NCBI GenBank assembly: GCA_947173945.1
Contig: CAMWGV010000027.1
Location: 1 to 39,147, forward strand
DNA: 39,147 nt
Direction: 5' to 3'
Source of the DNA: an uncultured Lachnospiraceae bacterium
GTDB taxonomy: Bacteria > Bacillota > Clostridia > Lachnospirales > Lachnospiraceae
Shown here piece by piece: positions 1 to 39,147 of the stretch. The notes below the pieces were generated by a model, which was not told where the DNA came from, ran no database searches, and saw only the letters and a list, made by a program, of their open reading frames with translations. How positions within the stretch are numbered: the first letter of the stretch is position 1; every line of letters starts with the position of its first letter. Made by a program: the position numbers and the translations under genes.

Positions 1-368
1 TCAGTTTCAGGTGTTATGCGTATGAAATGATAGATGATAACAATGAAATTCTTGGAGGTGCAATTGTGGAGATTAACGAAGATAATATTAATCATTTGGA
101 TTTTTTATTTGTCAGAGTTGGTATTCAAAGCAAAGGTATTGGTCAAGCAATATGGAAAGAGGTTGAAAATAGTTATCCGGATACAAAGATATGGAAAACC
201 TGTACTCCATATTTTGATAAACGAAACATTCATTTTTATGTAAATAAATTAAAATTTAAAATTGTACAATATTTTAACAAAAAATATCCGGATCCAAATA
301 TGTCAGAAGATATATATGAAGAAGATGATGGAATGTTTGAATTTGAAAAAGATATGAATAAATCGTAA
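1..368 (+). CDS. GNAT-family N-acetyltransferase, C-terminal part (5' end outside window)
   Basis: The reading frame is open from base 3, so the gene starts before the window; the first internal ATG is at 27. The visible part carries the GNAT acetyl-CoA loop, VGIQSKGIGQAIW, which fits the Q/R-x-x-G-x-G/A signature. It is preceded by a beta strand (HLDFLFVRV) and followed by the fold's usual closing part (RNIHFYVNKLKFK). The tail is acidic (EEDDGMFEFEKD). The family transfers an acetyl group from acetyl-CoA to an amine; the substrate cannot be read from this fragment. The next gene begins about 70 bases downstream. Family call is fairly firm, specificity unknown. Confidence 0.75.
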   Translation, partial: SFRCYAYEMIDDNNEILGGAIVEINEDNINHLDFLFVRVGIQSKGIGQAIWKEVENSYPDTKIWKTCTPYFDKRNIHFYVNKLKFKIVQYFNKKYPDPNMSEDIYEEDDGMFEFEKDMNKS

Positions 369-436
369 TTTGATATAATTTATGTATAATATTATTAACT
401 GAAATAAAATTAACAAAGGAAAGGTGTGTAGTTGCT

Positions 437-832
437 TTGAATAAAAAACGACGCAATATAAATGTGATATATATTTGTTTAGGAATAGTCATCCTTATTT
501 TTTCAATTAGTATTTTTTTGTATCAACGTAGGCAATCGCTTACCTTTTCAACAGAAAAATGGATCAATGGAGCTGATACGGAACGTTATCGCGTTCTTGA
601 TGATTTTACCCGAAATTATAATCTGATTGGTATGAGTGCAGATGATGTAAAGATATTATTGGGTGAGTATAGTATTCGGCGTGAAGCGTTTCCAAGTGAT
701 GAAAAAAGGGTGGATTATTATTGGGGATATATAATTCGCTATGATGATTGGGAGGGTATGGAAGTACTGCTCATTGGTTTAAAAGATGATGTGGTTGTAA
801 ATTATGGGCGTACTTATCTGAGTGAATTGTAA
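437..832 (+). CDS. Small single-pass membrane protein, function unknown
   Basis: This encodes 131 aa starting at TTG, with an AAGGAAAGG ribosome site about 12 bases upstream; no ATG fits. A basic N-terminus (MNKKRRN) precedes one hydrophobic segment at about residues 9-28, leaving a roughly 100-residue domain that is probably extracytoplasmic. The segment LIGMSADDVKILLGE resembles the helix seen in BamE/SmpA-like small lipoprotein folds, but there is no lipobox and the resemblance is weak. I do not recognise a family. A hairpin followed by T residues comes right after the stop, so the transcript probably ends here. Confidence 0.6.
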   Translation: MNKKRRNINVIYICLGIVILIFSISIFLYQRRQSLTFSTEKWINGADTERYRVLDDFTRNYNLIGMSADDVKILLGEYSIRREAFPSDEKRVDYYWGYIIRYDDWEGMEVLLIGLKDDVVVNYGRTYLSEL

Positions 833-876
833 GCACGATGTTGCAAAAAACCATTTCTTGCATAATTCGTGTTTTT
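833..876 (+). terminator. Probable intrinsic terminator after the 131-aa gene
   Basis: CACGA at 834-838 pairs with TCGTG at 867-871, and TGCAA at 842-846 pairs with TTGCA at 858-862, giving a stem with a small internal bulge. Six T residues follow at 871-876. It separates the small membrane protein from the dockerin gene. Confidence 0.55.
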
Positions 877-910
877 TCTGTGTTTTTTTACATTTTGTAT
901 AAAAAAGTGA

Positions 911-938
911 TGCAATATACTAAATGTTGTGTTATAAT
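911..938 (+). promoter_or_regulatory. Putative promoter for the dockerin-cohesin gene pair
   Basis: A perfect TATAAT at 933-938 lies 67 bases before the dockerin-protein ATG. The -35 is poor (TGCAAT at 911-916, 16-base spacer), so it may need an activator. The start is set by GAGGAGAGG at about 991-999. Confidence 0.45.
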
Positions 939-1004
939 TTACTTCGTATAGTTTTACTTTAGTTTACATAATTTTTTATTTACAAATTATGAGGAGAGGT
1001 TTAA

Positions 1005-3044
1005 ATGAAATACAATAAGAGTATTAAAAAGCATGTACATATTTTTTTAGTTATCGTTATGTTTTTTACTTCCATATGTCCGTGGCATTCTGATATTCAT
1101 GCAAGTGCTGCAGAAACAGGAATTACAACGGATGCATTGAATTTTAGATCTGGTGCAGGTACAAGCTATGCAAATGTTAAGGATGCAAATGGAAACGGTA
1201 TAGTTCTGCCTGCCGGTCAGGAGGTAGAAATACTTGATACAAAGAAGGGGTCTGACGGTCTTACATGGTATTACGTTTCAACAAAATATAACGGCAAGAC
1301 ATATAAGGGATATCTCTGGGATCAGTATGTTACCAAAAAAAGTTCAGAGCCAACTGACAACAGATTGCAAAATAATTCTGTGTATCCTGTGTCAGATGGA
1401 TATATGACAGGAATTTCTCCAAATACGAATGCTGAGACATTTCTTTCAACCTTAAAGCTTGATGGAGCAGAAATAAACAAATCCAATGGCAAGGAACAGA
1501 CAGGAACTGTTGCAACGGGAAATGTTGTTTCACTTGCAGGAAATACAGCAGAGATTGTAATTTATGGTGATGCAAACGGTGACGGAGATATCGGAATAGC
1601 CGATCTCGTGTACTTAAAAAAACATATATTGGATAAGTCTAAATTAAAGGGTTCATTTTTTGCGGCAGCGGATATTGACAGAAATGGTCAGATAACGGTT
1701 GCTGATCTTGTATACCTGAAAAAGCATGTGCTTGGTCTTGAAGCAATTAAGCAGGATGGAACATCAGGTACAGGCGGTGAGGGAAGCGAAAGTTTTGAGG
1801 ATCAGCTTACGGCTCAAGGATTTCCAGACAGCTATAAAGAGATGCTGAGGACAATACATAATATACATCCGAACTGGCAGTTCAAGGCAATACATACGGG
1901 TATTTCATGGGATACTCTTTTGGCAAATGAAAAGGCACAAAAAGTTAACGGTGTGGCAGTTGTAAGAAATACCGTATGGACATCAAGCTTTATTCCTCAC
2001 TATAATTGGCGTTCTACAAGCGTTGGTTATAGTTGGGCAACCGATAAATGGACTGCCTTTGACGGAAGTGTATGGTTTGCTGCTTCAGATGATCTGGTAG
2101 CATATTATATGGATCCTCGAAATTACTTGTATGAAAATTATATATTTGCATTTGAAAGTCTGTCCTATCATCAGGGAAGCCAGACGAAGAGTGGGGTTGA
2201 GGCAATACTTAAGGGAAGCTTTATGTACAATACGGTGCCTCCGGGAGAAACACAAAAGTATTCTGAAATTATTATGGAAGCAGCAAAGACGGCAAAAGTA
2301 AGCCCATATCATCTTGCATCCAGAATAAGGCTGGAAATGGGTACGACAGCAGGAGGTGCTGCAACAGGAACAAGCACAACATATCCGGGAATATATAATT
2401 ACTACAATATAGGTGCTACAGATGGTGCCAATGCACTTATGAACGGTCTTAAGTGGGCCGCTACAAAGGGTTCTTATGGCAGACCTTGGGACACTGTTAA
2501 AAAGTCAATTGTAGGAGGAGCACAGTTCCTTGGAACTTCATATATAAATGTTGGACAGGATACCCTTTATACGCAAAAGTTTAATGTTACAAATAAGGGC
2601 AGTCTATTTTCACATCAATATATGACAAACGTTCAGGCTCCGGCAACAGAGTGTATTACAAATTATAATGCATATAAAAATAATAATATTTTGGATACTG
2701 CCATGGTATTTAAGATACCGGTGTATTTAGATATGCCGGAAAAGGCAGTATCTAAGCCGGCTGATTCGGGTAATCCAAATAACTGGCTTGAGTTGCTTAC
2801 CGTAGGCGATTATGAGCTTACACCTAAGTTTGCTGTGAATAAAACAACTGAGTATTCACTTACTGTGCCAAAGAGTGTTACGAGTGTTAAAATAGCTGCA
2901 AAACCGGTTAATGGTAATGCAACGGTTTCCGGTGTAGGAACAAAAGCCCTTTCCACAGGTAATAATGTATTTAAGATTACCGTAAAAGCCCAAAACGGTA
3001 ATAAGAGAACTTATACTTTGAATATTATAAGGAGTACAAAATAA
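1005..3044 (+). CDS. Secreted SH3-dockerin-glucosaminidase-type cell wall protein
   Basis: The 679-aa product has a signal peptide (basic start, hydrophobic 11-24, likely cut near residues 33-36). In order: a bacterial SH3 domain (about 38-110, with the motif LNFRSGAGTSY); a short Ig-like segment (127-185); a type I dockerin (about 186-245) with two calcium loops, GDANGDGDIGIADL and ADIDRNGQITVADL, each followed by VYLKKH; a region resembling Lachnospiraceae glucosaminidase proteins (about 265-600, including SPYHLASRIRLEMG); and a C-terminal cadherin-like beta-sandwich (about 600-679). It probably cuts or binds peptidoglycan at the surface. The dockerin implies docking to a cohesin, and the next gene, 18 bases downstream, encodes one. 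The catalytic assignment is inferred from family resemblance; the dockerin call is strong. Confidence 0.82.
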   Translation: MKYNKSIKKHVHIFLVIVMFFTSICPWHSDIHASAAETGITTDALNFRSGAGTSYANVKDANGNGIVLPAGQEVEILDTKKGSDGLTWYYVSTKYNGKTYKGYLWDQYVTKKSSEPTDNRLQNNSVYPVSDGYMTGISPNTNAETFLSTLKLDGAEINKSNGKEQTGTVATGNVVSLAGNTAEIVIYGDANGDGDIGIADLVYLKKHILDKSKLKGSFFAAADIDRNGQITVADLVYLKKHVLGLEAIKQDGTSGTGGEGSESFEDQLTAQGFPDSYKEMLRTIHNIHPNWQFKAIHTGISWDTLLANEKAQKVNGVAVVRNTVWTSSFIPHYNWRSTSVGYSWATDKWTAFDGSVWFAASDDLVAYYMDPRNYLYENYIFAFESLSYHQGSQTKSGVEAILKGSFMYNTVPPGETQKYSEIIMEAAKTAKVSPYHLASRIRLEMGTTAGGAATGTSTTYPGIYNYYNIGATDGANALMNGLKWAATKGSYGRPWDTVKKSIVGGAQFLGTSYINVGQDTLYTQKFNVTNKGSLFSHQYMTNVQAPATECITNYNAYKNNNILDTAMVFKIPVYLDMPEKAVSKPADSGNPNNWLELLTVGDYELTPKFAVNKTTEYSLTVPKSVTSVKIAAKPVNGNATVSGVGTKALSTGNNVFKITVKAQNGNKRTYTLNIIRSTK

Positions 3045-3062
3045 CTGGTAAGGAGTTATATA

Positions 3063-4547
3063 ATGAAAAGTAGTCTGAAAAGCATAGTATTATATACAGT
3101 TCTTTTAATGGTGGTAGTGCTGCATCCTTTCAATGTAATGGCAGCAAGCGGAAGTGTGTCAGTTGGAGTATCTTCGTCAACTGTGTCGGAGGGTGATACT
3201 GTTTCCGTTACCGTAAGTATATCAGCAGACGAGGCTATAGGATATGGTGTGGCAATCTCTTATGATTCCAGTGTATTGGAGTATACAGGTGGTGCCGACG
3301 GTGGCGGTGGAGGAACCGTAACGCTTGTTTCCGAGGGAGATGGTTCGTCCTCGTCATTTTCAAGAACAATTTCATTTAAAGCTATTTCAAATGGAAGCTC
3401 ATCAATAAGTGCCTCCTCATATGCAGGAGGCCTATTTGGTTACTCCTCCGGTGATGTATCAACGTCCTACGGAGCATCTTCCGTAACAGTTGCAGAGCCT
3501 GTTACGACTGAGGCAACTACTACAGAGCAGGTGACAGAGAGTACTACAGGGGATACACAGGAGACAGAGAAGACTACGGAAGCTACAACGGAGGGTACAA
3601 CTTCAGAAGACACAACAGAGGATGCAGGAGAGCCGGTTGCGGTAATTAACGGTAAGGAGTATCTGTTTGTTTTAGATAAGGAAATTGAGGGAATACCGGA
3701 ATCTTTTAAGCCGATTGATATAAAGTACAGGGATTGGACAGTAACGGCCTTTCAGTCACCTAAGAAAATACTGCTTCTTGTATGTCTTAGTGATAATAAA
3801 AATAATATAGAAATATATATATTTGACAAGGAAAATGAAACGTTCACACCATATAGGGAATATATGGCAGATGAAAACAAATATGTTATCCTTGAGTTTC
3901 CGAAGGATATAAAAATTCCGGATGGTTTTGAAAGGGCAACATTAAAATTGGGTAAGGAAAAATATGATGTATATATTTTGAAAGGTACAAACATTTATCT
4001 TATATATGCCATGAATATAGATAAGGAAACAGGGCTTTATCTGTATGATTCATCAGAAAATACATTTATGTCATATATGGGAGATGCACTTATTGAGGCA
4101 CAAAAGCAGCCAGCAGAGGCAACCCCTGAAGCTACAGCAGATGAGGCAAATTTTGCAAAGCTTGAAACGACTGAGGATGAAGGGTGGTTCAGTAAAAAAA
4201 TGCTCACCTATTATTTGATTGGTGCAGGCATATTTATATTTATTTTACTTGTCATAATTATTGTTATGGTGGTGAAAATTGAAAAAGTAAAGGCACAAAT
4301 GGATGAAACGGAAGAAGTCGATGAAGATGGAAATACTTTATCGAATGAAAAAGTTGTTGAAAATAAAAAAAATATGGAAAATGATAAGGAAAAAGAAATA
4401 AATAAGGAAGATTCTGAAGATGAAAATGAAAAAAATGACAAAAAAGATGGAAATAACAACATTGTAGTTCCTGAAATTGCTTTACCAATAATAAATAAAC
4501 CAAAAGAGGTAAATAAAGAGAATAACGAAAACAAGATTGACGGATAA
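3063..4547 (+). CDS. Membrane-anchored cohesin-domain surface protein
   Basis: The 494-aa product has a signal peptide (hydrophobic 8-20, likely cut after MAA at 26-28), then a cohesin-like beta-sandwich (about 30-143) with the typical SEGDTVSVTV, AISYDSSVLEY and TISFKA strands. A Thr/Glu-rich linker (about 144-190) follows, then a second extracellular domain of unknown type (about 191-340), one membrane helix (384-405) and a charged Glu/Lys/Asn-rich tail (406-494), probably cytoplasmic. It starts 18 bases after the dockerin gene with its own AAGGAG site, so the two are very likely cotranscribed. The simplest reading is a membrane scaffold that holds the dockerin-bearing wall protein. No sortase signal is present. 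Whether this cohesin binds that dockerin is inference. Confidence 0.78.
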   Translation: MKSSLKSIVLYTVLLMVVVLHPFNVMAASGSVSVGVSSSTVSEGDTVSVTVSISADEAIGYGVAISYDSSVLEYTGGADGGGGGTVTLVSEGDGSSSSFSRTISFKAISNGSSSISASSYAGGLFGYSSGDVSTSYGASSVTVAEPVTTEATTTEQVTESTTGDTQETEKTTEATTEGTTSEDTTEDAGEPVAVINGKEYLFVLDKEIEGIPESFKPIDIKYRDWTVTAFQSPKKILLLVCLSDNKNNIEIYIFDKENETFTPYREYMADENKYVILEFPKDIKIPDGFERATLKLGKEKYDVYILKGTNIYLIYAMNIDKETGLYLYDSSENTFMSYMGDALIEAQKQPAEATPEATADEANFAKLETTEDEGWFSKKMLTYYLIGAGIFIFILLVIIIVMVVKIEKVKAQMDETEEVDEDGNTLSNEKVVENKKNMENDKEKEINKEDSEDENEKNDKKDGNNNIVVPEIALPIINKPKEVNKENNENKIDG

Positions 4548-4637
4548 GCTGATTAATGCTAGTATAAGCATGCAATATGGTTCTAAGAAATATGACTGCC
4601 ATAAGTCGCTTGGGACAGGAAAGGGAGCACATAAATT

Positions 4638-6305
4638 ATGGATGGCGAAGTAACTTCAAGAAACTTTATACAACAGGAGATAGATAATGACCTTAGGGAA
4701 GGAAGATATAAAGAGGTAATGACGAGATTTCCTCCGGAGCCAAATGGATATCTTCATATAGGTCATGCGAAGTCAATTCTTTTGAATTATGGACTTGCAA
4801 AAGAATATGGTGGAACCTTCAACTTTAGATTTGATGATACGAATCCGACAAAAGAAAAGACAGAGTTTGTAGAGTCAATTATTAGTGATATAAAGTGGCT
4901 TGGAGCAGATTTCGGTGACAAGGTATATTTTGCTTCAGACTATTTCGATGATATGTATGAGGCTGCAAAGAAGCTTATAAAAAAAGGAAAGGCATATGTT
5001 TGCGATCTTACACCGGATGAGATAAGGCAGTATAGGGGTACACTTACAGAGCCAGGAAAAAACAGTCCATATAGAAACAGAACCGTTGAAGAAAATCTTC
5101 AGCTTTTTGAGGATATGAAGGATGGTAAATTTGAAGATGGTGCAAAGGTTCTTAGGGCAAAAATAGATATGGCATCTCCAAATATGAACATGAGGGACCC
5201 TGTTATTTACCGAATAGCAAGAATGTCTCACCATAGAACAGGGGACAAGTGGTGCATTTATCCGATGTATGATTTTGCACATCCTATTGAGGATGCCATA
5301 GAGGGAATCACACATTCTATATGTACCCTTGAATTTGAGGATCACAGACCACTTTATGAATGGGTTGTAACAGAACTTGAATATGAATGTCCGCCAAGGC
5401 AGATAGAGTTTGCAAAGCTTTATCTCAAAAATGTTGTTACAGGAAAAAGGTATATCAAGCAGCTTGTTGAGGATGGCATAGTTGATGGATGGGATGATCC
5501 AAGGCTTGTATCGATAGCTGCACTCAGGAGGAGAGGATTTACTCCTGAGTCAATAAAATTGTTTATGGAGCTTTCCGGGGTTGCAAAATCTCAGGGAGAG
5601 TCAGATTATGCAATGCTTGAATATTGTATAAGAGAAGACTTAAAAATGAAAGCCAATCGTATGATGGCGGTGATTGATCCGATAAAGCTTGTTATAGACA
5701 ATTATCCAGAGGGGCAAGTTGAATACTTTGATATAGATAACAATCAGGAAAATCCGGACGCAGGAAGCCGAAAGGTTGCATTTAGCAGGGAGCTTTATAT
5801 TGAAAGAGAGGATTTCATGGAAGTTCCCCCAAAGAAATATTTCAGGCTCTTTCCGGGAAATGAGGTAAGACTGAAAGGTGCTTACTTTGTAAAGTGTGTT
5901 GACTTTGAAAAAGACGCAGATGGAAATGTGACAGTGGTTCACTGTACTTATGACCCTGAGACAAGAAGCGGTTCTGGTTTTGAGGGCCGCAAGGTAAAGG
6001 GAACGATACATTGGGTCAGTGCAGAAAGCGCAGTGAATGCAGAAGTCAGACTTTACGAAAATATAGTGGACGAAGAAAAAGGAAAGCTTAACAGTGACGG
6101 AACCTTGAATTATAATCCTAACTCGCTTACAATTTTAAATAATTGTAAGCTTGAGGCAGCTTTTAAGGAAGCGAATAAGGGAGATTCATTTCAGTTTTTG
6201 AGACATGGATATTTCTGTGTGGATGTTAAGGATACAACTAGTGAAAAATTGGTGTTTAACAGGATTGTTTCACTAAAAAGTTCATACAAACCAAATGCAC
6301 AGTAG
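4638..6305 (+). CDS. glnS: Glutaminyl-tRNA synthetase
   Basis: This is a class I aminoacyl-tRNA synthetase of 555 aa, the usual GlnRS length, which charges tRNA-Gln with glutamine. The first signature is clear: [15 protein letters not shown] holds the HIGH motif near residue 40. RFDDTNP and the long [16 protein letters not shown] segment are typical of GlnRS rather than GluRS. The second class I signature, usually VMSKR in GlnRS, reads VTGKR here; the key Lys is kept but Met-Ser is Thr-Gly. The C-terminal beta-barrel anticodon region is complete. AAGGGAG at 4621-4627 supports the ATG. The cohesin gene ends 90 bases upstream with no clear terminator between. Confidence 0.96.
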
Positions 6306-6333
6306 GTGCAAAAAATGTTTAGGAGGATATAAG

Positions 6334-7188
6334 ATGGGGTTATTGTCAGGGTTAGAAAGTTTTGGACTTGGCAAATATAAAAATGCCAAGGTATTAAAGG
6401 AGGAAGCACAAGCTACACAGAAGGATGGTGAAGCAAAAAAAGTAAAGACGCCTAAACTCACCGAGGAAGATTGTATATATGATAAGCATTATATATGTCC
6501 GATATGTGATTCGTCATTTACATCAAAATGTGTTCGTGCCGGTAAGCTTAAGTTGGCAGGCAAGGATATGGATTTAAGACCAAGATATGAGGTTATGGAT
6601 CCATTGAAATATGATGTAATTACATGTGATAAATGTGGTTATTCATCACTTACGAGATATTACGGAAAGCTTACGACCAGACAAATGATGGACATACGTG
6701 ATGAAATTGGAAGCCATTTTTCGGGCTTAGATAATTCATCGACAATTTTCTCATATGAGGATGCCATATTCAGATTTAAACTGGCACTTGTTTGTGCAAT
6801 AGTAAAGAATGCAAAAAACAGCGAGAGAGGTTATTTATGCCTTAAAATGTCATGGCTCTATAGAGGGCTTAGGGAAAGTGACACAGTTCATGATGAGGAA
6901 AAATTAAAGCAGCTTCAAAGTGAGGAACTTGAATGTATGGAAACTGCTTATGACTCATTTTCAGCTGCACTTTCAAAAGAGCCTCTGCCTATAGCGGGTA
7001 TGGATGAAAATACGGTTAAATACATATTGGCTGAGCTTGCAAGAAGGTTAAAGAAATATGAGGAAGCAGGAAAGCTTGTGTCAAGTGTTATTGTCAGCCG
7101 TCAGGTTTCAGACAGACTTAAGGATCAGGCACTTACTTTAAGAGAACAGATTAAGGCAGAAATGAAGAGTGAATCTGTTGAACAGTAG
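6334..7188 (+). CDS. DUF2225 zinc-ribbon protein with TPR-like C-terminal half
   Basis: I place the start at ATG 6334 (284 aa), because AGGAGG at 6321-6326 sits seven bases before it; an in-frame ATG at 6295 overlaps the end of glnS and lacks a ribosome site. The N-terminal half has two cysteine pairs, CPICDSSF and CDKCGYSS, spaced as in DUF2225 proteins and likely to bind one zinc. The rest is helical and resembles tetratricopeptide repeats (AYDSFSAALSKEP, YILAELARRLKKYEEA). No signal peptide or membrane segment, so probably cytoplasmic. The molecular role of the family is not established. It follows glnS closely and is likely in the same transcript. Confidence 0.8.
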   Translation: MGLLSGLESFGLGKYKNAKVLKEEAQATQKDGEAKKVKTPKLTEEDCIYDKHYICPICDSSFTSKCVRAGKLKLAGKDMDLRPRYEVMDPLKYDVITCDKCGYSSLTRYYGKLTTRQMMDIRDEIGSHFSGLDNSSTIFSYEDAIFRFKLALVCAIVKNAKNSERGYLCLKMSWLYRGLRESDTVHDEEKLKQLQSEELECMETAYDSFSAALSKEPLPIAGMDENTVKYILAELARRLKKYEEAGKLVSSVIVSRQVSDRLKDQALTLREQIKAEMKSESVEQ

Positions 7189-7216
7189 TAGTCAAAATAT
7201 CCAGAGGTGTATATGA

Positions 7217-7873
7217 ATGGGACAAATGAACGCTTCTAATAAAAATAAGAAAAATATAAAAAAGGTAAATAAGAAAAATAAAACGGAAAAAAACCGTAGT
7301 GTTTACATTGTTATATCCAAGACATCAACATTGCCGTCAAATGTTATTAAGATGTGGACGAAGGAGCCTTATGCCCACACGTCACTGGCAATGGATATAG
7401 AGTTAAATGAGATGTACAGCTTTGCAAGAAAAAAGCTTAAAAATCCATTTAACTGTGGGTTTATTACAGAGGATATTACAACAGGAGTTTTTGGAAGAGA
7501 TGTCGACACCAAATGCAGGATTGCGCGGCTTAGAATAACAACGGCACAGTACAAGAGCCTTCGCAAAAATCTTGAAAAATTCAAGGCAAATAAAGGAGCG
7601 TATAAATATAACTATATAGGTATATTCGGAGTAATGTTTAATAAGGCTGTTGAGAGAAAATACAATTATTTTTGTTCACAGTTTGTATATTATATTCTTG
7701 ACAAGTCGGGGGTTAAAATGTTTGATAAAAAACCGGGACTTGCAAGGCCGGAGGACTTCAGAGTGTGGGAGGACTTAGAGCTCATATATGAGGGCAAGCT
7801 TGTCGATTACAGGGAATTTCTAAGGAGTAAGGAAATGAACCAAAAGGGCGATAAGCAGGTTTCTGTTGGTTAA
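7217..7873 (+). CDS. NlpC/P60-like (permuted papain-fold) putative cysteine hydrolase
   Basis: The 218-aa product begins with a Lys/Asn-rich stretch (about 1-28) with no signal peptide. The body resembles the permuted NlpC/P60 fold of YiiX/YaeF-type proteins: the histidine comes first, in PYAHTSLAMD (His54), and the cysteine later, in YFCSQFVYYIL (Cys153), the reverse of classical NlpC/P60 order. Members act on peptide or acyl bonds, often at the cell envelope, but the substrate is not predictable here. The ATG at 7217 has AGAGGTG seven bases upstream. It is the last gene of the glnS cluster before a strong terminator. The lack of an export signal is odd for a wall enzyme. Confidence 0.68.
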   Translation: MGQMNASNKNKKNIKKVNKKNKTEKNRSVYIVISKTSTLPSNVIKMWTKEPYAHTSLAMDIELNEMYSFARKKLKNPFNCGFITEDITTGVFGRDVDTKCRIARLRITTAQYKSLRKNLEKFKANKGAYKYNYIGIFGVMFNKAVERKYNYFCSQFVYYILDKSGVKMFDKKPGLARPEDFRVWEDLELIYEGKLVDYREFLRSKEMNQKGDKQVSVG

Positions 7874-7880
7874 ATAAAAT

Positions 7881-7930
7881 AAAAGCAGGGCTGTTGTGTT
7901 AATTCGTACAACAGCCCTGCTTTTTTATTC
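7881..7930. terminator. Bidirectional intrinsic terminator
   Basis: A perfect 17 bp stem: AAAAGCAGGGCTGTTGT at 7881-7897 pairs with 7908-7924 around a 10-base loop. T runs lie on the right for the plus strand and, as the A run on the left, for the minus strand. It sits between the convergent NlpC/P60-like and DUF6062 genes and should stop both transcripts. Confidence 0.95.
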
Positions 7931-8641
7931 TATAATTGTGGAATTTGTTTTTATAATGCCTCTCGGAATGGAGTCTTTTGCATTTTTCCAAGGCTCATCC
8001 TTATAGCGGTAGTCAAACTTATCTATAAACCAGCCAATGTCGCTGTTTACCCGCTCCATGTTATCAAAATATACCTTATTCAGTGCGTCAAGAAATTCAC
8101 TGTATGCGTCCTTGGAGAGCTTTGTACCGCCAAAGTCATACAAAATACCATAATGCTTTGTGCAAAACCCCTTGCATGCCATGAATTTTTCCTTGAAGGA
8201 TGACTCTGTCTTCCACAGGTGAAATATAGTATCTATATATCTGTTAAATGTCCCTTCGATTCTGTCACAAATAAAACAACTTTCGTTAAGTTTATTTATG
8301 TATTCACTGACAGAGGAGGATTGAGCCTTTTTAAAAAGCCCTCCTGAAGAAACCGGTTTGTTTGCGCTTATAGCTTTTAAATCTTTTATAGTTTTGTCTG
8401 TATGGGTTTTCATCATAAGAGCAAGACCAAGCTTATTTTTATCTGAATATAATATGCGCATGTGATGACTGCAAAATCCAAGCTTGTCTGTTATAGCGCG
8501 GTTATCATCCTCCATGTAGCTTGGACCCATAGTATATTCAACTGCATTTTGCTCTAAATCACGATGCATGGCGCATATAGGACATTCACAGTCAGAGTCA
8601 AACGCATCATTAACAGGTATCGTGTACAGTTTTTCTGCCAT
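7925..8641 (-). CDS. DUF6062 family cysteine-rich protein
   Basis: The 238-aa product has no signal peptide or membrane helix. It shows two repeats of a cysteine/histidine pattern: CECPIC followed by GFCSHH in the N-terminal half, and SCFICDRI followed by GFCTKH in the second half. This pattern is that of DUF6062, found mainly in gut Clostridia, and suggests two metal-binding or redox sites, possibly built by duplication. No biochemical role is known to me. The start is supported by GAGGAGA just upstream on the minus strand. It is a single-gene unit, convergent with the glnS cluster and divergent from the chemotaxis receptor. Confidence 0.75.
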   Translation of the reverse strand: MAEKLYTIPVNDAFDSDCECPICAMHRDLEQNAVEYTMGPSYMEDDNRAITDKLGFCSHHMRILYSDKNKLGLALMMKTHTDKTIKDLKAISANKPVSSGGLFKKAQSSSVSEYINKLNESCFICDRIEGTFNRYIDTIFHLWKTESSFKEKFMACKGFCTKHYGILYDFGGTKLSKDAYSEFLDALNKVYFDNMERVNSDIGWFIDKFDYRYKDEPWKNAKDSIPRGIIKTNSTIIE

Positions 8642-8861
8642 AAAATTCTCCTCTCGTATTTCAGAAAAATATGAGTTTACAAAAACAGTATAGTATATAT
8701 TTCCACTAAATGTAAATAGGGGATTTAAAACGATGGTGGCATAGGAGGAATTGTGTTAAATGATTTGAAGTAATGTCAATATTGTGGTATTATAATTTAG
8801 ATAAAGTGAATTATTGAAAGACATTATTATTTTTTTAATGTAAATAACGAGGAGGTATATT
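8642..8861. promoter_or_regulatory. Divergent intergenic region with TATAAT toward the chemotaxis receptor
   Basis: This 220-base AT-rich gap separates the DUF6062 and chemotaxis genes. TATAAT at 8791-8796 points toward the receptor gene; no good -35 lies 16-18 bases upstream. On the minus strand TATACT occurs near 8690, usable for DUF6062. No flagellar sigma-28 promoter or riboswitch pattern was recognised. Confidence 0.4.
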
Positions 8862-10826
8862 ATGAACAGCCTGATAAAAACAATTAGGGGGAGAATTACA
8901 TTTCAGACAGCATTATTTTTGGTTTTAACAATTGTAATATGTGAGGTTGTAAGTGTTAATTCATTGAAAAACAATATGACATCACAGGCAGAGGACTTTG
9001 TTAAAGCACAGGCAGAAAGTAATGCTGATGTTGTTGATGAATGGCTTACCGAGCAGGGAAATATAGTACATACATTGCGAAATGCTGTTGCATATATGAA
9101 TAACAAGGATACGGAATTTATTATGGATTATCTGGAAGCGAATTTAAAGGATAACCAGTACGCTCTTATGTACTATGTATGTTTTGGTTATGATGGAGGA
9201 GTATTTCCTGCTGACCATTCAACACTTGATCTTGACCCTACAACAAGAGGTTGGTGGATACAGGCGATTGAGGAGAATGGGCTTATATATACAGCTCCAT
9301 ATAAAGATTTTGCCAGTGGACAAATGATTGTAAGTATTGCAGAGCCACTTATTATTGATGGAGAGCAGGCAGTACTTTTGGCAGATATAACAATAGATAC
9401 ATTGACAGAGCTTGTCAATAATGTTGGAAGTAGCGATGATATACAGGGTTTTTTGCTGGATGCGGATGGAAATGTAATTTCACATGAAAATGAAGCGTTT
9501 CTTCCAAATGAGGATGGAAATACAGTTCTTTCGGATGCTTTAGGAGTAAATATAGAAAGTGTATCAGAAATTACGGATTATGACGGCAGCCGTAAGCTAA
9601 TAAATACAGCAACGATTAAAGCTACAGGATGGACATTTGGTGTTTTGGAATTTAAAGACGTGATATCAAGACGTTTAATAAGAAATATTATAGTTGTTAC
9701 GATTGTGGGAATCATAGTACTTTGTGTAGTTCTGGTACTTCTTTCCGGTACTGTAAAGACAACCTTTAAACCTATAGATACACTGAAAGCTTTTATAAGA
9801 GAAAAAGTAATAGGAGAGGAAAAATGTGTAGCTCAAAAGGATGAGGTGGAGGAAATCAAGTATCTGATCAGTGAGCTTGAGGATCAATTTATAGGTATTA
9901 TACGACAGACAAAGGGTGAATCATACACGATTCATACAAAGATGAAAAGTGCAAGTGAAAAGGTAGGAACCATAAGTGATAATATTATGGACATAAGCGC
10001 TGCAATGGAACAGACCGGTGCAAATGTGGATACACAGACAGAAAGTATAAAAAATATTGATGATACTTGCACGTTAGCAGTAGAAGCAATAGGTAGATTT
10101 GAGCGCACAGCACGGGATATGACAGCCCGTTCTACAGAGGTTATTGATCGAGCAGATAAGCTTGTACCGGAGCTTATACAAAGGAAAGAAAATGCCTTAG
10201 ATGTTGTAAATGACAGTAGGGAAAGATTGCAGTCTGCAATTGAGGACACAAAGGTTATACAACAGATTACAGAGGTTTCTGCCGCTATTCAGGGAATAGC
10301 AGCACAGACAAATCTTCTTGCACTTAATGCTTCTATTGAAGCGGCAAGGGCAGGAGAGGCAGGAAAGGGCTTTGCGGTTGTAGCAGAAGAAATAAAGATG
10401 CTGAGTGAAAGCACTGCAAAAGAAATTGGCAAGGTAAATGAGCTTACATCAAAGGTATTAGAAAGTGTAAGCGAGCTTTCAAAAGAAAGCGACAATATTT
10501 TGGTGTTTATTGATGGTACTGTTCTTAAGGATTATGATAAATTTGAGTCTATGGCACAAAGCTATAGGCAGGATGCAGACTATTATGTTGGAATGAGCGA
10601 TGAGGTCGGCAACAGTGCAAAGGATTTAAGTTCATTTACACAAAATATAAAATCTACATTGACCGCTATCAGAATCGCACAGGATGATTTGTCTCAGGCA
10701 ATGGAGCATGTAAATCAGAATTTACAGAATATCACATATTCCAGTGAGAATATGTCGGAAGAGACAGAGGATGTTTTGAATAGTATTGGAACCTTACAAA
10801 GAACAATGGATAATTTCCGTGTTTAA
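8862..10826 (+). CDS. Methyl-accepting chemotaxis protein with dCache sensor
   Basis: The 654-aa transducer has TM1 (about 15-35), an extracytoplasmic double-Cache domain (about 40-270), TM2 (274-297) and a long cytoplasmic coiled coil. The strongly conserved signalling hairpin is at about 470-514 ([20 protein letters not shown]), where CheA and CheW bind. The sensor has RGWW at 129-132, PYKD at 146-149 and Asp175, close to the amino-acid-binding dCache motif but with Trp where Tyr is usual at 132. Amines or amino acids are therefore possible ligands (inference). The HAMP region after TM2 is degenerate, and no C-terminal CheR pentapeptide is present. The secreted lysozyme gene starts 26 bases downstream, suggesting one transcript. 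Confidence 0.93.
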
Positions 10827-10851
10827 GGTTACCGTGGATAAGGGAGACTAT

Positions 10852-13800
10852 ATGATTAAATTTAAAAAGATTGTTGGAGCCATAGTAACTGCAGCTATTG
10901 TGCTGGGTTCTTTTGGGATGGCAGATGTGGGAGTGTGCCATGCTATGTCTGATGGAGGAGATACTGCAATAGCAACGGACAGTGATGCCACTTCTTATAT
11001 AGATGAAGAAGCAGTTGCCACAGAGGAAGCTGCCGTTGAGAATGAAAGTGTAACTCAGTCTGTAAGTCCTGATGCTAACATTATATATTATGTTGTGTTT
11101 GATGGAAATGGTGCAACGGATGGCGACATGGCCAGACAGAAGTTTACATATGGGAAAAAAGCTAAGCTGGTAGAAAATGAATTTTATAAAGAGGGGTATT
11201 CATTTACCGGTTGGAATACAAAAGCAGACGGAAGCGGAAAAACCTATGAAGATAACAGTGCAGTAAAAAATCTTACAGATAAGAACAAAGGGAAAGTTAA
11301 ATTATATGCACAGTGGAAGAAAACAAAATATAAGATAGTATACAATCTTGATGGTGGACAAAATAATAGTGAGAATCCATCCTATTACTACATTACGAGT
11401 AAGAGAATAATTCTTGCTGACCCGGTGAAAAAGGGCTATACGTTTGAGGGTTGGTATAAGGACAAAAGTTTAACAAAAAAAGTTACAAGAATAAACAGTG
11501 GCAGTACAGGAAAAAAAATCTTTTATGCAAAATGGACACCAAATAAGTTTTATGTGAGATTTAACGGAAACGGAAGTACCGATGGTTCCATGAAGAAGAT
11601 TTCTTTCACATATGGCAAATATAAAAAACTTCCAGCTAATTCTTTTACAAGAAAAGGTTATAAGTTTGTGGGATGGAATACAAAGGCAGACGGGTCGGGA
11701 AAGTCCTACACAGATGGTAAAAATGTAAGAAACCTTGCTACTGTAAATGGGGAAACGAAAATTCTTTATGCACAGTGGAAAAGGGTAAAATACAAGATTG
11801 TGTATGAGCTTGACGGTGGAAAAAATAACAGTAAAAATCCATCTTATTATTATATAACGAGTAAAAGGATAACTCTTGCTGAACCAACAAAAACAGGTTA
11901 TACATTTAATGGCTGGTACAGAGATAAAAAGCTTACAAAACAGGCTGCAAAAATAAACAGTGGCAGCACTGGAAACAGGACCTTCTATGCAAAATGGACA
12001 CCAAATAAATACTATGTGAAGTTTGACTTAAACGGCAGTAAGAGTACTGCAATGAAAAGGAAGGGCTATACATACAGTAAATATTATATATTGCCGAAGT
12101 GCACGTATACAAGGAAGGGCTATAAATTTAATGGCTGGAACACAAAGGCTGATGGTTCGGGAAAAGCATATGCTGATGGTGCAAAGGTTAAAAATCTTTA
12201 TAGCAAGCATAAGGGAACAAGGGTGCTGTATGCACAGTGGAAGCCAATAAGATACACAATTACATACAAGCTTAACGGCGGAAAAAGTGCTACGGGTGCA
12301 GCCGATCATTATTATACAAACAAAGCGGTTACACTTAAGGAACCGACAAGAAGTGGTTATACTTTTGCAGGCTGGTACAAGGAATCTACATGGAAAACCA
12401 AGGTTACTAAGATAAGCGTAGGCCAGACAGGAAATAAAACCTTCTATGCAAAATGGACGCCAAATAAGTTCACATATACCTTTGATGGTAACGGAAGTAC
12501 AAGTGGCTCCATGAAGACGTACACTGCAAGTGTTGTTGGAACGACATATGATATAGCAAATTCCAAGGATTATTTAAATGCCATTGATGTTTCCTCGTGG
12601 CAAAAAAATATAAACTGGAATTCGGTTAAGAATAAAGTAGATGCGGTTATTTTAAGGTGTGGCTACGGAATGGACTACACCTATCAGGATGACTATGAAT
12701 TTGTGAGAAATGCTACTGAGTGTGAGCGGCTTGGAATTCCATATGGAGTTTATTTATATTCTTATGCCACAAATGATAGCAGGGCAAAGAGTGAGGCGGC
12801 ACACATTTTAAGACTTCTTAAGGGAAGGAAGGTTTCGCTTCCTGTATATCTTGACTGTGAGGAGCCGGGAACGGAAGGCTATGCGGCTAGGGCATGTGAG
12901 GTTATCGGCAACATAATACAAAATGCAGGATACATGTTTGGAGTGTATGCTAATACTACATGGTGGAATCGTTATCTTCCGACAGTAACGGGGTACACAA
13001 GATGGGTTGCCCAGTATTACAACATATGTCAATACGGCGGAAAACATGATATATGGCAGTATTCCTCATCGGGATCTGTTGCAGGTATCATAGGCAACGT
13101 TGATATGAATTATATGTATACGAATTTCCAGCAGGCTGATGTGGCAACCTATACGCTTCCTGAAAATGAGTATAAGAGAAAAGGATACACATTTACAGGT
13201 TGGAATTCAAAGGCAGATGGAAGTGGAAAGTCCTATGCAGATGAGGCAAGTATAAAGGCTTCCGCAAAGAAGAACGGACAGGTTACTCTTTATGCACAGT
13301 GGACACCTACCATATATACGATAAGCTACGTTTTGGACGGAGGAAAAAACAGCTCGGCAAATCCGTCAAACTATACGATTGAGTCACAAACTATTACGCT
13401 TAATGCACCGAAAAAAACAGGATATACATTTGTCGGATGGTTTAGTGATGCGGCATACAAGAAGGCAGCTTCCGGTATAAATTCAGGAAGTACCGGCAAC
13501 AAGACCTTTTATGCAAAATGGATAGGTAATGTTTACAGCATAAGATTTGATGGAAACGGATGTACAAGCGGAAGTATGGCTGACCAGAGTTTCCGATATG
13601 GCAACAATGCAAAGAAATTAAGAGCAAATTCTTATAAGAGAGCTGGCTATGATTTTGCAGGCTGGAATACATCTGCAAATGGAAAGGGGACAGCTATTGC
13701 TGATACAGGACTTGTGGGAGTCGGAGATGATGCAACAGCACATCTTTCCAAAAATCAGGATGCTGTTGTAGTGCTGTATGCCCAGTGGACTGTACATGAA

Positions 13801-14109
13801 TACAAAATAACATATGTATTAAATGGCGGAACTAACAATGCGAAAAATCCGGAAAGCTATAATGTAGAGACTAGCTTTAAGATTTATGCTCCAAAGAGAG
13901 AGGGATATGATTTTGCGGGTTGGTACATTGATGCAGATTTGAAAACAGAGTTTTCTACGGATACTATCGCTGATAAGCCAAAGAACATTAAGCTTTATGC
14001 TAAGTGGGAAAGTAATGTTGTTGAGGCAAATGAAGCAGCAGAAGAAAATGAGGTTGAAAACAATACTTCAGACACGGATATTTTAACAGAACAGGAAACT
14101 GATAAGTAA
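10852..14109 (+). CDS. Large secreted lysozyme: GH25 domain nested in InlB-type repeats
   Basis: I choose ATG 10852 (1085 aa), preceded by AGGGAGA and followed by a signal peptide (IKFKKIVGAIVTAAIVLG); an upstream in-frame ATG lies inside the receptor gene. From about residue 77 there are ten Listeria-Bacteroides (InlB B / Flg_new) repeats of two alternating kinds: A units with GW-N-T-KADGSGK ending LYAQW, and B units starting Y-x-LDGG and ending FYAKW. The fourth A unit is split: its first strands end near residue 570, a complete GH25 muramidase (about 574-762) follows, and the unit resumes with TLPENEYKRKGYTFTGW. The GH25 domain keeps the DVSSWQ start and the acidic YLDCEE strand, so it should cut peptidoglycan. 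No LPXTG signal. Probably surface-associated. Confidence 0.88.
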   Translation: MIKFKKIVGAIVTAAIVLGSFGMADVGVCHAMSDGGDTAIATDSDATSYIDEEAVATEEAAVENESVTQSVSPDANIIYYVVFDGNGATDGDMARQKFTYGKKAKLVENEFYKEGYSFTGWNTKADGSGKTYEDNSAVKNLTDKNKGKVKLYAQWKKTKYKIVYNLDGGQNNSENPSYYYITSKRIILADPVKKGYTFEGWYKDKSLTKKVTRINSGSTGKKIFYAKWTPNKFYVRFNGNGSTDGSMKKISFTYGKYKKLPANSFTRKGYKFVGWNTKADGSGKSYTDGKNVRNLATVNGETKILYAQWKRVKYKIVYELDGGKNNSKNPSYYYITSKRITLAEPTKTGYTFNGWYRDKKLTKQAAKINSGSTGNRTFYAKWTPNKYYVKFDLNGSKSTAMKRKGYTYSKYYILPKCTYTRKGYKFNGWNTKADGSGKAYADGAKVKNLYSKHKGTRVLYAQWKPIRYTITYKLNGGKSATGAADHYYTNKAVTLKEPTRSGYTFAGWYKESTWKTKVTKISVGQTGNKTFYAKWTPNKFTYTFDGNGSTSGSMKTYTASVVGTTYDIANSKDYLNAIDVSSWQKNINWNSVKNKVDAVILRCGYGMDYTYQDDYEFVRNATECERLGIPYGVYLYSYATNDSRAKSEAAHILRLLKGRKVSLPVYLDCEEPGTEGYAARACEVIGNIIQNAGYMFGVYANTTWWNRYLPTVTGYTRWVAQYYNICQYGGKHDIWQYSSSGSVAGIIGNVDMNYMYTNFQQADVATYTLPENEYKRKGYTFTGWNSKADGSGKSYADEASIKASAKKNGQVTLYAQWTPTIYTISYVLDGGKNSSANPSNYTIESQTITLNAPKKTGYTFVGWFSDAAYKKAASGINSGSTGNKTFYAKWIGNVYSIRFDGNGCTSGSMADQSFRYGNNAKKLRANSYKRAGYDFAGWNTSANGKGTAIADTGLVGVGDDATAHLSKNQDAVVVLYAQWTVHEYKITYVLNGGTNNAKNPESYNVETSFKIYAPKREGYDFAGWYIDADLKTEFSTDTIADKPKNIKLYAKWESNVVEANEAAEENEVENNTSDTDILTEQETDK

Positions 14110-14145
14110 GAACAGATAGGTTAAAATACAAATATTGACAGGTGA

Positions 14146-14182
14146 AAATTGGACCGGTGCAGAATATGTACCGGTCCAATTT
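14146..14182. terminator. Hairpin between the lysozyme and glycosylase genes
   Basis: A perfect 13 bp stem, AAATTGGACCGGT at 14146-14158 paired with 14170-14182, around an 11-base loop. On the plus strand it is followed by TTAAAAAACAG rather than a T run; T residues come only at 14193-14197. It may be a weak terminator or a transcript-end processing hairpin. Confidence 0.45.
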
Positions 14183-14226
14183 AAAAAACAGCTTTTTTGG
14201 ATGAATATTTGAGGAGCTTAGTGAAT

Positions 14227-15123
14227 ATGCATATATATTGCAGAGATAATGATTTGATACTTGAGGATATAATGGATTTTGATATTGAAGACACGATGGA
14301 ATGCGGGCAGTGCTTCCACTTTACAAGACTTGCACCGAAAGAGTATGAGCTTGTTGCATATGGTAAATATTTACATATAAGGCAGTGTAAGGATAGTGAA
14401 CTGTCAAAGCCGGGAAGTTTTATTTTATATGATACATCAATGGATGACTTTAATCTTGTCTGGAGAAACTACTTTGATTTGGATACAGATTATGGCGCAA
14501 TTAAGAAATGTATAATTAATGCTGACGAACGCCTCAAGGATGTAATTGCAAATCATAGTGGAATAAGAATATTAAGACAGGATTTTTTTGAAACACTTAT
14601 ATCCTTTATTATTTCTCAAAACAAACAGATACCTCACATTAAGCAGATTGTTCACATGTTATCTGAAAAATATGGGGAAGAAATCATACTGAATGACGGA
14701 AGAAGAGTGCATGCTTTTCCAACAGTAGATAAACTAAATATGGTCAGTGAGGATGAGCTTAGAGAATGCAAGGTTGGATTCAGGGCTCCATATATAAGAC
14801 AAGCTGTCCAAATGATATACAATGGTGAAATAGACAGGGAACTGCTTTGTACCTTAAACTTTAATGATGCAAGGCTTCTTCTCATGGAAATAAAGGGAGT
14901 GGGAGAAAAGGTTGCGAATTGTGTATTGTTGTTTGGACTTGGATTTACAGCAGCCTTTCCTGTTGATGTCTGGATGAAAAGAATTATGGAGGATATGTAT
15001 TTTCATAAGGATACAAAGAAGGATGTTATAGAGAAGTTTGCGTGTGAGCTTTACGGCAATCATGCAGGATATGCACAGCAGTATTTGTTTACATATGGAC
15101 GTGAGATTGGATTAGGAAAGTAA
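14227..15123 (+). CDS. ogg: 8-oxoguanine DNA glycosylase/AP lyase, OGG1 family
   Basis: The 298-aa product removes oxidised guanine from DNA and cuts the abasic site. It has an N-terminal OGG-type domain (MECGQCFHF, with the Cys-Gly-Gln-Cys-Phe core) and a HhH-GPD domain. The helix-hairpin-helix is IKGVGEKVANCVLLF with the catalytic lysine at 228; the catalytic aspartate is Asp247 in FPVDVWMKRI. The 19-residue spacing equals that of human OGG1 (Lys249, Asp268). GAGGAG at 14211-14216 favours ATG 14227; an in-frame TTG at 14197 and GTG at 14221 are less likely. It lies alone between the lysozyme gene and groESL. Confidence 0.9.
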   Translation: MHIYCRDNDLILEDIMDFDIEDTMECGQCFHFTRLAPKEYELVAYGKYLHIRQCKDSELSKPGSFILYDTSMDDFNLVWRNYFDLDTDYGAIKKCIINADERLKDVIANHSGIRILRQDFFETLISFIISQNKQIPHIKQIVHMLSEKYGEEIILNDGRRVHAFPTVDKLNMVSEDELRECKVGFRAPYIRQAVQMIYNGEIDRELLCTLNFNDARLLLMEIKGVGEKVANCVLLFGLGFTAAFPVDVWMKRIMEDMYFHKDTKKDVIEKFACELYGNHAGYAQQYLFTYGREIGLGK

Positions 15124-15157
15124 AATGTGTCTATTTTGTAAAATTTAAATTTAGGGG

Positions 15158-15185
15158 TTGATTTTTTCCATAAATGGATTAAAAT
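15158..15185 (+). promoter_or_regulatory. Probable groESL promoter
   Basis: TTGATT at 15158-15163 and TAAAAT at 15180-15185 are separated by 16 bases, and the CIRCE operator begins 10 bases after the -10. This arrangement puts the repressor site over the expected transcription start. Confidence 0.6.
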
Positions 15186-15195
15186 AGTATTTATG

Positions 15196-15222
15196 TTAGC
15201 ACTCAAAAGAAGTGAGTGCTAA
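15196..15222 (+). promoter_or_regulatory. CIRCE operator for groESL
   Basis: A perfect consensus inverted repeat: TTAGCACTC at 15196-15204, nine-base spacer, GAGTGCTAA at 15214-15222. CIRCE is bound by HrcA, which is encoded at 32018-33061 in this same window, so heat-shock control of groESL is expected. Confidence 0.98.
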
Positions 15223-15254
15223 AAACAGAATATAATTATTAGGAGGAATTTAGG

Positions 15255-15539
15255 ATGAAGCTATTACCATTAGGAGACAGAGTTGTATTAAAGCAGTCAG
15301 TTGCAGAGGAAACTACAAAGTCAGGTATTGTACTTCCATCACAGGCAAAGGAAAAACCACAGTATGCCGAGGTTGTTGAAGTAGGCCCTGGAGCAATTGT
15401 TGATGGAGAAAAGATTCCTATGGAAGTTAAGGTAGGAGATAAGGTTATATATTCAAGATATGCAGGAACTGAGGTTAAGCTTGGAGAGGATGAGTATATA
15501 ATCGTGAAGCAGGCTGATATTCTTGCAGTTGTTGAATAG
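15255..15539 (+). CDS. groES: Co-chaperonin GroES (10 kDa)
   Basis: The 94-aa product is the lid of the GroEL folding chamber. The N-terminal [13 protein letters not shown] and the mobile-loop region ([18 protein letters not shown]) are typical, and the length is standard. AGGAGGA at 15241-15247 is seven bases before the ATG. The gene follows a CIRCE site and is 58 bases upstream of groEL, the classic bicistronic arrangement. Cytoplasmic heptamer. Confidence 0.98.
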
Positions 15540-15576
15540 TATGTGAGCATATATACTACGGTGTTAGAAATTATAA

Positions 15577-17229
<1,653 letters not shown>

Positions 17230-17271
17230 AATCCGGCACAGCCCACGCAATAAAAAATGCCTTTACGAATT

Positions 17272-17315
17272 AAGTGCTCCACGTCAACTTTCGGTTGATG
17301 TGGAGTGCTTTTTTG
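17272..17315 (+). terminator. Intrinsic terminator after groESL
   Basis: A 17-pair stem (17272-17288 with 17294-17310, including three G-U pairs) closed by the 5-base loop TTTCG; the T run extends to 17314. It ends the groESL transcript before the thioesterase gene. Confidence 0.9.
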
Positions 17316-17372
17316 ATTATAATTAAGAACGTATAACAAAAAATAGAAAGCTTATTTTGGGAGTGGCAGTAT

Positions 17373-18092
17373 ATGTATATATATAATAAGAAAATCTTAT
17401 ATTCAGATATAGACGAGAAATCAAATATGTCCGTAGAAGGAATTATGAATGCAATGCAGGATTGTATTAATATAAATTCGGAGTCTATTGGTAAGGGCGT
17501 GGACTATATGAAAAAAACAAAAAGGGCTTGGTTTGCAATAGGTTGGAACATATATATCAAAAGATACCCTGCACTTTTTGAAAATATTGTTGTTAAGACA
17601 TGGCCATATGGCTTTTCTTCATCAATGGGATATAGAAATGTGGTTATAACGGACAGTGATGGAGAGGATATTGTGTGTGCCGATTCTGTCTGGAGTCTTG
17701 TCGATACAAATTCCGGCAAACCGATAAGGATTGAGGAATGTGATACGAAGGGGTATGATATTGAGGAACGGTATCAAATGGAGGAGCTTAGCAGAAAAAT
17801 CAAGCTGCCGGCTGAATTTGAGGATATGGAACTATTGCCTGTCAGAAAGGCGTATATTGACTTCAATGGTCATATGGGCAATGCAAAATACATTCAGATT
17901 GCCAATGAATATGTTCCGTCAGATGCACATGTAAAAAGGATAAGAGTGGAATATAAAAGTCAGTCAAGATATGGAGAAAAGCTGCTTTTGTCAACAGCAT
18001 GTGAGGAAACGGATTCGGGACAAAGATTTATTGTTAAGATAACGGGGCAGGAGAAGCAGGATATAAAATCTGTGGTGGAGTTTAAATTATGA
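17373..18092 (+). CDS. Acyl-ACP thioesterase (FatA/FatB-like)
   Basis: The 239-aa product releases fatty acids from acyl carrier protein. It consists of two hot-dog domains. The N-terminal one begins MYIYNKKILYSDIDEKSNMS and carries the long helix ending in AWFAIGWN. The second has YIDFNGHMGNAKYIQIANEYVP, holding the Asp-Asn-His set (D-x-N-x-H) expected for the active site of plant-type and gut-Clostridia acyl-ACP thioesterases. Cytoplasmic. GGGAG at 17359-17363 supports ATG 17373. It is a stand-alone gene between the groESL terminator and the M16C peptidase. Chain-length preference cannot be read from sequence. Confidence 0.85.
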   Translation: MYIYNKKILYSDIDEKSNMSVEGIMNAMQDCININSESIGKGVDYMKKTKRAWFAIGWNIYIKRYPALFENIVVKTWPYGFSSSMGYRNVVITDSDGEDIVCADSVWSLVDTNSGKPIRIEECDTKGYDIEERYQMEELSRKIKLPAEFEDMELLPVRKAYIDFNGHMGNAKYIQIANEYVPSDAHVKRIRVEYKSQSRYGEKLLLSTACEETDSGQRFIVKITGQEKQDIKSVVEFKL

Positions 18093-18172
18093 AAATGTAT
18101 CTGTAACTGCTCAAAGTCGGCACAGCTTTTTTCATGAGGGATAAGAAACGGGAATTAGCCGGGGCAAAAAAG

Positions 18173-18181
18173 TGGTATAAT
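18173..18181 (+). promoter_or_regulatory. Extended -10 promoter before the M16C-era-recO genes
   Basis: TGGTATAAT is an extended -10 (TG one base before TATAAT) 79 bases ahead of the peptidase start. No clear -35 is present, as is usual for extended -10 promoters. It probably drives the peptidase, era and recO genes. Confidence 0.5.
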
Positions 18182-18259
18182 ATATATATTTTACTTGTAA
18201 CAAAAGCAGGGTGGAGACTCTGAAAAAATAAAATTAAAACAGAATTGGAGGTATGTATT

Positions 18260-21175
18260 TTGAAATTAGAAAATCTAACGGCATATGAATTGGTTGAAAA
18301 GCAGGATTTACCTGAGGTTAAGGGAACAGGATATGTCCTTTGTCATAAAAAGACGAAAGCAAAGGTGCTTGTTGTGTGTAACGATGATAACAATAAGGTC
18401 TTTACCATAGGCTTCCGGACACCTCCGGAAAATGATATGGGAATACCTCATATTATGGAGCACTCTGTTTTGTGTGGTTCAAAAAGATTTCCGGCTAAGG
18501 ACCCATTTGTGGAGCTTTGTAAGGGCTCATTAAACACATTCTTAAATGCAATGACCTATTCGGACAAAACGGTTTATCCTGTGGCAAGCTTAAACAAAAA
18601 GGATTTCCACAATCTTATGCACGTTTACCTTGATGCTGTATTTTATCCGAATATATATGACAGGGAGGAGATTATGCAGCAGGAGGGCTGGCATTATGAA
18701 ATTGACAGTGAGACGGGCGAGCTAAAGTATAATGGTGTTGTTTTTAATGAAATGAAGGGGGTATTTTCATCTCCGGAACAGCAGCTTTACCGTGTAATTG
18801 AGAAATCACTTCATGAGCATACTGCATATGGCTATGAGTCAGGCGGAGATCCTGTGTATATTACAGACCTTGACAGGGAGACATTTCTTGATTTCCATAG
18901 AAGATATTATCACCCAAGCAACAGCTACATTTATTTGTATGGCGATATGGATGCAGCTGCAGAGCTTGAATTTATAGATAAAGAGTATCTTTCCTCATAT
19001 GATTATCTGAGTATAGATTCTGAACTGACGGATGAAGCGGAATTTGATGCGCCAAAGCATTTAAAGGAGGAATATTCACTTGCAGATGCGGAGGATGAGA
19101 GTGATAACACATATCTTACCTACAACGTAAGAGTTGGAAAGAGTACGGACAAAAAGCTTTGCATGGCATTTTCCGTAATTGAACATGCACTGCTTGATGC
19201 ACCGGGCGCACCTCTGAAAAAGGCCCTCATTGATGCAGGGATTGGAATGGATGTTTTCTCATCTTATGATGATGGAATCAAACAGCCGACATTTTCCATT
19301 ATTGCTAAAAATGCAAATGAGTCTGATGAGGAACGGTTTATAAAAACAATTGAAGATACATTGTCGGCAATTGTAAAGGATGGCATTAACAAAAGGTCAT
19401 TCCTTGCAGCAATTAATTACTATGAGTTCAAGCATAAGGAGGGAAATTTCGGAAGATATCCGAAGGGACTTATGCTTGGTCTTAATGCGTTTTCGACATG
19501 GCTTTATGATGATAATGAGGCACTTAGCACATTTTCATTAAATGAGATTTTTGATGAGCTTAAGGCTGATGTGGAAAACGGCTATTTTGAAAAGCTTATA
19601 AAGGATTATATTATTGAAAATAAAAATAAAACCTATGCGATGCTTGTGCCGAAAAAGGGGCTTAACAATGTAATAATGGAAAACGAAAAGGCTAAGCTTG
19701 CAAAATATAAGGAAACACTTACAAAGGAACAGCTTGATGACATAGCAAAAAATGCGGATGCACTTAAAGAATATCAAAGCGCACCAAGTACGCCGGAGGA
19801 GCTCAGAACAATTCCGCTTTTGGAGATTTCGGATATAGACAGAAAGGCAAGAAAGCTGAATAATCAATTTTCAGAAATAGAAATGGTCAAGATTGTAAGT
19901 CATAATATTTTTACCAACGGAATAAGTTATGTAAACTTGAATTTTGATATATCAGATATTGATTATAATAAATATCCATACATTGCTTTGTTGACTGAAA
20001 TATTTAAATATGTTGATACTGAAAATTACAGTTATAACGACCTTGCCAATGAGATTAATCTGCAGACAGGTGGTATTGGATTTGGTACGACAGTATCAAA
20101 TACAAAGGAGCTTGATAAGATAAATGTTCATTTTATTGTCAATGCAAAAATGTTGGATGATAAGCTTGACGTGGCAATGGAGCTTATAAATGAAATTTTG
20201 TTCTCATCAAAAATTGACGATAAAAAGAGGCTGAAGGAAATTATTTCGGAGACAAGGGTAAACATGAAGAACGAGCTTGTTGCGTCAGGTCACCTGACAG
20301 CAGCAGGAAGGGCACTGTCATATATTTCTCCGATAGGTGTTGTAAAGGAACTGACAGAGGGCGTGGATTTCTATAAATTCTTAGATGGACTTGATAAGGA
20401 TTTTGAAAATGTATATGATGAGCTTTCGACGACATTAAAGTCTGTTTTGGGAGAGGTCTTAAGACGTGGAGGACTTACAATTTCATATACCTCTGATAAA
20501 AATCCGGAGGAAATGCTTAAGAAATCCGTAACAAAGCTTTCAAACCTGCTTTCAACACGTGCTTCCTTTGATAATCCTGAGGTTATTGAACCAAAGTCTT
20601 TCAACGAGGGCTTTAAAACGGCAAGTCAGGTTCAGTATGTGGCAACAGCCGGCAATTACAAGGAAAAGGGATTGGAGTTCCGGGGTGATTTATATGTCCT
20701 TCAATCTATATTTTCATATGATTACCTGTGGCTGAACGTACGTGTAAAGGGTGGCGCGTATGGCTGTATGTGTGCTTTTGCGAGAAGCGGTAACGCATAT
20801 TTTACCTCCTACAGAGACCCTAACCTTATGGAGACCTACAATATTTACAAGGAAGCTCCGTCCTATGTGAAAAGCTTTGATGCGGACGACAGGGATATGA
20901 CAAAATACATTATCGGAGCAATAAGCAAGCTTGATTCACCGCTTACACCATCAGCAGAGGGAGCATTTTCCTTTGCCGCATATCTTATGGGTGTGACGGA
21001 TGAGGATTTGCAGAAAGAGCGTGATCAGGTACTTTCATCCACAGTAGATAGTATAAGAGAGCTTGCCCCGTATGTTGAGGCGGCTGTTGGTCAGGACGTA
21101 ATCTGTGTTATAGGAAATGAAAATAAGCTGGAGTCTGCAAAGGATAACTTTAAGACTGTGGCAAGCGTGTTTTAA
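18260..21175 (+). CDS. M16C family zinc metallopeptidase (presequence protease-like)
   Basis: At 971 aa this has the full length of M16C enzymes (PreP/Cym1 relatives), which degrade peptides in a closed chamber formed by two joined halves. The inverted zinc motif is HIMEH (about residues 64-68) within GIPHIMEHSVLCGS; the third ligand is the Glu in FNEMKG (about 164). The C-terminal half holds the conserved RVKGGAYGCM segment. I place the start at TTG 18260, eight bases after GGAGG at 18247-18251; an in-frame TTG at 18245 overlaps that ribosome site, and no ATG is available. No signal peptide, so it is likely cytoplasmic. era starts 17 bases downstream. Physiological substrate unknown. Confidence 0.93.
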   Translation: MKLENLTAYELVEKQDLPEVKGTGYVLCHKKTKAKVLVVCNDDNNKVFTIGFRTPPENDMGIPHIMEHSVLCGSKRFPAKDPFVELCKGSLNTFLNAMTYSDKTVYPVASLNKKDFHNLMHVYLDAVFYPNIYDREEIMQQEGWHYEIDSETGELKYNGVVFNEMKGVFSSPEQQLYRVIEKSLHEHTAYGYESGGDPVYITDLDRETFLDFHRRYYHPSNSYIYLYGDMDAAAELEFIDKEYLSSYDYLSIDSELTDEAEFDAPKHLKEEYSLADAEDESDNTYLTYNVRVGKSTDKKLCMAFSVIEHALLDAPGAPLKKALIDAGIGMDVFSSYDDGIKQPTFSIIAKNANESDEERFIKTIEDTLSAIVKDGINKRSFLAAINYYEFKHKEGNFGRYPKGLMLGLNAFSTWLYDDNEALSTFSLNEIFDELKADVENGYFEKLIKDYIIENKNKTYAMLVPKKGLNNVIMENEKAKLAKYKETLTKEQLDDIAKNADALKEYQSAPSTPEELRTIPLLEISDIDRKARKLNNQFSEIEMVKIVSHNIFTNGISYVNLNFDISDIDYNKYPYIALLTEIFKYVDTENYSYNDLANEINLQTGGIGFGTTVSNTKELDKINVHFIVNAKMLDDKLDVAMELINEILFSSKIDDKKRLKEIISETRVNMKNELVASGHLTAAGRALSYISPIGVVKELTEGVDFYKFLDGLDKDFENVYDELSTTLKSVLGEVLRRGGLTISYTSDKNPEEMLKKSVTKLSNLLSTRASFDNPEVIEPKSFNEGFKTASQVQYVATAGNYKEKGLEFRGDLYVLQSIFSYDYLWLNVRVKGGAYGCMCAFARSGNAYFTSYRDPNLMETYNIYKEAPSYVKSFDADDRDMTKYIIGAISKLDSPLTPSAEGAFSFAAYLMGVTDEDLQKERDQVLSSTVDSIRELAPYVEAAVGQDVICVIGNENKLESAKDNFKTVASVF

Positions 21176-21192
21176 TTACAAAGGAGATATGA

Positions 21193-22110
21193 ATGACAGA
21201 TAAATACAAATCTGGATTTGTTGCTATCATTGGCAGACCCAATGTCGGAAAATCTACACTTATGAATAGGCTTATTGGGCAGAAAATTGCCATAACAAGC
21301 AATAAGGCGCAGACAACGAGAAACCGGATACAGACTGTTTATACGGATGAGGAGGCACAAATTGTATTCCTTGATACTCCGGGTATCAATAAAGCGAAAA
21401 ATAAGCTGGGCGAGTATATGATGAGTGTTGCTCACGGAACCTTGTCTGAGGTGGACGCAGTTATGTGGCTTGTGGAGCCAACAACATTTATAGGTGCAGG
21501 AGAACGGCATATTATAGAGGTGCTGGGTAAAGTAAAAACACCGATTGTGCTTGTAATCAATAAGACGGACACGGTTGCGGAAAAGGAAATATTTGAGGCT
21601 ATTGATACCTATAAGGATGTGTGTAGCTTTGATGCAATTGTTCCAGTGTCAGCGATGAAGGGAAAAAATACGGATGAGCTTGTAAAGACCTTAAAATCAC
21701 TTCTACCATATGGACCACAGTTTTATGATGAGGACACTGTGACAGATCAGCCGGAGAGACAGATTGTTGCAGAGCTTATAAGAGAGCAGGCATTAAGACA
21801 GCTTGACAAGGAGATACCGCATGGCATAGCAGTCGTGGTGGACAGCATGAAGGAAAGAACTTCGGATGCAGGAAACAGAGGAATGATAGATATAGATGCA
21901 ACTATAATATGTGAGCGGGATTCACATAAGGGTATCATTATAGGAAAGAAAGGTGCCATGCTGAAAAGCATTGGTACAAAAGCAAGAATCAGTATGGAAA
22001 ATCTTCTGGATGCAAAGGTTAATCTTAAGCTCTGGGTTAAGGTTAAGAAGGATTGGAGAGACAGTGAGATTTTGCTGAAAAATTATGGCTATAGGGAAAG
22101 TGAACGTTAG
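21193..22110 (+). CDS. era: GTPase Era, 30S ribosome assembly factor
   Basis: The 305-aa protein binds 16S rRNA near its 3' end and helps mature the 30S subunit. GTPase motifs are complete: G1 GRPNVGKS, G2 region KAQTTRNRIQ, G3 DTPG, G4 NKTD. The C-terminal KH domain contains IIIGKKGAMLKSIG followed by the usual LWVKVKKDWRD. Standard length. AAGGAGAT precedes the ATG. It lies between the M16C gene and recO with short gaps; the era-recO pairing is common in Firmicutes. Confidence 0.98.
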   Translation: MTDKYKSGFVAIIGRPNVGKSTLMNRLIGQKIAITSNKAQTTRNRIQTVYTDEEAQIVFLDTPGINKAKNKLGEYMMSVAHGTLSEVDAVMWLVEPTTFIGAGERHIIEVLGKVKTPIVLVINKTDTVAEKEIFEAIDTYKDVCSFDAIVPVSAMKGKNTDELVKTLKSLLPYGPQFYDEDTVTDQPERQIVAELIREQALRQLDKEIPHGIAVVVDSMKERTSDAGNRGMIDIDATIICERDSHKGIIIGKKGAMLKSIGTKARISMENLLDAKVNLKLWVKVKKDWRDSEILLKNYGYRESER

Positions 22111-22140
22111 GTTGTTACAAAAGGTAAATGGGGATATGCT

Positions 22141-22881
22141 ATGAAAGAAGAACTTGTGCTAAACGGAATCGTTTTGTATGCAACTCTCGTAGGTGAATAT
22201 GACAAGCGGCTTGTTGTGCTCACAAAGGAGAGGGGAAAGATAACCATATTTGCAAATGGTGCAAGACGCCCGGGCAGCCAGTTTCGGGCGGCAAGCCAGA
22301 GCTTTGTTATGGGCAGCTTTACAGTCACATCGGGAAGGGAGTCTTATAACCTGCATAAGGTTGATGTAAGCGAGTATTTTGAGGAGCTTCCTATGGACAT
22401 GGAAAAGATGTGCTACGCATCCTATTTTTGTGAGCTTATGTCCTACTATACAAGGGAGGGCGACTCCTGTGTGAAAAACTTAAATTTGCTTTATGTTACA
22501 TTAAAGGCTCTTATAAAAGGGCATATGCCAAATACGCTTATAAAGGCTGTGTACGAAAACAGGCTTATGGATATTGAAGGGCAGGGCATACACTGCTATA
22601 GCTGCGTAAAATGTTCGGATAAGGAGCTTACATATTTTAACTGTAAGCAGGGTGGTCTGTTATGTACGGACTGTGCAAAAAAAACGAATACAACCAGAAG
22701 GATAAGCAGCACGCTTGTCTATACGTTGCAGTTTATACAGTCGGAACCTTTGGGAGAACTGTTTTCATTTTCGCTTTCAGATGATGCACTTAAGGAGCTT
22801 GTAAGCGTAACAGATAGCTTTTTAAATGAATATGTAGACAAAAAATTCAAGTCATTGGAAATTCTTTCTACTTTGGCTTGA
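22141..22881 (+). CDS. recO: DNA repair protein RecO
   Basis: The 246-aa RecF-pathway protein loads RecA on SSB-coated single-stranded DNA with RecR. It begins with the OB-fold strand pattern (LVLNGIVLYATLVGEYDKRLVVLTKERGK contains the family's start), followed by KITIFANGARRPGSQF. The zinc-binding cysteines of Firmicute RecO are present: CYSCVKC and, 20 residues on, LLCTDC. Length is standard. It starts 30 bases after era and is followed by glyQS. Confidence 0.94.
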   Translation: MKEELVLNGIVLYATLVGEYDKRLVVLTKERGKITIFANGARRPGSQFRAASQSFVMGSFTVTSGRESYNLHKVDVSEYFEELPMDMEKMCYASYFCELMSYYTREGDSCVKNLNLLYVTLKALIKGHMPNTLIKAVYENRLMDIEGQGIHCYSCVKCSDKELTYFNCKQGGLLCTDCAKKTNTTRRISSTLVYTLQFIQSEPLGELFSFSLSDDALKELVSVTDSFLNEYVDKKFKSLEILSTLA

Positions 22882-22949
22882 AATATTTGTGGAATGTATG
22901 TAAAATAAAGACTTGATTAAAATCAAAAGAGAGGTGTGATTTCGATAAT

Positions 22950-24338
22950 ATGGAAAAGACAATGGAGAAAATAGTTTCACTCGCTAAATCAAGAGGATTC
23001 ATATATCCCGGTTCAGAGATTTATGGAGGATTAGCCAATACATGGGACTATGGAAATCTGGGCGTTGAGTTTAAGAACAATGTGAAAAAGGCATGGTGGA
23101 AAAAATTTATACAGGAGAATCCTTACAACGTAGGTGTTGACTGTGCCATACTTATGAACCCACAGACATGGGTTGCATCCGGACACGTTGGAAGCTTTTC
23201 GGATCCGCTTATTGACTGTAAGGAATGTCATGAAAGATTCCGGGCGGACAAGATTATAGAGGACTTTATGCAGGAAAACGGTATTGCCTTAGAGGGCAGC
23301 GTTGATGCATGGGGCAAGGATGAAATGGTAAATTTTATTGAAGAAAAGAATGTGTGCTGTCCAAGCTGCGGAAAGCACAATTTTACTGACATAAGGGAAT
23401 TTAATCTTATGTTCAAGACATTTCAGGGCGTTACGGAGGATTCATCCGCCACATTATATTTAAGACCTGAGACTGCACAGGGAATTTTTGTAAACTTCAA
23501 GAATGTTCAGAGAACATCAAGAAAGAAAATTCCGTTTGGTATCGGTCAGATAGGAAAATCATTCAGAAATGAAATTACACCTGGAAACTTTACATTCCGG
23601 ACGAGAGAGTTTGAGCAGATGGAGCTTGAATTTTTCTGTGAGCCTGATACAGACCTTGAGTGGTTTGCATACTGGAAGGATTTTTGTATTAACTGGCTCA
23701 AGGAGCTTGGCATGAAGGAAGACGAGATGAGATATCGTGATCATGACAAGGAGGAGCTTTCCTTCTATAGTAAGGCAACAACTGATATAGAATTTTTATT
23801 CCCATTTGGATGGGGAGAGCTTTGGGGAATCGCTGACAGAACAGACTATGACCTTACACAGCATCAGAACACCTCAAAGGAGCCGATGGATTACTTTGAC
23901 GATGAGAAGAAGATAAAGTATGTGCCATATGTAATAGAGCCATCACTTGGAGCTGACCGTGTCACACTTGCATTTTTGTGCTCTGCATACGATGAGGAGG
24001 AGCTTGAGGGCGGTGATACAAGAACTGTACTCCATTTCCATCCTGCACTTGCACCTGTAAAGATAGGTGTGCTTCCACTTTCAAAGAAGCTGAATGAGGG
24101 TGCGGAGAAAATATATACGGAGCTTTCAAAATATTACAACTGTGAGTTTGACGACAGAGGTAATATCGGAAAGAGATACAGAAGACAGGATGAGATTGGA
24201 ACTCCGTTCTGTGTAACCTACGATTTTGACTCTGAAAATGACGGAGCAGTAACCGTAAGAGACAGAGACACAATGGAGCAGGAGAGAATAAAGATAGAAG
24301 ATTTAAAGGCTTATTTTGAGAAGAAGCTGTACTATTAA
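22950..24338 (+). CDS. glyQS: Glycyl-tRNA synthetase, single-chain dimeric type
   Basis: This 462-aa class II synthetase charges tRNA-Gly. It is the eukaryote/archaea-like homodimeric form, not the separate glyQ and glyS subunits. Signatures include [20 protein letters not shown] at the N-terminus, a zinc-like cysteine set (CKEC and CPSCGKHN) and class II motifs 2 and 3 around [22 protein letters not shown] and the later EPSLGADR segment. The C-terminal anticodon-binding domain is complete. AGAGAGGTG lies about 13 bases before the ATG, a little far. The gap from recO is only 68 bases, too short for a T-box leader. Confidence 0.97.
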
Positions 24339-24372
24339 ATGAATAGAAACATGGCAAAATAATGTAATTTAG

Positions 24373-24418
24373 AAAAAACCGGCAGTATATGCTACGAGTA
24401 GTATACTGTCGGTTTTTT
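24373..24418 (+). terminator. Intrinsic terminator after glyQS
   Basis: A 17-pair stem, 24373-24389 with 24402-24418, including AAAAAACCGGCAGTATA on the left and one G-U pair. The right arm ends in six T residues. It closes the M16C-era-recO-glyQS segment. Confidence 0.92.
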
Positions 24419-24479
24419 GTTTGTTGTCAAAAAAGATTACTGCACAAAATCATTAGAACAATGTTATGGTTGTTCCTAA

Positions 24480-24600
24480 TTTAGTTTACATAACTTTTAG
24501 TAGGGCGAAAAGTAATAAAAATAGTACTTAAAGTACCAATAATGGTACAAAAAAACTAGCTGATTTTTGGTAAAAATTGCTATATAATTTTATTATATTT
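24480..24600 (+). promoter_or_regulatory. GTAC-box promoter module A (first ABC exporter)
   Basis: This occupies most of the gap between glyQS and the ABC genes. TTTAGTTTACATAA is at 24480-24493. GTAC boxes start at 24524, 24533 and 24545; the first two form a perfect palindrome, GTACTT-A-AAGTAC, and the last two form GTACCA-ATAA-TGGTAC. TATAAT is at 24583-24588 with a weak -35. The same elements recur with the same spacing at 27861-27981, before the second exporter. Likely an activator- or repressor-controlled promoter. The remaining ~100 bases to the start codon are an AT-rich leader with no recognised structure. Confidence 0.75.
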
Positions 24601-24706
24601 TGGATGTTAAACTAAAATACAAAAAATGAAATTATTCAAAAACAATTGACAGCAAATGATGTTTTTGCACAAGTTACAATCTATAACAAAGGGGGAGTAC
24701 AGTTAT

Positions 24707-25366
24707 ATGATAAAAATAATAAATCTGAAAAAGCAATATGGAACAGACAGTGCCAAATGTATTGCATTGAATAATTTAAATCTGGAATTGCCGGAAAAAA
24801 AGTTTATAGCAATTACCGGAAAGAGCGGTAGTGGCAAGACAACACTGCTTAATATGATTGGATTAATTGACAAGCCGAATTCTGGTGCCATAGAGGTAGA
24901 TGGAAAGAATATATTTAAATTCAGCAAAAAGGAAATCAGGGAATACAGACGAAATACGATAGGCGTTGTATTCCAATTTTTTCAGCTCATACCGGTGATT
25001 AACTGTTTTGACAACATAGTAATTGCAAATGAATTTGCTGCAAAATATGAAAAAGAATATTTTGATGAGTTAGTTGAAAAATTGGATATAGAAGATTTGT
25101 TAAATAAATATCCGGAGCAATTATCAGGAGGACAGCAGCAAAGAATAGCGATAGCAAGAGCTCTGATTAACCGTCCAAAGATAATCCTTGCAGATGAACC
25201 TACAGGAAATTTAGATTCTGAAAACAGCGAAAGTGTAGTCAATTTACTGAAAAGTGTTGTGGACCAGTATGATATAACGCTGATAATGGTCACACATGAC
25301 AACGATATAGCAAAGCAGGCTGACGTAAATGTATGCCTGGTTGATGGAAGAACAGATGCTCAATAG
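24707..25366 (+). CDS. ABC transporter ATP-binding protein (MacB/LolD/BceA type)
   Basis: The 219-aa ATPase starts at ATG 24707, nine bases after GGGGGAG; an in-frame ATG further upstream has no ribosome site. All motifs are present: Walker A GKSGSGKTT, Q-loop VFQFFQ, signature LSGGQQQR, Walker B ILADEPTGNLDSE and H-loop VTHD. The LSGGQQQR plus DEPTGNLD pattern is typical of the family that works with FtsX-like permeases in lipoprotein release, peptide export or antimicrobial peptide resistance. The permease gene starts 18 bases downstream. Regulated by module A. Substrate unknown. Confidence 0.93.
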   Translation: MIKIINLKKQYGTDSAKCIALNNLNLELPEKKFIAITGKSGSGKTTLLNMIGLIDKPNSGAIEVDGKNIFKFSKKEIREYRRNTIGVVFQFFQLIPVINCFDNIVIANEFAAKYEKEYFDELVEKLDIEDLLNKYPEQLSGGQQQRIAIARALINRPKIILADEPTGNLDSENSESVVNLLKSVVDQYDITLIMVTHDNDIAKQADVNVCLVDGRTDAQ

Positions 25367-25384
25367 ATTGGGGAGAGAACATTT

Positions 25385-27766
25385 ATGATATTAAAATTAA
25401 TTATCGGAAATATCCTAGGTAACAAAAAGAAAACCATAAGCTCTATTCTAGGGATTTGTATATCGGTAATGCTGATATTTGTGGTTATTAATACATATGT
25501 ATCCTTTCAGAAAATGCGTTTGGAAAATGCGTATGATGCCTATGGGGAATATAATATTATTCTGCATGAAGTAAATCAGGAAGCATATAAATGGATTAAC
25601 AATAAGTCTGACAGATATACTCTTATCGGAGTTGAAAAGATAATTGGTGTGACCGATTCCCAAATCGCTATATTAGACAGTGGCCGCAATTCAACTCAAA
25701 TGAATCGGTATAAGCTTGTGGAAGGAACATTTCCGGAGCAGGCAGGAGAGGTTGCGATATCTGCAACTGCCAAGCTGAATGATGAGTTCATAATAAGTAA
25801 ATACAACGTAGGTGACAGCATTGAGCTGAATGGAAGCAACTATGTTATTTCGGGTATTCTAGATGATTACGATTACAGTACGGTAGACACTTATAAGGTC
25901 GCATTAATAAAAAGTGAAAATGCGGCAGATATCTACAATATATATTTGCATTGTGCCGGAAAAAGAGAGTATTTACGGGCTTTAAAGGAGATAAAAGAGT
26001 ATCTCGGTTTAGATGACAGCAGTATTTATCATGGAGACAAGGAGTATGGGTTCCTTTCCGGTTATACAATGATTTTAAATGATGAACTGAATCTAGTGGA
26101 GTTTGAAGGCAATGGAGGTTTGGATGATGTTAATATAGGACGAATGCTTTTCTTTTTTGCGGTTGTACTGATCTTATCATCCGTAATTCTTGGCCTTCAT
26201 ATATTTGCATCCTATCTGCATGGCAGAAATAAACAGCAGGGAATACTGCTCAGTCTCGGTTTCCCCAATTTATATATTTCATGCATGTATTTCGTTGAAT
26301 GTCTGATTCTAGTGGTTGTTGGCTGTCTTATGGGAACTTTGTTCGGACGGTATTTAACTGCTTTTTTGTTTGACTGCATTCAAAATATGCGCGTTACGAG
26401 GTTGGAAAATTTTAAGCCGCAGTTTACGGCACAGTCATACATGCTTGCAATTACGGTAAGCACGGTAGGTTTTATTTGCGGACTCCTGCCTGTAATAGTA
26501 AGAAACATGAATGCAGGAATTCATGAGATGATCAAGAGCAGGAGAAAAAAATATATTGATAATGTGACAGGAGTAAATAAACATAAACGTAAATTTATTA
26601 CATTTAAATATTTCCGCAAGGATAGCTATACATTTGAAAAAATATGTATTTATACGTCAATGATTATGATTGGATTGAGCTTAGTATTGTTGATTTATGT
26701 AAATAAGTATGTAAACTACACACTTTCTCTTAGGGAGGAACATGATTCGAAATTTGTCTTGTTATCCGATGACATAAGCTTAATGGGCGGGTTTGAAAAG
26801 CTGATACCCGGGGTTACATACTACGATATGGTTTATGATACACATGGGGTGTTCCATGTCGGCAGGGATAATATCAATGAAAAATATAAAGACGTGCTTA
26901 TGTTTAAAGAGGCTGATTCTGTATACTGTGAGATTGCAGGGGTAAGTGAACAACAGTACAATAATAAGATAGAATCGGACTCTGGGATGACATATGAGGA
27001 GTTTGTCAATATGGGAGGCGCGATTGTCATTGACAATTATTTAACGGGAGATGACCGAATTTTAAAGGAATTACCGGAAACCTTAAAGTATGACGGAAGG
27101 TATGACTATGACTTTGGGATTACATACGACCCAGGGGAAGTGAAAATAATAGGGCATGGGAAGTTTAAAAACTGGGATGATCAAAGAGGCATATCCATCA
27201 TTGTTCCTGATGAAATGTTTAAGGAAAAATTTGATTATACAACTGTAAGGATTAGCATAAATGTGAAGGACGGATATGAAATTAAAGCCGCAGAAATGCT
27301 GAATCAATGTGCTTTGAAATATAAGTATTCGTTTCATGATTATGTGACTGAATATATAAAAGAGCAGGATAACAACATGACTATCCGTGTATATACATAT
27401 GGGGTTTTCCTATTTATTACGGTAATGAATTTGTTTATCATCGTCTATGTAAATATTTTAGTATATATACGTAGAGGAAGAAACATATCAATTCTCAAAA
27501 CCTTGGGCCATTCTGACATAAGGATAATATGCCCTATGATAATTGAGGTAATAGTGCAAAGTATTGTTGGTGCAGTTATATCGGTGTTTATCAGTACAGT
27601 TGCATCAAAACGATTGCTTCCGGAAGTGACGCAACATGTAATTCTTACAAATGGTGCAGGAAATATTTTGTATGTTTTATTGTTTTTGGTTGTAACACAA
27701 ATGGTAGCCATTACAGTTATATTTATACGGGTACGAAAGCAGGAGATAATATATGATTTAAGATAA
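25385..27766 (+). CDS. FtsX-like ABC permease, fused double unit (8 TM)
   Basis: The 793-aa membrane protein is two FtsX/MacB permease units in one chain. Unit 1: TM1 about 18-38, an extracellular domain about 40-250, then TMs near 254-277, 298-320 and 350-372. Unit 2: TM about 421-440, a second extracellular domain about 445-655, then three TMs near 660-685, 710-730 and 755-775. This mechanotransmission layout suits export or extraction of a peptide or lipid from the outer leaflet. The extracellular regions resemble MacB-type periplasmic folds only in general plan. Partner ATPase is immediately upstream. Family clear, substrate unknown. Confidence 0.88.
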   Translation: MILKLIIGNILGNKKKTISSILGICISVMLIFVVINTYVSFQKMRLENAYDAYGEYNIILHEVNQEAYKWINNKSDRYTLIGVEKIIGVTDSQIAILDSGRNSTQMNRYKLVEGTFPEQAGEVAISATAKLNDEFIISKYNVGDSIELNGSNYVISGILDDYDYSTVDTYKVALIKSENAADIYNIYLHCAGKREYLRALKEIKEYLGLDDSSIYHGDKEYGFLSGYTMILNDELNLVEFEGNGGLDDVNIGRMLFFFAVVLILSSVILGLHIFASYLHGRNKQQGILLSLGFPNLYISCMYFVECLILVVVGCLMGTLFGRYLTAFLFDCIQNMRVTRLENFKPQFTAQSYMLAITVSTVGFICGLLPVIVRNMNAGIHEMIKSRRKKYIDNVTGVNKHKRKFITFKYFRKDSYTFEKICIYTSMIMIGLSLVLLIYVNKYVNYTLSLREEHDSKFVLLSDDISLMGGFEKLIPGVTYYDMVYDTHGVFHVGRDNINEKYKDVLMFKEADSVYCEIAGVSEQQYNNKIESDSGMTYEEFVNMGGAIVIDNYLTGDDRILKELPETLKYDGRYDYDFGITYDPGEVKIIGHGKFKNWDDQRGISIIVPDEMFKEKFDYTTVRISINVKDGYEIKAAEMLNQCALKYKYSFHDYVTEYIKEQDNNMTIRVYTYGVFLFITVMNLFIIVYVNILVYIRRGRNISILKTLGHSDIRIICPMIIEVIVQSIVGAVISVFISTVASKRLLPEVTQHVILTNGAGNILYVLLFLVVTQMVAITVIFIRVRKQEIIYDLR

Positions 27767-27860
27767 AAGTTATGACATCAAAACGAAGAGTATAATGCAA
27801 TTTTTATTCATTGCTTTGGCTTAAGGATTTGAAAAGTATGTCTTTAAACAAGATTGTTAA

Positions 27861-27981
27861 TTTGGTTAACATAATTTAAAGTGGTACTAACAGTAATAAA
27901 AATGGTACTGAAAGTACTAAAAGTGGTACAAAGTGATGAGGTGACTTATCGGGGATGATGTTGTATAATTTTATTATATGT
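27861..27981 (+). promoter_or_regulatory. GTAC-box promoter module B (secreted protein and second ABC exporter)
   Basis: This lies in the 353-base gap between the two exporter units. It aligns without gaps to module A, offset 3381: TTTGGTTAACATAA at 27861-27874, GTAC at 27905, 27914 and 27926, and TATAAT at 27964-27969. By eye 35 of 40 bases match over the GTAC array and 18 of 20 around the -10. An extra GTAC is at 27884. The 5' part of the gap (27767-27860) shows nothing clear apart from a weak GCAAT/ATTGC hairpin; the leader after the promoter holds an orphan AAAGGGGGG site near 28048. Confidence 0.75.
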
Positions 27982-28119
27982 AAAATTTTGAAAATATAAT
28001 GCAAAATATGTAATAAATTTAGCATTATAATTCAAATGCTCATAAATAAAGGGGGGATACAAAAATTATACAATAATAACTTGTAAATATGTAATTAAGA
28101 AGAATAGGGGAGAAAAAGT

Positions 28120-28575
28120 ATGAAAATCAAAAAAATTGGAATTTCAATATGTTTATTAACAATGGTATTAGTGTTTTTCGGAAATACAGCAGGAGCGAGA
28201 GCATTTTATAATGGAACGTCAAAAGTTAAAGTCACATCAGGAAATTTAAGACCTGGTACTGATAGAGCAGAAGCATATTGTTATGCTTGTGTTGAGGGAA
28301 ACCGTTTTACGAATAGAAAAACTAATAGTCGTACAGCGGGAACTGGATATATATTTTATTATAGTCCGTCGAAAAAGAAATATACAACTAAAGACTTTAA
28401 TGGAATAAAAACTATATACAAATCAGGAGAAAAATTTGAGATAATAAATAAGAAAGGAAAAGATCTTGATAATAAATACAAGGATGTGTATGCAATGTCA
28501 ATATATTGTACATTTACACTTAAATGTAACAAATGTGGTGCATATGAAAGACGTATAAAAAATGCAATTGAATAA
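28120..28575 (+). CDS. Small secreted basic cysteine-containing protein, unknown
   Basis: The 151-aa precursor has a clear signal peptide (KIKKIG, hydrophobic 7-20) with a likely signal peptidase I site after ARA at residue 28. The mature ~123 residues are rich in Lys, Arg, Tyr and Thr, with five cysteines: CYAC at 54-57, Cys130, and CNKC at 136-139. The two CxxC pairs could bind zinc or form disulfides. I do not recognise a family. It is the first gene of a tight four-gene operon with two half permeases and an ATPase, so it may be the exporter's substrate, its partner, or a sensor or immunity factor. GGGGAG sits about ten bases before the ATG. Confidence 0.72.
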   Translation: MKIKKIGISICLLTMVLVFFGNTAGARAFYNGTSKVKVTSGNLRPGTDRAEAYCYACVEGNRFTNRKTNSRTAGTGYIFYYSPSKKKYTTKDFNGIKTIYKSGEKFEIINKKGKDLDNKYKDVYAMSIYCTFTLKCNKCGAYERRIKNAIE

Positions 28576-28587
28576 GGATAAGCAACA

Positions 28588-29787
28588 ATGAATTACATAT
28601 ATTTTTTAATTCAAAAGAATAAGGAACGATTTGGAACATTTCTCATGTATACTATACTGATTGGTTTGTTCACAGCTTTTTTCGGATTTACATTAGGTAA
28701 CGTGAGCTATGAACAGGAAGGTATAAAACTTCTTAAAGACATGGAAAACTGTTGCTTTATTGTGTCATATTCTGATGAAGGTGTATTTTATAATGAAAGT
28801 GTATTATATGACGAAGATGAATTGTATAATGAAACCCCTTTTATTACGGTAGATAAGCTTCCGAAAAAAGATGATATTATATATGATGCAGGAATTTTTA
28901 GAATTGATGAAGTTTGGAGTGATGCTGATATTTTATCATCGTCCCAACTATTTGCTTCACATATAAATTGGAATCTGGCAGAGGGAAAAGGTTTTACTGA
29001 CAATCCTAATGAGGTTATTTTGCTAGGCAATAAAGGATATTATCAAATTGGAGATATAATAGAGATTAAAAATGATGATGGCGAAATTATTTGTCAATGT
29101 GAGGTTGTAGGAATAAATAGATATCCTGTTTTTTTAGAAGAAAATGGTAATATAGGGACAGAATATGATGAATATGATGATTTTGTATGCACTATACCTT
29201 TCGCTTTTGTAACTGGAAATTACAGAAACGGTGTGGACGGAGAAACAATGTTCCTAAATCCTAAAAATGCGTTGGCATATGAGTATGGTAGTAAAAACGT
29301 TAGTTATATTTTTACAACTCAATCTGATATATCAGATAAAAAAGATGCATTTCGTGAGTTTGAGGAATACGGTGAACTTAATTTAGTGAGTGAACTTCAA
29401 AAGAGAAAAATGTCTTTCTGGGATATGGATACTGCGATATTGGATGTTTGCCTTCTGATTATATTCATATGTGGAGTCATTGTGCATAATTACCTGTCAA
29501 TCGTTCGAAATCAACGTGAATATGGTATTTACTATATGCTTGGAATGAGCTGGAACAAGCTTGTTGTTTTGTTGTCGCTTCAGAATATATTTGCCTTTGT
29601 ATGTGGTTTTTTACTTGGAAGCTCATTTGTTTATCGTGCGTCATTAAAGGTAGATATATTATTTATATGGAAAAACCAGTTTGGTATTCTTGCAGGTGTT
29701 TTGGGGATTTATCTCATATCAATTATACCGATTTTGCTAAAAATGCGTAAGCTGGACCCGGTGGAACTGATTATAAAAGAGGAGTAA
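28588..29787 (+). CDS. FtsX-like ABC permease, half-size subunit 1
   Basis: The 399-aa protein has one FtsX unit: TM1 about 17-37, an acidic, Asp/Glu/Tyr-rich extracellular domain (about 40-280), then TMs near 285-305, 325-348 and 363-384. The segment between TM2 and TM3 (NQREYGIYYMLGMSWNKL) matches the usual R-x-x-E-x-G/A-x-x-x-x-LG coupling region. The C-terminus (KLDPVELIIKEE) is typical of FtsX permeases. It starts 12 bases after the secreted-protein gene, and the next permease begins one base after its stop. Together the two halves would form a heterodimeric exporter. Confidence 0.85.
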   Translation: MNYIYFLIQKNKERFGTFLMYTILIGLFTAFFGFTLGNVSYEQEGIKLLKDMENCCFIVSYSDEGVFYNESVLYDEDELYNETPFITVDKLPKKDDIIYDAGIFRIDEVWSDADILSSSQLFASHINWNLAEGKGFTDNPNEVILLGNKGYYQIGDIIEIKNDDGEIICQCEVVGINRYPVFLEENGNIGTEYDEYDDFVCTIPFAFVTGNYRNGVDGETMFLNPKNALAYEYGSKNVSYIFTTQSDISDKKDAFREFEEYGELNLVSELQKRKMSFWDMDTAILDVCLLIIFICGVIVHNYLSIVRNQREYGIYYMLGMSWNKLVVLLSLQNIFAFVCGFLLGSSFVYRASLKVDILFIWKNQFGILAGVLGIYLISIIPILLKMRKLDPVELIIKEE

Positions 29788-29788
29788 T

Positions 29789-30805
29789 ATGTGGAAACTA
29801 TTAAAAGAAAGCATAAGGCATTACAGAAAATTGATTATTGCATGTATCATAGTTACTATGCTTGTTTATGGTGCGACACAGGTGATGCTTACATATTATT
29901 ATCATGATATTATATCTAATCAGGATGAAGCAAGATATATGCAATGCGAAATTTTTTTGAAGAAGCCAATTGCCATAAGTGAGCTGTCAGATGTGGAAGA
30001 CTATTGTATTCAAAATATACCGGATTATGATATGTCAGCATATGTTGTGAATGAAGTAGATGGATTTAACATCATCGCTGTAAAGCCGGGAGATGAAGCA
30101 AAGCTTTGTAAAGGTGCGGAAGCACTCAAAGTTGATGAGGCAATTGTCATGTCAGTTTTTTTGCCCATCCTTGAGGAAATGTACAGTGGTTACATAGGAA
30201 TTGCAACATCAAATGTTGTGGTATGTGGATGCACACCGCTTTTTGTTGGAGCTATTGTATCTGTTGAGTCAGTGAAGTCGGAAGCGGTAAGCAGTATGGT
30301 AATATCCTGCACAAAACCGATTACGTATAGTGACAGGGTTAAAATTAAAAAAGCATTTAAAGATATAAATGTTGATGCTGATATAAGTTATATGACAGAG
30401 TTTAAATGGCTGTTAGGCAACGTGGAATATTATAAAGCTTCGGTTATACTCGGACTGGGAATCGTTATTTTTGCATTGCTGTCAATTGGAATTTTGGTGA
30501 GCTATATGATTCAGAAGCAGAAAAAGGAAATCATTGTGTTTATGCTCTGTGGAGCAAATATAAGACATCTGCGGCGATTTTATATAGGAGAGTATATGCT
30601 TATGCAGCTGCTATCCCTGCTTTTTGGATGTGGAGTAGCATTTATTATGGTAAGATTTATGGGAATATTTGAATTTAATGATGTGTATGTTCTTCCATTT
30701 ATTTTATGCATTATTATTTCTATATGTTGTGGACTGATGGAAGTAATCACGATTAACCGGTTGCTTAAAAAGGATATAAATGTACAGTGGAGGAAGCTTG
30801 TATGA
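29789..30805 (+). CDS. FtsX-like ABC permease, half-size subunit 2
   Basis: The 338-aa protein has TM1 about 15-38, an extracellular domain (about 40-215), and three further TMs near 217-240, 270-291 and 300-325. MIQKQKKEIIVFMLCGANIRHLRRF between TM2 and TM3 is the cytoplasmic coupling region, with the E-x-x-x-x-x-x-x-G pattern of FtsX permeases. It is shorter and more diverged than its neighbour. Its ribosome site (GAGGAG) lies inside the end of the preceding gene, and its stop overlaps the ATPase start as ATGA, so translation is probably coupled. Likely the second half of the heterodimer. Confidence 0.8.
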   Translation: MWKLLKESIRHYRKLIIACIIVTMLVYGATQVMLTYYYHDIISNQDEARYMQCEIFLKKPIAISELSDVEDYCIQNIPDYDMSAYVVNEVDGFNIIAVKPGDEAKLCKGAEALKVDEAIVMSVFLPILEEMYSGYIGIATSNVVVCGCTPLFVGAIVSVESVKSEAVSSMVISCTKPITYSDRVKIKKAFKDINVDADISYMTEFKWLLGNVEYYKASVILGLGIVIFALLSIGILVSYMIQKQKKEIIVFMLCGANIRHLRRFYIGEYMLMQLLSLLFGCGVAFIMVRFMGIFEFNDVYVLPFILCIIISICCGLMEVITINRLLKKDINVQWRKLV

Positions 30806-31488
30806 CATTAGTTAAAATGAATAAGATTAGTAAAATATATAATAAGGGTAAAAAGAACCAGTTCAAGGCATTGAATGAGATTGATTTCAGTGTCGATGAA
30901 GGAGATATGATTGCCATAAGAGGAAGCTCTGGTGCAGGAAAATCTACATTGCTTCATATCATCGGCTGCATGGATACACAAACCTCAGGTCATTACTATT
31001 TTTGCGGAGAGTATGTAAAAGATATGACCCAGCAGCAAAAGGCAGTGATTCGAAATAAAAAAATCGGATTTGTATTGCAGGATTTTGGACTTTTGGAATA
31101 CCAGAGTGTTTTGGATGCCGTTTCATTGCCACTGTTGTTTTCAAATGAAATACCTGTAAGTAAAATGAAAAAGCACTGCCTAGAGTATCTGGCTGAGGTT
31201 GGACTTCAGGGGTATGCAACAAAGACTGTAAATGAACTTTCGGGAGGAGAAAAACAGCGGGTTGCCATTGCAAGAGCTTTAGTAAATAATCCGTCACTTA
31301 TCTTGGCAGACGAGCCTACAGGTGCACTTGATGAGGAAAATGCCTACAATGTAATGAAGCTTCTCCAGAAGTTAAACGAGAACGGAAAGGCTGTAGTAAT
31401 TGTCACTCACGATTCAGATATCGCAAATATGTGCAAAACACAAATTACAATGAAATATGGTGAATTAAAAAGTGCTGATGAAAAATAA
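30802..31488 (+). CDS. ABC transporter ATP-binding protein of the second exporter
   Basis: The 228-aa ATPase starts at ATG 30802, seven bases after GGAGGA; an in-frame GTG at 30787 is less likely. Motifs: Walker A GSSGAGKST, Q-loop VLQDFGLL, signature LSGGEKQR, Walker B LILADEPTGALDEE, H-loop VTHD. This is the same MacB/LolD-type subfamily as the ATPase at 24707 but clearly diverged from it. It completes the secreted protein-permease-permease-ATPase operon under module B. Confidence 0.93.
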   Translation: MTLVKMNKISKIYNKGKKNQFKALNEIDFSVDEGDMIAIRGSSGAGKSTLLHIIGCMDTQTSGHYYFCGEYVKDMTQQQKAVIRNKKIGFVLQDFGLLEYQSVLDAVSLPLLFSNEIPVSKMKKHCLEYLAEVGLQGYATKTVNELSGGEKQRVAIARALVNNPSLILADEPTGALDEENAYNVMKLLQKLNENGKAVVIVTHDSDIANMCKTQITMKYGELKSADEK

Positions 31489-31504
31489 GTTTTAAATTAA
31501 TATG

Positions 31505-31533
31505 ATGACAAAACAAAAAGTATGGTGTATAAT
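31505..31533 (+). promoter_or_regulatory. Promoter for the XRE regulator
   Basis: ATGACA at 31505-31510 and TATAAT at 31528-31533 with an ideal 17-base spacer. It lacks the GTAC array of modules A and B, so the regulator gene is probably expressed independently of the exporters. Confidence 0.65.
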
Positions 31534-31613
31534 TTGTATTCAATAGGGGATTTTTAGTTTCTTATACATATATGTTCTGTCAGAAAATTCTACAAAAGAG
31601 GGGAGATTCGTGA

Positions 31614-31826
31614 ATGTATGACAAGAATGCCATCGGAAAGAGGATTAAAGCACTTCGCTGTATAACCGGAAAAACACAGCTTGAGGTGGCGCGGGAAATT
31701 GGAATATCCGTGGAAACAATCCGTAAGCTTGAGCAGGGGAAAAGGGGGTTGTCCTTAGAGATATTAGATTCGATAAAGGACTATTATGGTGCTGAGTTAG
31801 AGTATATATTGTATGGTGATAATTAA
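31614..31826 (+). CDS. Single-domain XRE/Cro-type HTH regulator
   Basis: The 70-aa protein is essentially only a helix-turn-helix: MYDKNAIGKRIKALRCITGKTQLEVAREIGISVETIRKLEQGKRG includes the five-helix XRE core, with the recognition helix at about residues 32-42, followed by a short helix. No ligand or dimer domain is visible. GAGGGGAGA precedes the ATG. Its position at the end of the exporter region, with its own promoter, makes it a candidate to bind the GTAC boxes in modules A and B; this is inference. The start codon overlaps another ATG at 31618 in a different frame, which quickly stops. Confidence 0.85.
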   Translation: MYDKNAIGKRIKALRCITGKTQLEVAREIGISVETIRKLEQGKRGLSLEILDSIKDYYGAELEYILYGDN

Positions 31827-31839
31827 ATTGGATTCTTAT

Positions 31840-31877
31840 GCTGTCTGTCTGAACTATATGGGATGGACAGCTTTTTT
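31840..31877 (+). terminator. Intrinsic terminator after the XRE gene
   Basis: GCTGTCTGTC at 31840-31849 pairs with GATGGACAGC at 31862-31871 (two wobble pairs) around a 12-base loop, followed by six T residues. Confidence 0.82.
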
Positions 31878-31901
31878 ATGTAAAAATTATATTTTTTATG
31901 C

Positions 31902-31930
31902 TTGACAACAACTATATGTAGTGATAGATT
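31902..31930 (+). promoter_or_regulatory. Promoter of the hrcA-dnaK operon
   Basis: A perfect TTGACA at 31902-31907, a 17-base spacer and TAGATT at 31925-31930. This is the strongest sigma-A promoter in the window, and the CIRCE operator follows 12 bases later. Confidence 0.88.
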
Positions 31931-31942
31931 ATCATATATAGA

Positions 31943-31969
31943 TTAGCACTCGGATTAAATGAGTGCTAA
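31943..31969 (+). promoter_or_regulatory. CIRCE operator of the hrcA-dnaK operon
   Basis: TTAGCACTC at 31943-31951, nine-base spacer, GAGTGCTAA at 31961-31969, both arms perfect. HrcA, the first gene of this operon, binds CIRCE, so the operon should be autoregulated. Confidence 0.98.
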
Positions 31970-32017
31970 TAATACGATTTTGAATAGGCTGATGTTCAAA
32001 ACAGGAAGGGTGATGAT

Positions 32018-33061
32018 ATGGAGCTTGATGAGCGTAAGAAGAAAATCCTTAAAGCCATTATAGCGAATTACCTAGAGACAGGTGAGCCGGTTGGTTCACG
32101 AACAATTTCAAAGTATACAGACCTTAATTTAAGTTCAGCAACAATTCGAAATGAGATGGCTGATCTGGAGGAGATGGGTTATATTATACAGCCACACACT
32201 TCCGCAGGAAGAATTCCAACTGACATGGGCTACAGATTTTATGTTGACAGTCTCATGGAGGAAAAAGGAGACGTGGAGGAAGAAAAAAGCTCGCTTTTGG
32301 AACGGGTTGACAGGATGGAGCTTTTACTGAAACAGGTTGCCAAGGTACTGGCTTACAACACAAACTACGCTACCATGGTTACGGCACCCAAGTATAAGAA
32401 GACAGTGAAATTTATACAGCTTTCAAGAGTTGACATGGATAATCTTTTAGCTGTCATTGTAGTGGAAGGAAACATTATCAAGAATAAGCTTATAGATGTA
32501 AAGGTAGAGCTGGATAATGAGGACGTTTTGAAGTTTAATATACTTCTTAATACATTTCTTCAGGGTGCATCATTAGAGGATATCAATTTAGAAATGATTC
32601 AGGCTATGAAGGCACAATCCGGTGAGTATGCTCCTATACTTGAGGACATATTTTCGGGGATTGTGGATGCCATACATGATGCTAACGAATTGGAAATTTA
32701 TACCAGCGGTGCCACAAATATCCTGAAATATCCTGAAATAGGCGATATAAGGCAAACGAGCGAGTTGCTTGAAACATTTGAAGATAAAAATGAGCTGTCA
32801 CATCTTATAGAAGAAACTGTAAGTAAGGCAGACGGTACAGGAATTCAGGTGTATATCGGCGAGGAGGCACCGGGACAAAATATGAAAGACTGTTCCATTG
32901 TAACAGCCACATATAAGATGCCGGAAGGAGCCGAGGGTACGATTGGTATATTAGGTCCCAAAAGGATGGATTACAAAAAGGTAGTAAATACACTGAAAAA
33001 TCTTACGATTGAGTTGGATGAGATATTTAAAAAAGGTGAAGGGGTGAATAATGATGGCTAA
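32018..33061 (+). CDS. hrcA: Heat-inducible transcription repressor HrcA
   Basis: The 347-aa repressor binds CIRCE and is kept active by GroEL. The N-terminal winged-helix region is clear (ERKKKILKAIIANYLETGEPVGS, then SSATIRNEMADLEEMGYI and HTSAGRIPTDMGYRFYVD), followed by the GAF-like and dimerisation domains. Standard length. The GGAAGG ribosome site lies about eight bases before the ATG. It heads hrcA-grpE-dnaK-dnaJ-prmA, the usual Firmicute order, and its 3' end overlaps grpE by 11 bases. Expected targets here: both CIRCE sites. Confidence 0.98.
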   Translation: MELDERKKKILKAIIANYLETGEPVGSRTISKYTDLNLSSATIRNEMADLEEMGYIIQPHTSAGRIPTDMGYRFYVDSLMEEKGDVEEEKSSLLERVDRMELLLKQVAKVLAYNTNYATMVTAPKYKKTVKFIQLSRVDMDNLLAVIVVEGNIIKNKLIDVKVELDNEDVLKFNILLNTFLQGASLEDINLEMIQAMKAQSGEYAPILEDIFSGIVDAIHDANELEIYTSGATNILKYPEIGDIRQTSELLETFEDKNELSHLIEETVSKADGTGIQVYIGEEAPGQNMKDCSIVTATYKMPEGAEGTIGILGPKRMDYKKVVNTLKNLTIELDEIFKKGEGVNNDG

Positions 33062-33731
33062 ATCAAATAGCGGAAAATCAGGAAAGAAAGTGGTTACTGA
33101 TCAGGAGCTTAAGGATGTTGCTACAGAGGAAGTCACAGCTACTGACGAAGCGCCTGAAGTAGAAGGTACAGATGTCAATGTTGATGAGGTTGAAGAGGTA
33201 CCTGCAGACGATCCTGAGGCAGCTATGGCGGCCAAGCCAAAGCCGGTTCCTAAGGGAAGCAGAAGAGGAAGTAAAGCTCTGATGCTTGAGCTTGAAAAAG
33301 TAAAGGAAATTGCCCAAGGGAATGAAGATAAATATAAAAGGCTTCTTGCAGAGTTTGACAATGCAAGACAGAGAAACGAAAAAGAGTCAAAGAAAATGTA
33401 TGACATAGGTGCAAAAGAGGTATTAGAGAAGCTGCTCCCTGTAGTGGACAATTTCGAGAGAGCCCTTGACAGTATCCCTGAGGAGGATAGGGAAAGAAGC
33501 TTTGAACAGGGCGTTGACAAAATATACAGGCAGCTTATGGTGTATCTTGAAAGCATAGAGGTAGTTCCGATGAATGCAGTCGGAACAGCATTTAATCCGG
33601 ATTTACACAATGCAGTTATCCATGTTGAAGATGAAGAATATGGTGAAAACATTGTTGTAGAGGAAATGCAAAAGGGCTATATGTATAAAGATCAAGTATT
33701 AAGACATAGTATGGTAAAGGTTGCAAACTAA
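33051..33731 (+). CDS. grpE: Nucleotide exchange factor GrpE
   Basis: The 226-aa product speeds ADP release from DnaK. The first ~75 residues are acidic and disordered (EEVTATDEAPEVEGTD and similar), followed by the long dimerising coiled coil (about 75-135, KYKRLLAEFDNARQRNEKE) and the beta-rich head with the conserved GTAFNPDLHNAVIH and GYMYKDQVLRHSMVKVAN end. ATG 33051 and 33054 are adjacent and in frame; either could be used. It overlaps hrcA, consistent with translational coupling. Confidence 0.97.
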   Translation: MMAKSNSGKSGKKVVTDQELKDVATEEVTATDEAPEVEGTDVNVDEVEEVPADDPEAAMAAKPKPVPKGSRRGSKALMLELEKVKEIAQGNEDKYKRLLAEFDNARQRNEKESKKMYDIGAKEVLEKLLPVVDNFERALDSIPEEDRERSFEQGVDKIYRQLMVYLESIEVVPMNAVGTAFNPDLHNAVIHVEDEEYGENIVVEEMQKGYMYKDQVLRHSMVKVAN

Positions 33732-33741
33732 AACATAATAA

Positions 33742-35622
<1,881 letters not shown>

Positions 35623-35677
35623 TGAAATAACACAAGAAAACAGATATTTCCAAGAAAGAAATTAAGGGTGAATGTAG

Positions 35678-36838
35678 ATGGCTGATAAGAGAGATTATTA
35701 TGAAGTGCTTGGCGTCACAAAAGGCGTCACTGATGCTGAATTAAAAAAAGCATACCGCAAGGTAGCTAAGAAATATCATCCCGACACGAATCCGGGCGAT
35801 TTGGAGGCTGAAGAGAAGTTCAAGGAAGCAGCCGAGGCATATGCCGTATTGTCAGACCCGGAGAAACGGTCAAAGTATGACCAGTTTGGTCATGCTGCCT
35901 TTGAACAGGGTGGTGGTCCCGGTGGATTTGGCGGATTTGATTTCGCAGATATGGGAGATATCTTCGGAGATATTTTTGGAGATATGTTTGGCGGCGGTTC
36001 CAGACACCGTCAGTCAAACGGACCTGTTAAGGGAGCCAACATCAAAACTACGGTTCGTGTATCCTTTGAGGAAGCAGTTTTCGGTACTCAGGAGGAACTT
36101 GAGTTACCGCTTAAGGACGAGTGTGATGTTTGTAAGGGCAGTGGCTCACAGCCTGGTCATCAGCCGGAAACCTGTTCAAAATGTGCAGGAAAGGGTCAGG
36201 TTGTGTTTACACAGCAATCGCTGTTCGGTATGGCTAGAACGGTTCAGACGTGTCCGGACTGTGGTGGTTCCGGTAAAATTGTAAAATATAAGTGTAGTAA
36301 TTGTGCCGGTAGCGGATTTGTAAAGAGCAAGAAAAAAATACAGGTTGCAGTACCGGCTGGTATAGACAATGGACAGAGTATTCGTATAAGAGAAAAGGGT
36401 GAGCCGGGAATAAACGGCGGTGGCAGAGGAGATTTGCTTGTTACCGTTTTGGTTGACAGACATCCAGTTTTTCAGAGACAGGAGTATGACCTTTATTCTT
36501 CGGAGCCGATAAGCTTTACTCAGGCAGCTCTTGGTGGCAGGGTTACGATAACAACGATCGATGGACCTTATGAGCTTGATATTAAGCCGGGTACACAGAC
36601 TGACACAAAGGTTAAGCTTAAGGGTAAGGGTGTTCCTACACTTCGTAACAAGACTGTACGTGGTGACCATTATGTAACACTTGTTGTACAGGTTCCTGAC
36701 AAGCTTACAGAGGAACAGAAGTCTATACTTAACCAGTATGCAAATACTACAACGGTAAATGCAAGGTCATCAACGGATTCGGCAGGTGGATTCAGCTTTG
36801 GTGACCACAAGAAGAAAAAGGGATTTAAGAAATTATGA
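35678..36838 (+). CDS. dnaJ: Chaperone DnaJ (Hsp40, type I)
   Basis: The 386-aa co-chaperone stimulates the DnaK ATPase. The J-domain (about 5-70) has the HPD motif in [11 protein letters not shown]; a Gly/Phe-rich linker follows ([19 protein letters not shown]). Four zinc-binding CxxCxGxG repeats are present: [24 protein letters not shown] and CSNCAGSG. The C-terminal substrate-binding domains are complete, with a Lys-rich end (KKKKGFKKL). The stop overlaps the prmA start as ATGA. Confidence 0.99.
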
Positions 36839-37884
36839 TGTGGACAAAAATTTCAATCGACACAAGCTGTGAGGCTGTAGATTTGCTCAGTGCCTTTCTT
36901 GATGAGAAAGGCGTGGAGGGAATTATGATTGAAGATAATGTTCCACTTACCGATGAAGATAAGGAAGCTATGTTTGTGGACATCCCATTGATAACAGGTG
37001 AGGATGACGGAACAGCAAGGGTGTCATGCTTTGTTACATCAGAGCAGACGGATGACCCGGCAAGTGCTGAAAACGTAAGCTTCGATATCGAAAGCTTAAA
37101 GGCGGATATAGCAGCAGAGCTTATCCGCCTTAAAGAGTTTATACCGGTAGGGACTATGAACATAGAAACTTCAGTCACGGAAGATACAGACTGGATGAAT
37201 AACTGGAAGAAGTTTTTTAAACCATTCCGCCTGTATGATAATATTGTTATCAAGCCAACATGGGAAGAATATAATGACAAAAATACGGATGATATCGTTG
37301 TTGAGATAGACCCGGGAATTGCGTTTGGCACAGGTTCCCATGAGACAACAAAGCTGTGTATCGGACAGCTAAAGAAATATTTAAAAAGCGGAGACAGTGT
37401 TTTTGATGTGGGCTCAGGCAGTGGAATACTGTCAATCATAAGTTCTCTTTTGGGAGCTGGCTTTGTTCATGGAATGGATATTGATGCGGTTGCCGAACGG
37501 GCAGGAAAAGAAAATGCCAAGTTGAACCATATAGAAGATGACAAGCTTGTATTTACATGTGGAAATCTTTTAGGAGAAAATGTGATAGGCAAGGATGATT
37601 CCTACAGTCTGACAGGCGCCTATAAAAAGCAACCGGATATTTCCGATAATCCGTATTTGAACAGAAAATATGATATTGTGGTGGCAAATATACTTGCTGA
37701 AGTAATCATTCCGCTCTCTGCGGTAATCGGGCAGTATATAGAAAAGGACGGCTATTATATAACATCAGGAATTATAAATGAGAAGGAGGAGGCTGTAAAA
37801 CAGGCTCTGTTATCAAATGGCTTCAAAATTATTGATACACTCTATATGGGTGAGTGGGTTTCAATCGTTGCCACTCCCGCCTGA
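36835..37884 (+). CDS. prmA: Ribosomal protein L11 methyltransferase PrmA
   Basis: The 349-aa enzyme trimethylates ribosomal protein L11 using S-adenosylmethionine. The SAM site is [12 protein letters not shown] (about 189-200); other marks are [16 protein letters not shown] and the catalytic-region motif [10 protein letters not shown] (about 282-291). At 349 aa it is longer than the usual ~290-320. Part of the excess is a stretch at about 250-278 ([16 protein letters not shown] and following), between the Rossmann strands and NILA. It overlaps dnaJ by four bases, and its 3' end overlaps the convergent LysR gene by 24 bases. Confidence 0.94.
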
Positions 37885-38919
37885 TTCATGGCTCAGTCCA
37901 TCGTCAACAGGTACAATATCCGATGTACAAAATTCAATAAATTTATTTAAGGCTGCAGGCTTTGATTTGCTTTCATGGTAAATAAAGCCTACAGTTCTTT
38001 TTTTGACCGCATGCTCAAGAGGAAGCTCTATTATGGTTCCTGCATTAAGCTGTTCTAATGCAAATTCACGCACGATACTTGCAACACCCATTCCTATTGT
38101 GGCAAAGTCAATCAAAAGGTCCATGTTGTTTATTTCAAGAATCTGATTTGGAAATATATTGTGCTTGGATAAATATTCATCAATGTGCGTTCTTGTAATA
38201 TTGTTTTTTTCTAAAAGCATAAGGTTTGATTTTTCCAGTATTTCCTTCGTGGACATTTCCTTGGTGTAAGTATGATTGACGGTATTTGTTCTTTGATTAT
38301 TTTCGGAAAGAAGATTCGTGTAATTTCCGGCAAAAAGCCACGGATTATTTTCTGTGTAGTTGTCGTCCTGTTCACGCAGTGTAAGGTTGCTCAAATAAGA
38401 GTGGCTTGCAACAAAAATATCGTGGATTTCCGTTACAGGTTGAAAATGAAATCCGGTTGGTATATTTGTTTCACAGATAAGCCCGATATCTATTTTATTT
38501 TCCTGTAACAGCTTAAGTGTATTGATTGTGGAATGACAGTCGATATACATTTTAATGTGTGGATTTGCCACAATGAATTCCTGAAGATAATCAAGAAGAA
38601 TAAACTTACACAGTGACGTGCTGACCCCTATTCTCAGCTGACCGATACCCAGCTCATTTATTCTTTTCAGCTCGTCCTCCCCACGTGATATGCTGTCAAA
38701 TGCATTTGAAATATGGTTATAAAGTATTTCACCTTCAGCAGTAAGCTTAACACCCTTTGAGGTTCTGTCAAAAAGCTTTGTTCCAAGTCCGTTTTCCAAA
38801 TTGGAAATAGATTTGCTTATTGCAGGCTGGCTGATGAAAAGTGCATCTGCTGCGTGGCTTATGTTTTGCTTTTTTGCAACTGTATAAAAAACTTTGTAAT
38901 TATTTAAATTCTCGTACAT
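37861..38919 (-). CDS. LysR-family transcriptional regulator
   Basis: The 352-aa product starts at the minus-strand ATG ending at 38919, five bases after GGAGGA; a longer in-frame start at 38967 lacks a site. The N-terminal winged helix is typical (NYKVFYTVAKKQNISHAADALFISQPAISKSI), followed by the linker helix and a periplasmic-binding-like effector domain. It is about 50 residues longer than most LysR proteins, apparently due to a polar insert near 195-235 (Asn/Thr/Glu-rich). The inducer is unknown. A 23 bp palindrome lies upstream, and the target gene would normally be divergent, but the contig runs into rodent sequence there. Confidence 0.92.
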   Translation of the reverse strand: MYENLNNYKVFYTVAKKQNISHAADALFISQPAISKSISNLENGLGTKLFDRTSKGVKLTAEGEILYNHISNAFDSISRGEDELKRINELGIGQLRIGVSTSLCKFILLDYLQEFIVANPHIKMYIDCHSTINTLKLLQENKIDIGLICETNIPTGFHFQPVTEIHDIFVASHSYLSNLTLREQDDNYTENNPWLFAGNYTNLLSENNQRTNTVNHTYTKEMSTKEILEKSNLMLLEKNNITRTHIDEYLSKHNIFPNQILEINNMDLLIDFATIGMGVASIVREFALEQLNAGTIIELPLEHAVKKRTVGFIYHESKSKPAALNKFIEFCTSDIVPVDDGLSHESGGSGND

Positions 38920-38968
38920 GATTGTCCTCCGGATGTGAAATAAGCTTTTTAAAATAATATCATACATA

Positions 38969-38991
38969 TATTATAACTTCAAGTTATAATA
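38969..38991. promoter_or_regulatory. 23 bp palindrome, likely LysR-type operator
   Basis: The half-site TATTATAACTT at 38969-38979 is mirrored exactly at 38981-38991 around C38980. It contains ATAAC-N5-GTTAT, which fits the T-N11-A LysR box. It is centred about 61 bases upstream of the LysR start codon. A TATAAT at 39018-39023 on the plus strand could serve the lost divergent gene. Confidence 0.7.
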
Positions 38992-39061
38992 GGTATTACT
39001 ATTATATATTTTTGTTATATAATATTTTGTGGCAAAAATATTGTTTTGAAAAACTCACAAA

Positions 39062-39147
39062 GCTGGGTAGTGGTGGCACAAGCCTTTAATCCCAGCACTC
39101 GGTAGTCAGAGGCAGGCGGATCTCTTTGAGTTCTAGGCCAGCCTGTT
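39062..39147 (+). mobile_element. Rodent B1 SINE, 5' part (host-derived, chimeric contig end)
   Basis: The last ~86 bases match the 5' half of the mouse B1 element: GCTGGGTAGTGGTGGCAC, then GCCTTTAATCCCAGCACTC, then GAGGCAGGCGGATCTCT and GAGTTCTAGGCCAGCCTG, in the correct order. The match includes the 7SL-derived internal RNA polymerase III A-box and B-box regions. B1 is found only in rodent genomes, so this is not bacterial. The exact junction is unclear; it could lie anywhere from about 39030 to 39062. Most likely a chimeric read or misassembly from a mouse gut sample. Confidence 0.92.

Follow-up and report, generated by a model that had tools for sequence, protein, structure and literature searches.

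Paired FtsX-type ABC systems and changing secreted proteins at a glyS-hrcA locus in Lachnospiraceae: a possible bacteriocin-like cassette site

In the lactococcin 972 and streptococcin systems (lcn972-orf2-orf3 and scbABC), as described in two accounts, a small unmodified bacteriocin gene stands ahead of a membrane-protein gene and an ATPase gene whose products are thought to provide immunity, some strains retain the immunity and transport part only, and scb has a regulator, of ComR type, next door (PMC11796350, PMC4055356). For Streptococcin B, one of these sources reports ScbBC alone in 157 of 571 genomes (PMC11796350). Type VII ABC systems (FtsEX, LolCDE, MacB, YbbAP) combine an ATPase with FtsX-domain permeases and work with extracytoplasmic partners. 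Such systems are well described together with their partner proteins (PMC12646458, PMC7668044, PMC6355983). BceAB and YxdLM-YxeA likewise join an FtsX permease to an ATPase. In Bacillus subtilis the small secreted YxeA is encoded as a neighbour of yxdLM. The glyS-hrcA interval of an uncultured Lachnospiraceae bacterium resembles all of these in part; within the window, the whole stretch of 39,147 nucleotides that was analysed, it holds two FtsX-type ABC systems, the secreted-protein gene sec151 and a 70-aa XRE gene.

Gene content and promoter modules

The initial annotation had placed here two adjacent but differently built ABC systems, one consisting of an ATPase and a fused permease and the other of a secreted protein, two half-permeases and an ATPase, with a single-domain XRE gene after the second. 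Every gene named was found:

24477..24611 (+): promoter module of operon 1, a direct repeat of the operon-2 module, with dyad GTACTTAAAGTAC at 24524-24536, GGTAC at 24544-24548 and TATAAT at 24583-24588
24707..25366 (+): ATPase 1, a LolD/MacB-type ABC ATPase (ABC_tran, E 3.5e-35; Walker A and LSGGQ; ribosome-binding site and ATG, 24707 being the best start)
25385..27766 (+): 793-aa FtsX permease, fused (duplicated), with eight hydrophobic segments and two large loops (FtsX, E 5.1e-18, in two stretches)
27858..27992 (+): promoter module of operon 2, with dyad GTACTGAAAGTAC at 27905-27917, a weaker copy at 27884-27896, GGTAC at 27925-27929, -35 box GTGACT at 27941-27946 and TATAAT at 27964-27969
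28120..28575 (+): sec151, a small basic protein of 151 aa with a Sec-type signal at about residues 1-28 (judged by eye) and the pattern CxxC ... C ... CxxC
28588..29787 (+): permA, FtsX half-permease (FtsX, E 1.1e-5; four hydrophobic segments, loop at about 37-276)
29789..30805 (+): permB, FtsX half-permease (FtsX, E 2.5e-9; hydropathy; orthologues found)
30802..31488 (+): ATPase 2 (in NCBIfam closest to LolD and L_ocin_972_ABC, under the cut-off of each)
31505..31533 (+): likely XRE-gene promoter, ATGACA-17-TATAAT without the GTAC dyad, which matches the sigma-70 pattern better (11 of 12) than any other site in 24300-32050
31614..31826 (+): single-domain XRE regulator, 70 aa (HTH_3, E 8.5e-11)

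The domain content is that of type VII ABC systems, with FtsX above the Pfam cut-off in all three permeases (in permA just so, at 25.9 against 25.5 bits) and ABC_tran above it in both ATPases. The type VII arrangement of four transmembrane helices per FtsX unit and a large first loop is likewise seen, by hydropathy only, in permA, which has four, and in the fused permease, which has eight in two sets; permB is less clear, with one extra weak stretch and its last segment merged. Both ATPases lie under every NCBIfam equivalog cut-off listed. The PADLOC scan, which covered the permeases, the secreted proteins and XRE, matched XRE alone, through HTH models, and an anti-phage role was rejected on these grounds. 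A phage origin was also set aside, the single weak PHROG match being to the fused permease, and viral contigs contained no permA. The Pfam scan of 20 other window proteins (all but the GroEL- and DnaK-like products and those of two small ORFs that overlap others or lie at the edge) agrees with the original statement that no histidine kinase or response regulator lies nearby; among the proteins scanned there is neither a BceRS-type pair nor an agr gene (AgrB, GHKL kinase, LytTR regulator).

Sec151 is a protein under selection (dN/dS 0.18-0.34). It had been said to belong to no recognised family, and none of Pfam, NCBIfam, PADLOC and PHROGs gave a match over its cut-off; a sequence comparison with solved structures gave no relative of weight, and plasmids held no copy. 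Structure prediction yields an all-beta model at moderate confidence, the mature part being about 123 aa, and fold comparison of this model returned generic beta-sandwiches only; lactococcin 972 is not among the matches listed, which excludes nothing. The L009 sec151 scored 18.2 bits against a phage tail tube model, below the cut-off of 23.6.

The promoter design attributed to both operons is indeed common to them: the modules at 24477-24611 and 27858-27992 form a 135-nt direct repeat that is 72% identical, with a local alignment score of 100 against 40 for the best of 300 dinucleotide shuffles, none of which did as well. The triple GTAC pattern occurs at just these two places in the 2.84-Mb genome, a count that is weak by itself since a reversed control pattern likewise gave two. 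In cross-genome alignment the module stands ahead of both operons in the window only and ahead of one operon in relatives; in G320 the aligned module lacks the dyad. The dyad was rejected as a general marker of XRE cassettes, 18 regions away from the site containing no exact dyad and two with one mismatch. Those two are fewer than we would roughly estimate for chance. The leaders of different cassettes align only weakly with one another. Promoter-like sites in 24300-32050 are not commoner than in shuffled sequence (44 against 42.7), and Rfam returned nothing reaching the gathering threshold.

Recurrence of the layout and exchange of cargo

Both operons occur together at the same site in four of 37 genomes of the genus, which speaks for the proposed unit; against a single paired unit, each type is also found without the other. 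Systems of operon-1 type (ATPase, fused permease and the small secreted protein sec140) stand without operon 2 at other sites in G318 (C44) and G302 (C52), and the layout of operon 2 recurs in L086 without operon 1. The sec151 gene is not a lone ORF, since it precedes the split permeases in three genomes and XRE follows in all four. It is present in three of the 37 genomes (orthologues 77% and 70%), permA in four, broken in one of them (G333), and relatives of the fused permease in five, one in split form. The co-occurrence expected across Lachnospiraceae was not borne out: of 378 family genomes searched for permA (E limit 1e-8), the one to which the window belongs was the sole carrier. A search of genome_contigs with sec151 returned two loci, matching those of G320 and G318, and further matches were judged to be chance, including one in its own genome (E 0.02), one in G320 C9 (5.5e-4, with a stop) and five outside the genus among 299 family genomes (E 0.002-0.009, all partial, four with stops). 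No sec140 was found in 397 family genomes, a search without a positive control because the sample lists two genus members, neither of them a carrier.

At the glyS-hrcA site itself the cargo changes. The interval carries sec151 and/or sec140 systems in four genomes and is empty in G301; in G302 XRE and the promoter module are kept there beside a different secreted protein, sec135. Sec140 accompanies operon 1 in two relatives and is missing from the window, which like G318 retains operon 1 at this site without it; of the two stand-alone systems one has an intact sec140 and the other, in G302, a degraded one. In G333 sec151 is absent and permA is broken. Between the window and G318, dS is 0.29 for permB and 0.34 for ATPase 2, while glyS has 0.95 and hrcA is saturated, a contrast that points to a mosaic history of the locus. 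Elsewhere, L086 has the order sec122-perm-perm-ATPase-XRE, that of operon 2 with an unrelated secreted protein and no operon 1, and a third species has an expanded version of the operon 2 and XRE layout. The six secreted families (sec151, sec140, sec135, sec122, sec131 and sec164/162) show no convincing similarity: the nearest cross-family pair, sec135-sec162, reaches E 0.002 in a set of 11 sequences and is confined in BLAST to the region of the signal peptide, and a single family of sec140 and sec151 was not supported (hhalign probability 1.2). No known family of toxins or bacteriocins was matched by any of them, the lactococcin search covering sec151 and sec140 in Pfam and NCBIfam to E 5 and sec135, sec122, sec131, sec164 and sec162 in Pfam to 0.05.

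Same-site orthologues of the XRE protein are 60-87% identical among five genomes. Of its 24 relatives in the genus, nine belong to clusters that include a small secreted gene and nine lie by AgrB or GHKL-kinase/LytTR genes; in G318 the sec140 operon paralogous to operon 1 also adjoins genes for AgrB, a LytTR regulator and a GHKL kinase. A small secreted gene is part of the cluster in every one of the six loci examined that have ATPase and FtsX genes immediately upstream of this XRE type (window, L008, L009, L025, L086, L091); they amount to three independent instances, because four represent one site in related genomes. By a crude signal-peptide rule the secreted gene is present in 8/9 cassette loci, 1/14 of the remaining XRE regions in the genus and 2/11 XRE regions of other genera; the first rate is partly circular because the nine loci are defined by having such a gene, a circularity that does not touch the count of six. 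L092, L100 and L101 have ABC genes near XRE genes but no small secreted gene, and beyond the genus, where 16 genomes had XRE matches, the 12 regions inspected (from 12 of these genomes) showed no exporter cassette.

A possible antagonism cassette and its rivals

We lean towards reading the glyS-hrcA locus as an exchangeable site for bacteriocin-like cassettes organised like lactococcin 972, with the ABC system for self-protection, and give this a little less than an even chance. Sec151, a small basic protein with a predicted Sec signal and beta-sheet fold, would most likely act outside the cell on competing relatives; permA, permB and ATPase 2 may protect the producer by taking sec151 or its target complex out of the membrane, or may instead activate sec151. 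Operon 1 would be the remnant of a second such cassette, its toxin-like sec140 gone and the ATPase and fused permease left as orphan immunity. Peptide export with self-protection, as first suggested, thus stands as the likeliest reading for each operon separately, not for a joint unit. The XRE protein or another regulator might act on the promoter module via the GTAC dyad, which precedes the -35 box. For XRE this is a candidate link: the dyad is missing before the operons of XRE paralogues with nearly the same recognition helix, and from the G320 module. The cassette reading draws on the recurring layout with unrelated cargo, the different cargo at one site, the six unlike families, the coupling and decay seen in G333, in the degraded G302 sec140 system and in operon 1 without sec140, the agr neighbours of the sec140 operon and of nine of the 24 XRE relatives, and the apparent mosaic history. 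Against it are the lack of a toxin-family match, the scores of ATPase 2 and permA under the lactococcin-972 cut-offs, the ABC genes of L092, L100 and L101 that have no small secreted gene with them, and the lack of exporter cassettes in the regions inspected beyond the genus; a non-toxic system of defence or signalling would also account for changing secreted partners.

As the main rival, each operon might instead be a type VII (mechanotransmitting) ABC system whose own non-toxic extracytoplasmic partner is the working arm, modifying or clearing something at the envelope in the manner of EnvC/PcsB-FtsEX or TesA-YbbAP. The FtsX folds, the lone ATPases, the ABC set paired with a secreted gene in all six clusters and the broken permA where sec151 is absent speak for this, yet it does not predict the persistence of operon 1 without a secreted gene in the window and G318, and with secreted proteins swapped for unrelated ones, no enzyme-family match for any of them and a patchy presence (3/37 genomes) it is rather unlikely. 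That the ABC systems expel foreign peptides or render them harmless, the secreted protein being an accessory as in YxdLM-YxeA or BceAB, is improbable: FtsX permeases are typical of such antimicrobial-peptide or envelope-stress defences and the small secreted gene recalls yxeA, but the proteins scanned include no BceRS-type pair, hydropathy indicates four-helix halves or a duplicated form and not the ten-helix BceB type, PADLOC is silent on permeases and secreted proteins, and the changing cargo would need another reason. The agr neighbours at one operon-1-type locus and beside nine XRE relatives could also mean that the ABC systems process or export agr-type quorum-sensing peptides, with the secreted proteins as signals or carriers; this is very unlikely, given that the window proteins scanned include no agr gene, that mature sec151, with its length and predicted beta fold, is unlike the short AgrD peptides, and that AgrB is already the agr system's own processor.

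Returning to the bacteriocin-like reading, it is conceivable, and we hold it tentatively, that these loci form a new polymorphic antagonism cassette class in the genus, tied to agr, with a constant XRE module, a promoter module constant at one site, exchanged unrelated effectors with FtsX-type immunity transporters, and at least six new effector families. If so, these bacteria would carry families of secreted effectors that have gone unrecognised and that the gene order secreted gene-FtsX permeases-ATPase-XRE reveals where sequence does not, because no family model used here detects them. The fixed site with changing cargo makes producer-type, immune-only-type and empty genomes available for comparison.

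Comparison with described systems

Unlike lactococcin 972, sec151 and sec140 match no lactococcin-972 model, and the permeases are two FtsX halves or a duplicated FtsX where that system has a seven-helix immunity protein. ATPase 2 scores 218.0 bits against TIGR03608 (L_ocin_972_ABC), its second-best model, under the cut-off of 254.85, and permA 14.1 bits against the lactococcin immunity family TIGR01654 (cut-off 189.35), so both fall outside those families. The single-domain XRE gene follows its operon, whereas the ComR-type regulator of scb precedes it. Differences from BceAB and YxdLM-YxeA lie in the lack of a BceRS-like two-component system among the window proteins scanned and in the permease layout by hydropathy. 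The best NCBIfam model for the fused permease is that of ADOP-type duplicated permeases (TIGR03434), yet its 45.4 bits are far under the cut-off of 622.3. As for the type VII systems, both ATPases here miss the listed equivalog cut-offs and the partners change between unrelated families; to our knowledge the partners of the known systems are conserved. LolCDE is built from two different permease halves, as is operon 2.

Gene content and promoter module of the glyS-hrcA interval

Two operons and one regulator gene fill the interval in the window between the following flanking genes:

22950-24338, glyS, upstream flank of the locus
from 32018, hrcA, downstream flank of the locus

The initial annotation described two differently built FtsX ABC systems side by side, followed by an XRE gene, and as gene content this is seen in the window. 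Operon 1 comprises ATPase 1 and then a duplicated FtsX permease of 793 aa; operon 2 encodes a 151-aa Sec-signal protein (sec151), two FtsX half-permeases (permA, permB) and ATPase 2. The 70-aa XRE gene lies 3' of operon 2, preceded by its own promoter-like site. The GC content is 29% in sec151, 32-38% in the remaining five operon genes and 40-42% in glyS, hrcA and dnaK. A CIRCE-like inverted repeat, TTAGCACTC-N9-GAGTGCTAA, was read from the sequence at 31943-31969, 5' of hrcA-grpE-dnaK. Elsewhere in the window, 10786-14109 encodes a secreted-looking 1107-aa protein that combines a glycosyl hydrolase family 25 (lysozyme-like) domain with ten List_Bact repeat stretches.

Judged by eye, the sec151 protein carries a typical Sec signal (its hydrophobic segment found by hydropathy), and its mature part of ~123 residues has a calculated pI of 9.6 and the cysteine pattern CxxC...C...CxxC. 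It had been said to belong to no recognised family, and family-profile searches gave no match above any cut-off. The gene is under purifying selection (dN/dS 0.18-0.34), a looser constraint than that on ATPase 2 (0.04-0.10) or glyS (0.01-0.02).

The promoter module, a 135-nt direct-repeat stretch, occurs in the window at 24477-24611 and 27858-27992; the copies are 72% identical, and their local alignment scores 100 against 40 for the best of 300 shuffles. Its core is a 13-bp dyad, GTACTNNNAGTAC, plus an additional GGTAC, and in both copies a TATAAT, read from the sequence, starts 35 bp past the last GTAC. Across the whole genome the triple motif is found in just these two places, a reversed control pattern likewise giving 2 matches. 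The promoter design proposed as common to the two operons is thus borne out in the window, but only there do both carry it. An aligned module at the same chromosomal site stands 5' of operon 2 in G318 and G320 (in G320 lacking the dyad), of operon 1 in G333, and of a different secreted-protein gene in G302 (all related genus genomes). XRE-bearing glyS-hrcA sites have the aligned module in 5/5 cases and the dyad, with at most one mismatch, in 4/5; the one empty site examined, in G301, has neither XRE gene nor dyad. The G302 module resembles the operon-1 copy (score 93, 0/300 shuffles as good) and has no detectable likeness to the operon-2 copy (score 26, 105/300 shuffles). Likeness to the operon-1 copy is also found where the dyad is lacking, at G318 operon 1 (53, 0/300) and in the empty G301 interval (36, 1/300), and part of it may come from the terminator region 3' of glyS. 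The module seems to be a property of the site and not of either exporter. Co-occurrence makes binding of the dyad by the XRE protein plausible, but XRE paralogues with a near-identical recognition helix have no dyad.

Distribution, exchange and secreted partners

Full-length sec151 is present in 3 of 37 genus genomes, permA in 4 (one broken) and the fused permease in 5 (one split). Outside the genus, 299 family genomes held no credible match to sec151, and among 378 family genomes only the window's own match was recovered for permA (limit E 1e-8) and for the fused permease (strict limit 1e-40). In arrangement and identity, L008 and L009 correspond to the G320 and G318 loci. Between the window and G318, dS is 0.29 (permB), 0.34 (ATPase 2), 0.57 (sec151) and 0.84 (permA), and in the flanks 0.95 (glyS) and saturated (hrcA), a pattern compatible with a recent interspecies exchange involving the 3' part of operon 2. 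Since glyS also shows a dS break between G320 and G318 (0.27, versus 2.1 for hrcA), recombination is general in this region.

Immediately 3' of the fused permease, G320 and G333 carry another small secreted-protein gene, sec140. In G318 this position is taken by a small, oppositely oriented glyoxalase-like gene (L009:7063-7497; Pfam E 7.5e-5). A free-standing ATPase-fused permease-sec140 trio (permease identity 40-41%) lies on G318 contig 44, where AgrB precedes it and genes for a GHKL kinase and a LytTR regulator are found further on. The two exporters had been taken as one unit, and both do occur in the window, but the operon-1-type trio stands alone on G318 contig 44 and in degraded form on G302 contig 52. 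Each exporter is thus paired with a secreted protein of its own, and operon 1 of the window, where sec140 is absent, is without its partner. At L026:6481-13142, AgrB lies directly 5' of an ATPase/fused FtsX permease/sec140 operon, and the opposite strand encodes a GHKL kinase and a LytTR response regulator; this is likely a quorum-sensing-controlled version of operon 1.

Cassettes linked to XRE relatives

With an E limit of 1e-12, 24 XRE relatives were counted in 10/37 genus genomes, and all were inspected, 5 at the glyS-hrcA site and 19 within 18 fetched regions. Nine have a small secreted gene in their cluster (window, G320, G318, G333, the G302 site, L086, L087, L089, L091), nine lie by AgrB or by a GHKL kinase or LytTR regulator identified by Pfam (L092, L094, L096-L101, L103), and six near neither (two in L088; L090, L093, L095, L102). 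L086 has the operon 2 layout, sec122-permease-permease-ATPase-XRE, with a secreted protein unrelated to sec151 and permeases 19-24% identical to permA over partial lengths. L091 holds sec131, a 175-aa protein, four permeases, an ATPase and XRE; L087 and L089 hold sec164/sec162 and DUF6034-type genes, together with membrane proteins for which no Pfam family scored above its cut-off. Where ATPase and FtsX genes immediately precede XRE, the cluster includes a secreted gene in 6/6 cases, which amount to 3 independent instances because four are one site in four genomes. A crude signal-peptide rule found a secreted gene at 8/9 cassette loci (L089 missed), in 1/14 other genus regions and in 2/11 regions from other genera (L124 excluded); across the whole window it picked one additional ORF, 437-832. 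L092, L100 and L101 have ABC genes near XRE and no small secreted gene. Outside the genus, XRE matches occurred in 16 genomes, and 12 regions inspected from 12 of these contained no exporter cassette and one AgrB.

Several further features accompany these loci. Three XRE-linked secreted-protein operons are preceded by a conserved leader ORF (L086:3177-3227, L087:2442-2498, L091:178-228; peptide core TD-K/R-A/V-IN-A/V-I), which is 16-18 codons long and has a strong ribosome-binding site. Its role could be that of a regulatory leader, or it could encode a small signal peptide; the peptide was not found in the window. DUF6034 genes lie within or adjoin XRE-linked secreted-protein cassettes at L086:1726-3132, L087:3935-5383 and L089:8127-9428 (Pfam E 4e-12, 7e-16 and 3e-22), and L091:7287-8708 resembles them without a Pfam match. 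Similar sets of XRE genes, AgrB, a response-regulator-like gene and a GHKL kinase, at L100:2576-7312, L101:6899-11634 and L124:6896-11644, span two genus genomes (L100, L101) and one other genus (L124), where a serine recombinase gene (Resolvase) is close by; these are probably mobile agr elements.

Function and relation to known systems

Tentatively, the likeliest mechanism is a bacteriocin-like system. The genes that point to it are a protein with a secretion signal and accompanying ABC genes, patchily present; their history is one of cargo varying at one site, parts decaying and exporters retained without the secreted gene. The sec151 protein would be exported by Sec and act as a toxin, the ABC genes would confer immunity, and the system may be under quorum control. 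The chief rival, a type VII ABC system with a dedicated extracellular partner, is considered less likely. Lactococcin 972 loci are similar in gene order and logic. All three sequence tests for lactococcin 972 membership were negative, and the protein families of the locus are therefore filed as new. No published description of this layout was found by title or abstract among the matches listed (12 of 233 in one case), a weak negative. According to PMC11796350, no lactococcin 972 locus has had the functions of B and C verified, and for streptococcin B there are documented cases in which the bacteriocin gene is lost and the other two are kept.
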